Positions 1 through 64,000 of a stretch of 64,000 bases of DNA are shown here, one piece after another. Positions within the stretch are counted from its first letter, which is position 1; each line of letters opens with the position of its first letter. Source of the stretch: Myxococcaceae bacterium (GTDB lineage Bacteria; Myxococcota; Myxococcia; Myxococcales; Myxococcaceae); contig JAIBBR010000006.1 of assembly GCA_019694575.1 (NCBI GenBank), positions 1-64,000 on the forward strand. The letters are read 5' to 3'. The position numbers and the translations under genes were made by a program. A model generated the notes under the pieces. The model was not told the DNA's origin. It did no database searches and was given only the letters and a program-made list of their open reading frames with translations.

Positions 1-72
1 GGCGACCGCGATGGCGCTGGCTTTTCGGGGCACTTTCGGTGAATCTCAGCCCGTCACGCGGACCAGACCCCC

Positions 73-119
73 GGGGTCAATGCTGGTGAGAATCGGGGGG
101 TCAAAGATCGTGAGAACCG
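73..119. mobile_element. probable IS21-family terminal repeats (element end)
   Basis: Two 23-bp direct repeats with a 24-bp period start at 73 and 97. They match at 19 of 23 positions and share the cores GGGGTCAA and TGAGAA. Multiple short direct repeats at the ends are a known trait of IS21-family elements. Just downstream a protein-coding frame begins abruptly without its export signal, as expected if an element inserted into the gene. No transposase is visible in the 72 bases to the left, so the family assignment rests only on the repeat pattern and my recollection of such ends. Confidence 0.35.
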
Positions 120-174
120 GCATTCAGTAGAAGCTGCCGCACCCAAGAGCATTTCACTCGGCAAACCAAAATTG

Positions 175-918
175 ATGGTGCTCGACCTCACCACGGCCGG
201 CGGGTTGGACCCTTCAGTCGCCGCGACGATGACCGAAGCCGTGGCCACTGCCGCCACCCGCGCCAATTTTTTCGAAGTGACGACGCAAAAAGACATTGGC
301 ACCGCGCTGGGCATGGAGCGCCAACGGCAGCTCACCGGTTGCTCCGAAGACAGCACCTCGTGTTTGTCAGAGCTCGCCGGCGCATTGGGCGCGCCCTTCG
401 CGCTCTACGGCAGCGTGGCGCAGCTGGGAGACGCCTACCAACTCAACCTACAAGGCATCGACGCCCGCAAAGCACAGCCGGTGGGCCGTTCAACCCGCAT
501 CGCCACTGACTTGAAAGCGCTGCGCAACGCTATTCCCTATGCGCTGGCTGAAGCGACGGGTACACCTCCTCCCGAGCCGCCGTCGAAGGTGCTGCCCTAC
601 ACGTTGATTGGTTTGGGAGGTGCCGCAGTGGTGACAGGCGGCGTGCTCTTCGTCACTTCACTCACCCGAGAAGAAGCCGCGCTCAACGAGCTCAAGCTCG
701 CGCAAACGCAGCCCACCTTTCAATTGAAGCCCGCCAGTTACTTTCGCGATGAAGCCGCCGCGGTGCAGCAGATGCGCATTTTGTCGATTTCGGTCGCCGC
801 TGCCGGTGCCGCGGCGCTTGCAGCGGGCATTTGGTTGATGCCCACCTCCGACTCCGGAGCAGGTTTCGCGCTGGTGCCCACCGTCTCGGGCGCGGCGGTG
901 GTGGGGGTGTTCCCATGA
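175..918 (+). CDS. 5'-truncated periplasmic/membrane protein of unknown function
   Basis: The first half resembles the soluble TolB-N-like/PEGA-associated module of myxobacterial proteins: it opens with MVLDLTTAGG and has the signature of a protein that scans a set of values (alpha/beta, about residues 1-130). A Pro-rich linker follows, then two hydrophobic segments (about 142-162 and 203-222). Relatives usually carry an N-terminal signal peptide. Here the coding frame extends upstream as an Ala/Pro-rich stretch to about base 124, with no start codon or signal sequence, and runs into the IS-like repeats. ATG 175 (or TTG 172) is the only usable start. The gene is probably the 3' part of a disrupted gene, or is rescued by an internal start. 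Its stop overlaps the start of the next gene (ATGA). Exact function is unknown. Confidence 0.6.
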   Translation: MVLDLTTAGGLDPSVAATMTEAVATAATRANFFEVTTQKDIGTALGMERQRQLTGCSEDSTSCLSELAGALGAPFALYGSVAQLGDAYQLNLQGIDARKAQPVGRSTRIATDLKALRNAIPYALAEATGTPPPEPPSKVLPYTLIGLGGAAVVTGGVLFVTSLTREEAALNELKLAQTQPTFQLKPASYFRDEAAAVQQMRILSISVAAAGAAALAAGIWLMPTSDSGAGFALVPTVSGAAVVGVFP

Positions 919-3614
919 GTGCGCCGAAATGGACTTGGCTCGCTGCTTTGTCGCTTTTCGCTGCGTGCAGCCGCATCGACCCTGGCCAAGGCGCGCGGTA
1001 CGTTTGCTCGCGCCAAGCCAGCGAGCCAGAGCGCGAATGCCCCGGCGGTTGGGTGTGTGGGCTCGAAGGCTTTTGTTTGAATCCCGCGACACCAGCCGCC
1101 AACCGCTGTGAAACGCAGAGCGATTGCTTTCAAGGCTGGCACTGCGGCGTCGAAGGCATTTGTTACAATCGCACCACCGCCACCGCCGTCGGCTGCCGCG
1201 ACAACGACGACTGCGGCCCCGACTGGCGCTGCGGCCTCAACCGTTTGTGCCACGCGCGCGACGCGGGCGCCGCTTACGAATGCCTCACCGACGACGACTG
1301 CGAAGCACACTGGCGCTGCGGCCCCGAGCAAAAATGCATCGACTCGCAAAACGATGCGCTGCGCCCAAACCTCGACGCGGGCTTACCAGTGGGCCAGTTG
1401 CTGAGCCCCTTGGTACCCGGAGGAACAGCCGAGAAAGTGGCCATCTCTGACAAGTTCTACAGCTCGACCGAGTGCGACGGCGGCATTGACAGCTATTTCA
1501 CGACCTCGTTTTCGTTGGTGGCCGACGGAGGCCTCACCAAGGTGCTGCGTCACGACGGCTTCTTTTTGGGCAAGCCGACCTATGGCCCCTCGTGTGAGCA
1601 GCTGGCGTCGATACCAATTCAAGCCCAGCACCTGCCCGGCGTGGCCCACGGCGTGCGCGCCCTCGTCGAAGAGCACGACAAGACATACGTGCTCTATCAA
1701 GACGGTGGCATCACCCGTTTTGTCTTGGGCGACGCAGGCATCGAGCCACAAGACATCGCTCCCCCCACGCCGGGCTTCGTCTTCACCAGGCTCAAACTTG
1801 GCTCAACGTCGAGCGGCGCTATCGTCGCTTCGAATGCCGACACCGCGGGCATTTGGTTGCAGAACGACAGCTGGTTGATGGCACCTCCGATTGTTTTGAA
1901 TGACGGAGGCACCGCGGTCATCAATGACGTCGCGCTGTTGGGTGACTATCGGCGCGGTTATTTGGTTGCGGGCACCGAAGAGGGTCTTTTCGGAGTGCAG
2001 CTCGGCACCAACGGGCCCACCGCCCTATGGGAGCCGTACGAGCTCACTCCCCAAGAATGCAACTCAATGCGCAAAGACAATTTCGCGGTCGAACGTATCG
2101 ACGTTTCGCAGGCCACTTCGCCAGCAGGGTCAATGCCCGTGGTGGCGCTGCAACTTCGAACACGGGCGCAACGCAACCAGCCCGCCCGCCTCGCATTGAT
2201 GACCAAAGGCCAGGTGGCCGCGCCTCCTTGCCCAATGATGCGGTTCGAGCCTGGCGACATTACCGTCTTCGAGCTCTCGGCGTACTACAGCCGTACGTGC
2301 GAGGGCGACTTTACCAGCTACGCGGTGGGCGGCTTCGGAGACGGCGGCGTCGACGTGCTCGCGCAATGCCGTTACGCCAGCGACGGCGGCGTCAATACTC
2401 AGCTGGAGCGGCTGATTCCCTGGCAGAGCTTTCAAATCGGCGGGAGCAACGACGATGAAACGCCAGCGCTCGAGCTGCTCAAGCCCACCACCGTCTTCTC
2501 GGCTTCAAACCCCCGGCGCACCGCCATGCTCGGCGCGCACGGCGAATTGTGGTTCGACGACGAGCAGAACGTTTTTCCGCTCAGCAGCTTGGCGCTCACC
2601 GAAGTGCCTGACGTGGTGGGGGGCACCATCGACCGGCCCTTTGCCGCCCAGCCTCCGCTGATTTTCAACCCCCTCAGAAACGACAGCTTTCCCATGACGT
2701 CTTACGAAGTCAGCGAGTACACGAAAGGTGCCGGCTTTCTCAACCTCGCTGAAGAAGCGGCCCTGGTGACCCACGTCGAGGGCCAGCCCCATTGGCTCGT
2801 GGCGCAATATTCTCTGCCCGACAGAACCATGGCGCTGGTTATCGACACGCGCGGCAACGGCATACCCCTCGAGTCGCGACCCAGCGGCCTGGTGGCGACG
2901 TCTGATGTTTCGCTGCTCAAGCCAACCTTGGCGGTCAGCGCTCCAAGCGCAGACGGAGGCACGTCACTGGTGATGTCAGTACAAGACGCGTTGCTCGCGG
3001 CAGACATTTCGCAAGTGCCAGACGGCGGGTTGCCGTTCATCGCCGATTCACTGTCGCTTTTGCCTTCATTGAAAGTGGTGGCCTCTATTGTGCCTCGGGC
3101 CAACATCACTTCGCTGTGGGGGCTGCCAGCCGACCCTGACCCTGCCCGCACCGCGCGTTACGCCGAGGGTTATTTGGTTACCGCGGGCCGCGTGTTTCGC
3201 TACCACGCCGACAACCCCATTGTCTGGCGCAGCGAAGAGCTGGTGGTGACCGCCGCCGAAGCGGTTGAAGTGTGGAGCGACGGCCGCCGAGCACGCGCCG
3301 GGTTTCGCGATGGTGCGGTGTTCAGCTTGCCGTCACGGGTGCAACTGGCGCCGCCCATCGAGTCGGGCACCTCGTTGGTGACAGATTTCGCGCAGGCATG
3401 CGGTCATGCTTTCGCGCTCACCGCGGGCGGTTTGTACCAATTGGTGGCCGGCGAAGGCGACGTGGTGGGGCATTGGAGAAAAGTGCCCCTCGTCTCTGAC
3501 AGCGCTCAGCCTGATTACGCTTCGGGGCGGTTGCATTCTGATGGCAGCGCCCTGCTTGTGTTTTTGCCGCATGGCGTGGTGGAACACGTCACCGGCTTTC
3601 AATGTCTGCCCTGA
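915..3614 (+). CDS. large Cys-rich lipoprotein, unknown function
   Basis: About 899 residues. The chosen ATG overlaps the previous stop and gives a lipoprotein signal ending at Cys16 (LFAAC), so the protein should be anchored in the envelope. Residues about 30-145 hold four tandem modules of the pattern DC-x5-WxCG-x4-C, a small disulfide-rich repeat frequent in myxobacterial surface lipoproteins. The remaining 750 residues contain many DGG motifs and beta-strand-like segments, as in a propeller-type extracellular domain. No catalytic motif was recognised. Its 3' end overlaps the cytochrome gene by 13 bases, so the two are probably translated together. A role in envelope or surface binding is only inferred. 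Confidence 0.75.
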   Translation: MSAPKWTWLAALSLFAACSRIDPGQGARYVCSRQASEPERECPGGWVCGLEGFCLNPATPAANRCETQSDCFQGWHCGVEGICYNRTTATAVGCRDNDDCGPDWRCGLNRLCHARDAGAAYECLTDDDCEAHWRCGPEQKCIDSQNDALRPNLDAGLPVGQLLSPLVPGGTAEKVAISDKFYSSTECDGGIDSYFTTSFSLVADGGLTKVLRHDGFFLGKPTYGPSCEQLASIPIQAQHLPGVAHGVRALVEEHDKTYVLYQDGGITRFVLGDAGIEPQDIAPPTPGFVFTRLKLGSTSSGAIVASNADTAGIWLQNDSWLMAPPIVLNDGGTAVINDVALLGDYRRGYLVAGTEEGLFGVQLGTNGPTALWEPYELTPQECNSMRKDNFAVERIDVSQATSPAGSMPVVALQLRTRAQRNQPARLALMTKGQVAAPPCPMMRFEPGDITVFELSAYYSRTCEGDFTSYAVGGFGDGGVDVLAQCRYASDGGVNTQLERLIPWQSFQIGGSNDDETPALELLKPTTVFSASNPRRTAMLGAHGELWFDDEQNVFPLSSLALTEVPDVVGGTIDRPFAAQPPLIFNPLRNDSFPMTSYEVSEYTKGAGFLNLAEEAALVTHVEGQPHWLVAQYSLPDRTMALVIDTRGNGIPLESRPSGLVATSDVSLLKPTLAVSAPSADGGTSLVMSVQDALLAADISQVPDGGLPFIADSLSLLPSLKVVASIVPRANITSLWGLPADPDPARTARYAEGYLVTAGRVFRYHADNPIVWRSEELVVTAAEAVEVWSDGRRARAGFRDGAVFSLPSRVQLAPPIESGTSLVTDFAQACGHAFALTAGGLYQLVAGEGDVVGHWRKVPLVSDSAQPDYASGRLHSDGSALLVFLPHGVVEHVTGFQCLP

Positions 3615-4315
3615 TTCGACGCTTCAGCTTCGTTCTTGCACTCTGCGCTGTCGCCGCGGGTTGCTCTGCGCCCATGCCCGCGAAAGAATTTGGCGCGGTG
3701 GTTTTCAACGACCCGGCCTTCGCGGGTACGCGGCTGAATGCCTATGCGTGCTCGACGTGCCACACCGAGCGCGCGGGCGATACCCGCGTGTTGCCGGGGT
3801 ACGCGATGACGGGGGTGACGAAGCGCACCGCTTTCTGGGGCGGCCAAATTGAACGGCTCATCGACGCGGCGAGTTTTTGTTACCAGCAGTACATGTTTGG
3901 CGCAGGCCCGCTCGATGCTGAAGACGTGCGCGCGAAAGCGCTTTATGAATATCTCGCTTCGCTGCCGGGTGAAGAAGGTGCGAAAGACGCGTTGCCTTTT
4001 ACCGTCGTGCACACCGTCACGGTGCTGACGGGCGGAGACGCGAAACGAGGGCAGGCTGCTTATTCAGCCGCCTGCCGAGGGTGCCACGGAGAGGCTCATT
4101 CGGGCTCGGGGCAAATCACCTCGCGCGCCAACGTGCTGCCTGAGGTGACGAAAGACTATGCGCGGCTGTTCCCCGCGGTGGACCCGGCGCTGGTGGTGAT
4201 TGAGAAGGTGCGTCACGGCAATTCGTTCGGGCTTTCGGGCACCATGGCTCCGTTTAGCCAAGAGGCGCTCTCTGACGAAGCGCTGGCCGATATTTTGGCG
4301 TACTTGGGTTTGTGA
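3602..4315 (+). CDS. dihaem cytochrome c lipoprotein
   Basis: 237 residues with a lipoprotein signal (AAGC, Cys21) and two haem c attachment motifs, CSTCH at 50-54 and CRGCH at 158-162. The C-terminal half looks like a class I cytochrome c domain, with a Met-containing loop (SGTMAPF, about 215) that could supply the sixth iron ligand. It should act as an electron carrier on the periplasmic side. It overlaps both neighbours (13 bases upstream, TGATG junction downstream), so it sits in a compact operon with the Cys-rich lipoprotein and queE. The redox partner cannot be read from the sequence. Confidence 0.85.
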   Translation: MSALIRRFSFVLALCAVAAGCSAPMPAKEFGAVVFNDPAFAGTRLNAYACSTCHTERAGDTRVLPGYAMTGVTKRTAFWGGQIERLIDAASFCYQQYMFGAGPLDAEDVRAKALYEYLASLPGEEGAKDALPFTVVHTVTVLTGGDAKRGQAAYSAACRGCHGEAHSGSGQITSRANVLPEVTKDYARLFPAVDPALVVIEKVRHGNSFGLSGTMAPFSQEALSDEALADILAYLGL

Positions 4316-5007
4316 TGCTCGCTGCCCGCCCGCACATTGAGCCGCACCGCGCGCCTGCGTTTGATTCAGTGATGGTGAAGGAAATCTACCTCTCACTGCA
4401 GGGAGAGTCTTCGCACGCCGGCAAACTGTGCAGCTTCGTGCGGCTCACCGGGTGCCACTTGCGCTGCACGTACTGCGACAGTGAGTTTGCCTTTCGTGGT
4501 GGCGCGCGCATGAAGAATGCCGAGGTGCTGAAGCAGGTGAAGGCGCTCGCTTCTTCGATGGTTGAGATTACCGGCGGCGAGCCGCTGCTGCAGCCCGGCG
4601 TTTACCCGTTGATGGAGGCGTTGCTGGCAGAAGGTTTGACGGTGCTTTTAGAAACGTCGGGCGCCGTCGATACCCGCTTGGTGCCGCCCGCGGTGCATAA
4701 GATTGTCGATTTGAAAACGCCGTCGTCAGGTGAGTCAGACCGCAATGATGAGCGGGTTTTCAGCTCGATGACCGAGCGCGATGAGCTGAAGTTCGTGATT
4801 GGTAGCCGTGAAGATTACGAGTGGTCGCGCGATTGGGTTCGCTCCGAGAAACTCGCCGGAAAACCGTTTGGTTTTCTCTTCTCGACTGTGTTCGGCAAGC
4901 TGTCGACGCAGGCGCTGGCAGAGTGGATTATCGAAGACCGCTTGCCGGTGCGTTTTCAGCTGCAGCAGCACAAGTACGTGTGGGAGCCCAATGCGCGCGG
5001 GGTGTAG
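4315..5007 (+). CDS. queE: 7-carboxy-7-deazaguanine synthase QueE
   Basis: Radical-SAM enzyme that contracts the ring of 6-carboxytetrahydropterin to 7-carboxy-7-deazaguanine in the queuosine/7-deazapurine pathway; cytosolic. The family opening EIYLSLQGES is at about 23-32. The iron-sulfur motif CxxxCxxC is at Cys47, Cys51 and Cys54, and the SAM-binding ITGGEPLLQ follows near 85. The 230-residue length fits the family. The start was taken at the ATG that overlaps the preceding TGA; GTG 4312 and ATG 4372 are alternatives, the latter giving the usual short N-terminus. No queC, queD or queF lies nearby, so the pathway must be completed elsewhere. Confidence 0.9.
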   Translation: MLAARPHIEPHRAPAFDSVMVKEIYLSLQGESSHAGKLCSFVRLTGCHLRCTYCDSEFAFRGGARMKNAEVLKQVKALASSMVEITGGEPLLQPGVYPLMEALLAEGLTVLLETSGAVDTRLVPPAVHKIVDLKTPSSGESDRNDERVFSSMTERDELKFVIGSREDYEWSRDWVRSEKLAGKPFGFLFSTVFGKLSTQALAEWIIEDRLPVRFQLQQHKYVWEPNARGV

Positions 5008-5045
5008 CGGTGCTCGTTTCGCATTGTTCAACTTCACCGCTTCTG

Positions 5046-5429
5046 TCAAACGCGAGCCAGGCCGGCGACCGCGCTGAAATGCGCGTCACGCGTATAGAGC
5101 GCCAAGCCATGCTCGACAGCGATGGCCGCGATCCACAAGTCATTGGTGGGAATGGGCTTGCGGGCTGCCCGCAACTGCCGGTGGATTTGCGCGTACCGGT
5201 GTGAAACCGGGGCATCGATACCAAGGATCGTGACGTCATCTTGCGATAGAAACCAGGCCAACCGCGTCTCGTTATCGGCCGGCCGGCGGCCACCTAAGAA
5301 GCCAGAGCGAATTTCGCCCAGTGCGACAACCGGCACGGCGATGAGCTCAGCGATCTCGAGCACTTCGATGACCTCGTCAACTTGAGACAAAGCGTCTGAC
5401 AACCGGTTGGTGTCGAGAAGTAATTTCAT
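5046..5429 (-). CDS. vapC: VapC-like PIN-domain toxin
   Basis: 127-residue PIN-domain ribonuclease. The expected acidic active-site residues are Asp6 (LLLDTN), Glu39 (ALGEIRSG), Asp97 (TNDLWIAA) and Asp115 (YTRDAHF). VapC toxins cleave RNA, typically tRNA or rRNA, when their antitoxin is degraded. The start overlaps the antitoxin stop by four bases (ATGA), the usual layout for this module. Most similar in style to the FitB/VapC group with the TND motif. The RNA target cannot be inferred. Confidence 0.88.
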   Translation of the reverse strand: MKLLLDTNRLSDALSQVDEVIEVLEIAELIAVPVVALGEIRSGFLGGRRPADNETRLAWFLSQDDVTILGIDAPVSHRYAQIHRQLRAARKPIPTNDLWIAAIAVEHGLALYTRDAHFSAVAGLARV

Positions 5430-5665
5430 TTCCAAAGCTCGTCGTCGATGTCGCGATGCTCTTTGAGGAAGCGGTCGAAGCGACCCGCCTCTTGTCGAGA
5501 CCAAGCGCCTGGCATCTCGCTCAAGTCGCGCCGGCGAATGGGTTGGCCGACGCTGCGCGCCAAGGCTTCGAGCGCCAGCTGGTTGACGCTTTTGCCTAAC
5601 TGTTTCGAACGGTCCTTCAAGGCTTTGTCGAGCGCAGGAGGAATGTCGCGAATCGTGTATTGCAT
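5426..5665 (-). CDS. vapB: VapB-like ribbon-helix-helix antitoxin
   Basis: 79 residues. The N-terminus (MQYTIRDIPPALDKALKDR) is a typical ribbon-helix-helix DNA-binding strand and helix of the FitA/VapB type; the Trp/acidic tail (about 50-79) would wrap the toxin. I chose ATG 5665 over ATG 5674, because the putative -10 element covers 5673-5678 and 5665 would then lie at the transcription start (leaderless). The longer form would begin MLCMQYTI. It binds and silences the PIN toxin and probably represses its own promoter through the flanking palindrome. Confidence 0.85.
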   Translation of the reverse strand: MQYTIRDIPPALDKALKDRSKQLGKSVNQLALEALARSVGQPIRRRDLSEMPGAWSRQEAGRFDRFLKEHRDIDDELWK

Positions 5666-5701
5666 GCATAACATGCTAGCTCATGCATGCATTCTGAGCA
5701 A
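5661..5701 (-). promoter_or_regulatory. vapBC promoter with palindromic operator
   Basis: On the minus strand a -35-like TTGCTC (5701-5696) and a -10-like TAGCAT (5678-5673) are 17 bases apart. A 9-bp inverted repeat, TGCATGCAT (5661-5669) and ATGCATGCA (5683-5691), flanks the -10 and covers the antitoxin start codon. Antitoxins of this class usually autorepress at such repeats. The promoter would give a leaderless or nearly leaderless transcript. Confidence 0.5.
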
Positions 5702-6275
5702 TCGACCCCGGGCGGGCGTGCTCGCGTTTTACAAAATGCTGACTGGCATTCGCCACCGAACGATGATGGACGCGCTGCGAAGCGTCGGCGACCCGCTGTT
5801 GCAGCCAAAGCGAAAGCTTTGTGAAACGGTGCACATAAGGTGTGCATGGCTTCACTAACCTCACTGCTCCTCTGGGTTCAGCCGACGTATCCCGCCTGGG
5901 AGAAGAACTGGCGACAATGTGAAAAAGCCTTGAGGAGCGCGGGTGGCTCATTGCGTACCGGCGCGCCTTCGCCCGTTTTTGCTGAGGCTGGCTGTTTTCC
6001 CTTCGCCTTCAGGCTCTCGAAGGGGCGAAGGGGTTTCCTTTGTCAGACATCGGTTTTGCTCGCCCGTCGTGCTGTCACATTCATCAAGCCTTCTACAGCT
6101 CAACGAAGGCTCGCAAGTTCATGCGTCGATGAGAGCACGTTGGCAACCAGAACCTGGGGGGAGCGACAAAGCCCCTCGTCCCTCAAAGCCTCATCACTTT
6201 CGCCCATTTGCTCCATCGCTGATTTTCGCCCGTACCCGTACCCGAACGCCTCACCGCACGCGAACGCGGTTGTAG
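5702..6275. other. gene-poor stretch
   Basis: About 570 bases between the vapBC promoter and the end of the protease gene. I see no convincing gene. Open frames here lack start signals and recognisable protein patterns, and the long plus-strand frame runs into the protease gene on the other strand. The stretch contains one copy of a 55-bp repeat (5801-5855) and short tandem CGTACC/GAACG-like repeats near 6227-6270. It may be decayed DNA. Confidence 0.5.
5801..5855. repeat. 55-bp hairpin-forming repeat, copy 1
   Basis: It matches 7130-7184 in the same orientation at 49 of 55 positions. The second half is an inverted repeat: GTGAA near 5821 pairs with TTCAC near 5851, and TGCACA pairs with TGTGCA around a short loop. 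This copy lies in non-coding DNA. Read on the minus strand it resembles the signal-peptide region of the protease lipoprotein encoded at 6276-7190 (FTKLSLWL). Confidence 0.7.
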
Positions 6276-7190
6276 TTATCGCGGCGTCGCCCACACCTGC
6301 CCGTTCGCCACATCGAAGGTAAGCGCGTAGTTGCGCAGCGCAGACACTCCAATGTTGCCGTCGTAAATGAGCTCGCGCACATGGGGAGACAACGTCTGTG
6401 CGCCGAGGCCGGGTATGTCGAGGTTCAACGGCCCGCATGACTTGCCGTCGGCGGAGCAGTTGGCTCCCAACGCCTTGACGGCGTGCGGGGCCAGTATCAA
6501 GGCCGTGTCGTTACCGGTGTCTAAGATGAACCAGACTTTCTCTTCGCCGGTGGCATGGCGCGCGGCGATGAAGACGTCGAGCGCAACACCCGCCCCTGGA
6601 CGAGAGAGCCGCACTTCCATCGGCTTGGCTGTGGCGATGCGCTGCGACAAGCTTTCGGCGCTTTCAAGCACCAACGTGCGCTTGGGCAAATCGAACGTGA
6701 CTGGGGTGTGCGCGAAGGTTTGCAGCGAGACCACCCCGTCGACGACGGGAAATTCTTTGGGCGCCAGCGCGGCTAAATCAAAAACGCCAGCAACGGGAAC
6801 GCGAATGTCTCGGCCACCGAGCGTCAACGTCACGTCGTTACACACCGGCATGTCGATGCGCTCGTTGGTCATGCGATGCGCGGTGAAGCGGCCGTGCGGC
6901 TGACAACCCAACTCGGCAGCTACGCGGGAAGAGACAATGGTGAGCCCGCCTCCCGAATCGAGCAGCAATGTGCGCGGCTTGCCTGCGATGGTGACTTGCA
7001 CGGTGCGGTGCGGCGTGTCGGTGACCCCGGCAGGCCCGAAGGAACCCGTAGCCAGCTCGATGCGCTCGAGGTGAGTACTGTTAGCGAGGGTATTCGAGCC
7101 GGTCGCGCAGCCGAGACTCCCGGCGACAAGCAGCCAAAGCGAAAGCTTTGTGAAAAGGCGCACATTGGGTGTGCAGGGTTTCACAAACAT
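6276..7190 (-). CDS. retropepsin-like aspartyl protease family lipoprotein
   Basis: 304 residues. The N-terminus (LFTKLSLWLLVAGSLGC) is an export signal with a weak lipobox, so the protein is probably periplasmic or membrane-anchored. Two aspartyl-protease signatures are visible, LLLDSGGG near residue 75 and FILDTGND near 220. This is the two-lobed arrangement in which each Asp contributes to catalysis. The start lies only 4 bases after the upstream kinase stop; GTG 7163 would give a more ordinary short signal peptide. The first 20 codons lie in the second copy of a 55-bp repeat. The substrate is unknown. Confidence 0.75.
   Translation of the reverse strand: MFVKPCTPNVRLFTKLSLWLLVAGSLGCATGSNTLANSTHLERIELATGSFGPAGVTDTPHRTVQVTIAGKPRTLLLDSGGGLTIVSSRVAAELGCQPHGRFTAHRMTNERIDMPVCNDVTLTLGGRDIRVPVAGVFDLAALAPKEFPVVDGVVSLQTFAHTPVTFDLPKRTLVLESAESLSQRIATAKPMEVRLSRPGAGVALDVFIAARHATGEEKVWFILDTGNDTALILAPHAVKALGANCSADGKSCGPLNLDIPGLGAQTLSPHVRELIYDGNIGVSALRNYALTFDVANGQVWATPR
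7130..7184. repeat. 55-bp hairpin-forming repeat, copy 2
   Basis: It matches 5801-5855 at 49 of 55 positions. This copy overlaps the 5' coding end of the aspartyl protease gene on the minus strand. Its 3' half folds as a stem with TGTGCA/CGCACA arms, so it could also affect translation of that gene. Whether it is a duplicated gene fragment or a mobile palindromic repeat cannot be decided from two copies. Confidence 0.7.
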
Positions 7191-7194
7191 AGGG

Positions 7195-8682
7195 CTACCG
7201 GTCTTTCTTGATACTGGGACCCCCTGGCCCCTTCTTCTTCTTCGTCAGCTGCAGCGAAACCACCGGGCCGATGCTTTCGGTAACTGTAATTTGCTGCGCT
7301 TCAAAACTTTCGCGCGAGATTTTCAGCACCGCCGGCAGCACCGTTTTTTCCAAAGAAACATCGACCGGAGTCACCCCGAGCGACTTGCCGTTCCATTCTA
7401 CCGTGGCACCCGCGGGCTCGCTGTTCACTTTGAAAGCCAATACTTCAGGAACAGCAGGTTCTATGGCAGCCGCTGCATCAAGCGCCGTGCCTTTGGCCAC
7501 GGGCGCTGGCAATGGCCGATTATCGATGGGCGTCGGCTCGGTTGAAATGGGCCGGTTCATCAACACCCAGCCAATGGCTCCCGCCGCGGCGAGACCAATG
7601 GCCCCGAGCGCATATTTCAGGTTGCCACCGCCGCGCTCGACGCGACTGGGCTGAGCGCCTTTGTGCGCTGCCTCGATTCTTTCATCACGCGGTATCAGCA
7701 GCGACAAGTCAGCCGCCTGCGAGAGCGTCAATTCGTCGAGCGTGGCCGGGTCAGCTTCTTTCGCCACCCGCTCGGCGTAAAGGTCTTGCATGAAGCGCGT
7801 GAGGTGCGCCGAGCTCGCGGCCAAGCCTTTCTTTTGAATGAATTCTTCGAGCGCCAACCGCAATGCACCGGCATCGGCGAACCGGTCTTTCGGGTTTTTC
7901 GAGAGCGCCTTCAACACCACCATGTCCAACTCACGCGGAATGGTGCTCACCAGCGACGCCGGCGGAGGTACCTGACACTGCTTCACCAACTTCTGCGAGA
8001 CGATGTCGCTGTCGCCTTTGAAGAGCCGCCGGTCAGTGAGCAGCTCCCACAGCACGATGCCGAGCGAGAAAATGTCTGAACGCGCGTCGAGCTCTTCGCC
8101 TTCAGCTTGCTCGGGCGACATGTAAGGAAACTTGCCCTTCAAAATGCCGGTCGCGGTGTGCTGCGCGCGGCCGGCCGCTTTGGCCACACCGAAGTCGATG
8201 ACTTTCACCCCGCCGTCGAAACCCACCAAAATGTTCTGCGGCGAAATGTCGCGGTGCACCAGGTTGAGCGGCTGCCCCTTCGAATCGCGCGACTTGTGCG
8301 CGTAGTCTAACCCCGCGGCCGCGTCGGCGATGATGCGCAACACCAACCCCACCGGTATGCGCTTGCCCGCCGCCCGCGCGGTTTTTTCAACCCGGCGCAC
8401 GTCTTCGCCGGCCACATATTCCATCACGATGAAGTGCGTGTTGCGCTCTTGGCCGAGCTCGAAAATCTGCGCGATGTTGGGGTGGTTCAAACGGGCCGCG
8501 ATGCGCGCCTCGTCCATAAACATGCTGAAGAACTCTTCGTCGTCGACCAGGTGCGGCAAAATTCGCTTCAGCACCACCATTTTCTCGAAGTTGGCGTTGC
8601 CCGTGCGCGCCAAAAAAACCTGGCCCATGCCACCGGCGGCCAGCTTCTTGAGCAGTTGGTATTTACCGAAGGGAATCGACAT
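7195..8682 (-). CDS. Ser/Thr protein kinase with PEGA domain
   Basis: 495 residues. The N-terminal kinase domain (about 7-285) has the glycine loop (AGGMGQV, 16-22), the catalytic Lys39 (VVLKRI), the loop HRDISPQN near 147 and DFG near 166, so it should be active. The HRD-S-PQN variant is common in myxobacterial kinases. One membrane segment (about 352-370) follows a basic stretch. A periplasmic PEGA-type domain (about 415-480) comes next, then a Lys-rich end. The likely role is a transmembrane sensor kinase with a cytoplasmic kinase and an envelope-binding tail. It stands directly upstream of the aspartyl protease gene (4-base gap), so the two are probably co-transcribed. Confidence 0.9.
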   Translation of the reverse strand: MSIPFGKYQLLKKLAAGGMGQVFLARTGNANFEKMVVLKRILPHLVDDEEFFSMFMDEARIAARLNHPNIAQIFELGQERNTHFIVMEYVAGEDVRRVEKTARAAGKRIPVGLVLRIIADAAAGLDYAHKSRDSKGQPLNLVHRDISPQNILVGFDGGVKVIDFGVAKAAGRAQHTATGILKGKFPYMSPEQAEGEELDARSDIFSLGIVLWELLTDRRLFKGDSDIVSQKLVKQCQVPPPASLVSTIPRELDMVVLKALSKNPKDRFADAGALRLALEEFIQKKGLAASSAHLTRFMQDLYAERVAKEADPATLDELTLSQAADLSLLIPRDERIEAAHKGAQPSRVERGGGNLKYALGAIGLAAAGAIGWVLMNRPISTEPTPIDNRPLPAPVAKGTALDAAAAIEPAVPEVLAFKVNSEPAGATVEWNGKSLGVTPVDVSLEKTVLPAVLKISRESFEAQQITVTESIGPVVSLQLTKKKKGPGGPSIKKDR

Positions 8683-8714
8683 GTCGAAAGAGAAAGGCCT
8701 TAAAGCCTACCAAG

Positions 8715-9476
8715 TCATACCTTGAGCTTGTACCCCGACTTGAGCAAGGCGTACGCCACTGCGGTGGTGATAACCGTCAGAACCAAAAGCAGGGCCGCGC
8801 CAAAGGCCACCTGACCGTGGGCCAGCCCCAGCATTCCGTAGCGCAAACCTTCCACCATGTGCACTACCGGGTTGAACAGGCTCAAGGTACGAAAAGGTTC
8901 CGGCAGCTTGTCGACTGAATAGAAAACGCCTCCCAAGAAGGTCAGCGGCAACATGAAGAACGTGGGAAAAAAGTTAATCTGCTCGAACTTTTCGGCCCAC
9001 AGCCCAGCGAGCAGCCCCAACATTGAGAACACGTAACTTGCGGTAAGTAAAAAGAAAATCGTCGCGCCCCAATGCAGGCTGGGCATGCCGGTGAAGAACA
9101 GCGCCACGCCCCAGGTGAGCAAGCCAACGAGTAAGCCGCGCACCATCGCGCCCACAATGAAGGCGATGAGCAATTCCATTGGTCCCAGCGGCGCCACCAG
9201 CAGGTCAACCAGCGTGCCCTGAATTTTGGTGATGAAGAGCGACGAGCTCGAATTCAAAAACGCATTGTTGGCGATGCCCAGAAACACCAAACCAGGCACG
9301 ATGAAGCGAATGTACGGCACACCTTCTAAATCAGTCTGCCGCGCGCCCAGCGTGTAGCCGAACACCACGAAGTACAACGTGGTTGAGATGAGCGGCGACA
9401 ACACCGTCTGGCCCGGCACTTTCAAAAACCGGCGCACCTCTTTGCTCAGCAACGTTCGCGTACCGACGACGTTCAT
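8715..9476 (-). CDS. ABC-2 type transporter permease (YadH-like)
   Basis: 253 residues with about six hydrophobic segments and the ABC-2 family ending FNPVVHMVEGLRYGMLG (about 203-219), which is typical of YadH/NodJ/DrrB-type permeases. It forms the membrane half of an exporter with the ATPase encoded just upstream; the start overlaps the ATPase stop by four bases. The substrate (drug, lipid or polysaccharide) is not evident. Confidence 0.9.
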   Translation of the reverse strand: MNVVGTRTLLSKEVRRFLKVPGQTVLSPLISTTLYFVVFGYTLGARQTDLEGVPYIRFIVPGLVFLGIANNAFLNSSSSLFITKIQGTLVDLLVAPLGPMELLIAFIVGAMVRGLLVGLLTWGVALFFTGMPSLHWGATIFFLLTASYVFSMLGLLAGLWAEKFEQINFFPTFFMLPLTFLGGVFYSVDKLPEPFRTLSLFNPVVHMVEGLRYGMLGLAHGQVAFGAALLLVLTVITTAVAYALLKSGYKLKV

Positions 9477-10432
9477 GCTGACACCTCGGCTCCACCGCCG
9501 TTTTGCAACACGCGCAGCAGCACGTCTTCGAGCTTGGCGGCTTTGAGCGACACTTCGGCAATTTCCATATTCGCGGCATAGAGCTGGCCCAGCAGCGCCG
9601 GCGCTTTCGCCGTGCCGTGGCGCTCGATGAATGACGCACCCATTTGGTCAGCGCTGAGCACCATGCCTTGCTCCTGCAGCTTCGCCGGCAGCGCCGTTTG
9701 CGTTTGGCCGAAACGCACTTCGAGCCGCCGCTCGCCCAGCCGCGCCATCAACGCGCTTTTTTCTTCAACCAAGAGCAGCCGGCCTTTGTCGATGATGCCA
9801 ATGCGGTCGGCGAGCTCTTCGGCTTCTTCCAGGTAGTGCGTGGTGAGCACCACGGTGGTGCCCTCGGCCTTCAATTTGCGAACGTAGCTCCACAAGTCGC
9901 GGCGCAGCTCGACGTCGACGCCGGCGGTGGGCTCGTCTAAAAACACCAGCTTCGGCCGGTGTACCAACGCCTTGGCGATGAGCAGCCGCCGCTTCATGCC
10001 GCCTGAAAGCGTGCGGGTAATGGTGTCGCCTTTGCTCGTCAGGTCGAGCGCGGCGAGCAATTCTTCAATGCGCGCTGGGTCGGCTTTTTTGCCGAAGAAG
10101 CCGGCTTGAAATGCGAGCACTTGGCGCACGGTGAAGAAAGGGTCGAAATTGACTTCTTGAGGCACCAGGCCCACGAAGTAACGCGGAGGCAACGGGTCAG
10201 TCTCGAGATCGTGCCCGAAGATGCGCACCGTGCCGCTGGTTTTTTTCACCAGGCCGCACACCGCGCCGATGAGCGTCGTCTTGCCGGCGCCGTTGGGGCC
10301 GAGCAGCGCGAAAATTTCGCCCTGGGGAATTTGGAGTGAGACGTCTTCGAGCGCGACCAGCTTGGGGAAACGCTTGGTCAAATGCGCAATGTCCAACACG
10401 GGGGTTTCTGGCACGGCGCCGACACATGCCAC
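9473..10432 (-). CDS. ABC transporter ATP-binding protein (YadG-like)
   Basis: 319 residues. Walker A is GPNGAGKTT (45-53), the signature is LSGGMKRR (near 140) and Walker B is LVFLDEPTAGVD (near 158). The H-loop follows in LTTHYLEEAEEL. The C-terminal extension of about 90 residues is usual for ATPases of ABC-2 exporters. It powers the adjacent permease. The start is uncertain: GTG 10432, GTG 10414 and GTG 10399 are all possible and none has a clear ribosome-binding site. Confidence 0.92.
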   Translation of the reverse strand: MACVGAVPETPVLDIAHLTKRFPKLVALEDVSLQIPQGEIFALLGPNGAGKTTLIGAVCGLVKKTSGTVRIFGHDLETDPLPPRYFVGLVPQEVNFDPFFTVRQVLAFQAGFFGKKADPARIEELLAALDLTSKGDTITRTLSGGMKRRLLIAKALVHRPKLVFLDEPTAGVDVELRRDLWSYVRKLKAEGTTVVLTTHYLEEAEELADRIGIIDKGRLLLVEEKSALMARLGERRLEVRFGQTQTALPAKLQEQGMVLSADQMGASFIERHGTAKAPALLGQLYAANMEIAEVSLKAAKLEDVLLRVLQNGGGAEVSA

Positions 10433-10562
10433 TTGTTGCCAGTGCCCGTCAGCTGCTTAAACAACCAGGGCAGCGAATTTTCAATGTCTGCGATTCGCGA
10501 AAGCCGTTCTAGAGATGATCGCGAGTATGGTGCGCCGCCTTTCGTTCAGTGGGGGTCGTCTC

Positions 10563-13145
10563 ATGCGTCGCGTGCCTTACTTCATCACCTTCATTGCCTG
10601 GGGTGCCCTGTTCACCAGCTGTGAAGTGTCGAGCCGTTTCGATTGCTCGTCACAGCCTTGCCCGAGCGGCCAACGCTGCAGCGCCCAGTACAAATTGTGT
10701 GTCGCTGAAGAAGGGCCGGTGGTGACGGTGACTTCGCCTTTGGCCATGGCGGTGGTGCCGGGCAATGCGCTGAAAGTAGCAGGCACGGTCAAAGACGCTT
10801 CTGAAGGCGCGGTGACGTTGGTGATTTCAGGTGAGGGTGCGAATGTCGAGCCCGTCACCATCGACGCAGACGGGCACTTCGAGGTGGAGCTGCCCTTGGG
10901 CCCGATGGACTACGCGCCTTTCACGGTGACGTTGAAAGCCACTGACGCAACGGGCATTTCGTCGAGCACTGAAGTGGCGGTGCATGTCGACAACGTGAAG
11001 CCGCGCTGCGCCCTTCTCAACCCGACTGATGCGGGCTTTTTGAATGGCCGGGGTGACGCCGTCTTTCGCATTCAGTTCGATGACGGCTCGCCAAGCTTGA
11101 GCCAGCAGCAGCTCGCGGTCGACGGGTCGCCGCTCACCGCGACGCTGGCAAATGGCGTGGTGACGGCTGAGTGGGGAGCGGCTCCAGTTGAAAATGGTGT
11201 CGCCCATACGATGCGTTACCTGCTCGCCGATGCCGCGGGTAATGCGTGTGAAGGGCAAGGTTCTTTCTTGTTGGACAACGTGCCTCCGGTGTTGACGGTG
11301 AGTCAGCCAATGCCGAACGCGCTTTTGAACAACGCGTGGTTTACCAATACGCCGTGGGTGTCGGGGCCTGCGGCGACTGATGAGTCGAACCCTGCTCCGA
11401 CGGTGACGGTGAATTGGGGCGACGGCGCAGGCGCCAAGCCCACCACGGCGGTTGATGGCGGTTATCGCTTCGTGGTGTCGAAGGTCGATGAAGACTTTCA
11501 GGTACACCCAGTGACAGTGACGGCGACTGACTGGGCGGGAAATACGACTGAAGTAGCGGTGCCGGTGACGGTCGACACGGTGGCTCCGCGGATTACATTT
11601 TTGAGCCCTGATGCGGGAGCGCGCTTCAACGCCGCGTCGTTTCAAGGAACGAATGAGGTGACGGTGACTGTCGACGTGCAAGACGGCGATGACGTTGTGA
11701 GCGCGTCGGTCAGCGTGGGGGGAGCCGCGTTCAGCCCGGTCATTGGTAGCTCGCTGAAGGTGCCCACCAGCGCCACCGATAACCCCAAGCTGTACCCAGT
11801 GAAGCTGCATGCGGTTGATCAGGCTGGCAATGAGAGTGAGCAGACACTCGAATTTTCTGTCGACCGGGTGGCTCCGACAGTGGTGAGCACGACGCCGGCC
11901 AACAACACCCGCAACTTCGATTATGAGCAGGGTGTGAGCGTGCAGTTTTCAGAGGCGATGGCGGTCTCGTCTCCAGCGGTCGCGGGGCTCACAACAGGTT
12001 CCAGCTGGACCAGCGGAGACACGAAGTGGACTTGGTCTCCAGCCGCCGACACCGTTTACGATTTCACCGTCGCGCCCATTACCGATGCGTATGGCAATGC
12101 ACTCGTGACTCAGCCTTCATTTCGATTCATCACTGCACCCGCTCGCCCCGCCGCGGGCCTCTTGCTGAACGATGTTTCGGATTTCGAGGTTTCCACTGAC
12201 CCTGATGGAGCAATTTCCCTTTTCACAGTGAGCACAGGGCCGAACAAGACATACACGTGGGGACGCTTCAACACCAAAACGGCTCAGTTCGAGGTGCTTT
12301 CAACCATTACATTTGTTCCCATATTGATGATTTCTTTAGAACGCTGGGCACTGTTTTCCTGGCGAAATGTGCTTCCAGATTTAACTGCCGAGCGCATCGT
12401 AGGGCTAACAACGAAATCAAACTTATCAGCATCAGCGTTTGAGTCGACCTGGAACATCAATGGAATGTCGGAGACGCGTGCGTCAGCAACTGGGTTGGTG
12501 CCCATTCCACCCATGGCAAATGAACCAGCTGGAAGCGGTCGTGTCGGGTACCTGAACGGCTCAAGCTACGAAAGAAGCGGCCGTCAACCAATCGCCTTAG
12601 GCGTGTCACCCAATTTCGTCGCATATACCGACAACCGCTTCGAAGCCATCGAGGTCAATCCACCAAACGCCAAGCTGCAAATATATGAGTGCCACAAGAC
12701 TTCACAGGGAGACACCGTCTGCGACCTTCACGCCGTCGAGACACTGGCTACCGACATAAATACCGATCACGCGTTTCGGGCTGTATCGACATCTAGCTGC
12801 TCCGTTTACTCGTACCGAACGGCCGCGGGACAGCAAGATCAATTTATCTTCCGAGGCGTCTGCGACAATTCTCCATTCTGCGTTGTCAGGTACAAGGAGA
12901 ACCCAGTCTACTCGACCCGATATGCACCTACTTCGGTCAATGACCAGTTGGTGCGCACTATCGGACTTTCAAACACTTTCTTCGTTCAGACGCGCACTTG
13001 TTACGGTGCTAGTAGCTGGACGCAGGTAGGAAACTCGTTCTTCGAAAATGGCATCCATTCCTATCGTCCAGTTGCATCTGGCCCTAAGTATGGCGCGTTG
13101 TACTTGACTCAGTTTAGCCAGCTGAAGCTCTATTGGGCCAACTGA
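10563..13145 (+). CDS. multi-domain Ig-like surface lipoprotein
   Basis: 860 residues, starting at an ATG that gives a signal peptide ending in ALFTSC (lipoprotein). A short Cys-rich module (C-x4-C-x5-C-x6-C) follows. About four tandem beta-sandwich repeats then occur (about 35-430), each ending with D-[NTR]-V-[KPA]-P, as in bacterial Ig-like/cadherin-like domains. The fifth (about 430-520, beginning VAPTVVSTTPANN) resembles the SbsA-type Big_5 domain. The last 330 residues are of unknown fold, and their DNA (about 12170-13140) is visibly more AT-rich than the rest. It is probably cell-surface, adhesive or structural. The stop overlaps the next start (TGATG). Confidence 0.78.
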   Translation: MRRVPYFITFIAWGALFTSCEVSSRFDCSSQPCPSGQRCSAQYKLCVAEEGPVVTVTSPLAMAVVPGNALKVAGTVKDASEGAVTLVISGEGANVEPVTIDADGHFEVELPLGPMDYAPFTVTLKATDATGISSSTEVAVHVDNVKPRCALLNPTDAGFLNGRGDAVFRIQFDDGSPSLSQQQLAVDGSPLTATLANGVVTAEWGAAPVENGVAHTMRYLLADAAGNACEGQGSFLLDNVPPVLTVSQPMPNALLNNAWFTNTPWVSGPAATDESNPAPTVTVNWGDGAGAKPTTAVDGGYRFVVSKVDEDFQVHPVTVTATDWAGNTTEVAVPVTVDTVAPRITFLSPDAGARFNAASFQGTNEVTVTVDVQDGDDVVSASVSVGGAAFSPVIGSSLKVPTSATDNPKLYPVKLHAVDQAGNESEQTLEFSVDRVAPTVVSTTPANNTRNFDYEQGVSVQFSEAMAVSSPAVAGLTTGSSWTSGDTKWTWSPAADTVYDFTVAPITDAYGNALVTQPSFRFITAPARPAAGLLLNDVSDFEVSTDPDGAISLFTVSTGPNKTYTWGRFNTKTAQFEVLSTITFVPILMISLERWALFSWRNVLPDLTAERIVGLTTKSNLSASAFESTWNINGMSETRASATGLVPIPPMANEPAGSGRVGYLNGSSYERSGRQPIALGVSPNFVAYTDNRFEAIEVNPPNAKLQIYECHKTSQGDTVCDLHAVETLATDINTDHAFRAVSTSSCSVYSYRTAAGQQDQFIFRGVCDNSPFCVVRYKENPVYSTRYAPTSVNDQLVRTIGLSNTFFVQTRTCYGASSWTQVGNSFFENGIHSYRPVASGPKYGALYLTQFSQLKLYWAN

Positions 13146-13582
13146 TGCGCCGTATTTCTTTGTCATTGCTGAGCATTGCGCTGTTGCTGCCGATTCCCGC
13201 GGTCGCCGCTGATCAACAACCTTCACTGCAAGCCCAGTCAACTCAGCAACGCACCTGGAAATCAGTCTTCGGCTTGTCACTCACCGGCGCGGGCCTGGTG
13301 TCAGCCGGCACAGGTATCGCCCGGCTGCTCCAAAGCAATGACTTCGCCTTTCGCGCAGGGCAGTACCCACAGGCAGAAGTGAACGTCAACGACAGCGACA
13401 TCAACTGGCTCATCACCGAAAGCCGCGCCGCACGCACCCAAAGCCTGCTGCTCCTCACGCTCGGAGGCGCTGCGGTCATCGGCGGCGTTTTGCTCTACGC
13501 GCTCGACACACCGACTGACGTCAACGTGACCGTCGGCATCGCTCCCGGAGCGACAGACCTCGTTCTCACCTGGCGTTGGTAG
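13145..13582 (+). CDS. small membrane protein, unknown function
   Basis: 145 residues. An N-terminal signal peptide is cleaved after about AVAA (residue 22), followed by a Gln/Ser-rich stretch and two hydrophobic segments (about 38-56 and 98-118). These are separated by a polar region predicted to face the periplasm. The ending VTVGIAPGATDLVLTWRW looks like a beta strand. The start is fixed by the TGATG overlap with the Ig-like lipoprotein, so the pair is likely one transcriptional unit. No family was recognised. Confidence 0.7.
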   Translation: MRRISLSLLSIALLLPIPAVAADQQPSLQAQSTQQRTWKSVFGLSLTGAGLVSAGTGIARLLQSNDFAFRAGQYPQAEVNVNDSDINWLITESRAARTQSLLLLTLGGAAVIGGVLLYALDTPTDVNVTVGIAPGATDLVLTWRW

Positions 13583-13654
13583 CTGCGCCTTCTCATACAT
13601 CAAGCTGGCTTGGGCCTCTGCCTCAAGTAGGCTCGCCCTCATGCCAGGAGCGCG

Positions 13655-15625
13655 ATGAGCATCGACATGTCGCGATACCTCTCTCTTTACGTGGGAGAGG
13701 CCACCGAGCACCTCGAGGCCTTAGGCCGCGACCTGGTGAAGCTCGAGCCACACGCCCCGCGCGCGCTCATTGACGGCATGTTTCGGCACGCGCATTCAGT
13801 CAAAGGCATGGCCGCGTCGATGGGCTTCGAGTCGACCGCCAAGCTCGCCCACCGCACCGAAGACCTGCTCGACGCGTTGCGTGCTGACGCTTCGAAAGCC
13901 GACAAACGCACCGTCGACTTACTGCTCGCCGCCAACGACGCCATGGTGCGCCACGTGCGCGCCGCCTCTGAAAGCCAACCCTGCGAAGACGTCAACACGC
14001 TGCTCGAGCAACTCACCGCCCGCTTGTTGCAGCTGACCGGCTCATCAGGCTCCACCACCAAGGTCGCCCATGTGCAAGGCGCTCTCGCTGCGCCCGCGCC
14101 CACCAACAGCGCATTTTCCACTCCACCCCGCTTCGCTTTGAAAGTGAAAGTCTCGCCCACCAGCGCCACGCCCGGGGTGCGCGCGTTTCTCGTCTACAAA
14201 CGCATGTCGATGATGGGCAACGTCTTCGACTTGAAGCCCAACTTAGAAGAGCTCAAAGCCGGCCGCATTTCCGAAGGGCTGGTGTCGCTCGAGCTCGAAA
14301 CCAGCGAAGGCGAAGAACGCATCGCCACCACGCTGCGCACCATCGCCGAAGTGGAGCTGCTCAGCGTACGCAATGTCACCCATGAAACACAGGCACCCGC
14401 ACCGCCACCTGCTCCCACCGAAGCGCCGACCGACGCGCCGCGCGTGGTGGGGCAAGAACCCGCGCGCACGGTGAAGGTGCGCACCGAGCTGCTCGACCAA
14501 ATGCTCGACGGCGCGGGTGAGCTGTTGCTCGCCACCGCCCGCGTGCGTGAAGTGGGCAAGGCGCTGCCTGCCGCCAGCCGCGCGCCGCTCGAAGAAGCCG
14601 TCGACCGCCTGCACGGCTTGGTGAAAGACCTGCACGGCAAAGTAATGAAGGCGCGCATGACGCCAATTGCTGTCATCACCGACCGGCTGCCCCGCGCCGC
14701 CCGCGACATCGCCCGCCGCCGTGAACGCGAAGTCGAGCTCTCTATCGCTGGCGCCGACATCGAGCTCGACCGCTCCATTTTAGACGAGCTCGCTGACCCG
14801 CTCCTCCATTTGCTGCGCAACGCGGTAGACCACGGCATCGAGCCTTCGGCCGAGCGTGAAGCGAAAGGCAAAAGCGCCAAAGGCCACGTGCAAGTCACAG
14901 TACGGCGTGGGCGAGACCGGGTGATTTTAGATTTAGAAGACGACGGCCGCGGCATCGACGCCGAAAAATTGAAGACGCTCGCGGTGCGCAACGGGCTGCT
15001 CACGGCCGAAGCGGCGGCTACTCTGTCTGACCGCGCCGCGTGGCTGTTGTGCTGCTTACCAGGCATTTCTACCGCCACTGACATCACCGATATTTCTGGC
15101 CGCGGCGTAGGCATGGACGCCGTGAAACGCGCCGTCGAAAACGTGGGCGGCACACTGGAAATCGAATCGAAGCCGGGGCGGGGCACCAAGTTCAGCCTCA
15201 ACCTGCCTCTCACCGTGGCGGTGGTGACGCTGCTGCTGGTTGAAGCAGGCGACGAAATTTACGGCTTACCCATTTCGAAAGTCGCCGGCGTGGTGGAAGC
15301 CCAGCAATCGCAACTCTCGCGCAGCCAAACCTCGACGCTCATTTCTTTCGGTACAGGGTTGGTGCCCGTCTACGGACTTTCAGAATTGCTGCAATTGCCC
15401 ATGGGCGGGCGCGCTGACGAAGGGCCGGTATTGCCCTTGGTGGTGATGGAAGGTGAAGGCAGCAAAATCGCGCTCAAGGTTGAAAAGCTGCTCGGCCAAG
15501 AAGAAGCGGTGCTCAAGCCGCTCTCGCGCCCGCTCGACCTGGTGCCCGGCTTGTCAGGCGTGACTTTGTTGGGAAACGGGCGGCCCATCTTCGTGCTCGA
15601 CGTGCCTCGGCTGTTACCGGCATAA
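13655..15625 (+). CDS. cheA: chemotaxis histidine kinase CheA
   Basis: 656 residues preceded by a good ribosome-binding site (AGGAG). The order is: Hpt domain with phospho-acceptor His47 (HAHSVKG), an Ala/Pro linker with a possible P2-like module (about 150-235), a dimerisation domain (about 270-340), the ATPase domain and a CheW-like C-terminus (about 525-655). The ATPase domain has LRNAVDHGIE (N box), DDGRGID (G1) and GRGVGMDAVK (G2). It should autophosphorylate and pass phosphate to a CheY. No cheY, cheW or receptor gene is adjacent, only a cheC-like gene 28 bases downstream. Confidence 0.93.
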   Translation: MSIDMSRYLSLYVGEATEHLEALGRDLVKLEPHAPRALIDGMFRHAHSVKGMAASMGFESTAKLAHRTEDLLDALRADASKADKRTVDLLLAANDAMVRHVRAASESQPCEDVNTLLEQLTARLLQLTGSSGSTTKVAHVQGALAAPAPTNSAFSTPPRFALKVKVSPTSATPGVRAFLVYKRMSMMGNVFDLKPNLEELKAGRISEGLVSLELETSEGEERIATTLRTIAEVELLSVRNVTHETQAPAPPPAPTEAPTDAPRVVGQEPARTVKVRTELLDQMLDGAGELLLATARVREVGKALPAASRAPLEEAVDRLHGLVKDLHGKVMKARMTPIAVITDRLPRAARDIARRREREVELSIAGADIELDRSILDELADPLLHLLRNAVDHGIEPSAEREAKGKSAKGHVQVTVRRGRDRVILDLEDDGRGIDAEKLKTLAVRNGLLTAEAAATLSDRAAWLLCCLPGISTATDITDISGRGVGMDAVKRAVENVGGTLEIESKPGRGTKFSLNLPLTVAVVTLLLVEAGDEIYGLPISKVAGVVEAQQSQLSRSQTSTLISFGTGLVPVYGLSELLQLPMGGRADEGPVLPLVVMEGEGSKIALKVEKLLGQEEAVLKPLSRPLDLVPGLSGVTLLGNGRPIFVLDVPRLLPA

Positions 15626-15653
15626 CCCCTTCGCTCACATACAGTCTTCACCC

Positions 15654-16247
15654 ATGCGCGGCCCCACCGATTTACAGCGAGATGCTCTGTGCGAATTGGC
15701 GCACATCGGCGCGGGCAGCGCAGCCAACACCTTGTCGCGGTTGATGGGCGGCCGGCCGGTGCGCATTGACGTGCCCCAATTGGCGCTCGCTGACCCGGCG
15801 CAATTGACGGGGTTACTCGGAGGCCCCGGCAAACGGGTGATGGTGGCCGAGTTTTCCATCGAAGGCGGCGTTGACGGCCTGTTGTGGTGGGTGTTGCCCT
15901 TCGAAGACGCGCGGCGCTTGGGAGGCACGCTGCTGCGCAAGGCGCCCGCCTCAGTGCATTTTTCGCACGACGAAGTGGGAGCGTTGGCAGAAGCGGCGAA
16001 CATCGTGGCGTCGGCCTGCTTGTCTTCATTGGGAGACATGGTGGGCTTAAAGCTCTTGCCTTCTCCGCCCGACGTGGCTGACGGCGACATGGGCACGCTG
16101 CTCAAGAGCAGTGGGCAAAAACGTTTCATCGCGGTGCACAGCGGGTTTCACTCGAGCGACGAGCCGCTCTTTCACGGGCACCTGCTCTATTTGCTGACGC
16201 CTGAAAGCGTGAAGCAGATTTTCAAGCAGCTCACGGTACGTCGGTGA
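15654..16247 (+). CDS. CheC-like phosphatase/regulator
   Basis: 197 residues of the CheC/FliY/CheX-like family. In the family each active site reads D/S-x3-E-x2-N and removes phosphate from CheY. Here the first site is D10-x3-E14-x2-H17, with His replacing the Asn. The second is E113-x2-N116 with Gly109 in place of Asp/Ser. Both half-sites are therefore altered and activity may be reduced. It follows cheA directly and is probably co-transcribed. It could instead be a scaffold that binds CheY-P or CheA. Confidence 0.8.
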   Translation: MRGPTDLQRDALCELAHIGAGSAANTLSRLMGGRPVRIDVPQLALADPAQLTGLLGGPGKRVMVAEFSIEGGVDGLLWWVLPFEDARRLGGTLLRKAPASVHFSHDEVGALAEAANIVASACLSSLGDMVGLKLLPSPPDVADGDMGTLLKSSGQKRFIAVHSGFHSSDEPLFHGHLLYLLTPESVKQIFKQLTVRR

Positions 16248-16263
16248 CCGAGCACGCCGGCCG

Positions 16264-17415
16264 TCAGTACCCCACGCCCACCTTCGCCGCCGCGGGCTTG
16301 AGCGCCGACATCACTTTCTCATCGAAGCTGTCTGCTTTCTTCGACGCATTTTTCGCGAGCCACGCGTCGCGTTGCTGGGCGAGGGCGGTGATTTTGGCCT
16401 CTAACGCTTTGCGCGTGTCGGCGTTCTTCTTCACCAGCGCCGCGCGCTCTTCAGCTTTCATGCCCTTCATCGTGTCGGGCATTTCTTCTTCACGCAGCGC
16501 GGCCAACTTCGCCGGCTCGGCTGTCAAGTCGAAGCTGCCCGTTTCAGCTGAAGGAGCCGCGGGGGCCGCACCGCGCGAGCCTCCCAACTTGGCAGCATAA
16601 GAAAGCCGGTCTGCCGCGGCTGACGCTTCCATCGAGGCCGTGCCGCGCGCTTTGCCTTCACTCGCGGTGCGCGCCGGTTTTCGACCCGCGTACAGCGTGG
16701 TGCCCGCCACGTCGGCGTTCAACTTCGCCAGCTCGGCATCAAACGGCGTTTCTACCCGCGCCATGCCGCCCGACTGCTCGATAGAAATGAAGTGCCCTTC
16801 GGCCAAGCGCGAAATCTCGCGGAACACACGCTCAGTGCTGCTGTCATTTCCACAGCGAATGGTGTTGACGATGATGCCTTTCTGCAGCGCCGCTTTGGCC
16901 ATGGCCTGGGTGTTCCACTCGTCGCCATAGTCGTCATGCGCGGGCGCGTCGCCGACGACGAAAATCATGCGCATCACTTTCTTGCCGTCGCTCCAGCTCA
17001 AGCGTTTCACCGCTTCGCCCAGGCCTTGGCCGACATGTTCTGGCCCGTCGCCGCCGCCTTCGGCACGAAAGCCTTTTAGCTTTTCGTACACCGCGTCTAA
17101 GTCAGTCGTCAGGTCCATGCGCTGGGTGATGTACGCGTCGCCCCGGTCGCGAAACGCCACCAAGCCAATGCGAATGCGTGGCGAGGGTTTGCCTGAAGCG
17201 AGCTGCGACGCAATCGACCAAATTTTCTGTTTCGCGCCTTCAATCAAGCCCGACATCGAGCTGGTGGTGTCGAGCACGAAGGCCACTTCTAACGTCGGGC
17301 GTTCGGCCTTGTTTTCCACCACCGGTACTGGCTCAGGCGCACGGCGCTCATCGGCGTGGGCGAAAGAAGACAGCGACAGCGAGAACATGCAGGCGGCGGT
17401 GAAAATGCGTTTCAT
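16264..17415 (-). CDS. secreted von Willebrand factor A domain protein
   Basis: 383 residues from ATG 17415, chosen because GAAAGG sits 9 bases upstream. A cleavable signal peptide (to about residue 21, FAHA) is followed by a VWA domain (about 43-240). Its metal-binding MIDAS motif is DTTSSM (from residue 49), with a second metal-loop region at TDLD. After it come an Ala-rich linker and a Lys/Ala-rich helical tail (about 300-370). VWA domains bind partner proteins through a divalent metal. It is exported to the periplasm or secreted. The partner is unknown. Confidence 0.82.
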   Translation of the reverse strand: MKRIFTAACMFSLSLSSFAHADERRAPEPVPVVENKAERPTLEVAFVLDTTSSMSGLIEGAKQKIWSIASQLASGKPSPRIRIGLVAFRDRGDAYITQRMDLTTDLDAVYEKLKGFRAEGGGDGPEHVGQGLGEAVKRLSWSDGKKVMRMIFVVGDAPAHDDYGDEWNTQAMAKAALQKGIIVNTIRCGNDSSTERVFREISRLAEGHFISIEQSGGMARVETPFDAELAKLNADVAGTTLYAGRKPARTASEGKARGTASMEASAAADRLSYAAKLGGSRGAAPAAPSAETGSFDLTAEPAKLAALREEEMPDTMKGMKAEERAALVKKNADTRKALEAKITALAQQRDAWLAKNASKKADSFDEKVMSALKPAAAKVGVGY

Positions 17416-17529
17416 AGAGGGCAACCTTTCAAAAGCGGGTTCTCTTCATGAAACGAGCCACCTCACAGAAAGATCTGCCGCCGCCGAAAGCTTCGAAACG
17501 CCGAAAACCCGTCTAAAAATAAGCACCTG

Positions 17530-18558
17530 ATGCGCGGAAGGCAGTGGTGGGTGCTGATGTGCGCGGCGGCGGTGGCCATGGGAGTGGCGGCCTTCGTGTT
17601 GCTCAAACGCAGCGCCGGCGCGGGTGGCTCACCTCGGGTCATGCGGTTGCTCGACGGCGGCAAAGCGTGCCCCGATGAAGACTGGGTGCCCTCGTTGCCT
17701 GTCTCTACCGATGAGCACGCACCGGTGGTGCTGTGGGCGGCGGGCGACGTGCGGCTCGTTTTCGACGGCAAGCCGGCCTATTCGAGCCCCGAAGCGCCGA
17801 CGCGGTTTGCTCCCGGCGAGCATGAATTGCGCGCCGTCAATGGCAGTGGCCAGCAACTCAAAGTGAGGGTGCGGTTAGACCCCTTTACCCCCGCGGTTTT
17901 TCATTTAGAGAATGATGAACGGGTGGGCCTCACCCTGGTGCAAGCGGGCAGCGTTTGCCTTTCGTGTGAGAACGCGCTCAGCCCCGTCTCACTCAACTTC
18001 GCGCTTCCGTCGAAACCGGCGCGCACCCAGCTGGTTGAAGCCGCCGCGGCCGTGCGAAACAACGACTGGCGCAAAGCGGCTGAAGCGCTGCGCCACATTG
18101 CCGCGCAAGAGCGAAAGAGCACCGCCTTTCAACGCTTGGCCGCCACCACGCTGTGGCTTTCGGGGCAACCGTCATTGTCTGAACCTGCGTTGGCGCAGCT
18201 GGCTGCGAGCGGCAAGGGTGATTGGCAAATGTTGTGGAAGAACCATGTGAAGTTAGTGACGGCAGAAACCGCGCGGCAGAACCAAGTGCTGAACAAACGG
18301 TGGAATGCGCTGACCGAAAAATTCAACAACCTGCGCGCCGCCTTCGTCACTGATGCGCAGGCCGCTGAAGGCCAAGCCAACAGCCGGTTGATGGAGCTGT
18401 ACCAAACATTCAACAAGGCGCAGACGACGAAAGACATACCTACGCAAGAGCAAGTGCTGCAGTCAGCGCACGAGGTGTTGGGTGTGTACGTACGGGCGTT
18501 GCGGGCGACGCGGCCGGGCGAGTGTTCCTTTCAAGCCCGGGTGACCCAGCGCATGTAA
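17530..18558 (+). CDS. single-pass membrane protein, unknown function
   Basis: 342 residues. The N-terminal hydrophobic segment (about 7-26) is an uncleaved anchor; the rest is periplasmic. Residues about 75-125 resemble a PEGA-like beta domain (DVRLVFDGK, FAPGEHELRAV). A CLSC pair near 143-146 could form a disulfide or a thiol-redox pair. The C-terminal half is helical (about 165-340). It is divergent from the VWA gene across about 110 bases. No confident family assignment. Confidence 0.65.
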   Translation: MRGRQWWVLMCAAAVAMGVAAFVLLKRSAGAGGSPRVMRLLDGGKACPDEDWVPSLPVSTDEHAPVVLWAAGDVRLVFDGKPAYSSPEAPTRFAPGEHELRAVNGSGQQLKVRVRLDPFTPAVFHLENDERVGLTLVQAGSVCLSCENALSPVSLNFALPSKPARTQLVEAAAAVRNNDWRKAAEALRHIAAQERKSTAFQRLAATTLWLSGQPSLSEPALAQLAASGKGDWQMLWKNHVKLVTAETARQNQVLNKRWNALTEKFNNLRAAFVTDAQAAEGQANSRLMELYQTFNKAQTTKDIPTQEQVLQSAHEVLGVYVRALRATRPGECSFQARVTQRM

Positions 18559-18649
18559 CGGAAAAGACGGCGCTTCTTTTATTCTGAAATCTCGAGAGCC
18601 CTGGCGCTTTGAGGGCGCGCTTGACGGCCCGTTATGACTTCGGGTCGCC

Positions 18650-20449
18650 GTGGTGATTTCGCTCGAAGGTTTTCGTTCTGTTGCCGTGCTGGGGGCGGCT
18701 TTGCTGATGAGCAGCTGCGCCAGCGAGCGGCTGACCACGGCTTCGGCTGACTTTCACCTCGAGCCAGGGCAACTCTCTTTTCCCGCGACGCCGGTCGGCA
18801 CCCAGGCTGCACAACAGCTCCGACTCATCAACGACGGGGTGGTGCCGCATGACGTTACGCTGTCGGTGGCGGCCCCTTTCAGTGTCGAGCCGTCGAAAGT
18901 GACGGTGAGCGGCGGTCGCGAAGCGCTGGTTACCGTGCACTTTGCTCCTACGGCGTTGGGCGACGTCAGCGGCACTTTGACACTCACCCTCGATGGCGTC
19001 GAAGCGCCGCTGCCCCTTGTCGGAAAAGGCAGCCCCAGCCTTGGCTGCCAAGCGTTGGTCGACGGCACTTGGTGTGACGACGTGTGTCTCACCACGGGCG
19101 TCTGCAGAGCCGGGGTGTGCGTGGGGCAACCGCTCGCCTGCGACGACGGCAACGCGTGCACGCTCAACGCCTGCGAGCCGGGCGTGGGCTGCGTTTTCCC
19201 CCCCGCGCCGCCACCGGCAGAACTTGACGGAGCATGCACGGTGGCAAGCTGCGACGCGGCGCGCGGCTGGTTTAACCTGGAGCTGCCCGACGGCACTGCG
19301 TGCGGCACTCGAGAATGCGCTCGGGCCCACATTTGCCTCGCGGGCCGGTGCGAAGAGCGGCCAACGCCCAACGCGCCGTTTTGCACTTCGATGACGCTGA
19401 GCTCTTCAGCAGTAGGTACCTGCGCGCTCAGTGCTGACTCGCATGTCAGCTGCTGGGGCGGGTGGAACCAGCTTTTCTTGAGCCCTTCTTCTTCGGTGGT
19501 GCCCATTCCGCAGCGCTTGCCCGGCGTTTCGAACGTGGCAGGCATTTCGACCCGGTGGTGGCATGCGTGCCTGGTTACCCATGACGGAGCAGCCCAATGT
19601 TGGGGCGACAACAGCTGGGGCCAATTGGGCGTGGCACCCACCGGTGCGCCGCTGGGTTTGGTCGACGTGCCCGGGCTGTCGAGTGGGGTGCTCTTCGTCG
19701 ACGTGGGCAACATTCACAGTTGCGCATTGCTGAAAACGGGGGCGGTGAAATGTTGGGGCCACAACGGTGACGGCCAAATAGGTGGAGGAACGAGCGGCCT
19801 CATCGTCGCTCCGACAGACGTGCCGGGCCTGCAGCGCGGCGTGCGCTCGTTGTCAGTAGGCGGCAACCATGCGTGCGCGCTGCTCGACGATGGCCGGGTG
19901 AAGTGTTGGGGCAGCAATGCGAACCAGCAAGCAGGCCCGGGCGAGGGGCTTGAGCCGGTGACGCCCCAACCCATTCCCGGGTTGGAGCCCGAGATAACGG
20001 CGCTGGCGGCCGGTGACACTCATACCTGCGCGCTGAGCCGAAATGGCAGTGTGCAGTGCTGGGGTTTGCGTCAGCTCGGCAATGCGTCTGGCGCTGAGGG
20101 TCGCCAAGGCGCGACGTGGCCTCCCCACACGGTGCTGGCCAAAGGCAGTGGCGCCGTGGCGTTGAGCGCGGGCGAGTGGGCAAGCTGCGCGGTGCTCAAG
20201 AGCGGCGAAGTGCGCTGCTGGGGGCGTGACTTTTCTCAGCAGCCCTCAATGGGCGAAACGTTTTCTGCGGTGCCGGTGAAAGTAGCCGGCGTCTCTGACG
20301 CGGTTTCAGTCAGCGTCGGGGCACACCACGCCTGTGCGTTGTTGAGCAACGGCAAGGTGCAGTGCTGGGGTTCGAATATCAACGGCCAGCTGGGCCGGGG
20401 CACGGTGGGGGGTGTGGGAGTCAACGCCGCTGAAGTGACGGGGCTGTGA
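18650..20449 (+). CDS. RCC1-repeat lipoprotein with ASH-like domain
   Basis: About 599 residues. The start is GTG (18650 or 18653) and the signal ends at MSSC, making a lipoprotein. Residues about 30-125 resemble a choice-of-anchor D/ASH-type beta sandwich. A Cys-rich zone follows (about 130-245). The C-terminal half (about 250-599) is a seven-blade-like propeller of RCC1 repeats, seen as repeated CAL...G.V.CWG motifs. These extracellular propellers are common in Myxococcota and probably mediate binding. No enzyme motif is present. Confidence 0.83.
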   Translation: MVISLEGFRSVAVLGAALLMSSCASERLTTASADFHLEPGQLSFPATPVGTQAAQQLRLINDGVVPHDVTLSVAAPFSVEPSKVTVSGGREALVTVHFAPTALGDVSGTLTLTLDGVEAPLPLVGKGSPSLGCQALVDGTWCDDVCLTTGVCRAGVCVGQPLACDDGNACTLNACEPGVGCVFPPAPPPAELDGACTVASCDAARGWFNLELPDGTACGTRECARAHICLAGRCEERPTPNAPFCTSMTLSSSAVGTCALSADSHVSCWGGWNQLFLSPSSSVVPIPQRLPGVSNVAGISTRWWHACLVTHDGAAQCWGDNSWGQLGVAPTGAPLGLVDVPGLSSGVLFVDVGNIHSCALLKTGAVKCWGHNGDGQIGGGTSGLIVAPTDVPGLQRGVRSLSVGGNHACALLDDGRVKCWGSNANQQAGPGEGLEPVTPQPIPGLEPEITALAAGDTHTCALSRNGSVQCWGLRQLGNASGAEGRQGATWPPHTVLAKGSGAVALSAGEWASCAVLKSGEVRCWGRDFSQQPSMGETFSAVPVKVAGVSDAVSVSVGAHHACALLSNGKVQCWGSNINGQLGRGTVGGVGVNAAEVTGL

Positions 20450-20612
20450 AAAACACTCGGCGTGCGCAAAATGCGATTGGCGTGTGTCGGGTTGATGATC
20501 GCCAAGTGACAACGGTGTGACACTTGAAGCGGAAAGTTGATTTTCTCGTGCGCTCAAAGCAGCCGTTCGCGGCTTCACGCTCTACGTTGCTCCGTGCTCT
20601 AAGATCGAGGCC

Positions 20613-21392
20613 ATGAAGCTGGTTCCGATGCGCACGGGTGTGAAACAGGTACCAAAGTCGTTGTCGCCGGTGCGAGCGCCGTTGACGAAACAGGCTCCGC
20701 ACGCGGACTATCCGCCGCGGAGAAACATGCAGACGGCCGCTTACAAGCCGGTCGAGTTCACGCATCTCAAGGTATTTGAGCAGGACGCTAAGCGGGGGAA
20801 GAAGGGCTGGGCTGATCCGATCGACCCCGTGCTCGCGCTGAAGCGCAGAACGCTGATCACTTTGACGGGCAAGGATATCGAATTCACCCGCGATGGTCGT
20901 CCCGTCAATCCCATCGAGCGCACCGGCTATTCCGGTCGTGGCTTACTCGGACGTTGGGGTCCCAATCATGCGGCTGACCCGGTCATCACACGGCGCAATG
21001 GCGAAACCGGTCAACTCGAGATGTGGGCGATTGTTCGTGGCGATGCCCGCAAGCACTACGCCGCTCCGGGTGGCATGTTGGACAAAGGTGAAGCGCCGGT
21101 CGCCGCAGCGGCCCGTGAGCTGAGGGAAGAGACGGGCGTTCGATTGAACCTGTCGAAGGCCAAGGTGCTCTACAGCGGGTACGCCGTTGATCCGCGCAAT
21201 ACCGACAACGCGTGGATGGAAACGACCGCCGTGCACATTCACGTCAGCGAAGGGGTGGGTAGCCGGTTCAAGCCGCGTGCGATGAGTGACGCGCACAGTG
21301 TTGGCTGGCTGCCGTTGACCGAAAGCAATTTGAAGAAGCTCTACGGCTCACATCAGCGATTCGCGCGGTTGGCGATGGGCAACGTTCCGTAG
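20613..21392 (+). CDS. NUDT9-like ADP-ribose pyrophosphatase (Nudix)
   Basis: 259 residues. A perfect Nudix box, G-x5-E-x7-REU-x-EE-x-G-U, spans 154-176. Upstream the protein carries motifs that I recognise from eukaryotic NUDT9 and the TRPM2 channel NUDT9H domain: AYKPVEFT (43-50), WADP (66-69), and RTGYSGRGLLGRWGPNHAADP (102-123 region). NUDT9 hydrolyses ADP-ribose to AMP and ribose-5-phosphate. The Nudix glutamates, which bind Mg, are intact, whereas TRPM2 has lost them. No signal peptide is seen, so it is cytosolic. It lies just upstream of an AAA-nuclease fusion gene. Confidence 0.85.
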   Translation: MKLVPMRTGVKQVPKSLSPVRAPLTKQAPHADYPPRRNMQTAAYKPVEFTHLKVFEQDAKRGKKGWADPIDPVLALKRRTLITLTGKDIEFTRDGRPVNPIERTGYSGRGLLGRWGPNHAADPVITRRNGETGQLEMWAIVRGDARKHYAAPGGMLDKGEAPVAAAARELREETGVRLNLSKAKVLYSGYAVDPRNTDNAWMETTAVHIHVSEGVGSRFKPRAMSDAHSVGWLPLTESNLKKLYGSHQRFARLAMGNVP

Positions 21393-21535
21393 GGTTTCTT
21401 GGTGAACTGGTAAAGACCATCTGGCACAGCCTTAAGCGTCAAGGCCCGACGGCTGGGCGCGAAGGGGGCCCTCTACCGATGCGCGAGCATCGTCCCCACC
21501 AGCATGGTCGGCCGTCACAGGCAATACTGACTGCT

Positions 21536-21563
21536 GGCAATACTGCCTGCAGGCAGAGTTGCC
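21536..21563. promoter_or_regulatory. 28-bp palindrome upstream of the AAA-nuclease gene
   Basis: The site is an imperfect palindrome centred on CTGCCTGCAGGCAG, with outer arms GGCAA and TTGCC. A partial direct copy, GGCAATACTG, lies at 21520-21529. It lies 32 bases before the start codon of the AAA gene and could be an operator. The winged-helix domain in that protein is a possible binder. No standard promoter was recognised. Confidence 0.4.
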
Positions 21564-21594
21564 GACATTCGGCGTTTGGGCCTAGGTTTACGTC

Positions 21595-23193
21595 ATGTTC
21601 CGTACCAGCACGCCCGCGACCGATCACGCCTTTTGGGATCGAACTGAAGAGCTGAAGTTGCTCGGTAGTGCAGTCGAACAGTTGCGCGCCGGCAACCCTC
21701 ATTGGATCGCGCTGCTCGGTGCGCGAAAGCTGGGAAAGACGAGCCTGCTACTTGAGTTGACCCGGCGTAACCCGCATCGCGACGTTCGATTCGTGGTGCT
21801 CGATTCTTTTGAAGAACAACCGTTGAGCTTTGAGATTTTTCGACGCCTCGCCCTGCGAACACTCGACGCCTTCTTTGCCGAGGAACTGGGGGTATCTCTC
21901 GAAGACCTCAGCCGTCGCCCCAACGAGTATCGGGCGACGATTGTCGAAGCAGCGAGATTTACCTCATTCGAACGCGCATTACGGGCGCAGGTGTTGGCTT
22001 TATGCGAAGCGCCGGCTGACCGACAGCTGGCAGAGTTCGCGCTCGGTTTATCTGAGCGACTCGCGACCGCTCTGAAGCTTCATTGCATCGTCGCTTGGGA
22101 TGAGTTTCAAGAATTGGCGAAGCTCGATTCGAGTCGAGGCAAAGGCGTGTTGCCACTGGCGCGGGCGATTTGGCAGAAGCACCGAAGGACCGCGTACTTC
22201 ATCTGCGGGTCGGAACGCACCTTGCTCGAGCGCTTGGTTCGGCACGAGAGTTCGCCCTTCTTTCAGCATTTCACCCTCGCCGAGCTTGGTCCGATGAAGC
22301 CTGACGACGCGGTGAAGCTTCTGACCCGAAATGCCCCCCCTGGCCGCTCGATTCCCCTCGCCGTGGCGACCAAGCTGGCCGCGGTGCTGGGCGGGCACCC
22401 TTTTTACCTGCAACTGTTCGGCGAAGTTCTTACCAGCAAAGAGCCACCTTACGATGAGGCCTTGGTACGGCAGGTGTTCTCAGAGGTGTTATTCAGCCGC
22501 ACCGGGCGGTTGGGGCTTTATTTCGAAAATGAATTCAATCAGGTGGTGGGCAACGCCGCCACGCTGGCGATGGTGCTCGAGGCACTCAGCGACGGGCCTG
22601 CGCGCACGACCGACGTGGCCAAGACTATCGGAGCGTCAACAGGGTCGACGTCTCGCTACCTGATGCGTCTGGGCGATGTCGTTCAGCACCAGGAAGACGG
22701 CCGCTATGCCTTGAGTGATGGGGCTTTCGGGTTGTGGCTGCGTTGGAGAAAACCAGGTGGCACGGTGGTACCGATGACGCTGGTCGGTGACGATGCCGAG
22801 CGCGAGGTGGCCAAGCGACTTGCTGAAATGGGCTTTGAGCTGGTTTACCAGTCTCGGGCTTCGCGAGGGGCCTTCGACCTGCTCGGGGTTCGCTCTGGGC
22901 TTCAGCTCGGAATTCAAGTCAAGCGCTCGACGTTGCCATTGCGCTTCAGCCGCGCGGCGTGGAATCGGTTGCACGCCGACGCCAAGCGTCTCGACTGGCA
23001 GTTCGTGGTGGCGGCGGTGTCGCCCGCTGGCCCAGTGACATTTCTCGACCCGGGCAAGGCCAAGGTCGGCCGGGCGGTGGCGCTTACCGCGGGGGCTCAG
23101 ATCAAGAACTTGCTGGCGTGGCTCGAGCGCAGGCGAATGAAGAACCGAATCGGGCACAAGGCCAGACGTGACGAGGCCCACCCCGGCGCCTAA
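21595..23193 (+). CDS. AAA+ ATPase fused to winged helix and PD-(D/E)XK nuclease-like domain
   Basis: 532 residues. An N-terminal STAND/archaeal-type (DUF234-like) ATPase has Walker A GARKLGKTS (42-50), Walker B with Asp169-Glu170 (IVAWDEF) and a sensor segment ICGSERTLLERL near 203. A winged-helix domain spans about 322-385. The C-terminal part (about 398-500) looks like a PD-(D/E)XK restriction-endonuclease fold, with Glu402, Asp428 (GAFDLLG) and Gln441-x-Lys443 (QVK) at the right spacing. The Q-x-K form is also known in Mrr-type nucleases. A Lys/Arg-rich tail follows. DNA cleavage under ATPase control is the inferred role, perhaps defence or mobile-element related. It overlaps the next start by 26 bases. 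Confidence 0.75.
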   Translation: MFRTSTPATDHAFWDRTEELKLLGSAVEQLRAGNPHWIALLGARKLGKTSLLLELTRRNPHRDVRFVVLDSFEEQPLSFEIFRRLALRTLDAFFAEELGVSLEDLSRRPNEYRATIVEAARFTSFERALRAQVLALCEAPADRQLAEFALGLSERLATALKLHCIVAWDEFQELAKLDSSRGKGVLPLARAIWQKHRRTAYFICGSERTLLERLVRHESSPFFQHFTLAELGPMKPDDAVKLLTRNAPPGRSIPLAVATKLAAVLGGHPFYLQLFGEVLTSKEPPYDEALVRQVFSEVLFSRTGRLGLYFENEFNQVVGNAATLAMVLEALSDGPARTTDVAKTIGASTGSTSRYLMRLGDVVQHQEDGRYALSDGAFGLWLRWRKPGGTVVPMTLVGDDAEREVAKRLAEMGFELVYQSRASRGAFDLLGVRSGLQLGIQVKRSTLPLRFSRAAWNRLHADAKRLDWQFVVAAVSPAGPVTFLDPGKAKVGRAVALTAGAQIKNLLAWLERRRMKNRIGHKARRDEAHPGA

Positions 23194-25579
23194 TCTCACC
23201 GCCCACGTGAAACACGCCCTGCATCTGATTCGCCTTCGCCTCGCGCGAACCTGGCAGCTGATGCTGCTGATTTCTATCGGAGCGACGGCCATCGCCATCT
23301 TCTGGTGGCAAAACAACTTTCTCGACATTCGCTCGCAAGAATGGGCGTCGTACGACAGCGGGCTGCAGCTCTTCATTCAGAAGCTGCCGGGCGACTTCGC
23401 TAAACCCAAAAAAAGCGACGACATCGTCATCATCGCCATCGACGACACCACCTTCGACGCCATCGACGCGTCAGACCGCACACAAGTCGACTGGAAAGCA
23501 CGCTATGGCTTGTGGCCGTACGACCGGCGCATTTGGGCCGACGTCATCGACTACCTGTCGAAAGCCGGCGCCCGCCTGCTGGTGATGGACATGGTGCTCG
23601 ACACCGCGCGCTCTGACGAAAGCGGCGATGTCGCGATGGCCGAAGCCATGCGCACCACGCGCTTTCCCGTGTACTTGGGTTTCAACGTCATTCCAAAAGG
23701 CGACACACTTTTTCCCGGCCTGCCGAAAGTAGAACCGAAAAACCGACCGATGCTTTCGCGCACTCCCGCGCCGGGGCCGTCTCTCGAAAAACCCGCTTCA
23801 CCGCCGCAAGATGATTCTGCCTTCGAAGAAGCCCCCGAAGTCGACTTCGCCGCGGCGATGAACGAACGCCGGCAGCTCGCGGCAGTGGCCTACGCATTTC
23901 CCCTCGAAATGAAAGGCGGTCTCGAAGCGCCAGTCTTCTCGTCGGCAGGCGAGCCCCGCTTTCCCAAACCGGCGGTCACTCCACTGCTCACGCCCACCTC
24001 AGGTTTCGGCAGCGTGGTGCCCGAATTCGACGACGACGGCAAAATGCGCCGCACCCGCTTCGTGTGGAGCGACGGCATCAACCCATACTTAAGCTTGCCG
24101 GTGGCCGCCGCGGCCGACTGGTTCAACGCCGAAACCGTCACCGTGCAGCCCGGCCTGCTCACGCTGGGCACCCACCCAGTGCCCATCAACCCTGACGGCT
24201 CGGCAGAAATCAACTACGGAGGAAAGCTCTTCGAACGCTTCCCCGTCATTTCTTTGGTCGACGTGCTGCGGCACCGTGGGGCCAACGACGGCTACGAAAA
24301 ATTCAAAGACAAATTTGTTCTTATCGGCGGCATTTCTTTGGGCACGGGAGACACCAAGGCCACTCCGCTCGATGAGCAAAGCCCGGGCGTCATCAAACAA
24401 GCCGCGGTGCTCGACAACCTTTTGCACCGCCGTTTCATTCTCGAGGCGCCCTTCTGGGTCTCGTGCCTGGTGGCGTTGGCGCTGGCTTTTTTGTCTATCA
24501 GCATCATTCTGGTGGTGCGCTCGCCCTTCGTAGAAATCGGCTGGCCCCTCTTGCTCTTCGTCACGTTCTTCGTGGTGCCAGGCTGGGTCACCGTCAGCAC
24601 CCACATTCACGTGCTTTCAGTCATGCCGTCACTGGCAGGCACCTTCGCTTCTGTGGCCGGCACCGTCTTCAACCACTTCTTCGCCGAGAAAGAGCGCGAA
24701 CGCTTAAAAGCCATGTTCGCCAGCTATATGGAAGCTGACCTGCTCGAGCAAATGGTCGAAGCGCGCGAGCTGCCCAAGCTCGACGGTGAAAAACACCACA
24801 TCACCGCGTTTTTTTCAGACATCAAAGGCTTCAGCACTTTCTCAGAGCGCTTTCGCGAAGACCCCAAGGGGTTGATGCGGCTGATGAACCGCTACCTTTC
24901 TACCGTCACGGCCGTACTCACCCACCACGGCGCCTGCATCGACAAATACATCGGCGACGCGGTGGTAGCGCTGTTCGGCGCCCCGGTGAAGCACGCCGAC
25001 CATGCGTTGCGCGCCTGCAAAGGCGCACTCGACGTGCAAAAGGCCATCGCCGCGTTGCGTGAGGCATTTCGCGCTGAAGGGTTGCCCGACGTCTACACCC
25101 GCATTGGCCTCAACACCGACGACTTGCTGGTGGGCAACATCGGCAGCGAGCAGTTGATGGACTACACGGCCATCGGCGACGGCATGAACCTGGCCGCCCG
25201 GCTCGAAGGCGCCAACAAGGCGTACGGCACGCTGATTATGATGGGCGAAAACACTTACCTGCAGGTGAAAGACGACGTCGAAGCGCGAGAGCTCGACACC
25301 GTGCGCGTGGCAGGCAAAACCCAAGCGGTGCGCGTGTATGAGCTGCTCGCCCTCAAAGGCCAACTGCCCGCGGCCAAGGCGCTCACCGTGGCCCACTATG
25401 CCCAGGCGCTGGCGCTTTACCGCGAACGGCAATTTGCTGAAGCCTCAAAAGTACTGCACAGGGTGCTCGACACCGACCCCGCCGACGGCCCGAGCCAACA
25501 TCTGCTTGAACGCTGCCAGTCACTGAGAGACGCTCTTCCCGACAGCACATGGGACAGCGTGACGTCGCTCGACAAATAA
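23168..25579 (+). CDS. CHASE2 domain adenylate/guanylate cyclase
   Basis: About 803 residues from GTG 23168 (AAGG six bases upstream). One N-terminal membrane segment (about 29-48) is followed by a CHASE2 sensory domain (about 55-415) and three more membrane segments (about 430-500). The class III cyclase domain covers about 540-715. Metal-binding aspartates are seen in FSDIKGFS and the following YIGDAVVALFG. Substrate-binding Lys/Asp appear as DKYIGD and MDYTAIGD. The transition-state Asn/Arg lie in GDGMNLAARL. The cyclase should therefore be active and, by the Lys/Asp pair, make cAMP. A short TPR-like tail ends the protein. Confidence 0.88.
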   Translation: MTRPTPAPNLTAHVKHALHLIRLRLARTWQLMLLISIGATAIAIFWWQNNFLDIRSQEWASYDSGLQLFIQKLPGDFAKPKKSDDIVIIAIDDTTFDAIDASDRTQVDWKARYGLWPYDRRIWADVIDYLSKAGARLLVMDMVLDTARSDESGDVAMAEAMRTTRFPVYLGFNVIPKGDTLFPGLPKVEPKNRPMLSRTPAPGPSLEKPASPPQDDSAFEEAPEVDFAAAMNERRQLAAVAYAFPLEMKGGLEAPVFSSAGEPRFPKPAVTPLLTPTSGFGSVVPEFDDDGKMRRTRFVWSDGINPYLSLPVAAAADWFNAETVTVQPGLLTLGTHPVPINPDGSAEINYGGKLFERFPVISLVDVLRHRGANDGYEKFKDKFVLIGGISLGTGDTKATPLDEQSPGVIKQAAVLDNLLHRRFILEAPFWVSCLVALALAFLSISIILVVRSPFVEIGWPLLLFVTFFVVPGWVTVSTHIHVLSVMPSLAGTFASVAGTVFNHFFAEKERERLKAMFASYMEADLLEQMVEARELPKLDGEKHHITAFFSDIKGFSTFSERFREDPKGLMRLMNRYLSTVTAVLTHHGACIDKYIGDAVVALFGAPVKHADHALRACKGALDVQKAIAALREAFRAEGLPDVYTRIGLNTDDLLVGNIGSEQLMDYTAIGDGMNLAARLEGANKAYGTLIMMGENTYLQVKDDVEARELDTVRVAGKTQAVRVYELLALKGQLPAAKALTVAHYAQALALYRERQFAEASKVLHRVLDTDPADGPSQHLLERCQSLRDALPDSTWDSVTSLDK

Positions 25580-25593
25580 CCAAAGGGGTATTC

Positions 25594-26067
25594 ATGCATC
25601 GAATCGGCAAGGGTTTGCTGGGCGCGGTTTGCCTTGTCTTCTTGGGCGGCGCGGCACCCAGCACATTACAGCTCTACATTCGCAACCGTGAAACACCGCT
25701 GCAGAAGCAGCCGACGCTCAGCTCACCGGTGTTGACGCGCATTCCTGCTGGAGCCACCGTCACCTGGTTGGGGGCAGGCACTCCCAAAAAAGACTTCGAC
25801 AAGGTGCGCTTCGGCACCCAAGAAGGCTTCGTGCCTCACGCCTCGCTGAGCACCCGCCCACCCAGCGCCGAAGTGAGCAAAACCGACGGCAAACCGATTA
25901 CCGCGCAGGCCTTTGCCAGCTCGGGCGCGGCCACCCGTGGGCTTTCAGAAGCGGGCTTGAAGTACGACAAGACGAAAAACCCTCATGACCCCAAGCTGGC
26001 CTTGAGCGTCATCAGCGTTGAGGGCATCGCCCGGCAAGTGCGCGAAGAAAAAGGAGGTGCGAAATGA
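25594..26067 (+). CDS. exported SH3-like domain protein
   Basis: 157 residues. ATG 25594 is preceded by AAAGGGG. A signal peptide runs to about residue 24 (GGAAPS). Residues about 25-90 show the SH3b pattern of cell-wall-binding proteins (YIRNRETPL, IPAGATVTWLG, RFGTQEGFVPHASL). The C-terminus is helical and charged. It overlaps the M48 protease gene by four bases (ATGA), so the two are translated together. A role in guiding the protease or cell-wall binding is inferred from this coupling. Confidence 0.75.
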   Translation: MHRIGKGLLGAVCLVFLGGAAPSTLQLYIRNRETPLQKQPTLSSPVLTRIPAGATVTWLGAGTPKKDFDKVRFGTQEGFVPHASLSTRPPSAEVSKTDGKPITAQAFASSGAATRGLSEAGLKYDKTKNPHDPKLALSVISVEGIARQVREEKGGAK

Positions 26068-27095
26068 ACGCCCGTTTCGCCGTCGCTTTTCCCCTCGTGC
26101 TTGGCGCTCTCAACTTGCCCTGTTTTCGCGCACCTGACGCCAACCTGGCCGCCGACGCCATTATCGAAGCGGGCAGCAAAGTGGCCGCGCGGGCACCCGA
26201 GTGCAAAAAACTCGCGAGCCAGCAAGTCGCTTTCGAAGAAGAAAAAGCCTTGGGCAGCGCGGTGGCGCTCAACCTCGCCAAAGCCGAAGGCGGCCTGTGG
26301 GTCGACGTACCGGCGGGCATCACCGACGTCGCGGCCTTCAACACCCAGGTGAACGGAGCCACCATGGGCAAGGTCACCTTCGCAGCCACTGGGCGCAACC
26401 AGTTAAACCGCTATTTGAACAAACTGGGCAAGCAACTCACTCAACATTCTACCCGGCCCGACATCAGCTGGACCTTCGGCGTCATCGACGCGCCGAGCGA
26501 AAACGCGCTCTCGACACCGGGCGGTTACATTTTCGTCAGCCGTGGGCTGCTCAAAAAATTGACCAGCGAAGCGCAATTGGCCGGGGTGTTGGCGCATGAA
26601 ATTGCCCACGTCACCGAGCGCCACAGCTTGAAGGCCTACAGCGATGCCAAGGCCAACCAGTGCTACATCGCGCTGGGCGTTTCTATCGGCGCGGGCGTGG
26701 CCAAAGACGCGGTGGCCGACCAAAACAGCTGGGTGAAGGTGCTCGACAACGCCGGCGCGCTCGACTTAGACGCCGCCGACGTCTCGGGTGAATTGATTGC
26801 CAAGCTGGTTGACGACACCGTGGGGCGGTTGCTCGCCTCGGGCCGCGCGCGTGAAGACGAGTTGGCGGCTGACCAGCTGGCCATCGAGCTCTTGGTGTTG
26901 GGCGGCTTCAACCCCAACGAGTACGTGAATTTGGTGAAGGGGCTGCCCGAGGGCGCGCCCATCGTCTCGCACCACCCCAAAAACCAAGAGCGCGTCGAAA
27001 CGATGCAGAAGCATTTAGAGCAATTCGCTGCCATGAAGCCCGACAGCTTGCCCAAAGGCGACGTGGCGGCGCTGAAAGCGGCGTCGACTCCGTAA
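26064..27095 (+). CDS. M48 family zinc metalloprotease
   Basis: 343 residues. Zinc-binding HEIAH is at about 179-183 (LAHEIAHVTERH), with the third ligand Glu in EDELAADQLA (about 268). This is the M48/BepA-LoiP type rather than the membrane-embedded HtpX. An N-terminal hydrophobic stretch (5-18) includes Cys19 (LNLPC), so a lipoprotein is possible. M48 enzymes degrade misfolded envelope proteins. A 270-residue body with no TPR follows. It is translationally coupled to the SH3-like gene. Confidence 0.88.
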   Translation: MNARFAVAFPLVLGALNLPCFRAPDANLAADAIIEAGSKVAARAPECKKLASQQVAFEEEKALGSAVALNLAKAEGGLWVDVPAGITDVAAFNTQVNGATMGKVTFAATGRNQLNRYLNKLGKQLTQHSTRPDISWTFGVIDAPSENALSTPGGYIFVSRGLLKKLTSEAQLAGVLAHEIAHVTERHSLKAYSDAKANQCYIALGVSIGAGVAKDAVADQNSWVKVLDNAGALDLDAADVSGELIAKLVDDTVGRLLASGRAREDELAADQLAIELLVLGGFNPNEYVNLVKGLPEGAPIVSHHPKNQERVETMQKHLEQFAAMKPDSLPKGDVAALKAASTP

Positions 27096-27109
27096 CGAGA
27101 GGACAAACA

Positions 27110-28090
27110 ATGCGCGCCGTACGCTGTCACGAATTGGTGGGGCCTGCCGGCCTGAAAGTCGACGAGCTCGAAGCGCCGCAAGCGGGCGTGGGCGAAGTGC
27201 TCATCGACGTGAAGGCCGCGGGGGTGAATTTTCCCGAGGTGTTGCTCACGTACGGAAAATACCAATTCAAGCCCGAGCCCCCCTTCATTCCCGGAGGAGA
27301 AGCAGCGGGCGTGGTGAGCGCGGTGGGCGACAACGTGAGCGGCCTGAAAGTAGGCGACCGGGTGGCGGCCACCATGGTGAACGGCGCCTTCGCCGAAAAG
27401 GTGGTGGTGCCCGAATTCGCCGCGGTGAAATTGCCCGACGGCGTTTCATTCGAAGTGGGCGGCATTACCCTGCTCACTTATGCCACCACGTACCATGCGT
27501 TGGTCGACCGGGCGCATTTGCGCCAAGGCGAGACATTGCTCGTGTTAGGCGCCGCGGGCGGCGTGGGCGTGGCGGCGATTCAATTGGGTAAGCACTTGGG
27601 CGCGCGCGTCATCGCGGCGGCCTCGACGCCTGAAAAAGTCGCCTTCTGCAAGCAAATGGGCGCTGACGAAGGCATTTGTTACGGCACTGAAGACTTGAAG
27701 GAGCGCATCAAGGCGCTCACCCAAGGCGAAGGCGCCAACGTCATTTATGACCCGGTGGGCGGCCCCTATGCCGAAGCGGCGCTGCGCGGCATCGCTTGGG
27801 AAGGGCGCTATTTGGTGGTGGGCTTCGCGGCGGGAGACATTCCCAAATTTCCGCTCAATTTGATTTTGCTCAAAGGCTGCCAAGTGGTGGGCGTGTTCTG
27901 GGGCTCTTTCGCGATGCGCGCGCCCGAGTTGAATCGCGCCAACGCCGAGCACATTTTGAAATGGGTGGGCGAAGGCAAATTGAAGCCACACCTCGACGCC
28001 ACGCTGCCTTTTGCCCAAGCGGCTGACGCGCTGCAAAGGCTGGAGCAACGGGCGGTGCGCGGCAAGTTGGCCCTCGTGCCGTTTCTCTAA
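27110..28090 (+). CDS. NADPH:quinone oxidoreductase (MDR, Zn-independent)
   Basis: 326 residues of the quinone oxidoreductase branch of medium-chain dehydrogenases. The N-terminal catalytic domain has the family's VKAAGVNFPEVLLTYGKY (about 34-51) and the PFIPGGEAAGVV motif. The Rossmann domain has LGAAGGVGVAAIQL (about 145-158). No zinc-binding Cys/His set is present, as usual for this group. It probably reduces quinones with NADPH in the cytosol. It begins 14 bases after the M48 gene and may be co-transcribed. Confidence 0.9.
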   Translation: MRAVRCHELVGPAGLKVDELEAPQAGVGEVLIDVKAAGVNFPEVLLTYGKYQFKPEPPFIPGGEAAGVVSAVGDNVSGLKVGDRVAATMVNGAFAEKVVVPEFAAVKLPDGVSFEVGGITLLTYATTYHALVDRAHLRQGETLLVLGAAGGVGVAAIQLGKHLGARVIAAASTPEKVAFCKQMGADEGICYGTEDLKERIKALTQGEGANVIYDPVGGPYAEAALRGIAWEGRYLVVGFAAGDIPKFPLNLILLKGCQVVGVFWGSFAMRAPELNRANAEHILKWVGEGKLKPHLDATLPFAQAADALQRLEQRAVRGKLALVPFL

Positions 28091-28166
28091 ACAGGCGCTG
28101 ACGGAAATGGCCGGGCATTCCCAATGAGAGGCATGACGCCAATTTCAATGAGGAGCACCCGCCGCA

Positions 28167-28525
28167 ATGGGCCTGGACTGGTTACTAGAAAGACGAAAAC
28201 CGAAGAAAGGCGCCGAAGCCAAGTTCAAGGCGCTGCAAGAAAAGATGCACGCGCTCGAAGCGCAAGACGCCCCCTCGTCAGAAGAAGCCCAAGCAGCGCT
28301 GCTGCTGCAACTCGACGCGCTTTCTCTGCGCGCTGAAGACGACATCGGTGCGCCGCGAATTGGCATCGACGACGACGCCACGCGGTGGTGCTTTTCGACG
28401 AAGGCCAGGCGTTAATGCCGCCGCGCTTCGAGGTGCACCGCTTTCCGACGCCGCGAGAGCTCGCTTCACTGAAAAAACAGCATGCCTTCAAGAACGACTC
28501 ACTCACGCTCTGCGGGTTCGGCTAA
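28167..28525 (+). pseudogene. frameshifted small gene, unknown function
   Basis: A reading frame begins at ATG 28167 (MGLDWLLERRKPKKGAEA) and runs to a stop at 28415. About residue 72 (near 28384) coding quality moves to the next frame, which continues as VVLFDEGQALMPPRFEVHRF and ends at TAA 28523-28525. Joining the two frames needs one extra base between 28382 and 28385. The two parts read as one soluble acidic protein of about 119 residues. A one-base deletion, or a sequencing error, breaks the gene. No family recognised. Confidence 0.65.
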
Positions 28526-28529
28526 AGCG

Positions 28530-29537
28530 TTATTGCCCGGCGATAAGCGCAATTAATTTTTCGAGCTCAACGCGGTGCGCGGTGGCGGGCGTCTGGCGCA
28601 GCGCTTCACGGGCGGCCGCCTCGGCCTCGGCCAGCCGCCCCAGCTTAAACAACGCCACCACGCGGTTGTAACGCGCGTCGTCAGCCAGGGGAGCGTCGGG
28701 GTACGCTTCGAGAAACCGCGCCCACGCGGCAACGGCTTGCGCGTAATCATGGGCCGTGAAGTGCGCGCGGTTGGCTTCTTCGAAGAGCATCAGCGCAGTC
28801 GGCGGTGAGTCGACCCGTGCCACGGCGCGAAAAGCCACTTTCGCGGGCAACTTGGCAGGCGCTGGCGCAGGTGTGACTTCAATAGCCACTTCTTTTTCGA
28901 CGTCAGGCACGAAGGTGTCGGTGTGAATGCGCGGCAACACCGGGGCCGCCGGCTTCGGCTTCGAATCGACAAAGTAGCGGTATGCCGCGTACCCGGCGGT
29001 CATCAGCAACGCCAAGGCGGCGAGAATCAGCCAGCGTTGCTCGAGCAAACTCTTCAACCGCTTGCGGGCATGAAACGCACGGCTGCGCACAGTGGCTTCG
29101 GGCTGGCCCAGCAAGCGGCTGACCTCGGCGGCGCTGGCTCCGTCGTTGAGCTGCAAAATCAGCGCGCGCTGTTCTGGGTTGAGCTGGCCAATGGCCCACG
29201 CCAAGTCAGCTTCGATTTGCTGACGCTCGAAGTGCACCTCGGGGCTCACGTCGAAGAGGGGTACGGGCTCAGCGGCCACCGCTTCTTCCAACCGCTGGGT
29301 GCGCTGTCGCCTGCGGGCGTGGTGGCGCGCCACGTTGGCGCCGACTCCGAGCACGAAGAGCCGCTCGTCAGCCACGTCTTTCGCTTTGCCACGCGCGCGT
29401 ACCAACACTTCATAAGTGCTGGCGACAATGTCATCGACGTCGACGCGGTTGTGCACCAAGCGGCCGACGAAGACACGCAAGTCGCGCTGGTGACGGGCCC
29501 ACGCTTGCGCAGCCCAAGTGGTGGCATCGTCACGCAT
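28530..29537 (-). CDS. membrane-anchored ECF-type sigma factor with TPR-like domain
   Basis: 335 residues. The order is sigma-2 region (about 10-80), sigma-4 region with helix-turn-helix (about 110-165, GQPEATVRSRAFHARKRLK), then one membrane segment (169-190), a Pro-rich linker and a TPR-like region (about 250-335). ECF sigma factors normally are soluble. Here the promoter-recognition part would be tethered at the inner face of the cytoplasmic membrane, with a periplasmic tail. It starts three bases after the stop of the upstream beta-barrel gene and should be co-transcribed with it. No separate anti-sigma gene is visible. Confidence 0.8.
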   Translation of the reverse strand: MRDDATTWAAQAWARHQRDLRVFVGRLVHNRVDVDDIVASTYEVLVRARGKAKDVADERLFVLGVGANVARHHARRRQRTQRLEEAVAAEPVPLFDVSPEVHFERQQIEADLAWAIGQLNPEQRALILQLNDGASAAEVSRLLGQPEATVRSRAFHARKRLKSLLEQRWLILAALALLMTAGYAAYRYFVDSKPKPAAPVLPRIHTDTFVPDVEKEVAIEVTPAPAPAKLPAKVAFRAVARVDSPPTALMLFEEANRAHFTAHDYAQAVAAWARFLEAYPDAPLADDARYNRVVALFKLGRLAEAEAAAREALRQTPATAHRVELEKLIALIAGQ

Positions 29538-29540
29538 CGG

Positions 29541-30389
29541 TCAAAACCCGTAGCCTGCGCCCACGCTGCCGTAGAGAAGGCCCCGGGGCAAATTGCTCGC
29601 GTCGAGGGCCAAGGTGAAGCCGCAACCCAGCTGCACATCGAGCTCAGAAGCCACTGCCACCGCAATCACCACGCGGGGGCGAAAAGCGAAGAGCACTTGA
29701 AAGTTGTCGGAGTCGCCCACCGAAGGTTCGCGCATGAAGAGCGGCCCCGCCCCCACGAAGAGGCCAAGCCGCAATGGCCCTGGGCCTCCATAAATGCCGG
29801 CCTCGGGAAACAATTGAAAGCGCGACGACGGCTTGTTGGTTTCGATGCCCATCGAATAGCTCACCGCCAAACCGGCCCTCACCAGGCCAAAGCGCCGTTG
29901 CCCTTGCAGCTCGAGGCCGCTCAACAACAGCCCCATGGCGGTGAGGCCGAGCGCGCCCGAGCCATTCACCCACCAAGCGGGAACTGCAGCGGGTTTCGTT
30001 TCTTCGACCGGCGGCAGACTGGGCGCGGGTGCGGCCACGGCCGGTAGCCCTCGCAAGTGCGCTTCGAGTTGCGCTCGCAAAAGGCCCGCCGCCAGCAACA
30101 CGCTTTCGCGCACCACCTGGGTGTTGCCGGTACGGGTGAGCAACCGTTTCTGCTCGTGACTGCCGCGCGCCCGCACGGTGAGAGTTACCACGCCTACGTC
30201 CACCACGATGGCCACTTGGTCGCATTGCGGCGCGCCTTCCAGCACCACTTCGCGTGCCAACTCAGCGCTTAGCGCTTGGCGAAATTCAGCGGCGCTTAAC
30301 GTACTGCCGTCGAGCACCGACGCCTCGAGCTGCACGGGGCAGTCAGCTCTCTGCGCAGACAATGCTGTCAGTACCAACCACGCAATCAT
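29541..30389 (-). CDS. probable outer-membrane beta-barrel protein
   Basis: 282 residues. An N-terminal signal peptide (to about ALSA) is followed by a periplasmic alpha/beta region (about 15-115). A Pro-rich linker comes next. A C-terminal half made of alternating Gly/aromatic/hydrophobic strands (about 145-282) ends with a terminal Phe (GAGYGF), the usual mark of an outer-membrane barrel. It is the first gene of a pair with the membrane-tethered sigma factor, separated by three bases. It divides a 110-bp region with the plus-strand lipoprotein gene. Function inferred only. Confidence 0.7.
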   Translation of the reverse strand: MIAWLVLTALSAQRADCPVQLEASVLDGSTLSAAEFRQALSAELAREVVLEGAPQCDQVAIVVDVGVVTLTVRARGSHEQKRLLTRTGNTQVVRESVLLAAGLLRAQLEAHLRGLPAVAAPAPSLPPVEETKPAAVPAWWVNGSGALGLTAMGLLLSGLELQGQRRFGLVRAGLAVSYSMGIETNKPSSRFQLFPEAGIYGGPGPLRLGLFVGAGPLFMREPSVGDSDNFQVLFAFRPRVVIAVAVASELDVQLGCGFTLALDASNLPRGLLYGSVGAGYGF

Positions 30390-30500
30390 GAGGCGGTGGG
30401 TATCACGGCGTGTGAAGGGAGCAAAAGTGCACCCCTCGTTAAACGGTTTGACCGTCGCTGGGCATTCACAGGTCAGTACTCATTTCTCGAAGGAGTTTGC

Positions 30501-31019
30501 ATGTTTCGCAAGATTTGCGCTGTCGCTCTTATTCTCACCGCCTGTGGCGACCCTTCGATGGGCACTGACGGAGGGGTGGACGCTGGCGTCGATGCCGGGC
30601 CCATGGCGTTGACGGCCTCGGGAACCGCCACCGGTACTTACGGCTTCACGGTGAAGACAGCCTTCGCGGTTTCACCAGACGGCGGCGCCCCGGTGGCCGT
30701 CTTTTTGTACGACGCGGTGCTGCCTTGCCCTGCACGGTTCGATGAAGCACCTTCAGTAGAAGGGCAGGGGTTATTGATGCAGCAAAACAGTGGCACGTTC
30801 GCACTGGGCACTTATGCCGCACCGAACCAACTCTTCGTTCTCCGTGGGCACTTTCGGCCCGACGCCAGCTTTCCCGAACCGGTGGGCGCCGACAGCCTGA
30901 CGGGCACAGTCACCGTCACCTCTGTCAACCGGGGCGTGGTGGGCACCTACCAATTCACCAACAGCGACGGTGGCACCCTGTCAGGGCAATTCAGCGCGCC
31001 CACCTGCGGCGCACCTTAA
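30501..31019 (+). CDS. small secreted lipoprotein, unknown function
   Basis: 172 residues. ATG 30501 follows an excellent ribosome-binding site (AAGGAG). A lipoprotein signal ends at LTAC, then an Asp-Gly-Gly/Asp-Ala-Gly stalk (about 18-33), and a beta-rich domain (about 35-172). It has a late Cys (TCGAP) that could pair with an internal Cys near 72. The DAG/DGG stalk is a feature of many myxobacterial surface lipoproteins. Its promoter region is shared with the divergent barrel-sigma pair. No family recognised. Confidence 0.65.
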   Translation: MFRKICAVALILTACGDPSMGTDGGVDAGVDAGPMALTASGTATGTYGFTVKTAFAVSPDGGAPVAVFLYDAVLPCPARFDEAPSVEGQGLLMQQNSGTFALGTYAAPNQLFVLRGHFRPDASFPEPVGADSLTGTVTVTSVNRGVVGTYQFTNSDGGTLSGQFSAPTCGAP

Positions 31020-31030
31020 GTAACAGACTG

Positions 31031-31072
31031 TGGGTCAGTTGATGTACCCGCGCGGGTACATCAATTGACCCA
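31031..31072. terminator. 42-bp near-perfect hairpin
   Basis: The arms TGGGTCAGTTGATGTACCCG and CGGGTACATCAATTGACCCA are complementary over 20 of 21 pairs (one G-T type mismatch) with essentially no loop. It lies 11 bases after the stop of the small lipoprotein gene. No long T-run follows on either strand (GCTTTAAAAA on the plus side), so it may be a weak terminator or a palindromic binding site. It could be a mobile palindrome. Confidence 0.6.
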
Positions 31073-31173
31073 GCTTTAAAAACCGCCGACGTTGCGCCCT
31101 TGGTAGGTGCCGGTTTTCGCGAGCCTTTCTCTAAAAATGAGATAACTGATGATTTAAGGGCCATGGTTTGCGC

Positions 31174-32421
31174 ATGCTTCAAGCGGTGAATCACCCTTTT
31201 GTCGTTCAAAGTATCTCTTGCATCGCGGCAGTGCTCGCGGCGTGCGGAGGCACAGTCAACCCGGGCATCGATGCCGGCCACCTGCCCGATGCCAGCGTAG
31301 ACGGAGGCACTTCACCCGACGCGGGTACCGACGCCGGCACAATGTCTTCACTGCCGCTTCTTCCCCCCGGTCATCACCTGGGCCTGGTGACGACCTACGA
31401 GACACTGCCCACCACGACGGGCAACGCGCTCAACGCCCAGCTGCTCACAGCCATCGATGCGGGCATGGCGGTGGCACGACTGCATTTGGCATGGTCCGAG
31501 CTCGAGCCGACCGCGGGCACTTTCAATTGGGCCCCGCTCGATGACGCGCTCGACAAGGTCGCTCCTTCTAACGCTTCGCTGTTGCTGCTCATCGAGTCGG
31601 TCGATAGCGAAGGCTTTTCTCTGCCCGCCGACTTGATGAACCCCAACGACCGTTATGGGCTGGCCCAAGAAAGACAGCTCGACGACGCGGTCATTCTCGC
31701 TCGTTACGACGCCTTGGTTGACGCAGTCGCGGTGCGCCTTGCGGGCAAACCCGTGTTTGCCTTTTCAGTCGCCAACGAGCCCGACAATTACTTCGACGAT
31801 TACCCGCCGTCGTCCACCCAGGGGCAAGCCTGGCTCAAGGCACTGGCAGGCTTCATGGCCCATGCCCGGCAAAAAATTCACACTGCGATGCCTTTCGTCG
31901 CGGTGGGGCTGACGCTGACACAGCGCGGGCTGGAGCAGAACTTCGACTTGAGCACCCTCATCGACTCGAGCGACGTGGCCATTTTCAACTACTACTGCCA
32001 GCGCCCAGACTTCTTCGTCGACGACCTCAACCGGGTGCCCGACGAGCTGAATCAAATGCTCGCCGCCGCCGGGGGTCGGCCTGTCTTGTTGCAAGAGCTG
32101 GGTTGCCCGGCGGGCCCTCCCGTCGGCACTCCCTCGGTCATCGGCGCTTCAGAAGCGAAGCAAGCTGCGTTTTTCGCCGCGGTAATTTCGCGCATGCAGA
32201 CCGAAGCCCAACTGCGTGCCGCCTTCATTTTCACCGCCGTCGATTGGTCACCAGAACTGACAGCTCCCTATGCCGATGCGCTGCGCAACGAGGGTTACCC
32301 CGCGCTGGCTGACCGCTTTTACGAAACGCTAACCACGTGGGGCTTGCTCCGCTACGCAGACGGCTCAGCGCGGCCCGCGTGGAGCACCTTCGTCAACGGC
32401 GTCGATGCGCTGCGGCGGTAA
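31174..32421 (+). CDS. glycoside hydrolase-like lipoprotein
   Basis: About 415 residues. The start is ATG 31174 (TTG 31168 also possible). The signal ends at VLAAC (lipoprotein), then a DAG/DGG stalk. The body resembles a clan GH-A (beta/alpha)8 barrel, such as families 5, 39 or 53. The acid/base Glu lies in SVANEPDNY (about 199) and the nucleophile Glu in LLQELGCP (about 308). The Asn-Glu-Pro motif is diagnostic for clan A. The substrate, probably a plant or fungal polysaccharide, is unknown. The enzyme should be on the cell surface. Confidence 0.78.
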   Translation: MLQAVNHPFVVQSISCIAAVLAACGGTVNPGIDAGHLPDASVDGGTSPDAGTDAGTMSSLPLLPPGHHLGLVTTYETLPTTTGNALNAQLLTAIDAGMAVARLHLAWSELEPTAGTFNWAPLDDALDKVAPSNASLLLLIESVDSEGFSLPADLMNPNDRYGLAQERQLDDAVILARYDALVDAVAVRLAGKPVFAFSVANEPDNYFDDYPPSSTQGQAWLKALAGFMAHARQKIHTAMPFVAVGLTLTQRGLEQNFDLSTLIDSSDVAIFNYYCQRPDFFVDDLNRVPDELNQMLAAAGGRPVLLQELGCPAGPPVGTPSVIGASEAKQAAFFAAVISRMQTEAQLRAAFIFTAVDWSPELTAPYADALRNEGYPALADRFYETLTTWGLLRYADGSARPAWSTFVNGVDALRR

Positions 32422-32442
32422 CGTGCCCGGCAAACCGGTGTC

Positions 32443-33522
32443 CTACCGCGCCGCGGCGGTACTCAACGCGCGGTGCACTGCTTCAAGGGCTTTGCGCGCT
32501 TCGAGCAGCTCAATGCGTTCTTTCGTCAAGTCAGACACTTGCCGCGCCAACGTGTCGCGCTCGCCCCGCAGCGCGTCAGCCGTCTTGCGCAGCGCACTGG
32601 CATTTTCATGCGCCGACTCGAGCTCTCCGGCCAAGCGCTCTTCTTCTGACAAGCTCTCATTCAGCGCGTCTTCACGCTTCTGAATTTCACCCTTGAGCAC
32701 GTCTTTATCGCGCTCCATCGCGTCGAGCCCTTGCCGCGCCTCTTGCAGCGACAACAACGCTTCGTTGCGTTCTGCCTCTAACGACGCGAGCTCTTTTTCT
32801 AACTCAGCCAGTAATTTGGCCCGGCCGTCCATTTCTGCCGACAAGCGCCGCGCTTCGTCCATGCGCAGGCGCGCTTCTTCAGTCGCCCGCTCAGCTTGCC
32901 GTCGCGCGGCTTCTAAGTCTTGCGACAACGCCAAATTCACGGTGCGGTACTTCAGCACTTCAGTCTGCAGCGCCGAAATGCGCTCGACCGCCAGCACGCC
33001 GGCCTCGGCCACTGTCTCGGGCAACGGCTCGGGGCGCGGGTTCTCACGCACCGCCGACAAGCGCTCTTTCAACCGGGCGCGGCGCTCTTGCGCTTCAGCT
33101 TCGACATCTAAAGGCTCAGGCATGGGCACGGGCGCCGTCTGCACTTCTACCACTTGCCCAGGGGGCTCTTTGAACGCCTTCACTTTCGGAGCCACTGCCA
33201 CGCGAGCCACCGGCGCTGGCACTGCCACCGGCTCAGGGGCAACTTCAACCGGCGGGGTAAACGCCACTGGCTCGTCAGGCGCTTCCAACACTCGGGCAAT
33301 CGTCTCTTGCACTGGCCCGCGCGGCTCCTTGGCTTTCTCAGACTTGGTCTTCACCGTGTCAGCCAGCGAGGGAACCACCGGCGCCACCACCTCTTCGGCC
33401 AGCGTCTGGTGAGCCACGGCTGTTTCCACCACGTCGAGCGCGGGGCCCGCTTCAGTGAAGACCGCGCCTAAACGCATGCGTGGGCGTGAGCGAGAAACGT
33501 TAGCGTCGAATGCCTTTTTCAT
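32443..33522 (-). CDS. pomX: PomX-like coiled-coil division-site positioning protein
   Basis: 359 residues. In M. xanthus PomX scaffolds the PomXYZ cluster, and its N-terminal peptide activates the ParA-type PomZ. Here the N-terminus MKKAFDANVSRSRPRMRLGA is basic and matches that peptide, with Arg13 and Arg15 at the activating positions. Pro/Val-rich middle (about 60-135) and a long C-terminal coiled coil (about 150-359, heptads of Leu/Glu/Arg) follow. It is the last gene of a three-gene set with the ParA-like and HEAT-repeat proteins, spaced 17 bases after the ParA gene. Assignment rests on architecture and order, not a database search. Confidence 0.82.
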   Translation of the reverse strand: MKKAFDANVSRSRPRMRLGAVFTEAGPALDVVETAVAHQTLAEEVVAPVVPSLADTVKTKSEKAKEPRGPVQETIARVLEAPDEPVAFTPPVEVAPEPVAVPAPVARVAVAPKVKAFKEPPGQVVEVQTAPVPMPEPLDVEAEAQERRARLKERLSAVRENPRPEPLPETVAEAGVLAVERISALQTEVLKYRTVNLALSQDLEAARRQAERATEEARLRMDEARRLSAEMDGRAKLLAELEKELASLEAERNEALLSLQEARQGLDAMERDKDVLKGEIQKREDALNESLSEEERLAGELESAHENASALRKTADALRGERDTLARQVSDLTKERIELLEARKALEAVHRALSTAAAR

Positions 33523-33539
33523 GGCTCCTCCAAAAATCG

Positions 33540-34490
33540 TTACGCAGTCTTCGCGGGCAGCGGAGCGCGGCCCTTCTTGTTCAGACGCGACAACACTTCG
33601 TCAATCAAACCCTGCAAGTCGTGCGCACCTTTGCTCTCGCGGTCAGCCAAGAAAATGGGCCGGCCTTCACTCGAAGCCTGGGCGAACTTGGTGCACTGGC
33701 GAATGATTTGGTTGAGCAAATATTCGGGGTAGTGCTCTTTCAACGCGTCGACCGCTTCGCGCGCCAGCTTGTACGACTGGTTGAAGGCATTCACCACGAT
33801 GAGCACGTGGTCTAAAATGTGGCCCAGGTCTTCTTCTAGGCTTTGCACGGTCTCGAAGAGCAGCTTCAAACCGTGAAACGAAAGAAAGTCGGCCAGCACC
33901 GGCACCACCAACGAATCGGCGGCCATCAGCGCATTCAAGTTGAGCAAGCCAAACGACGGCGGCGCATCGAAAATGATGAAGTCATAATGCGCTTCAACTT
34001 CGCGCAGCGCATTGCGCAATTTGAATTCACGGCCCGCCATCGGCATCAACGCCAGGTCGACGGTGCTCATCGACAAATTCGAGGGAATGAAGTGCAGCGT
34101 GGGCAACTGCGACTTCTGAATCACCTCAGAAATCGGGTCGCGGTTCACCAGCACATTGAGCAGCGTCTTCTCGAAGTCTTCGCCCTCGTAGCCCAGGCAC
34201 TTGGTGGCATGGCCCTGCGAATCGAGGTCGATGAGCAGCACTCCGTAGCCCATTTCAGCCAGGCGCCACGCATATGAAGTCGAAAGCGACGTCTTACCGG
34301 TGCCACCCTTGAAATTGAGAAACAGCTGCTTGCGGTGGCCCATTTGCGGCGGCCGCTTGTGCAGCTTGGTGCGCAGCGTGGCCACGTCTTGCGGCGAATA
34401 GCTGTTTTGCTTCAACGCGCCGGCGAGCTGCTTCAAGTTGATGCCCAGCATCTCGGCGGTGACTTTGGGGCTGTAGCTTGGAGTTTCCAT
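33540..34490 (-). CDS. pomZ: PomZ-like ParA/MinD ATPase
   Basis: 316 residues, close to M. xanthus PomZ (about 319). The deviant Walker A, KGGTGKTS, starts at Lys61, the signature lysine of dimerising ParA/MinD proteins. Asp90 (LLIDLD) and FDAPPSFGL near 175 are the other switch motifs. ATP-bound PomZ binds the nucleoid and carries the PomXY cluster to midcell, where it recruits FtsZ. ATG 34490 (GAGAG upstream) was chosen over an upstream extension. It sits between the PomY-like and PomX-like genes, the same order as known for M. xanthus. Confidence 0.88.
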   Translation of the reverse strand: METPSYSPKVTAEMLGINLKQLAGALKQNSYSPQDVATLRTKLHKRPPQMGHRKQLFLNFKGGTGKTSLSTSYAWRLAEMGYGVLLIDLDSQGHATKCLGYEGEDFEKTLLNVLVNRDPISEVIQKSQLPTLHFIPSNLSMSTVDLALMPMAGREFKLRNALREVEAHYDFIIFDAPPSFGLLNLNALMAADSLVVPVLADFLSFHGLKLLFETVQSLEEDLGHILDHVLIVVNAFNQSYKLAREAVDALKEHYPEYLLNQIIRQCTKFAQASSEGRPIFLADRESKGAHDLQGLIDEVLSRLNKKGRAPLPAKTA

Positions 34491-34512
34491 CGTTCTCTCT
34501 CGTCTGGCGTAA

Positions 34513-36078
34513 CTACGCCACGAAAAACTTCGCTCCCCGCCGCACGGCTTGGCCACGTGACTCGAGCAGCGCACACGCCCGCGCCACCACTTCAGGCGTC
34601 TCATGCACCGCGGTGGCCAAGTCACCCAACGGCTTACCGCGAATCGCCGCACGCAGCTCAGTGATGATTTGACCGCACAACACTTCGGTGACCGCCACTT
34701 CGCGGCGCGGGGGAGCCGCGACTTCCAGCACTGCCACCTTTTGACCCGTCTTCACCGCCGCGCCGTGGGCCACCGCGTGCACCGGCGCCGTCACCGCTTT
34801 GCCCAACACCGGCTTCGACGGCAGCGACGCCATGCGGCGCACTTCGCGGCGACGTTGCGCGTCTTCCATGTCGACGACGTTGCTCACGTCGTGCCCGAGC
34901 AACCGCGACATGCTCTGCGCCGCGGCCCGACGCACTTTGATTTCTTTGTCGCGCATCGCGCCGAGCAGCAACGCCCGCGCTTGCTCGGCTCCGCTCGCGC
35001 CCAGCACCAACGCGGCCAACGAGCGCACTTCGACGTCGGGGTCATGAATCGCCTGCTCACCCAATGACAGCGCCTCATCGCCCTTCAACCCCAACGCGAG
35101 CAGTGAAGCGCGGCGGCGCACCGCCCGGTCGGGGTCTTTAATCGCCGCGGCCAAGTGTGGCCCACCGCACGCGGCGTCGAGCATGAGCAGCGCCTTCAGA
35201 GCGGCAATGCGCACGTCAGCATGGGTCGAGCTCAGCAGCGGGCTCACCACTGCCACGCCTTCACTCTTGGCGAGCGCGGCAAACGTGTTGAGCAGTGAGA
35301 CCAACACCTGTGGCTCGGTCTCGCCGTGGAGCGCCGCAGCCAACGCCGGCGCCGCGGCGGGGTGCCCCAACGCCAACAGCCGCTCTGAAGCGCGCAACCG
35401 CGATGGCACGTCGGGCGCTGACAATTCACGCACTGAGAAGCCAAACAGCGTCTCTTCAGTGCGGCCGGGGAAGGCGTAGCCTGCTTCGAGGGCGTGCACT
35501 TCGGCAGGCTGCACCGACAGACGGCCTGACTCTTTGAAGGCTTGCGCCACGGCGGTGACTTCTTTCGCCGTGCGCTGGGCGGGCGTTTCTTCTGCCGCCA
35601 CAAGAGCCACGGGCTCTGCCCGCGCCACCGGCAAGCGGTGGGTCGGCACCGGGGCGCTGGTAATCACCGCGCTGCGCAGCTCAGAAATGAAACGGGCCAG
35701 GTCAAACGCTTCGGCGGCACCCGCCGAGTCACCAGCACCATGAATTTGCGAGGCCTCGAGCATCTTGCCAATCAGGTCGGCGCGCTCACGGCGCAGCGCG
35801 TCGGCCACGCGGGCAATTTCTTCACGCTCAGCATGTGCGCGTGAAGCCCGCACTTCGAGCTCAGCCACCATGCGGCGCAGCTCAATTTCACGTTGCGCGG
35901 CTGAAGACACGTCGAGCCGCAAGCGGTCGACTTCGGCGCGGGCCGCTTCTAAATCACGGCCGAGCTGCTCGGAGCGGGCCTCGAAATACACGATTTTTTC
36001 GAGTGCGCTTTTGAGCAGCACTTCAGGGCGGTGATCAATCAAGGCTCTCTTCAACTCCTTCGACTGCGTGTGCTCCAC
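34513..36078 (-). CDS. pomY: PomY-like HEAT-repeat division protein
   Basis: 521 residues. The N-terminal coiled coil (about 20-110) follows the conserved-looking RPEVLLKSALEKIVYF. HEAT-type repeats span about 225-400 (for example VRRRASLLALG, VRSLAALVLG, VRRAAAQSMS). A short linker and a winged-helix-like C-terminus (about 465-521) end the protein. M. xanthus PomY has about 682 residues and a long Pro-rich disordered C-terminus that drives condensate formation; that part is missing here. The start is uncertain: GTG 36078 lacks a ribosome-binding site, and TTG 36042 has AAGGAG upstream. PomY is the GTPase-activating-type partner that bridges PomX to FtsZ. Confidence 0.82.
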   Translation of the reverse strand: MEHTQSKELKRALIDHRPEVLLKSALEKIVYFEARSEQLGRDLEAARAEVDRLRLDVSSAAQREIELRRMVAELEVRASRAHAEREEIARVADALRRERADLIGKMLEASQIHGAGDSAGAAEAFDLARFISELRSAVITSAPVPTHRLPVARAEPVALVAAEETPAQRTAKEVTAVAQAFKESGRLSVQPAEVHALEAGYAFPGRTEETLFGFSVRELSAPDVPSRLRASERLLALGHPAAAPALAAALHGETEPQVLVSLLNTFAALAKSEGVAVVSPLLSSTHADVRIAALKALLMLDAACGGPHLAAAIKDPDRAVRRRASLLALGLKGDEALSLGEQAIHDPDVEVRSLAALVLGASGAEQARALLLGAMRDKEIKVRRAAAQSMSRLLGHDVSNVVDMEDAQRRREVRRMASLPSKPVLGKAVTAPVHAVAHGAAVKTGQKVAVLEVAAPPRREVAVTEVLCGQIITELRAAIRGKPLGDLATAVHETPEVVARACALLESRGQAVRRGAKFFVA

Positions 36079-36249
36079 TTGCAGCCGTCAGCAGCCTACA
36101 CGCCTGTAGCAACTTGTCTTTTTTCTGGCCGCGCAAACTTAAACCAAACCCCTCGACAATGTAAATCATTGAAAAAACTGGCTAATTCAACCCATTCGCA
36201 AAATCGCCGCGCAGGCCGATTTACCGGCTTGAGAGCGATTTTTGAACCC

Positions 36250-36858
36250 CTAAAACCGATAATTTTTCAGCGTCTGGGCGAAGGCTGCGGCGTCTGTATA
36301 AACGTGTGCATTGAGGCCCTGGCGTTGCGCGGCCTGCACATAGGGGGCAAGGTCGTCGAAAAACACGCATGCTTCAGGCGGGCAACCGGCCAGCTCGACG
36401 GCCCGGGCGAATATTTCTGGCTCGGGCTTCACGCACCCCACTTCGCAGCTCAACACCACGCCGCGAAAATGTTGCAGCACCGGCAGTTGCGGCCGCAAAA
36501 AGGTGAAGTGCAAGTCATGCGTATTCGACAGCAACACCAACCGCGTTTGGTCTTTCAACGCGTCGACCAACGGCAACATCGGCACATTCAAGGTGAAATG
36601 GCAGCTCCACACCCTCGTAAATTCTGCCGCAGACACCTGGCCGCCCATTCGCTCTTCCAACGCCAGCCGCAACGCATCGCCCTTCACCTGCCCGCGGTTG
36701 ACGCGGTCCCAAAAATCAGGCTCCAGCTTGGCTTTGAATTCTTCTTTGGAGCAGCCAAACGTCTTCGCCATTTCGGTGAAGAGCTTTTCGTTGTCGTGAA
36801 ACACCAGCACATTGCCCAAGTCGAGAATCACCGCCCCAAGCTGTTTCACCTGCGTCAC
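36250..36858 (-). CDS. HAD-superfamily hydrolase
   Basis: 202 residues, starting at GTG 36858, which overlaps the upstream stop (GTGA). Motif I is LDLGNVL (DxxN variant of DxDxT, nucleophile Asp about 13). Motif II Ser/Thr appears in LLSNTHD, motif III Lys in CVKPEPEIF and motif IV Asp in FFDDLAPY. The DLGNV form is shared with HAD subfamily IA enzymes such as YihX. It acts as a phosphatase; the substrate is unknown. It is translationally coupled to a PLD-like protein. Confidence 0.85.
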   Translation of the reverse strand: MTQVKQLGAVILDLGNVLVFHDNEKLFTEMAKTFGCSKEEFKAKLEPDFWDRVNRGQVKGDALRLALEERMGGQVSAAEFTRVWSCHFTLNVPMLPLVDALKDQTRLVLLSNTHDLHFTFLRPQLPVLQHFRGVVLSCEVGCVKPEPEIFARAVELAGCPPEACVFFDDLAPYVQAAQRQGLNAHVYTDAAAFAQTLKNYRF

Positions 36859-37475
36859 TGGCCCAACCTCCGCGAGCGCCCGAGAACAATGCCCGAGCCG
36901 CCGCGTTTTTTTCGCCCCTTCACCGCCCGCGCCTGTGCCCCAATCGGGTCGGGGCAGAGCTCGTACAAGCGGCACCGCGCGCATTCGGCACCACTCCAAA
37001 TCGACTGGTACAGGGCAGTGACGCGGTCGATGGTGTCGAAATCTTCGCTCACGAAACCAAGCTCGAAATTGCGCGCGTCTTTGTGTTTCGCGCCCAGGCC
37101 CGCGCCGGTGAGGTTGGCGCTGCCCACGTACAGCCACGCCCCGTCGATGAGCACACACTTGAAATGCACCCGCGGGCAAATTTTGAGCTGCAGACCGCCG
37201 CGCACCAGGCTCTTCTTGGCGTCGAAGAATTTTCGAAACGGCCGCGAGGGCAGCTCGGCGTGCAGCAACTTCAGCTCGACGCCACGGGCCGACAACAGCG
37301 CGAATAAATCAACCAACGGGCGAAAGCGGCCTTGGTGCTCAACCAGCATGGCCTTGACGTTGGCCGTCGCTATCCACACAGATTCGCGGGCCTGCGCCAT
37401 GCGGTGCAGCACCACCTCGCGGTAAAGCGCTTCACCTTCGAGCATTTCCAATGAAACGGTACGCGGCCCACCCAT
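36855..37475 (-). CDS. PLD-like protein with one HKD motif
   Basis: 206 residues from ATG 37475 (GAGG 5 bases upstream; GTG 37481 alternative). A single HKD motif, H-x-K-x4-D, lies in VHFKCVLIDGAWLYVGSANLTG (about 104-112 for the HKD core), then the conserved SANLTG. PLD-fold enzymes with one HKD work as dimers and may cleave phosphodiester bonds in lipids or nucleic acids. A C-terminal CARC-x5-C motif (near 170) could bind a metal. Its stop overlaps the next gene (HAD). No signal peptide is seen. Confidence 0.8.
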   Translation of the reverse strand: MGGPRTVSLEMLEGEALYREVVLHRMAQARESVWIATANVKAMLVEHQGRFRPLVDLFALLSARGVELKLLHAELPSRPFRKFFDAKKSLVRGGLQLKICPRVHFKCVLIDGAWLYVGSANLTGAGLGAKHKDARNFELGFVSEDFDTIDRVTALYQSIWSGAECARCRLYELCPDPIGAQARAVKGRKKRGGSGIVLGRSRRLGQ

Positions 37476-37540
37476 CAGCACCTCGTCGTATGGCGATAGC
37501 CCAACGCTTTCTAGAATAGTCTCTTCTCTTTCAAGCGTTC

Positions 37541-40435
<2,895 letters not shown>

Positions 40436-40506
40436 AGTTTTTCTTTCCCCAACTCGCCGCGGTTTGGTGGAAACTGCCAGCCGCGAGCCCACAGGGGGCC
40501 TTCTTG

Positions 40507-43500
40507 GTGACGAAAGAGCCCACGCCTACATCAGAGCTTCTCTACTTCGAGAGCGCGCGTGACTTTCAGCAAGCGTGGGAAGCCAAGCTTCACCGCGGCA
40601 CGTGCTTCATTGCCACGGGCAAGGTGTTGTTCGCGGGCGCTCCCTTCAACGCCCAGCTGAAAATCAACGGCGTGGCCGAAGCGCCCCTGGCCGGCCACGT
40701 GGTGATGCGCGACACCGACGCCCAAGGCCAGCCCGGGTTGATTCTTGGGTTGTCGAAAGACTGCATCGCGCAGCTCAACGCGCTGTACCAGCGCACCATG
40801 GCGCCCCCCGAGCCCGAGAAGCCAGCGCCCGAGCCCGCCGTGATGTCGTCGGCCACTTATTTTCCCCCGTCAACCGCGGCCAGCCCCGCGACGGTGCCGG
40901 CGCCGCCCGCCTCTGCCCCGCTGCTGCCCGACATTCCCGAGGTGGCTGAGCCACCGCCCGCTCCGGCGCAAACTTCAGCCACCCAGCTCATACCCGTCGC
41001 CGAACCGGCCGTGGGAGAACCCGGCGCCACCAGCACCGGCGTCGGCTTGCTCGACACGCGCATGTTTCAAGGCAGCGCGGCGCCCCAAGCCAAGACGCTC
41101 CCTGAAGCCAAGCTGCCCGAAGGTTTATTGGCCACGATGATGGGGGCTTCTGCCGCGGCGCCCGAGCCGGCCGCGTCGGCCAAGCCCACCACGCCCGCGC
41201 CGTCAGCGGCACCCAACACGCCGTCGCCTTCTGCGCCTTCACCCACCGCTCCTGGCGGAGAAGACCGCATGGAGCCCGGGTCGGTACTCGACAACCGTTT
41301 TCAAATCGAAGGCCACCTGGCGAGCGGTGGCATGGGCGACGTCTACCGGGCGGCGCACATTTATTTGAAGCGGCCCATTGCGTTGAAGCTGCTCAAGCGT
41401 TCGTTCGCCGGCGACCAAGACATGTGGGCGCGCTTTCAGCGTGAAGCCGAGCTGGTGAGCCAGCTCGAAAGCCCATTCATCGTGCGCGTCTTCGACTTCG
41501 GCCGCACCTCGTCAGGCCAACCTTTTCTCGCGATGGAATTGGTCGACGGCATCACCCTTGACCAATTGCTCGAGCGCGAAAAGCAGCTCACCCCCGAGCG
41601 CGCCATCACCTTGATGACGCAGGTATGCGAGGGGCTGCATGAAGCCCACGCCATGGGTATCATTCACCGTGACTTGAAGCCGCCCAACATCATTTTGGGC
41701 AAGCGCCGCGACGGCTCTGAAGTAGCGAAGATTTTAGACTTCGGCATCGCGCGGTTGGCCGACACCACCCAGCAGCAGGCCAGCCTCACCCAAATGGGCA
41801 TGGTGGTGGGCACCCCCGCGTACCTCGCTCCCGAGCAGGCGTTGGCCGACGTGCTCGACGCGCGCACCGACATTTACGCGTTGGGCTGCGTGCTTTTCGA
41901 GTTGCTCACCGGCCGGCCCCCGTTCGTCACTGAAAACCTGCAGAAGCTGGTGGCGATGCACTTGACCGAAGCGCCGCCTGACCCAGTGGCGTTGCGGCCT
42001 TCGCTGGCTGAATACCCCGCGCTGTGCGCCGCGGTGCTCAAGGCCCTGCAAAAAGACCGCACCCAGCGCTTTCAAGACATTCGCGCTTTTGCCCAAGGCA
42101 TTGCCGCGAAAACGATGATTCCCGCGGTACCCCCGCCTTCTGCTCCGCCACCCCCCGCTTCGGCACCTCAACCACCCCCCTCGGTACCGCAACCGCCGCC
42201 GTCGCTGCCCGCGCCTTTTGCGTCATTGCCGGCGCCACCGTCAGAGCCCACCGCGCCCGCAGGGCCGCCCTCCACGGCGGCACCGGTTCTACCGTCGGCC
42301 CCCACCGCACCCCAGGTGTCTGCCGCACCGTTACCGCCGGCACCTGTTCCGGTTGCCGTCGCTGCGCCTGCCCCCGCGGCCGCCTCACCTTCGGCGTTCG
42401 ACGACTGGGGAGCCCCCGAGCAAGGCGCCCCTGAATCTGCGCCGGTTCAAGGCAAGTCTGAAGAATGGCCTCCGCCTGAGGTAGCGCAGGTACAGAAGTC
42501 TTCGCCCAAAGGGCCGGCGAATGCATCGTTCGACTGGCCCCCCCCCGAGCAGTTGGCTGAGCTCGAACCCGAGCCTGACACCGAAGCCGACAGCGCGGCC
42601 GACACCGAAACGCCCACCGCTGCATCACCGAAAAAAGCGCCTTCGCTCACCGACGAGCTGCACGCGCGTTACGCGGGCGACGCTTTTTACCAAGCTGAAT
42701 CAGCCTCACCGAGCAAAGCCAAGCGGCTCGAAGCGGCCTTCAAAGCGCTGAAGCTGAAGTTGCCCAAAACCCTGGCTGACGGGTTGATGAGCGGCCGCGC
42801 AGCTTTGGCGGCAGGCTCAACCCGCGGCGTGGTGCTGCACATTGAAGTGCTGGGCATTAGCCCTTCTTCTGCGCTGGCGGCGCGCTGCTGGGAAAAAGTG
42901 CTCGCCGTCGGTCACGAGCACCAAGCAGTGCTCGACGCAGTCGACGAAGACGGCGCGGTGTGGGCTTTCGCCGACGAGCAACTCTTTGGCGCGGCAGGTC
43001 GAGCGGCCTTCGCGGCTTTGGCGATGCGCGAGGCGGTGCGTGAAGAAGTCACCGGCACCGAAGCGCAAGCCTCGGGCTCGGTGCGCGCGGCTTTGGGCGG
43101 CGGCAAAATGGCGGCCCATTTGAGCCCCGACAAACCGCTGCAAGGCGACTTGACGCAGCGACTGCGCACCCTGGTAGCGCGCGGGCCCGCGGGCAAAGTG
43201 CTGGTTGAACGTGCGCTCGCGGCCGAGCTCGAAGACGTCACCGAAGTCAAGTCGCTGTCGCTGACCGGCTTCGACGTGGTTGAAGCCGTCGACCGCAAGC
43301 TGCTGCTCAACCCGCAAAACGCCAAGCTGGTGGGCCGCGACGCGCAATTGACGCAGCTCGACCGCCGCTTGCAGAGCTTGGCGCAAGGCGTGGTGGCGCC
43401 GGTGTTGCTGGTGGGCGCTCCCGGTTCAGGCCGCTCGGTGATGGCGCGCGAATTGGCACTGCGGGCCCGGCAACACCAATTCGTGGTGATGATGGCGCGT

Positions 43501-45384
43501 GCGCTGCCTTCGCTGAAAAACGTGCCCTACGGCGCATTCATCGAATTGGTGTGCAACGCGTGCGGGGTGCCGAAAGAAGACCGCGCCACGCACCTGCGCC
43601 CGGCGCTCGAGGCGATGAAGCTGGGGCCTGCCGAGCTCGAGACGGCGCTCGTCATTTCGGGCATCAAGCAGCAGCCACAACCCTTCACGCCTGGCCAAGC
43701 CATTCTCGCACTGCGCATGGTGCTCAACGCCGCCGCGCCGCAAAAACACATTCTCTATATTTTCGACGGCCTCGAGCAGATGGACGCCTACAGCGTCGAC
43801 GCCTTTCGCGAGCTGTGCGCCCGGCCGCGCCCCAAAGAGCTGACCGCTGGTTTCACCGAAACCAACTTCGCGCGCGAGAAGCTACCCAACGTGCCCACCA
43901 TCGAGCTTGGGCCGCTGTCGCCCTACGACATTGAAATGTGGGTTTCGACGCAGCTCGGCTCGTTGCCACCGTCAGAAAAGCTGCTCGATTTGCTCAAAGA
44001 CCGCTCAGGGGGCATGCCTGCCAAGCTCGTCGACTGGCTGCACGTGCTGGCCGACATGGGTTACCTGCGCTTCAAGGGCGGCGGCATTATTCTCTCGGGC
44101 GAACCGGGCGACTGGGACGACGCCGAGCTCACCCGGCTGCGCGTGCGCGGCGTGGGGCCCGACGGCGCACGGCTCTTCGAAGCGGCGGCGCTGGCAGGTG
44201 ACACTGTCGACGGGCCGCTGCTCGGCACGCTGGTACCGCAAGCCTCGCAGGCGGCTTACCAGCGCTTGGTGGCGAGCCAGTTGCTGCGCGCATTGGGCGG
44301 CAAGCGTTGGGCCATCAGCAGCGAACGGTACGCGTCACAAGTGATGGCCACGTCGAGCCCCCAACGGGCCGCGCTGCACCTGCGCTTCGCCTCGGTGCTG
44401 TGGGAGCAAGCGCGCACCCAAGGCAAACCTCCCGACTTGCCACGGGTGGCCGAGCACCTCACCCAAGCGCGTGAAGCCAACAAAGCCCTGGCGCTGTGGC
44501 GCACCGCCGCGGAGTCGGCCATCAACCGCAACGCCACCCGCGATGCGCTGCTGGCGCTCAAAGGCGGTGCCGACTGCTTGGCGCAGCTGTTGGTAGGCCC
44601 GGCCGCCACGGCAGAAGGCGTGAAAGTGCGTGTCGACACCCTGGCGCGCGCCGCGGCGTTTGCATTGCTCGCGGGTGACCCCGCGTTGGCCCGCGTGCTG
44701 GTCGACGAAGCAGAAGCGGTGGGCAAAGAAAAAAAAGTCGTCTCGCCCGAGCTGGCGCTCTCACTGGCGCGGGTGCTGCGCTCTGAAGCCCGCCGAGCGC
44801 GCGCGGCCGAAGCGCTCGACAAGGCCGAGCAGCTTTCGCAAGGCACCCTGGTTTCGGCATTGTGCGCCGCTGAACGCGGAGAAGCGCGCGAAGCCGAAGG
44901 TGACTTGGGCCGGGCCCAGGCGGCGTTTGAAAAAGCAATGGCTGAAGCGCCGGGCGCGGCTGACTTGGCGCGTTGGCACGGCGAAGTGAATTTGGCGGCC
45001 CGCGTACAGGCCCGCTTAGCCAGCGTGCTGCTCTCGAAGAAAGACGTGGCCGCGGCGCGCAACCACTACCTGGGCTCGCTCTCGGCGTACCGCCAAGAAG
45101 GCTACCCGTACGGAGAAGCCCGGGTGCTCGCCAACCTGGGCGCACTCTGTGCGCAGTCGAAAGAAAACACCGAAGCGGCACAATTTTTCGAAGAAGCCGC
45201 GGCCACCGCGGCCAAGGGCGGCGACTTTCTGTTTCAAGCGCGGCAGTTGATTTACTTGGCCCGCGTGCAAAAAAAGATGAACCACATTCCCCTCGCGAAG
45301 AAGACGGCCGAAAACGCCAAGCGGCTCGCCAACGCCCTGGGGTGGGAAGAAGGCCGCAAACAAGCCGAGGGCATCTTTGGTTGA
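40507..45384 (+). CDS. PilZ-like/Ser-Thr kinase/AAA-ATPase/TPR signalling giant
   Basis: 1,625 residues from GTG 40507 (AGGGGG upstream), which avoids overlap; ATG 40396 is the alternative. Order: PilZ-like domain (about 1-100), Pro/Ala linker, kinase domain (about 260-520) with GGMGDV, ALKLLK, HRDLKPPN and DFGIARL, all intact. A Pro-rich linker (about 540-720) follows. A degenerate nucleotide-cyclase-like module (about 770-890) leads into an AAA/STAND ATPase with GAPGSGRS (near 980). A TPR tail follows (about 1310-1620). The kinase-cyclase-AAA-TPR series recalls PknK-type regulators. Its stop overlaps the acyltransferase start. Confidence 0.85.
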   Translation: MTKEPTPTSELLYFESARDFQQAWEAKLHRGTCFIATGKVLFAGAPFNAQLKINGVAEAPLAGHVVMRDTDAQGQPGLILGLSKDCIAQLNALYQRTMAPPEPEKPAPEPAVMSSATYFPPSTAASPATVPAPPASAPLLPDIPEVAEPPPAPAQTSATQLIPVAEPAVGEPGATSTGVGLLDTRMFQGSAAPQAKTLPEAKLPEGLLATMMGASAAAPEPAASAKPTTPAPSAAPNTPSPSAPSPTAPGGEDRMEPGSVLDNRFQIEGHLASGGMGDVYRAAHIYLKRPIALKLLKRSFAGDQDMWARFQREAELVSQLESPFIVRVFDFGRTSSGQPFLAMELVDGITLDQLLEREKQLTPERAITLMTQVCEGLHEAHAMGIIHRDLKPPNIILGKRRDGSEVAKILDFGIARLADTTQQQASLTQMGMVVGTPAYLAPEQALADVLDARTDIYALGCVLFELLTGRPPFVTENLQKLVAMHLTEAPPDPVALRPSLAEYPALCAAVLKALQKDRTQRFQDIRAFAQGIAAKTMIPAVPPPSAPPPPASAPQPPPSVPQPPPSLPAPFASLPAPPSEPTAPAGPPSTAAPVLPSAPTAPQVSAAPLPPAPVPVAVAAPAPAAASPSAFDDWGAPEQGAPESAPVQGKSEEWPPPEVAQVQKSSPKGPANASFDWPPPEQLAELEPEPDTEADSAADTETPTAASPKKAPSLTDELHARYAGDAFYQAESASPSKAKRLEAAFKALKLKLPKTLADGLMSGRAALAAGSTRGVVLHIEVLGISPSSALAARCWEKVLAVGHEHQAVLDAVDEDGAVWAFADEQLFGAAGRAAFAALAMREAVREEVTGTEAQASGSVRAALGGGKMAAHLSPDKPLQGDLTQRLRTLVARGPAGKVLVERALAAELEDVTEVKSLSLTGFDVVEAVDRKLLLNPQNAKLVGRDAQLTQLDRRLQSLAQGVVAPVLLVGAPGSGRSVMARELALRARQHQFVVMMARALPSLKNVPYGAFIELVCNACGVPKEDRATHLRPALEAMKLGPAELETALVISGIKQQPQPFTPGQAILALRMVLNAAAPQKHILYIFDGLEQMDAYSVDAFRELCARPRPKELTAGFTETNFAREKLPNVPTIELGPLSPYDIEMWVSTQLGSLPPSEKLLDLLKDRSGGMPAKLVDWLHVLADMGYLRFKGGGIILSGEPGDWDDAELTRLRVRGVGPDGARLFEAAALAGDTVDGPLLGTLVPQASQAAYQRLVASQLLRALGGKRWAISSERYASQVMATSSPQRAALHLRFASVLWEQARTQGKPPDLPRVAEHLTQAREANKALALWRTAAESAINRNATRDALLALKGGADCLAQLLVGPAATAEGVKVRVDTLARAAAFALLAGDPALARVLVDEAEAVGKEKKVVSPELALSLARVLRSEARRARAAEALDKAEQLSQGTLVSALCAAERGEAREAEGDLGRAQAAFEKAMAEAPGAADLARWHGEVNLAARVQARLASVLLSKKDVAAARNHYLGSLSAYRQEGYPYGEARVLANLGALCAQSKENTEAAQFFEEAAATAAKGGDFLFQARQLIYLARVQKKMNHIPLAKKTAENAKRLANALGWEEGRKQAEGIFG

Positions 45385-46606
45385 AACGCTTTCGGTGCGT
45401 TGCTTCACCCAGGTGTCTGACATCGACGCCCACGCCGCCGCTTGGGAAACGCTCAATGTGAAGTCGCGCCGCAAGGGCTTTTTTCATTCGTGGCCGGCAC
45501 TGAAAGTGCACATCGAGGCCGACGCTTCGTTCGAAGGTTACACGCCGTGGTTTTTGGCCGCCTTCGACGGCGACACGCCCAAGGGCTACCTGGCCCTGAA
45601 ATTCAAAGACGGTGTCGTCACTTGCCTGCGCGAGCTCGAAGTCGACATGCCGGGCGTGGTGGGAGCACCCGAAGACGAAGCAGCGTTGGCGCGAGCGTTC
45701 TACCAACACCTGGTGAAGCACCGGGCCGACTGGCAGTTGCTCGAATTGACGCAGCAGCCAGTGGCGGGCAGTGCGCTGTGGCCGGCTCCGTCGGGGGTTG
45801 ACTTGAGCCACCACCACGCGCGCACGCTGGAAGACCGCGAGAACTTGCTGCTCACCCGCCCTTTCGCGTCTGCGGCCGACTATTTGAAGGCGTTTGACTC
45901 GAGCCAACGCAGCAATGTGCGGCGGCAGTCGAAAATGACGGCCCAAAGCGGAGACCTGTCACTGCTGCTGAGCGACACCGCGCAAGCCAAGTCGGCGATG
46001 TTCGACATTTATTTAGACATTGAGCGGCGCAGCTGGAAAGCGCGAGGCCACGGCACGTTGGGCCCGCGCGAAGCGGCGTACCGTCGGTTTTTCGCCGCAG
46101 ATTTTCCGTTAGACACGGTGTTTCTGGTGTTGGTGCGCGACGGTGTACCGGTGGCCTGTTTCATTTGCTTAGGTTACGCGGGCACTTGGTACTTGCTGGC
46201 CACGGTGTACGACGAAGCGCTCGAGAAGGTGGGCCCCGGTGTGCCGATGAATTGGCTGGCCATCACCGAGGGCATGCGGCGCGGCTTCACCACGTTCAAC
46301 TTCATGCCCGACTTCGCGTATTACAAAAAACGCTGGCTCTTCGACGGCGTGGCGACGCAAAAAGTGCAACTGTTTCGCCTGGGCAGCAAGCTGCACCTGA
46401 AGGGGTTGCTGGGTGACTTGAAGCGCGCCGCCTTCGCCACCAGCAAAGCCAAAGAACTGGGCAACGCCAACCGCCAGAGCGCGGGCAAGGCTGCGACGCG
46501 GGTCGGCACCACGAAAGAAAACGCCGAGCCACTCATTCGCGCCGCGTTGGCCGCGGGTGCGCAGTGGGTGAAAGGCGAAGCCTTGGCCGAGCGGCTGCCG
46601 AAATAA
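45377..46606 (+). CDS. FemAB/BioF2-like GNAT acyltransferase
   Basis: 409 residues. Two tandem GNAT-like halves, as in FemAB/BioF2 (CelD/BcsL) enzymes: the first around 10-170, the second around 170-350. Typical motifs are FDSSQRSNVRRQSKM (near 174) and the GVPMNWLAITEGMRRG segment (near 288), followed by MPDFAYYKKRWLFDG. These proteins transfer acyl or aminoacyl groups, for example in cell-wall or polysaccharide synthesis. The start is unclear: TTG 45377 overlaps the kinase stop; GTG 45395 is possible. The cytosolic substrate is unknown. Confidence 0.75.
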   Translation: MVETLSVRCFTQVSDIDAHAAAWETLNVKSRRKGFFHSWPALKVHIEADASFEGYTPWFLAAFDGDTPKGYLALKFKDGVVTCLRELEVDMPGVVGAPEDEAALARAFYQHLVKHRADWQLLELTQQPVAGSALWPAPSGVDLSHHHARTLEDRENLLLTRPFASAADYLKAFDSSQRSNVRRQSKMTAQSGDLSLLLSDTAQAKSAMFDIYLDIERRSWKARGHGTLGPREAAYRRFFAADFPLDTVFLVLVRDGVPVACFICLGYAGTWYLLATVYDEALEKVGPGVPMNWLAITEGMRRGFTTFNFMPDFAYYKKRWLFDGVATQKVQLFRLGSKLHLKGLLGDLKRAAFATSKAKELGNANRQSAGKAATRVGTTKENAEPLIRAALAAGAQWVKGEALAERLPK

Positions 46607-46617
46607 GGTGTCGTCGC

Positions 46618-47814
46618 TCAGCGTCGGCCGTGAAAGATGATTCCACCGACGATGCCGCCGATTGAATTTTTCTTTTGCCCGACTGCGAAGAACTCGTCTT
46701 GGTTGGCAAACCAGATGTCGTACCAGTCGACGCGATTTTCCCATGAGCTTTCAACGCTCCAGGTACCGCGGTAGCGGCGCAATATTTGCGAGTTTACATC
46801 TGAAAAACCGACCGCGAAGACTTCGTCAGGGTGCGCATAACCGAGGGCGTAGGCTTCACCGGGAATGTCAGACGTAAAAACGCGGCTGGCGGCGCCACTG
46901 GGCAGGCGCTCCACCGCCGACCAACTGCTCGTCAAGAGCAGGGTGTTGCCGACGGGAGCCAGCGCGCGAAACCAGGCCGAAGTCGAGTAAGGCCAATTGT
47001 CGGTTTGCAAAGGGTCGACGCGCGTACCGCCGTCAGAAAAGACCATGCCCACTTCGCCCTCACCGGCGACGAAGACCGTGCCATCAGCCGTCACCGCGCA
47101 CCCGAAAATTTGGGGCATCGAAGGCAAACCTGCATACCGGCGCCATTGGCCACGGGGGCCTGAGCGCCACAGCACGGCATCAATGCTGCTATTTTCTTCA
47201 CCCAGCGCAAATGCTTCGTTCTCGCTGGCGCAGGCATACCGAAACAACGTCTGTGGTGCGTAGTCAGTTTCGTAAGCGCCACCGTCGGTGCAGTGGCCGC
47301 GGCAGTATTGAAGCTGGAACTCAGAAACAATCGCCACCGCGCCGCTGCCCGGCAGCGCTTTGACCGCCACGATGGCCGAAGAAGGCGTCGACAAAATGGG
47401 CGCCCACTCTTCTTGGGCATTGCCGTCGTAGTGAAGCAGCACATTCACGCTAGAGCGTGTCACCGTCGTCAGGGCGTACACATCGTCGCGGGCAAAACCC
47501 GACACTGAAGCCACCCGGCGGTAGTTCGAGTCGAGCAACATGACCGACCCACCAAAAGGGCCTCCGTCGCTCATATAGCCGGCGTCGAAGCGGCCGGCGT
47601 CGGTGCCGGCATCGGGCAGAACACGGGTGTCACCGGCATCGCCTCCGTCGAGCAGGCTGGCGTCTGGCCCAGCGTCAGCGCCTGCGTCATTGCCAAGAAT
47701 TTCGCCCGCGTCGAAACGGCTGTCAGGCAGCGAGCCCAGCAAGTTGCCACAAGCCGTCACCAGCAGCGCTCCGGCCACGAAAGACGTCAACAATGCAAGA
47801 CGAAAACGCTGCAC
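46618..47814 (-). CDS. lipoprotein with DAG stalk and propeller-like domain
   Basis: 398 residues. The signal ends at LLVTAC (lipoprotein). A long Asp/Ala/Gly-rich stalk (about 35-85) leads to a beta-rich domain (about 90-398). The domain has repeated hydrophobic strands such as VYALTTV, VAVKAL and EAYALGYA, and Gly-Phe turns, suggesting a propeller. No catalytic motif was found. It is convergent with the acyltransferase gene across 11 bases. It is probably exposed on the cell surface. Confidence 0.7.
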   Translation of the reverse strand: MQRFRLALLTSFVAGALLVTACGNLLGSLPDSRFDAGEILGNDAGADAGPDASLLDGGDAGDTRVLPDAGTDAGRFDAGYMSDGGPFGGSVMLLDSNYRRVASVSGFARDDVYALTTVTRSSVNVLLHYDGNAQEEWAPILSTPSSAIVAVKALPGSGAVAIVSEFQLQYCRGHCTDGGAYETDYAPQTLFRYACASENEAFALGEENSSIDAVLWRSGPRGQWRRYAGLPSMPQIFGCAVTADGTVFVAGEGEVGMVFSDGGTRVDPLQTDNWPYSTSAWFRALAPVGNTLLLTSSWSAVERLPSGAASRVFTSDIPGEAYALGYAHPDEVFAVGFSDVNSQILRRYRGTWSVESSWENRVDWYDIWFANQDEFFAVGQKKNSIGGIVGGIIFHGRR

Positions 47815-47891
47815 GCGAAGGCTTCAATAGCACCAGTCGGGTTGAACATTCAGGGCAGGCCACGGCGGGCCAGGCGCAACCTTTAAGAGCG

Positions 47892-47926
47892 CTCAACCGG
47901 CCGGGAAACCTTCGTGAAAACAAAGT
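47892..47926. repeat. 35-bp upstream repeat, copy 1
   Basis: It shares CTCAACCGGCC and TCGTGAAAACAAAGT with 49024-49057, in the same orientation, with only a few differences in between. It lies about 100 bases before the start of the small outer-membrane protein gene. CCGGCCGG is self-complementary. The function, promoter element or mobile repeat, is unknown. Confidence 0.55.
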
Positions 47927-48028
47927 AGTGCTCACTGCCCTCACGCTGTCGCGCGGCTCGCGCTCGCGGCGTGAACGGTTACTGTTTTTTCTGCAACGGC
48001 GGCGGCGAGCCTGCGTCGTCTCGTGTAA

Positions 48029-48619
48029 ATGATGATTTCATGCATGCTGGCGCTCGCGATTTTGGGCACAGAGCCAACCGATGATGTCTCACCATCGACT
48101 CCCGTCGCAGAGGCTCCGACACACGCCGCTCTGTCTTCACCGCTGAGTCTGCACAAGGGGCAGGTTGCAGCCTTCGTCACCGTGGTGGGCCGCCCTTCAC
48201 CTGTCGACTTGCTCTCTCCCGATGGCGCGACCGCAGTGAACTCGGCCTACCTCGATATGGGGTTTGCGCTGAGCGACACCGTGGTGGTTCGCGTGCTCTT
48301 CGGCGGAACGTTGTTGGCATCGCAGTCGATGGCGTTGTGGGGCTTTAACGTTGGCGTGGGCGGAGACTTCTACTTCCGCCAACCGACGGACCGCGTTCGG
48401 CCCTTGGTGGGCGCGCTGGTGCGTGCTGAAAAATACGCTTCAGCCGAAGCTCAAGACTTCGCGCTCAATGTCGGTGGCCGAGTGGGCGCGGCAGTGTTTC
48501 CTTGGTCTTTCCTCGCGGTGCGGGTGACGGGTGGCATTGATGTGCCGATGCAGTTGCGCCATGGTGTCTTCGGTTTACAAGTGGTGCCCTTCGAATTGGG
48601 CATCGGGGTGTTCTTCTGA
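48029..48619 (+). CDS. small outer-membrane beta-barrel-like protein
   Basis: 196 residues. A signal-like N-terminus (to about 18) precedes a Pro/Ala/Thr-rich segment and a region of alternating strands with many Gly and aromatic residues (about 45-196), ending in a terminal Phe-Phe (IGVFF). That ending is usual for outer-membrane barrels. The stop overlaps the next start (TGATG), so it pairs with the small lipoprotein gene. Function unknown. Confidence 0.65.
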   Translation: MMISCMLALAILGTEPTDDVSPSTPVAEAPTHAALSSPLSLHKGQVAAFVTVVGRPSPVDLLSPDGATAVNSAYLDMGFALSDTVVVRVLFGGTLLASQSMALWGFNVGVGGDFYFRQPTDRVRPLVGALVRAEKYASAEAQDFALNVGGRVGAAVFPWSFLAVRVTGGIDVPMQLRHGVFGLQVVPFELGIGVFF

Positions 48620-48936
48620 TGCGGCGCGCCTGGTTCTCTCTCGCGGCGGTGCTGGCTTGTGCCTGCGGTTCCGAGGGCGACACGTTGGTCGCCAGTTACA
48701 ATGCGCGGTACGAAGCCGCCAACGGGTCAGGCTCGCCGGTCACTCCCACCGAACGCCCCCGCAACGCCGTCTGCGCTCGCGCCGCCGCGTGCGCCAAGCG
48801 AAGCGCAAGCAACTCAGCGCAAGTAGAGAGCGCGATTGGGGCTTGCGAAAGCGGCGCCGAAATCGACCAGTGCTGCCAATTCGTATTCAACGCCTACCGC
48901 AAGGTCGCCGAAGCGCAGCAGATGTCGTGTGATTAA
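48619..48936 (+). CDS. small Cys-rich lipoprotein
   Basis: 105 residues. The signal ends at LACAC with the lipid-modified Cys near 14-16, so it is a lipoprotein. Seven further Cys are spaced as in compact disulfide-bonded envelope proteins (C-x5-C, CC). Helical Ala/Ser-rich segments dominate. It overlaps the barrel-like gene by one base. A similar-sized Cys-rich lipoprotein is found at 57894-58217, but clear sequence similarity was not seen. Confidence 0.65.
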   Translation: MRRAWFSLAAVLACACGSEGDTLVASYNARYEAANGSGSPVTPTERPRNAVCARAAACAKRSASNSAQVESAIGACESGAEIDQCCQFVFNAYRKVAEAQQMSCD

Positions 48937-49023
48937 AAAAGAAACTGGTGATTCTTCTTGAAGGCCCTTCGTGGTGGACCGCATTTGCCCACCCGGTTAC
49001 GGCTGCGCCGCTGGCCGGCAACC

Positions 49024-49057
49024 CTCAACCGGCCGAGAACCCTCGTGAAAACAAAGT
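49024..49057. repeat. 34-bp upstream repeat, copy 2
   Basis: This is the second copy of the element at 47892-47926, with the CTCAACCGGCC and TCGTGAAAACAAAGT cores. It lies about 85 bases before the start of the small acidic protein gene at 49141. In both cases it precedes a short gene, so a promoter or RNA-leader role is possible. Confidence 0.55.
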
Positions 49058-49140
49058 GGCACCTTGCGCTACATACTGACCTGAAAGTGGGAGTAAACAA
49101 ACCGCTAGCCTTGTCAAAAGTGCAAAGAGGACCCTTGGGA

Positions 49141-49488
49141 ATGGCCAGTCTGCTGACGGTGCGGCCGCCAGCACAACCTGCTCTTGCAGAGCGACGCACC
49201 CCTGTACCCGCGAAGCCTATGCCTGTTGAGCTCATCTACTTTCCGCCCAATCGGGTGAAGCAGCAGGCACGGCGCGCGCTCTTTCAAGCCCAGGCAGCGC
49301 TGTTGCGGCACGTCGAGTCTGAGATGGAAGCGCTCATTTTGCCCGAGGCGATGGAGGAGCTTTCTAAAGCGCTCCAAGACTTAGACCCCGACGCCATCGA
49401 CGAGTCGCTGGCCAAACTAGACGCCGGGCTCGAGCCTGAAGAAGGCGAAGTAGAAATCGAGATTGTGGAAGACGTTTTTTTGAAGTGA
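49141..49488 (+). CDS. small acidic helical protein, unknown function
   Basis: 115 residues. ATG 49141 has GAGGA about ten bases upstream and starts where coding-like composition begins. The N-terminal 30 residues are Pro/Arg-rich; the middle (about 35-70) forms a predicted helix with QARRALFQAQ; the C-terminus is very acidic (EEGEVEIEIVEDVF). No signal peptide or membrane segment. No family recognised. The opposite strand holds a LysR remnant 11 bases away. Confidence 0.55.
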   Translation: MASLLTVRPPAQPALAERRTPVPAKPMPVELIYFPPNRVKQQARRALFQAQAALLRHVESEMEALILPEAMEELSKALQDLDPDAIDESLAKLDAGLEPEEGEVEIEIVEDVFLK

Positions 49489-49499
49489 GCGCTGCCCCG

Positions 49500-49885
49500 T
49501 TATTTTCCGCTGAGCAGCGCGGCGTCTTCACGCAGCGTACGAATGAGAAAATCGAGCAGCACTCTGATGCGCGGCGTGTTTCGCAAGTCGCGGTGCACGG
49601 TGAGCCAGACGGGCTCTACCGGCGCGTCAGGCATGGGTATTCGCACCAGCGACGGCTCAGCGTCGCCGAGGTAGCGAGGCAACACGGCGATGCCCGCCGA
49701 AGCCCGCGCAGCGCCCGCCAACGCCAATGAAATGGTGCTCACGAAGCTGGGCCGAATCGCCGGGTTCAATTGCTTTACCCAGGCCGTCTCAACCACGTTG
49801 GGCCCGGGTGGGCAGAGCAGAAAGGGGTGGCTGCTCAACGTGCTGGCTGATTTTACCGGCCGACGCGCAAGGTGTTGCCAGCGTT
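49500..49885 (-). pseudogene. LysR-type regulator remnant (substrate-binding domain only)
   Basis: About 128 codons that resemble the last third of a LysR regulator's effector domain: HPFLLCPPGPNVVETAW, AGIAVLPRYLGDAEPSLVRIP and WLTVHRDLRNTPRIRVLLDF. The DNA-binding N-terminal half is absent, and no start codon suits the remaining part. It is bounded by the membrane-protein gene at 49909. The fragment is probably left after a deletion or rearrangement. Confidence 0.75.
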
Positions 49886-49908
49886 TCACTTGAATACGCG
49901 CCGGTGCA

Positions 49909-50937
49909 TTAGGCGGCGGGCAGGCCGCCTCGCGGGTGCGGAGCGGCGACACTGCCTGCATCGCGCGGTTGCTCGCCTGCCCACGCGCGCTGTCGTTTCG
50001 AGACACCCGTGATGGCGCCGAAAATCGCCGAAATCATGCCCAAGAACAGCGCCCCGAAGACACCCCAGAACGCTTTGCCCGTCACGTCAGCCGCTTTGAG
50101 TGTGCCCTGCTGAATCGTCTGCTTCGCGCTGTCCATCTGGGTATTCATTTTCGTCATTGCGGCGTTGAACTGGCTCTCGACCCGCATCGCCACGTCTTCG
50201 GCGTCGGCTGGTGACAGCGCCGTGCTCTGGGCCACGTTCGAAATGAGCAACTGCCGGTCGATACGCCCTTGCCGCAGGCTTTCTTGAATCACACTTTGGG
50301 TCGCTGCTCGCAATTGCTCGGCAGTAATGACTGGTTTGCCTTCTTCGCGCAGGCGTTGGTTGAGCGGCGCCAACGCGTCGTCTGCGTCGAGGCCGAAAGT
50401 GCGCGCCAACTCACCCAAGCCGCCTGATTCGCGGGCCGCGCCTGACACCACTTGCGAGCCCGCTTCGACGGCCGTCTTACCCACCGACGCCACCCCGCTC
50501 ACCAGTGTTCCCACCACGTAACTGAGCAACCATGCCCCAACGAGGGTCGTTAAGCCCCACATGATGAGCCCGTGCAGCGCGCCACCCAAACGCGTCATCA
50601 TGCCCGCGCCTCGGCTGGCCACCATGCCTCCCAAAAAGAGCGCGATGAGCGGCGAGAGCAGGCTCCAGATGCCGGTGAAAATGCCTGACGACTTCACGCT
50701 GCCAGGGTCGTTCGGGTTAACGGTCGAAAGGCCCAGCGCCAGACCGAACGTGTAGAGCATGGCCCAAAGGCCGAGCGCCGCCACCGCGCCTCCGAAAATG
50801 GCCGGCCAGCTCAGACGAAGCGGAGGGCCAAAAACAGCGCTCCCACTGCTGAACAGCTCGCGTTCACTCAAGTGTGCGCCTTCGAGCTCTGCATCAACCG
50901 CCGCTTGTTCTCTGCTTTGGAGGTTTTCGTTCGCCAT
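49909..50937 (-). CDS. membrane protein, unknown function
   Basis: 342 residues from ATG 50937 (AAGGAG six bases upstream). The N-terminal 45 residues are polar and acidic. Hydrophobic segments are at about 46-66, 85-105, 115-150 and 285-310, so it has about four to five membrane passes. A charged helical region (about 165-285) with many Gln/Ala could be an extramembrane coiled segment. The C-terminus is Pro/Gly/Ala-rich. I could not assign a family; a stress-related membrane protein is possible. It is co-directional with the kinase gene upstream, 110 bases away. Confidence 0.65.
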   Translation of the reverse strand: MANENLQSREQAAVDAELEGAHLSERELFSSGSAVFGPPLRLSWPAIFGGAVAALGLWAMLYTFGLALGLSTVNPNDPGSVKSSGIFTGIWSLLSPLIALFLGGMVASRGAGMMTRLGGALHGLIMWGLTTLVGAWLLSYVVGTLVSGVASVGKTAVEAGSQVVSGAARESGGLGELARTFGLDADDALAPLNQRLREEGKPVITAEQLRAATQSVIQESLRQGRIDRQLLISNVAQSTALSPADAEDVAMRVESQFNAAMTKMNTQMDSAKQTIQQGTLKAADVTGKAFWGVFGALFLGMISAIFGAITGVSKRQRAWAGEQPRDAGSVAAPHPRGGLPAA

Positions 50938-51047
50938 GGTGTTCTCCTTGGCGAGGGTGCGCAGCAAGCGCTGTGCCTTGGGCAAAGCCGGGTGTGCGCG
51001 CCGATGTGTCACGCGGCAATTCGTCGCTACGGTAAAAATTTGCTGCT

Positions 51048-52190
51048 TTATTTCTTCGGCTTCGACGGCGCCCAGTCGATGGCCTTCACCTTCATTTCAA
51101 CCTCAGGCGAGGGGAGTTGAAACACCTTGCTGCTCTTCTTTTTAGAATTCGGCATGGGCATCAATTGCGTCTCAACCACGGGAGCCAACGCCGAGGGAAC
51201 GAACGGCGGAGCCTCACCCATCACGCGTGGAGTCGCTGGAGAAGACACCAGCTCGACAGCGCTCGTGATTGCGAGCACTGCCGCCACGAAAAGAGGGAGC
51301 AGCCGAGAGCGGCGTGGCTCAAGCAGCTTCAGCGCGGCGTGGGCATCAGTCGGTCGGCGCTCGCAAGCCTCTTGCAACAGCGCTTGAACCAAACGCCGCA
51401 GCGACCGCGTTGTCGTCGACGGCAGCGAAGCTTGCCCCGGCACATCGCCCGCGAGCGCTTCGTGAAGCACCACGCCCAAACTGTAGAGGTCTGCCTGAGC
51501 GCTCGTCTTGCCCGCTCGCTGCTCAGGCGACATGTACTTCAGCGAACCCAACAGCATCGATGACGTCGTCAACGTGGTGCTGCCATCGAGGTGGGCAATG
51601 CCAAAGTCACACAACTTCGCGCCTTGGCTCGACAGCAAAATATTGGCGGGCTTGAGGTCTCGGTGAACCATGCCCGCCCGGTGCACCGCGGCGAGCGCCG
51701 ACAACAGCCGCTTCGCCAGCGCTTCGACTTCGTCATTCTGCAGCGGGCCCCTCTCGAGCCGGCGTTTCAAGTCACTGCCTTCGACGCGCTCCATCGCGTA
51801 CCAACACACGCCGCCAGCTTCGCCCTCGTCGACAATGCGCACCACCGCGGGGTGCACCAGCTGACGCAACGCCTGCGCTTCACGCCGAAAACGTTGTCGC
51901 AAGGCAGGCTCGGCGGCGAGAAACGACGACAGCGTCTTCAGGGCCACGGCTCCATTCGGCCCCTGGGCTTCGTACACCGTGCCCATGCCTCCGTGCCCCA
52001 ACACTTTCAACACCCGGTATGCGCCGAGCTGCTCGCCGCTCAGCTCGAGCTCGGGCCACAGCCGCGCCTGCCCAGCAGCTGTCTCTACCCGCGTCAAGTC
52101 GACTTCGACCGCGCACTTCGAGCAAACACAAATTTTGCCGTACGCCGCCCGCGACAATGGCGTTCTGCAGGCGGGGCAGAGAAAATTCAT
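51048..52190 (-). CDS. Ser/Thr kinase with N-terminal zinc ribbon
   Basis: 380 residues. A zinc ribbon (CPAC...CSKC, Cys5-Cys8 and Cys22-Cys25 region) precedes the kinase domain (about 58-290). The glycine loop is GHGGMGTV, catalytic Lys is in VALKTL, the loop is HRDLKPAN and DFG is CDFGIAHL, all normal. One membrane segment (about 298-318) and a Pro/Lys-rich tail follow. It starts three bases after the stop of the FHA sigma-54 activator gene, so both are likely in one operon. A role in phosphorylating the activator's FHA partner is inferred. Confidence 0.9.
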   Translation of the reverse strand: MNFLCPACRTPLSRAAYGKICVCSKCAVEVDLTRVETAAGQARLWPELELSGEQLGAYRVLKVLGHGGMGTVYEAQGPNGAVALKTLSSFLAAEPALRQRFRREAQALRQLVHPAVVRIVDEGEAGGVCWYAMERVEGSDLKRRLERGPLQNDEVEALAKRLLSALAAVHRAGMVHRDLKPANILLSSQGAKLCDFGIAHLDGSTTLTTSSMLLGSLKYMSPEQRAGKTSAQADLYSLGVVLHEALAGDVPGQASLPSTTTRSLRRLVQALLQEACERRPTDAHAALKLLEPRRSRLLPLFVAAVLAITSAVELVSSPATPRVMGEAPPFVPSALAPVVETQLMPMPNSKKKSSKVFQLPSPEVEMKVKAIDWAPSKPKK

Positions 52191-52193
52191 CGG

Positions 52194-54005
52194 TCAGTCC
52201 GCAGGGGTGGCGAAGACGTCAATTCGGTGCTCCGCGATTTTGCGGTCTAACGTGGGGCGAGAAATGCCGAGCGCCGTGGCTGCCGCCACCTTGATGCCAC
52301 GGGCCTGCCGAAGCGCACGGCCAATGTGCTCGCGTTCGAGCGCGGCGATGCGTTCACCCAGCGTACCTTTCGAAGACACGAGGCCCACCGAGCCCTCAAA
52401 AGCGTCAGGCGGCAAATCAGCGACACTCACCGCCGCAGCGCTCCCTTTCAATACCAGCGCCCGCTCGAGCACATTGCGCAGCTGGCGCACATTTCCCGGC
52501 CACGCGACGCCTTCAAGCGTTGTGAATACCGCCGCATCGACAGGCGGTACGCTGATTTCCATGCGTTGACACAATTCGAGCAGCAGCGTTTCTACCAGTG
52601 GCCGAATGTCGGCCTGTCGCTCGCGCAAGGGAGGCAACGAAAGCGGCACCACGTTGAGCCGCCAATACAGGTCTTCTCGAAAAGCACCGCGCCCCATTTC
52701 GTCGCTCAGCGCTCGATGCGTTGCAGCGACCAGGCGAAAATCGACTGAGAGCGGCCGCGCACCGCCGACGCGGGTGATGATGCGCTCTTGTAGCGCGCGC
52801 AGCAGCTTGACTTGCAGCGACGGCTCGAGCTCGGCGATTTCATCGAGAAACAAGGTGCCGCCGTGCGCTTGCTCGAAGACGCCGCGGCGCAAGGTGACGG
52901 CGCCAGTGAAGGCACCCCGTTCGTGGCCAAAAAACTCTGACTCGGCAAGTGTCGCGCTCACCGCGCCGCAATTGAGCGCCACGAAAGGCCCCGCCGCGCG
53001 CGGGCTGTTGGCGTGAATCAACCGCGCCAGCTCTTCTTTTCCCGTGCCGGTTTCTCCGGTGATGAGCACGGTCGACGAGGTTCGCGCCGCCGCGAGCGCC
53101 TGGGCCACTGCCTGCTTCATCGCCATGCTCTCGGCCACCAGCCGCTTCGGTACCACGGGCCGGGGCGGCTTCACGGTCTGGGCCAATGCGCTGCCACACA
53201 AAAGCCCCACGGCGGCAAACCGCGCCGCTTCGTCGCCCGAAAACGGTTGTCGGCGCATCGCCACCAGCCAGCCCCACAGCTCGCCATGTTTTCGCAACGC
53301 GCAACACAACAACGCCGCTTCGCCCGAGCGCACTTGGGTGACGTGCTCGGCGGCCACCGCTTCGCGCTGCACTTCAGCCGTCATGCAAGCGTTGCGGGTG
53401 TGCGCCGCATGCTCGAGCAATGCTTTGGGCAGCGCGATGACTGCCGTTTCGGGGGCTGCGGCACATGGTTTGGCAAAGGCGTGCTGCTCGAGCACCACCA
53501 CCTGCGCCGCATTGAAGAGGGAGCGCGTGCACGCCGCGAGGGCGCGGGCGGCAGCATGGGGCGTGGCCGCACCATGCACTTTTTCGAGCGCATGAAGCAG
53601 CACCGTGTCGGCCGCCGCGGGGGGCAATTCTTCGATGCCGCGAGAATGAGACGAAGAGAGCAGCAGCGTGGCGTCGGTTTCAGCGCCGCGCAGCACTTCG
53701 AATGAGGGCGCGAAAATGAGCACGCTCTCGCCAACACCGAGTTGATCTTCAGCTTTCAACAGCACCGGCCCAGACAGTCGCTGACCGTTGACCCACGTGC
53801 CGTTGCGCGAGCCCAAGTCGACGACGTGGTAGCCGCCCGCCACCGGCTCGAGACGGCAATGCGCCCGAGACACCTTGTCGTCGACCAACTGCAACTCGGC
53901 TTGCGCGCCGCGGCCAATGGTGACGCTGCCTTGCAAAATTTTGCTCAAGCCCCGCTTGGGGCCAAACATCGCGAGCAGCGAAGCGCGTGAGGGCGCTGCG
54001 GCCAT
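52194..54005 (-). CDS. FHA-domain sigma-54-dependent transcriptional activator
   Basis: 603 residues from ATG 54005 (AGGAGA upstream). Order: FHA domain (about 20-95; [20 protein letters not shown], and SRNGTWVNG), a GAF-like region (about 115-280), AAA+ domain (about 295-525) and Fis-type helix-turn-helix (about 560-600, [15 protein letters not shown]). The AAA domain has GETGTGKEE (Walker A), GAFTGA (sigma-54 contact) and FLDEIAEL (Walker B). FHA binds phosphothreonine, so a kinase signal may control it. The coupled zinc-ribbon kinase is the obvious candidate. Confidence 0.94.
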
Positions 54006-54045
54006 TTCAGTTCTCCTGAAAAGAGAGCAACGCCGCATTCGACAT

Positions 54046-54062
54046 CGTAAAGAAGCTTTACG
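54046..54062. promoter_or_regulatory. 17-bp palindrome between divergent genes
   Basis: CGTAAAG-AAG-CTTTACG is a perfect 7-bp inverted repeat in the region between the divergent activator (start 54005) and hydrolase-like gene (start 54154). It could be an operator for either. No standard promoter or sigma-54 site was identified. Confidence 0.4.
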
Positions 54063-54153
54063 TTCCCTCGGGCTGCCGCTTCGTTGAACGCCAGCAAATG
54101 TGGCCAGTTGCGGCACCGTGTCGATGGCCTTCGCCTTGGAAAGGCGAGCCGCC

Positions 54154-54837
54154 ATGGGACCTCTCGGTGGCGTGGTGTTGTTGTTGACGGCAGCGCATGT
54201 GCGAATCGCAGGCAGCAATGGGCCGATTCACGTGTGGTGGCCAGAGCGAGAAGCTGCTCCGACGCAAACAGTGGCGTACGTGCACGGTTATTTCGATGAC
54301 GTCGATGAAGCGTGGGCAGCGCATGGGCTGGCGAGCCAATTCGAGCGCAGCGGCGTCAACGCGGTGTTCATTTTGCCTGAAGCACCCACCGGGCCGAACA
54401 AGCCAGTCAACTACCCGCATGTGGAGCGCCTGCTCGATGAAGTCGACCACGGCTTGGGCTGGAAAGTGCCCAGAAAAGAGCTCCTCGCGCTCGGGCACAG
54501 CGGCGGCTACCGCACCTTGAAAGCGTGGACACGCTCGACCTTGCTCCGCCGCGTGGTGCTGCTCGACGCGTTTTATGGCGAGGCGGCGACGTGGGCGAAA
54601 TGGCTCGACGGCGATGCCCGCCACCGTCTGTTGATTGTCGCGGCCATCACCCGACGGCGGTCTGAGCCATGGGCCGTAAAGCGCGGGGCTGTTTCACTCA
54701 CCCTCGCGTCACTCGCTGAGGGTGGGTGGCCCGAAAAAAACATTGTGCATTTGCTCGTCAACGCAGGCCACATGGAAGTCATCACTGATGGCGAAGTGAT
54801 TCCCCTCGTGGTGCGAAGCGGGTTGCGGCAACACTAG
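54154..54837 (+). CDS. alpha/beta-hydrolase-like protein, exported
   Basis: 227 residues from ATG 54154, chosen because GAAAGG sits 9 bases upstream; ATG 54100 and 54124 are alternatives. The N-terminal 20 residues look like a signal peptide ([10 protein letters not shown]). The alpha/beta-hydrolase nucleophile elbow is GHSGG (near 125), with an oxyanion strand before it (YVHGYFDD near 45). An Asp (LLDAFYG) and a late His (NAGHMEVI) can complete the triad. The substrate is unknown. The stop codon TAG lies inside the 168-bp palindrome. Confidence 0.75.
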
Positions 54838-55001
54838 CCCGCATATGTCACCGGTCTCTCGTAGCGAGACTGACAGGCTGTCGGCAGATTCGTGGTGGCG
54901 CACAGCGAGGGCGCACTTGTCGGTGCGCTTCAGCGAGCACGCCGCGAAGGTGCCACAGACCGTCAGTCGCAGTAGTGAGACCGGTGACATATGCGGGCTA
55001 G
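54834..55001. repeat. 168-bp long palindrome with 25-bp perfect arms (MITE-like)
   Basis: The outer 25 bases (54834-54858) and the last 25 (54977-55001) are perfect reverse complements, beginning CTAGCCCGCATATGTCACC. Inside, imperfect complementarity continues almost to the middle, where GCGCAC pairs with GTGCGC, so the whole element can fold as one long hairpin. It lies between convergent genes, with the plus-strand stop TAG in the left arm. No transposase is present. It may be a MITE-like element, a bidirectional terminator, or a structured RNA locus. Confidence 0.8.
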
Positions 55002-55016
55002 GCTTCACCGGTTCAA

Positions 55017-56744
55017 TCAGCTCTTTTTTTCCGAGCTGCGCCTGAGCCGATATTTTGTTTTCGGACTTCTGGGATCCTCTTCTGTTGCCTCGATGGTGCG
55101 CTCTCGGCGCATTATCGCAAGCCAATGCCGAACCGCCGTTGAGGTAAGAACAAGTTCTTTTGCAATGTCCGACGTCGTCAGTTCGGTATTGCTTCTCAAA
55201 AGCTCGATAATTTCTCTGCGGCGATCACGGCGGCTAACAGGTTGCTTTTTATGCTCGACCAATTGGTAAGTCGCCCACCTCCGTGAGCCTGTTTGAGTAA
55301 CCAGGCCTCGTTGCACAAGAACCTGTAGGTCTCGCGTCACGACGCGACTGTCGAGCCCCGTAGTCTGACGCAGCGTCGCATTGCTTAGAACCTCTCCGTG
55401 GCGCATCAGGGCCAGCGCCATTCGCTGCGCGTCTGTAAGGTCTTCGACACGCAATGTTCCGAGCCAGCGAACAGTTTCCCCATCGAGCAGAGTGTGATTG
55501 GGAAAGGTGACCGAGAACGTCGACACGCGGTCCTCGAACGTTGGCGGGCTCATTCCCGCAAGCCTCAAGGAAGCCAACATGGCCCCGATACCAGACCCTC
55601 GATTTTCGCAGACGGCGAGTGGTTCTCCAGGCCCTGCAATGTCTTCGAGGAGTTTCATCAGAACTTGGTTGCGAGCCGACGAAATTCCGGTTTCACCCAG
55701 CTGCTCAACCGTGACTGGACCGTGCAACCCACCAGGGTTGGTGATGGTGAGCCGGTCAGGGAACATTTGAATTTGAACGGGCGAACCGCGCGCTGCGCCG
55801 CTCAAATCACGGTGGACGAGTGCATTCACGACAGCCTCGCGAATCGCCAACTCAGGATATTCCCATGATTCCTCACGGGCAGCTCCCCGCACGACGGCGG
55901 TTTTCTTCATGTTTCTTTTGAGTGCACTCAAAATCGGGCCGACTAAACGCGGTATCGGCCCATCGAAAACCTTGTCATCGAGAAACCGCTCACCATTGGG
56001 GCCCGGTTCTCCGACGTAGTTTGTCGGGTAAACAACCAGCGTCGCGCGAAGGGCTGGAAAGAATTCTTGAGGATACTTTCCAAGAGTCAACATGCCGGCC
56101 AGCGTGGGGTAGCGTTTACCTTTAATGGTTTGCACGGCTCGTAGCGTTTGGAGCGCCCGTTCGTCGTTGATGGTCTTGAAGTAGCTGCCATCTTGCGAAC
56201 GCAAGCGCTTCAACAAGGCCGCAACCAGGTCCGAGTCAAGGTCATCCTCGGTGGCCTCTTTCACGACCATCTCGTCTTCTCGTGGCTGCCCTCTGCCTGC
56301 GATCAAAACTTGAACTTCATACGGAGTCAGTTTTCGGTCTCCGTCGGCGACACGAATGAATGCGCCGTTGGTGAGTCCGGCCGATTTGTGGAAACACGGC
56401 TTAGAAGAACTGTCGACTTCGGCGATCTCGACAACAATGACCTGCTTGCCACGCAACCGATGAACTTCAATTTGGGGGCGAAGTGGGGGCTCCATGCTGT
56501 CTGCGACAGAAGCAAGATCGGCTTGCATCTTGCCGGCTGCCTCTACACCGGTAACTTCAAAACCCGTACTCTCGTCGACTCCTAAAAGAATGGTTCCACC
56601 TCCTACCGTGTTGGCGAACGCAGAAAACGTCTGCCAAAGCCGTTGGGGCACTTCCTTGGAGGCTCGCTTGACTTCGACTCTCGTCATGTCACTTTCGACT
56701 GCACGAAGTTCTTCGAGCAATTCTTGAAGCTCAGTGGAGGTCAC
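55017..56744 (-). CDS. AlbA-domain ATPase-like regulator with winged helices
   Basis: 575 residues from GTG 56744. The N-terminal AlbA_2 (Schlafen-like) domain (about 15-150, EVKRASKEVPQRLWQTFSAFANT and GGGTILLGVDE) is followed by a HATPase_c_4-like region (about 290-400; REAVVNALVHRD and NRGSGIGAM). Two winged-helix domains (about 430-500 and 510-575) end the protein. This is the AlbA-family putative transcriptional regulator architecture. The DNA is less GC-rich than its neighbours. A 38-bp palindrome covers its promoter, pointing to autoregulation. No partner gene is obvious. Confidence 0.82.
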   Translation of the reverse strand: MTSTELQELLEELRAVESDMTRVEVKRASKEVPQRLWQTFSAFANTVGGGTILLGVDESTGFEVTGVEAAGKMQADLASVADSMEPPLRPQIEVHRLRGKQVIVVEIAEVDSSSKPCFHKSAGLTNGAFIRVADGDRKLTPYEVQVLIAGRGQPREDEMVVKEATEDDLDSDLVAALLKRLRSQDGSYFKTINDERALQTLRAVQTIKGKRYPTLAGMLTLGKYPQEFFPALRATLVVYPTNYVGEPGPNGERFLDDKVFDGPIPRLVGPILSALKRNMKKTAVVRGAAREESWEYPELAIREAVVNALVHRDLSGAARGSPVQIQMFPDRLTITNPGGLHGPVTVEQLGETGISSARNQVLMKLLEDIAGPGEPLAVCENRGSGIGAMLASLRLAGMSPPTFEDRVSTFSVTFPNHTLLDGETVRWLGTLRVEDLTDAQRMALALMRHGEVLSNATLRQTTGLDSRVVTRDLQVLVQRGLVTQTGSRRWATYQLVEHKKQPVSRRDRRREIIELLRSNTELTTSDIAKELVLTSTAVRHWLAIMRRERTIEATEEDPRSPKTKYRLRRSSEKKS

Positions 56745-56750
56745 ACAGAC

Positions 56751-56800
56751 ATGCTAAGCCACATAACAATAAGCATGTCAATTGTCATGTTAGTTGTTAT
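56751..56800 (-). promoter_or_regulatory. promoter and 38-bp operator of the AlbA-type regulator
   Basis: A 38-bp near-perfect palindrome (56763-56800) has arms starting ATAACAA and ending TTGTTAT. On the minus strand a consensus -35 TTGACA (56781-56776) lies in its centre, with a -10-like TAGCAT (56756-56751) 19 bases away. The start codon at 56744 would be nearly leaderless. The protein's own winged-helix domains are likely to bind here. Confidence 0.6.
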
Positions 56801-56819
56801 GCCTTGACGGGTGGCGCCC

Positions 56820-57833
56820 CTACCGCCCCGGCTCAAACACCAACCGCCCACTAAAGCCGCCATCGCGCAATTTATAGAGCAAGTCAGGCGCTTCACTCAT
56901 CGGGTGGCGCTCTACCGTGGGCACCACCACGCCCGTGCGCGCCAGGGCCACCACCTCTTGCAAATCATTCAGGGTGCCCAAAAAGCTGCCCCGCACATTC
57001 AACCCGCGCGTCACCACGTCTTGCAGTGGCACGTCGATGCGGGTGGTGGGCGCATGGCCGAGCAGCATCACCGTGCCACCCGGGCCCACTGCACGGCACG
57101 CTTGGGTAATGGCTTGAATCGACGGCGTGCAAACAATGGCGACATCGAAGCCGTCCCACACGGCCTGGAGCGACTTCGACACTGACACCGCGTCAACCAC
57201 CATTTGCGCGCCCAGGGTGATGCCAAATTGCGCGCGCGACTTGTCAGGGTCAACCACCGCCACCGCCGCACCCAACGTCTTCGCGTATTGCACCGCCAAG
57301 TGGCCTACGCCGCCGACGCCGAAAATCACCACCCGCATGCCGTCTTTCACCCCGGCCGCGCGCAAGGCGCCCATCGCGGTCCACCCTGAACCATAGAGCG
57401 GCGCCAACTGCGCTCCGGTCAGCACATCGGGAGCGGGAATGAGCTGATCAGCCACGAAAAGGCCCACGTCACACAGCGCCCCGTCGACATGAAAGCCGTG
57501 AAAAAACGCGTTGGCGCAGTATTGCAGTTGGCCGCGAGAGCAAGCGTCACACGTGTCGCAGGTGGTGGAAAGCGGTGTAATGCCCACCCGGCTGCCGATA
57601 GAGAGGTGCTTGACGCCGCGCCCCACCACTTGCACCCGGCCTACCGCTTCTTGGCCCAACACCAAGGGGGTACGCGGCACCGCGTCGCGCATCGCCACGT
57701 TCCAGTCGGCGAGGCCCAACCCACAGGCTTCAATGCGCACGTAGACTTCGAAGTCACCCAGGGGCAGCAGTGAATGATCATAAAGGCACAAGGGCTCCTT
57801 GGCCTTCATCAACGCCACCGAAGAGCTCATCAT
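56820..57833 (-). CDS. zinc-type alcohol dehydrogenase-like protein
   Basis: 337 residues of the Zn-MDR family, starting ATG 57833 (GAGGG upstream). The structural zinc site has four Cys (CDTCDACSRGQLQYC, near 93-107). The Rossmann motif is GVGGVGHLAV (near 170). The catalytic site has Cys (EACGLGLADWN, near 37), but the usual GHE motif reads GQE (VLGQEAVG near 60), so the His that normally binds or positions the catalytic zinc is Gln. Activity may differ from normal ADHs. It is a NAD(P)-dependent enzyme with unknown substrate. Confidence 0.85.
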   Translation of the reverse strand: MMSSSVALMKAKEPLCLYDHSLLPLGDFEVYVRIEACGLGLADWNVAMRDAVPRTPLVLGQEAVGRVQVVGRGVKHLSIGSRVGITPLSTTCDTCDACSRGQLQYCANAFFHGFHVDGALCDVGLFVADQLIPAPDVLTGAQLAPLYGSGWTAMGALRAAGVKDGMRVVIFGVGGVGHLAVQYAKTLGAAVAVVDPDKSRAQFGITLGAQMVVDAVSVSKSLQAVWDGFDVAIVCTPSIQAITQACRAVGPGGTVMLLGHAPTTRIDVPLQDVVTRGLNVRGSFLGTLNDLQEVVALARTGVVVPTVERHPMSEAPDLLYKLRDGGFSGRLVFEPGR

Positions 57834-57893
57834 CGTGAGCGCCCTCGCGGTGACAACCTGGCGATTGGTTTTGCTTGTGAGATGCTGCTGCCC

Positions 57894-58217
57894 ATGGCAC
57901 GCGCCTACCTCATTTTTTTCATTTTGCTCAATGGCTGTGGCTCTGTCTGTAACCGAATTGTCGCGGCTGACGAAGCGGCGGTTCAAAAGGGCAAAGACTG
58001 CGGGGCCCAAAGCAGCCACTACAACGCCTCAACCTGCAACAACAACCAGAACAAGTGCTCGACTGACGACGTGCATTGGCTCAACACCTTCGCCGATTGC
58101 ATCGAGAAATTGCCGGTGTGCCTCGACGGCCAACAAGCCGCCTGGGCCACCCAACGTTTCGCCTGCAGCCAGTCACTGCTCAAAGTAAGCGCGACTTGTC
58201 TGGTGGCCATACAGTAA
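57894..58217 (+). CDS. small Cys-rich lipoprotein
   Basis: 107 residues from ATG 57894. The signal ends at ILLNGC (lipoprotein), followed by nine more Cys in compact spacings (C-x11-C, C-x5-C) that suggest disulfides. The next gene, an RND exporter, starts 12 bases after its stop, so they are likely co-transcribed. It may be a small periplasmic partner of the exporter. No family recognised. Confidence 0.65.
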   Translation: MARAYLIFFILLNGCGSVCNRIVAADEAAVQKGKDCGAQSSHYNASTCNNNQNKCSTDDVHWLNTFADCIEKLPVCLDGQQAAWATQRFACSQSLLKVSATCLVAIQ

Positions 58218-58228
58218 GCAGGCCCCTC

Positions 58229-60829
58229 ATGAGCGACAAGTCAGCCTTCATTAGCCGCGCGGCCGCCGTTTGGGCGCGCATCATCGTCACCTACCCTGCC
58301 CGGGTACTGCTGCTGCTCACCGTCTTGGGCGTGGGCTCTGTCTACCTGACGACCAAGCTCACCATCGAGTCTGACCAACTCGCCTTGATTTCGCAGGACC
58401 TGCAAGAAGTCAAAGACGTCAAGCGCATCATCGACATGGTGGGCGGCTCTGGCTACCTGATGCTGGCGCTGCGGGCCGACGACGCCGACACGCTCAAGAA
58501 AGTGTCAGACGACTTGTACGAGCGAATGGTCGCCGAAAAAGAGAACGTTCGCTTCATCACCTACAAAGTACCCGTCGATTTCATTCAAGAAAACATGGTC
58601 TTGTTCATCAAGACCGAAGACCTGATTGAGGGCAAAAAGCGCATCAACGCGTATTTGAAAGATCAGATTCGCCGCTCCAACCCTTTCTTCATCGAAATCA
58701 AAAAGACCGAGCCGGTGAAGCTCGACCTGCAAGACCTCATCGACAAGTACAGCTCGGTCGGCAACAAGTCGATTCGCGACAGCCATTACATTTCAGACGA
58801 CCGCAAGATGTTGCTGTTGCTGATTAAGCCGATGTGGGGCGGCACCGAGCTGCAAAAGACCGTCGCGTACATCGAGCACCTCACCGGCGGAGCCAAGCCC
58901 GGCGAAGCGCCGACCCACGGCCTGCTCGCCGACTACGCCAAGGCAAGCGGCATTTCGTTCATCGAAGACTACGAAAAGATGGGCGACAAAAAGACCATCT
59001 ATTTCGGCTTCACGGGCTCGTACAAAACCGCGGTCGACGACTCGTACGCCATTCAAGAATCACTCGACGACGTCTTCTTCTGGGCCTTCTCGTTCATCTG
59101 CATCATCACCATTGCCTTTTTTCGCAAGTGGGCGCCGACGGTCATCGTCATTTCAGGCATGGCCTTGGGCACCCTTTTCACCATGGCCTTCGCCAAGCTG
59201 ACGCTGGGCCAATTGAACATGGTGACCAGCATGATTGGCGCCATTCTGATGGGCTTCGGCGTCGACTACGGCATTCACTTCATTTACCGCACGCGCATCG
59301 AGCTGGGCTTGGGCAAGCGCTACGACGAAGCCATTACCGACGCGCTCATCAACGCCGGCCGCCCCGCGCTCATCGCCGCCATCGTCACCGGCGGCTCGTT
59401 CTTGGTGCTGCTCGTTTCGAAATTTCGCGGCTTCTCGCAGTTCGGTTTCTTGGCCGGCTTCGGCACGCTGATTATCGGCTTCACGCTCTTCTCATGGAGC
59501 CCCGCCATTCTCGCGCTGCTCGGCCAGAAGAACCCCGAGCTGCCGAAAAAACTCATCGGCGTGATGTCACCTCCCGACGAGAAAGTTGCCCACTGGCGCC
59601 TGCCCAACCCCATGCGCATGTTGGTGGCGTGCATCGTGGGCGTGGGCATTGTCTGCGCCTTTTCAATACCCTGGGTTGACATGGAGCTGCCCAAAGACCG
59701 CCCGCCCACCCTGGTGGAGCGCTTCTTGGGCGGCGTGCACTTCAACTACAACACCCGCGCGTTGGTGCCGTTGGGCCAGCCTTCCATCAAGCTGCAAGAC
59801 GAAATCAACGAGCGGTTCCGCATCTCCTCAGACCCCACCGCTATTTATTCGAAGAACCTCGAAGAAGTGAAAGAGGTGTGGGACGAGCTCACCGGCCACC
59901 CCGAGAAATACCCGTCGATTTCACAGGTGGTGTCGATTTATTCCTTCGTGCCTCCGCCCGAGGTGGCGGCGAAGAATGCCGCGGTACTCGCTGAGTGGAA
60001 AGAAGAGCTCAAAGACGTCGATGCCTCGGCTTTTCCTCCCGAGATGCAAGAGAAAGCCGCGCTCTTCAAACGCATTTTAGAGAAGAAGCCCTTCGGCGTG
60101 CATGAAGTGCCCAGCGTGTACGCCAAAATGTTCGAGCATTTGCCGACGACGAAGCCCGAGAACCACGGCTATTTGACCTTCGTCTACCCCAGCGTCGACC
60201 TGTGGGACGGCAAGAAGATGCTCAAGTTCGTCGACGAAACGACGGTGATTAAAACCGCGTCGGGCAAAGAGTTTCGCTCTGCCGGCCCGCCCATGCTCTA
60301 CGCGCGCCTCGCCCGCATTGTGCTGTTCGACGGCAAGCTGACGGTGCTGCTCGCCGCAATATGGATTTTGCTGATGCACTATTTAGACTTTCGCAACGCG
60401 AAGTTGGCGCTGGCGTCGGTGATACCTTTGGGCGTCGGCTTGTGGATGATGCTGGGTTTGATGTCGATGACCAACGCCCAGCTCAACTTCATGAACCTGG
60501 TGATTCTGCCCATTCTGTTGGGCTTCGGCGTGAGCCACGGCCTCTACTTGCTCCATCGCTTCTTAGAGGGCACTTCACCCGCGGTGGCTTTTCGCTCTGT
60601 AGGAGCCGCGGTCGCTTCATCGACGCTCACCGCGATTGCCGGTTTCGCTTCGCTCTTCTTCGCCAGCCACCAAGGCCTGCAGTCGATTGGTTACGTGGCG
60701 TGCTTGGGCTTGGCGACGACGCTGCTCGTTTCATTCACCGTGCTCGCGGCGGTGTTGCAGCTCATTTACGACAAGCGCGGCACCGAGGTAACCATCGGCG
60801 CGCACGACTCGAAACACGAGGTGAAGTAG
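58229..60829 (+). CDS. RND/MMPL-family exporter
   Basis: 866 residues. The layout is one N-terminal membrane segment (about 20-40), a large periplasmic loop, five or six segments (about 285-430), another loop, and five segments at the C-terminus (about 700-850). Motifs LMGFGVDYGIHFIYRTR and LLGFGVSHGLYLLHR lie in the TM4-like positions of each half and carry the family's Asp/Ser/His set; the first has the proton-relay Asp. The length is close to HpnN-type hopanoid or lipid exporters. It probably exports a lipid or hydrophobic compound. No membrane fusion protein gene is nearby. Confidence 0.88.
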   Translation: MSDKSAFISRAAAVWARIIVTYPARVLLLLTVLGVGSVYLTTKLTIESDQLALISQDLQEVKDVKRIIDMVGGSGYLMLALRADDADTLKKVSDDLYERMVAEKENVRFITYKVPVDFIQENMVLFIKTEDLIEGKKRINAYLKDQIRRSNPFFIEIKKTEPVKLDLQDLIDKYSSVGNKSIRDSHYISDDRKMLLLLIKPMWGGTELQKTVAYIEHLTGGAKPGEAPTHGLLADYAKASGISFIEDYEKMGDKKTIYFGFTGSYKTAVDDSYAIQESLDDVFFWAFSFICIITIAFFRKWAPTVIVISGMALGTLFTMAFAKLTLGQLNMVTSMIGAILMGFGVDYGIHFIYRTRIELGLGKRYDEAITDALINAGRPALIAAIVTGGSFLVLLVSKFRGFSQFGFLAGFGTLIIGFTLFSWSPAILALLGQKNPELPKKLIGVMSPPDEKVAHWRLPNPMRMLVACIVGVGIVCAFSIPWVDMELPKDRPPTLVERFLGGVHFNYNTRALVPLGQPSIKLQDEINERFRISSDPTAIYSKNLEEVKEVWDELTGHPEKYPSISQVVSIYSFVPPPEVAAKNAAVLAEWKEELKDVDASAFPPEMQEKAALFKRILEKKPFGVHEVPSVYAKMFEHLPTTKPENHGYLTFVYPSVDLWDGKKMLKFVDETTVIKTASGKEFRSAGPPMLYARLARIVLFDGKLTVLLAAIWILLMHYLDFRNAKLALASVIPLGVGLWMMLGLMSMTNAQLNFMNLVILPILLGFGVSHGLYLLHRFLEGTSPAVAFRSVGAAVASSTLTAIAGFASLFFASHQGLQSIGYVACLGLATTLLVSFTVLAAVLQLIYDKRGTEVTIGAHDSKHEVK

Positions 60830-60837
60830 CGCGTAGA

Positions 60838-61152
60838 ATGGCGACGGTGAATCAAGTGACGCGCCAGAATCTTCGTGCCTTCATGGGCCGCGACTGGGCA
60901 GCGTCACGCCGCTCCAAAGACGCCGCTGTCGCTCGGCGCGTGCGTCTTCGAGGCGCCTCTGAAGCATTTCGCCTTGCACAGTTGCTCATCGCTCCCATTT
61001 GGAGCCAGCTTCTCGACGACAAACGAAAAGAAGGCTTCGCAGGTCTCATCGAGATGAGAAAAAAGCTGTCACGTGCGCACCCGCAACACCAGTCACCTAG
61101 AGCAACCGGCGAAAAATCGCGGCCGTCTGGTCGGCTGATTTTTCCCAAGTGA
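60838..61152 (+). CDS. small basic protein, unknown function
   Basis: 104 residues from ATG 60838, eight bases after the exporter stop. It is basic and Arg/Lys-rich with a predicted helix (about 40-65) containing LAQLLIAPIWSQLLDDKRKE. Its end overlaps the 3' end of the convergent glycogen-synthase-like gene by 56 bases. Coding-like composition supports it, but no homology was recognised. It could be a nucleic-acid-binding or accessory protein. Confidence 0.5.
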   Translation: MATVNQVTRQNLRAFMGRDWAASRRSKDAAVARRVRLRGASEAFRLAQLLIAPIWSQLLDDKRKEGFAGLIEMRKKLSRAHPQHQSPRATGEKSRPSGRLIFPK

Positions 61153-63376
61153 ATTGCTTCGCCGAGCTGAAGGCGTTCTCAATCAACGGCTTCATCGCCG
61201 CCGGGCCCTTGGCGTAGAGCGCGCTCGCTTCGAGAAACATCGGCAACGGGTCATCGCCGGTGAACTTGAAGCCATTGCCGCTGCCCGTCGAAGGGCTGTA
61301 CGCGGTGATGGCTTGGTCTAACCCGCCCGTCGCCCGCACCAGGGGAATGGTGCCGGTGGCCAACGCATAAATGTTGGGCTGCCCTCCCGGCTCGAAGCGC
61401 GACAACATTTGCAAAAAGTCACCCCCCGCAATGAGCTGGTGCTCACCCTCAGGCGTGAACTTGGGGTCGAACGCCACATGCTGCGGGTACTGCTTCGCCA
61501 GCGCCGCGGCCTGCGCCATCAACGCGCGGTCGCCCGTGCCCATCAGAATGAACTTCGCCTTCGGACCCTTGGTCATCGAGTGGGCAATGACCTTGAACAA
61601 GTCGTCGTAGCCCTTCTGCGGGCCGTCGATGCGACCGACGCTGACGTGCAGCGCGACGCCGGGCTCGTCGGTAAGGCCGTACTTCTTCAGCAACGCCGCT
61701 TTATTGGCCGCCTTGCCCGCCAGGTTCGACACGTCGAATTTGTACGGCAGCGCGGGGTCGGTCTTGGGGTTCCACTTCGTTAAGTCTACCCCGTTCATGC
61801 GGCCAAAATACCGCTCGCCCGCGGCCTTGACGGCGAGCACGCCTCCCAGGCCGGCGCCCTTGTCTTTCAAGGTCAGCGTCTCGTCGCGGTACTTCTCGCT
61901 CACCGTCATCACCCCGTCGGCTTGGGTGAGCCCGGCCTTCATCAAATTGAGCTGCCCGTAAAATTCAAGGCCACCCATGGGCCCAAAGAGCGCGTCATTC
62001 TTGCTGTCACGGCCCACCATCAACTCGGTTCGCTTCGGCATGTCGAAGGTGCCCTGAAACGCCAAGTTGTGAATCACCATTGTCGTCGCGGTTTTTTTGA
62101 GGCCCGCTTCTTTCACGTAAAACGGCACCAACCCGGTGTGCGAGTCATTGGCTTGAATGATGTCAGGCTCTTTGCCCTTCAAAATTGCCTTCTGTGCCAC
62201 CACCGCGGCGCGGGCGAAAAAGTCGAAGCGCGCCGGGTTGTCGCCGAACTCGCCATGGGCGTCACTGTAAACACCCTGTCGGTTGCTGAAGAGCGGCTGG
62301 CGCGGGCCCGCCACGAAATCATCGACGAAGTAGTAAGGCACGCCTCCCCGGTAAGTCTTGAGCAGCCGAAAGCTGCGCGGCCCGTCGGGCGTGTCGAGCG
62401 TGAAGTCACCCAAGCCAGAGTCCACCAGGCCGTGCGTCTTCGGGTCGATGTGGCCGTGGCGCGGGGTAATCACATACGTGTCATGCCCCTTCGCGAGCAG
62501 CGCTTGCGGCTCGGCGCCCATCACGTTCGACAAGCCTCCCACCGCTGAAAATGGCGTTTCCATCGCCACTGACACAATCGTCATCTTCGAGGCCCGCTTC
62601 ACTTCAGCCATCGCCTGCTTGGCCGCGGCTGACACGGGCGCGCTCTTGCTCGCGGCGAGCTTCTTCAACAGCCGCAACGAAGAGGCGTCGGCCGACTCAC
62701 CTAGCCGCGACACCATGTTCGCCTTCAACCCTTCGGGCAGCTTGAGCTCTTTGAGCTTGCCCCGCGAGCTGTGAATCAGCGCCAAAAGCGCATTCGCGCG
62801 CCGCTGGTCTTCGTCGAACGGGCTGAGCACCTCACGCGCTTCGGCAGCGCTCAATTCTTTGGCAGAGACCGAATGCACGCGGCCCAGCGCTTCACCGACT
62901 TGCGCGTGAAAAGCGTCGTCGACGCCGGGGCGGTTGAACAACCGGTAAACCTCGGTGAGCGCCACCTTGTGCAGCTCGCGCTCTTTGCGCGGAGGCAAGC
63001 CTTTGTCGGCAAGCTTCGCCACCAGCTCTTTGCTGACAGTTTCTGGTGGCGGGCGCTTGGCGCGCGTTTTCTTCGCCGTCAGCGCGGTGTCGAGCGACTT
63101 GAACGCGTTGGCTGAATTCGCCGTCACCGTGGCGATTGCTGGGGTCAGGCTCTTGTCGCCCACCAAGCCCGCGCTGCGGCGGCCAATCAGCGCTTTCAAT
63201 TCTTCGAAGGCGCGCGAAGACGCCGTTTTCGCAGGCGCCGCTTGAGAAGGCGCAGTCACCCACACCGTGGCCTTGGCGAGCGCCGGTTCTTTTTTCTGCG
63301 CCGGCGAAGCGTGCCGCGAAGGTACGGCTGACAAAGGGTTACGGTTGAGGCCGCGAATCGGAGGAGGTGGCTTCAT
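61097..63376 (-). CDS. GT5 glycogen/starch-synthase-like glycosyltransferase
   Basis: 759 residues. The C-terminal 490 residues match GT5 synthases: METPFSAVGGLSNVMGAEPQAL (near 277), VIHNLAF, and the nucleotide-sugar motif FEPGGQPNIYALATGTIPLV (near 690). In canonical enzymes the ADP-glucose-binding motif is KxGGL; here the Lys is replaced (AVGGL). A 270-residue N-terminal extension, helical and Lys/Ala-rich, precedes it, not found in E. coli GlgA. It should bind a nucleotide sugar, but substrate and activity are open. It overlaps the SCP2 gene's stop by four bases. Confidence 0.8.
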   Translation of the reverse strand: MKPPPPIRGLNRNPLSAVPSRHASPAQKKEPALAKATVWVTAPSQAAPAKTASSRAFEELKALIGRRSAGLVGDKSLTPAIATVTANSANAFKSLDTALTAKKTRAKRPPPETVSKELVAKLADKGLPPRKERELHKVALTEVYRLFNRPGVDDAFHAQVGEALGRVHSVSAKELSAAEAREVLSPFDEDQRRANALLALIHSSRGKLKELKLPEGLKANMVSRLGESADASSLRLLKKLAASKSAPVSAAAKQAMAEVKRASKMTIVSVAMETPFSAVGGLSNVMGAEPQALLAKGHDTYVITPRHGHIDPKTHGLVDSGLGDFTLDTPDGPRSFRLLKTYRGGVPYYFVDDFVAGPRQPLFSNRQGVYSDAHGEFGDNPARFDFFARAAVVAQKAILKGKEPDIIQANDSHTGLVPFYVKEAGLKKTATTMVIHNLAFQGTFDMPKRTELMVGRDSKNDALFGPMGGLEFYGQLNLMKAGLTQADGVMTVSEKYRDETLTLKDKGAGLGGVLAVKAAGERYFGRMNGVDLTKWNPKTDPALPYKFDVSNLAGKAANKAALLKKYGLTDEPGVALHVSVGRIDGPQKGYDDLFKVIAHSMTKGPKAKFILMGTGDRALMAQAAALAKQYPQHVAFDPKFTPEGEHQLIAGGDFLQMLSRFEPGGQPNIYALATGTIPLVRATGGLDQAITAYSPSTGSGNGFKFTGDDPLPMFLEASALYAKGPAAMKPLIENAFSSAKQFTWEKSADQTAAIFRRLL

Positions 63377-63747
63377 GGGTGCTTGCTCTCAAGGGTAGTG
63401 GCGGTTTGTAAACGCGACGACAGCCAGCCCACCAAGGTGGTGTCTCCCATGACTTTGAGGCGGCTCGCGGCCAACGCGCGTTCGACGTCGAGCTCAGAGC
63501 GGCTGAAGGCGGCCAAGTCATCGGCCGCGAAACCGAGCGTGAGGTCGACCTTGTCTGAGACGCCTTCGCCCACGCGCAGGGTCTGATCATCAATGGCATA
63601 GAAGCGATTGCAGTCTTCGCGGTCAGTGACGACGAATTGAATCACCACTTCTTTGCCCAAGCGCGGCGTGTGCGAGCGCTGCAGAAGCGCCGGCAACACG
63701 GTGCCCAGGTACTCGCGGCAGTCAAAAACAATGCGCGTATTGTTCAT
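63373..63747 (-). CDS. SCP2 sterol-binding-like protein
   Basis: 124 residues with the pattern of SCP2-type lipid-binding proteins: RFYAIDDQTLRVGEG, DLTLGFAADDLAAFSRSELD and LKVMGDTTLVGWLSS. It is cytosolic, with no signal. It overlaps the glycogen-synthase-like gene start (ATGA), so the two are translationally coupled and likely functionally linked. Its ligand is unknown. Confidence 0.75.
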   Translation of the reverse strand: MNNTRIVFDCREYLGTVLPALLQRSHTPRLGKEVVIQFVVTDREDCNRFYAIDDQTLRVGEGVSDKVDLTLGFAADDLAAFSRSELDVERALAASRLKVMGDTTLVGWLSSRLQTATTLESKHP

Positions 63748-63848
63748 GGTCAGCCATAGGTCTTACCACCCAGCCGCAGCTGAAACCCAACGTGCGCGCT
63801 TTCAAAAATCTCAGTGGCTGGCGCAAGGGCCGGCCGCAGACGAAAACG

Positions 63849-64000
63849 TCAGCATCGCCATCTGCGAAGGGCACGACTGAGCGCCGATGTTTCTGAGAAG
63901 CCGAGCAAAAAAGCAGTCTCGGTCACGCTGTGCCCTGCTTCGAGCAACTCATGCGCGGTGGTGCGGCGCACGTCTTCAAGAATCACGCGGTAGCTCGTCT
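63849..64000 (-). CDS. AraC-family regulator, C-terminal part (cut by window edge)
   Basis: The last 50 codons encode an AraC-type second helix-turn-helix: EDVRRTTAHELLEAGHSVTE, then AFLLGFSETSALSRALRRW and a stop at 63849. The FLLGFS-x2-SA-x-SRAL pattern is diagnostic. The rest of the gene lies beyond 64000. Its target and effector cannot be told. Confidence 0.85.
   Translation of the reverse strand, partial: TSYRVILEDVRRTTAHELLEAGHSVTETAFLLGFSETSALSRALRRWRC

Follow-up and report, generated by a model that had tools for sequence, protein, structure and literature searches.

The hybrid gene and its barrel-like partner

The window, by which we mean the whole stretch of 64,000 nucleotides that was analyzed, carries on its reverse strand two adjacent genes, the first for a barrel-like protein and the second for a sigma factor with a predicted membrane helix and a TPR tail in the same polypeptide. 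The sigma ORF (29537..28530, minus strand, 335 aa) begins 3 bp past the end of the barrel-like ORF, and the ORF calls bear out both the coordinates and the spacing given in the sequence-only reading from which this analysis started. In detail, the following features were assigned:

28530..29537, minus strand: putative sigma/anti-sigma hybrid gene, 335 aa (domain profiles, AlphaFold2 (AF2), codon-position GC)
29274..29531, minus strand: sigma2 domain, residues 3–88 (AF2; TIGR02937 over residues 10–164)
29043..29243, minus strand: sigma4 domain, residues 99–165 (Pfam Sigma70_r4_2, E 3.9e-8; AF2)
28977..29033, minus strand: predicted membrane helix, residues 169–187, running on from the last sigma4 helix (hydropathy; AF2 helix 147–192; alignment with the membrane segment of the triad TM-TPR proteins described below)
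28806..28961, minus strand: Pro-rich linker, mostly disordered, residues 193–244 (low pLDDT, below 50 at 207–249)
28533..28805, minus strand: TPR tail, residues 245–335 (TPR_16, E 3.9e-8; window-free triad TM-TPR profile, E 2.7e-12)
29541..30389, minus strand: barrel-like partner gene, ORF of 282 aa with a signal-like N terminus, a periplasmic-type N domain, a Pro-rich linker and a predicted C-terminal beta-barrel
30054..30332, minus strand: N domain of the barrel protein, residues 20–112, beta-alpha-beta-beta-beta-alpha (AF2 at low confidence; aligned with the triad barrels)
29547..29975, minus strand: predicted barrel strands, residues 139–281 (AF2 strands; Foldseek)

The hybrid is an ECF sigma factor, as it possesses sigma2 and sigma4 without sigma3 and exceeds the cut-off of the ECF profile (TIGR02937, 51.4 bits versus 42.9, residues 10–164). 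Pfam region 4 is found above its cut-off (E 3.9e-8) and region 2 alone stays below it (16.7 versus 24 bits). In the AlphaFold2 model both domains mostly reach a pLDDT of about 90 or higher, and a Foldseek search with this model returned AlgU, SigE and E. coli sigmaE, so that the sigma-2 and sigma-4 domains named earlier hold with the sole reservation of the Pfam region 2 score. The TPR-like tail was likewise confirmed as part of the same polypeptide by TPR_16 (E 3.9e-8, residues 257–317), by the triad profile and by the AF2 model, which shows TPR helices at 245–335; according to domain profiles it resembles the repeats of YfiO/BamD and YbgF. PF04773, the FecR-type periplasmic domain, gave no match in the hybrid protein. 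The codon-position GC fits a single coding frame across the whole ORF; this signal is least pronounced in the linker and distinct where the sigma factor joins the membrane segment. No plausible same-strand ORF follows the hybrid, in agreement with the claim that a separate anti-sigma gene is missing.

The hydropathy of the membrane segment is moderate: residues 169–186 have a Kyte-Doolittle mean of 1.76, and an 18-mer of equal strength occurs in 20% of the ORFs of the fetched loci. Basic residues flank the segment on the sigma side, the Pro-rich linker follows it, and AF2 draws a single helix (147–192) from the end of sigma4 through the hydrophobic residues 169–187. The segment and the part following it can also be aligned with the membrane segment and tail of unfused TM-TPR proteins from the same genome, and this homology is a stronger argument than hydropathy. 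Taken together, hydropathy, model and alignment predict one membrane helix at residues 169–187, and the membrane topology of the hybrid is likewise a prediction.

The partner protein shows a signal-like start, long strands and a C-terminal Phe. Its AF2 model is of low confidence (pLDDT 51), with strands at 139–152, 156–169, 174–187, 243–252, 256–265 and 272–281. A Foldseek search with this weak model yielded nothing significant, with OmpX and designed barrels among the top matches, and neither Pfam nor NCBIfam gave a match. Regarding the earlier claim of an upstream outer-membrane barrel with a periplasmic domain, the 3-bp gap and the homology to other barrel genes (see below) stand, and the N domain and the barrel topology are predictions from a low-confidence model of a protein that has no Pfam or NCBIfam match.

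Unfused triads in this genome and in other Myxococcota

The same genome contains 14 unfused triads of a barrel gene, an ECF sigma factor gene and a TM-TPR gene (loci L088–L098, L100, L101 and L119, on contigs C22, C96 twice, C200, C81, C141, C192, C2, C90, C72, C48, C54, C176 and C115), counted from the loci of tail-profile matches together with further sigma loci. The first gene encodes a secreted protein that combines a small N domain with a predicted barrel, the second the ECF sigma factor and the third the TM-TPR protein; neighboring genes usually overlap by a few bases or nearly touch. A profile of three TM-TPR tails matches 12 places in the genome, each of which adjoins a region-4 sigma match. 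About 50 region-4 matches above the Pfam cut-off are present in this genome of 5.3 Mb, and the triads hold over a quarter of its ECF-like sigma factors. As a FecR domain is found in some TM-TPR proteins (3 of the 16 scanned), we group them with the FecR-type regulators.

Within this genome, the hybrid of the window is the sole instance of a merged second and third triad gene. A TM-TPR profile built from 13 triads, with the window left out, recognizes the hybrid over residues 132–329 (45.9 bits, E 2.7e-12, search space set to 5000), and when all 367 ORFs from the own-genome loci are scored, no ORF other than those of the triads and the hybrid passes. For the triad barrels, which measure about 275–365 aa, a Pfam scan gave no match and no TonB-receptor or plug domain was recognized. 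A search for a shared ECF-type promoter motif upstream of the 14 barrel genes performed no better than shuffles.

The partner gene of the window is, judged by its sequence, homologous to the triad barrel genes. A profile of 77 barrels from other loci matches residues 1–262 of the protein with 36.0 bits (E 1.2e-9, Z=5000); because of the high composition bias in these sequences a shuffle control was run, in which the maximum over 2000 shuffles was 7.9 bits. An earlier barrel profile had placed the protein only marginally (E 0.012), with an hhalign score above that of shuffles, and its identity to the triad barrels amounts to 17–21%. The GTDB pattern scan with the barrel protein returned nothing. 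The sole foreign match in the search of the order (G093, E 9e-4) was rejected as unrelated, being from a cytochrome c biogenesis-like locus.

Profile matches and gene order place copies of this parent system of three genes in many Myxococcota. The TM-TPR model finds members at E<=1e-12 in at least 62 of 195 Myxococcota genomes, which is a lower bound as 13 candidates per genome were scored. Among 110 loci (L139–L248, including a few overlaps or repeats) a separate sigma ORF lies just upstream of the TM-TPR gene in 105, often with a 4-bp overlap, and for two of the remaining five the match begins close to the border of the sequence that was fetched. A recognized barrel gene is present in 80 of the 102 loci that have at least 500 bp upstream of the sigma gene; the other 22 are triad-like without one.

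The fusion itself was found in one genome only, a metagenome-type assembly. None of the 110 loci shows a fusion of sigma factor and regulator, and full-length relatives of the hybrid were absent at E<=1e-25 from the order and at E<=1e-13 from the 195 genomes of the phylum; weaker matches reach no more than slightly beyond the sigma domain. The two tail matches spanning both TM and TPR (in genomes G132 and G194, contigs C62 and C58) belong to TM-TPR proteins whose sigma factor is encoded by a gene of its own. A GTDB-wide pattern scan with the hybrid protein gave no fused relative and a plasmid search gave nothing. As judged from the 195 Myxococcota genomes and the GTDB-wide pattern scan, the specific pairing of hybrid and barrel is not conserved.

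Origin of the fusion and comparison with known systems

Most likely, to go by the alignments, the hybrid is an ECF sigma factor fused to the TM-TPR (FecR-like) regulator that normally comes next in the triad, with loss of the N-terminal cytosolic segment of the regulator. All 14 triad regulators of the genome carry 48–91 residues before their TM; in the hybrid, sigma4 ends at about residue 165 and the TM starts at 169, so that this whole segment is absent. Since the entire segment is gone, the event goes beyond a mere frameshift between overlapping genes. The suggestion of a barrel/anti-sigma/sigma pathway condensed into one protein is well supported: its three-gene parent occurs in 14 copies in this genome and also elsewhere in the phylum, and the two adjacent genes of the window are homologous to its parts.

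In the best sigma tree the window sigma lies outside the main triad sigma clade; a joint clade was not rejected (p-AU 0.48). A joint alignment of sigma and TM-TPR sequences misplaced the TM-TPR rows and was excluded from the results. The sigma factors C2a, C125 and C192a, which are near the window sigma in the tree, were considered as fused relatives and discarded as they have no TM-TPR fusion. C125 (L105) is an ECF sigma factor with a 145-aa extension that has no TM and by eye appears SnoaL-like, as in ECF41.

The fused layout is not without precedent. Fused sigma/anti-sigma proteins already known include IutY, ECF48, ECF52, ECF53, ECF36 and some ECF270 members (PMC8999054), and in Pseudomonas putida the hybrid IutY has an outer-membrane receptor as its partner (PMC5411451). 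IutY consists of sigma2 (8–84), sigma4 (100–164), a single TM and a periplasmic FecR-like part (PMC9249621). It has been shown experimentally that aerobactin at IutA leads to cleavage of IutY by Prc and RseP and to release of the sigma factor (PMC5411451). IutY is described as the only hybrid with a characterized proteolytic activation (PMC8999054).

IutY/IutA (ECF243) and the gene pair of the window, the latter by prediction, share one polypeptide with sigma2, sigma4, a single TM right after sigma4 and a periplasmic regulatory part. In both, a separate anti-sigma factor is absent and the gene of the outer-membrane partner adjoins. The domain limits are nearly equal, with sigma2 at 8–84 versus 3–88 and sigma4 at 100–164 versus 99–165 in IutY and the hybrid of the window, respectively. 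In IutY, however, the periplasmic domain is of the FecR type and the partner is a TonB-dependent receptor, whereas the hybrid of the window has a TPR tail without a FecR match and, as partner, a 282-aa barrel-like protein of no known family.

The FecA-FecR-FecI system has the same three roles and a similar gene neighborhood as the unfused triads, some of whose regulators carry a FecR domain; it differs in that triad barrels are of about 275–365 aa without a Pfam match, that triad tails are mostly TPR, and that sigma factor and regulator are fused in the window. ECF48, ECF52, ECF53, ECF36 and some ECF270 proteins (Anaeromyxobacter) also join a sigma factor to membrane or regulatory extensions, with proteolytic activation having been proposed (PMC8999054), but ECF48, ECF52 and ECF53 are actinobacterial, contain zinc-finger parts (one with a carbohydrate-binding domain) and have no outer-membrane partner described. 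ECF42 shares the C-terminal TPR extension on an ECF sigma factor, but no TM has been described for it and its usual neighbor is a YCII-related protein, in contrast to the predicted TM (169–187) and the barrel neighbor of the window. What would be new in the hybrid compared to known fusions is thus a different tail, a different outer-membrane partner and a different three-gene parent.

A literature search, the coverage of which did not extend to the main ECF classification paper, found no description of barrel/sigma/TM-TPR triads, and the triad sigma groups may already have ECF numbers. Tentatively, and somewhat short of what we would call probable, the triads may constitute a phylum-wide, undescribed class of cell-surface signaling in which a small non-TonB barrel that has a periplasmic domain acts on a TPR (not mainly FecR) regulator and this on an ECF sigma factor; the hybrid of the window would then be a natural one-component form whose origin is independent of that of IutY and in which the cytosolic anti-sigma segment was lost as it was there. 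Sigma/anti-sigma hybrids are rare. A second hybrid with the same cut-down design from another parent would suggest that a tethered sigma factor can do without the cytosolic anti-sigma segment, and, if true, the one-component form would show that tethering and a periplasmic tail suffice for control. The parent triads, of which one genome has 14 and which occur in many Myxococcota, would equip these bacteria with numerous pairs of a barrel sensor and a sigma factor.

Possible modes of control

The IutY-like layout, together with the activation of IutY by Prc and RseP, led us to propose tethering, sensing of the barrel partner by the periplasmic TPR tail and proteolytic release, which is the best explanation and, in our estimation, narrowly a probable one. 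In the resting state the TM helix, prolonging the last helix of sigma4, would keep the sigma domain tied to the inner membrane, away from RNA polymerase or promoters, while the TPR tail would monitor the condition of the secreted, barrel-forming protein that the same operon encodes. If this partner changed, the tail would become exposed to a periplasmic protease of the Prc/CtpA type, upon which the RseP site-2 protease would free the sigma domain for transcription of its regulon. Homologs of RseP and Prc are present in this genome above curated cut-offs. Given the likeness to YfiO/BamD and YbgF repeats, one might speculate that the tail recognizes the end of an unassembled barrel. Contact between tail and barrel, proteolytic release and the regulon are what we infer here, and the barrel topology of the partner is predicted.

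An unlikely alternative, though one that deserves consideration, retains the hybrid and its tether and regards the barrel as a mere co-expressed output, either target or maturation partner, with the TPR tail sensing something else in the periplasm. The high divergence of the barrels between triads (17–21% identity to that of the window) would also be expected of varied cargo, and a barrel was not recognized in 22 of 102 triad-like loci. However, the barrel gene comes first in most triads, is only 3 bp away from the hybrid here and belongs to a family common to the triads, and in FecAIR and IutA/IutY it is the outer-membrane partner that acts as sensor (PMC9249621, PMC5411451).

That the tethered sigma factor acts at the membrane without proteolysis, as ToxR or CadC do, appears rather improbable, because a sigma factor has to travel with RNA polymerase and because the architecturally equivalent IutY requires cleavage by RseP (PMC5411451); still, a cleavage site is not recognizable from the sequence, and the continuous helix of sigma4 and TM could carry a conformational signal.

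We consider it quite improbable that an ordinary triad has given rise to the hybrid through an assembly or sequencing artefact or as a decaying gene pair. Such an origin would fit the restriction to one genome, the sub-threshold Pfam sigma2 score and a convergent neighbor (28167–28527) that looks frameshifted, but the coding pattern of codon-position GC persists through the entire ORF including the junction, sigma2 and sigma4 model well, and one indel cannot delete the 48–91-residue N-terminal segment of the regulator. Finally, a soluble, TPR-extended sigma factor of the ECF42 type, in which the moderately hydrophobic segment is no membrane helix, is highly improbable despite the C-terminal TPR extensions of ECF42 (PMC8999054), as the segment has a basic flank on the sigma side and a Pro-rich linker after it and aligns with the TM of the unfused proteins, and as ECF42 extensions are TPR-rich, of about 200 residues and have no TM described. 

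The surroundings of the gene pair permit some further observations. The small convergent gene at 28167–28527 (plus strand) appears frameshifted near 28380, with the first frame stopping at 28415 and the second running to a stop just before 28530; a search of 79 genomes of the order found no relatives of it. A perfect inverted repeat, ACGGT-TTG-ACCGT (30443–30455), separates the barrel gene from a divergent lipoprotein gene and is not common to the other triads. The predicted lipoprotein (30501–31019, plus strand, 172 aa) shares this intergenic region with the barrel gene and is a candidate target; it has no Pfam match, and as a conserved target gene it was dismissed for lack of relatives in the fetched loci. 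A predicted secreted M48 metallopeptidase is encoded near the pair of barrel and hybrid genes at 26064–27095 (plus strand); peptidases of the M48 type can act in envelope quality control. Further away, at 23168–25579 (plus strand), lies a gene for a membrane sensor that combines CHASE2 with an adenylate/guanylate cyclase.
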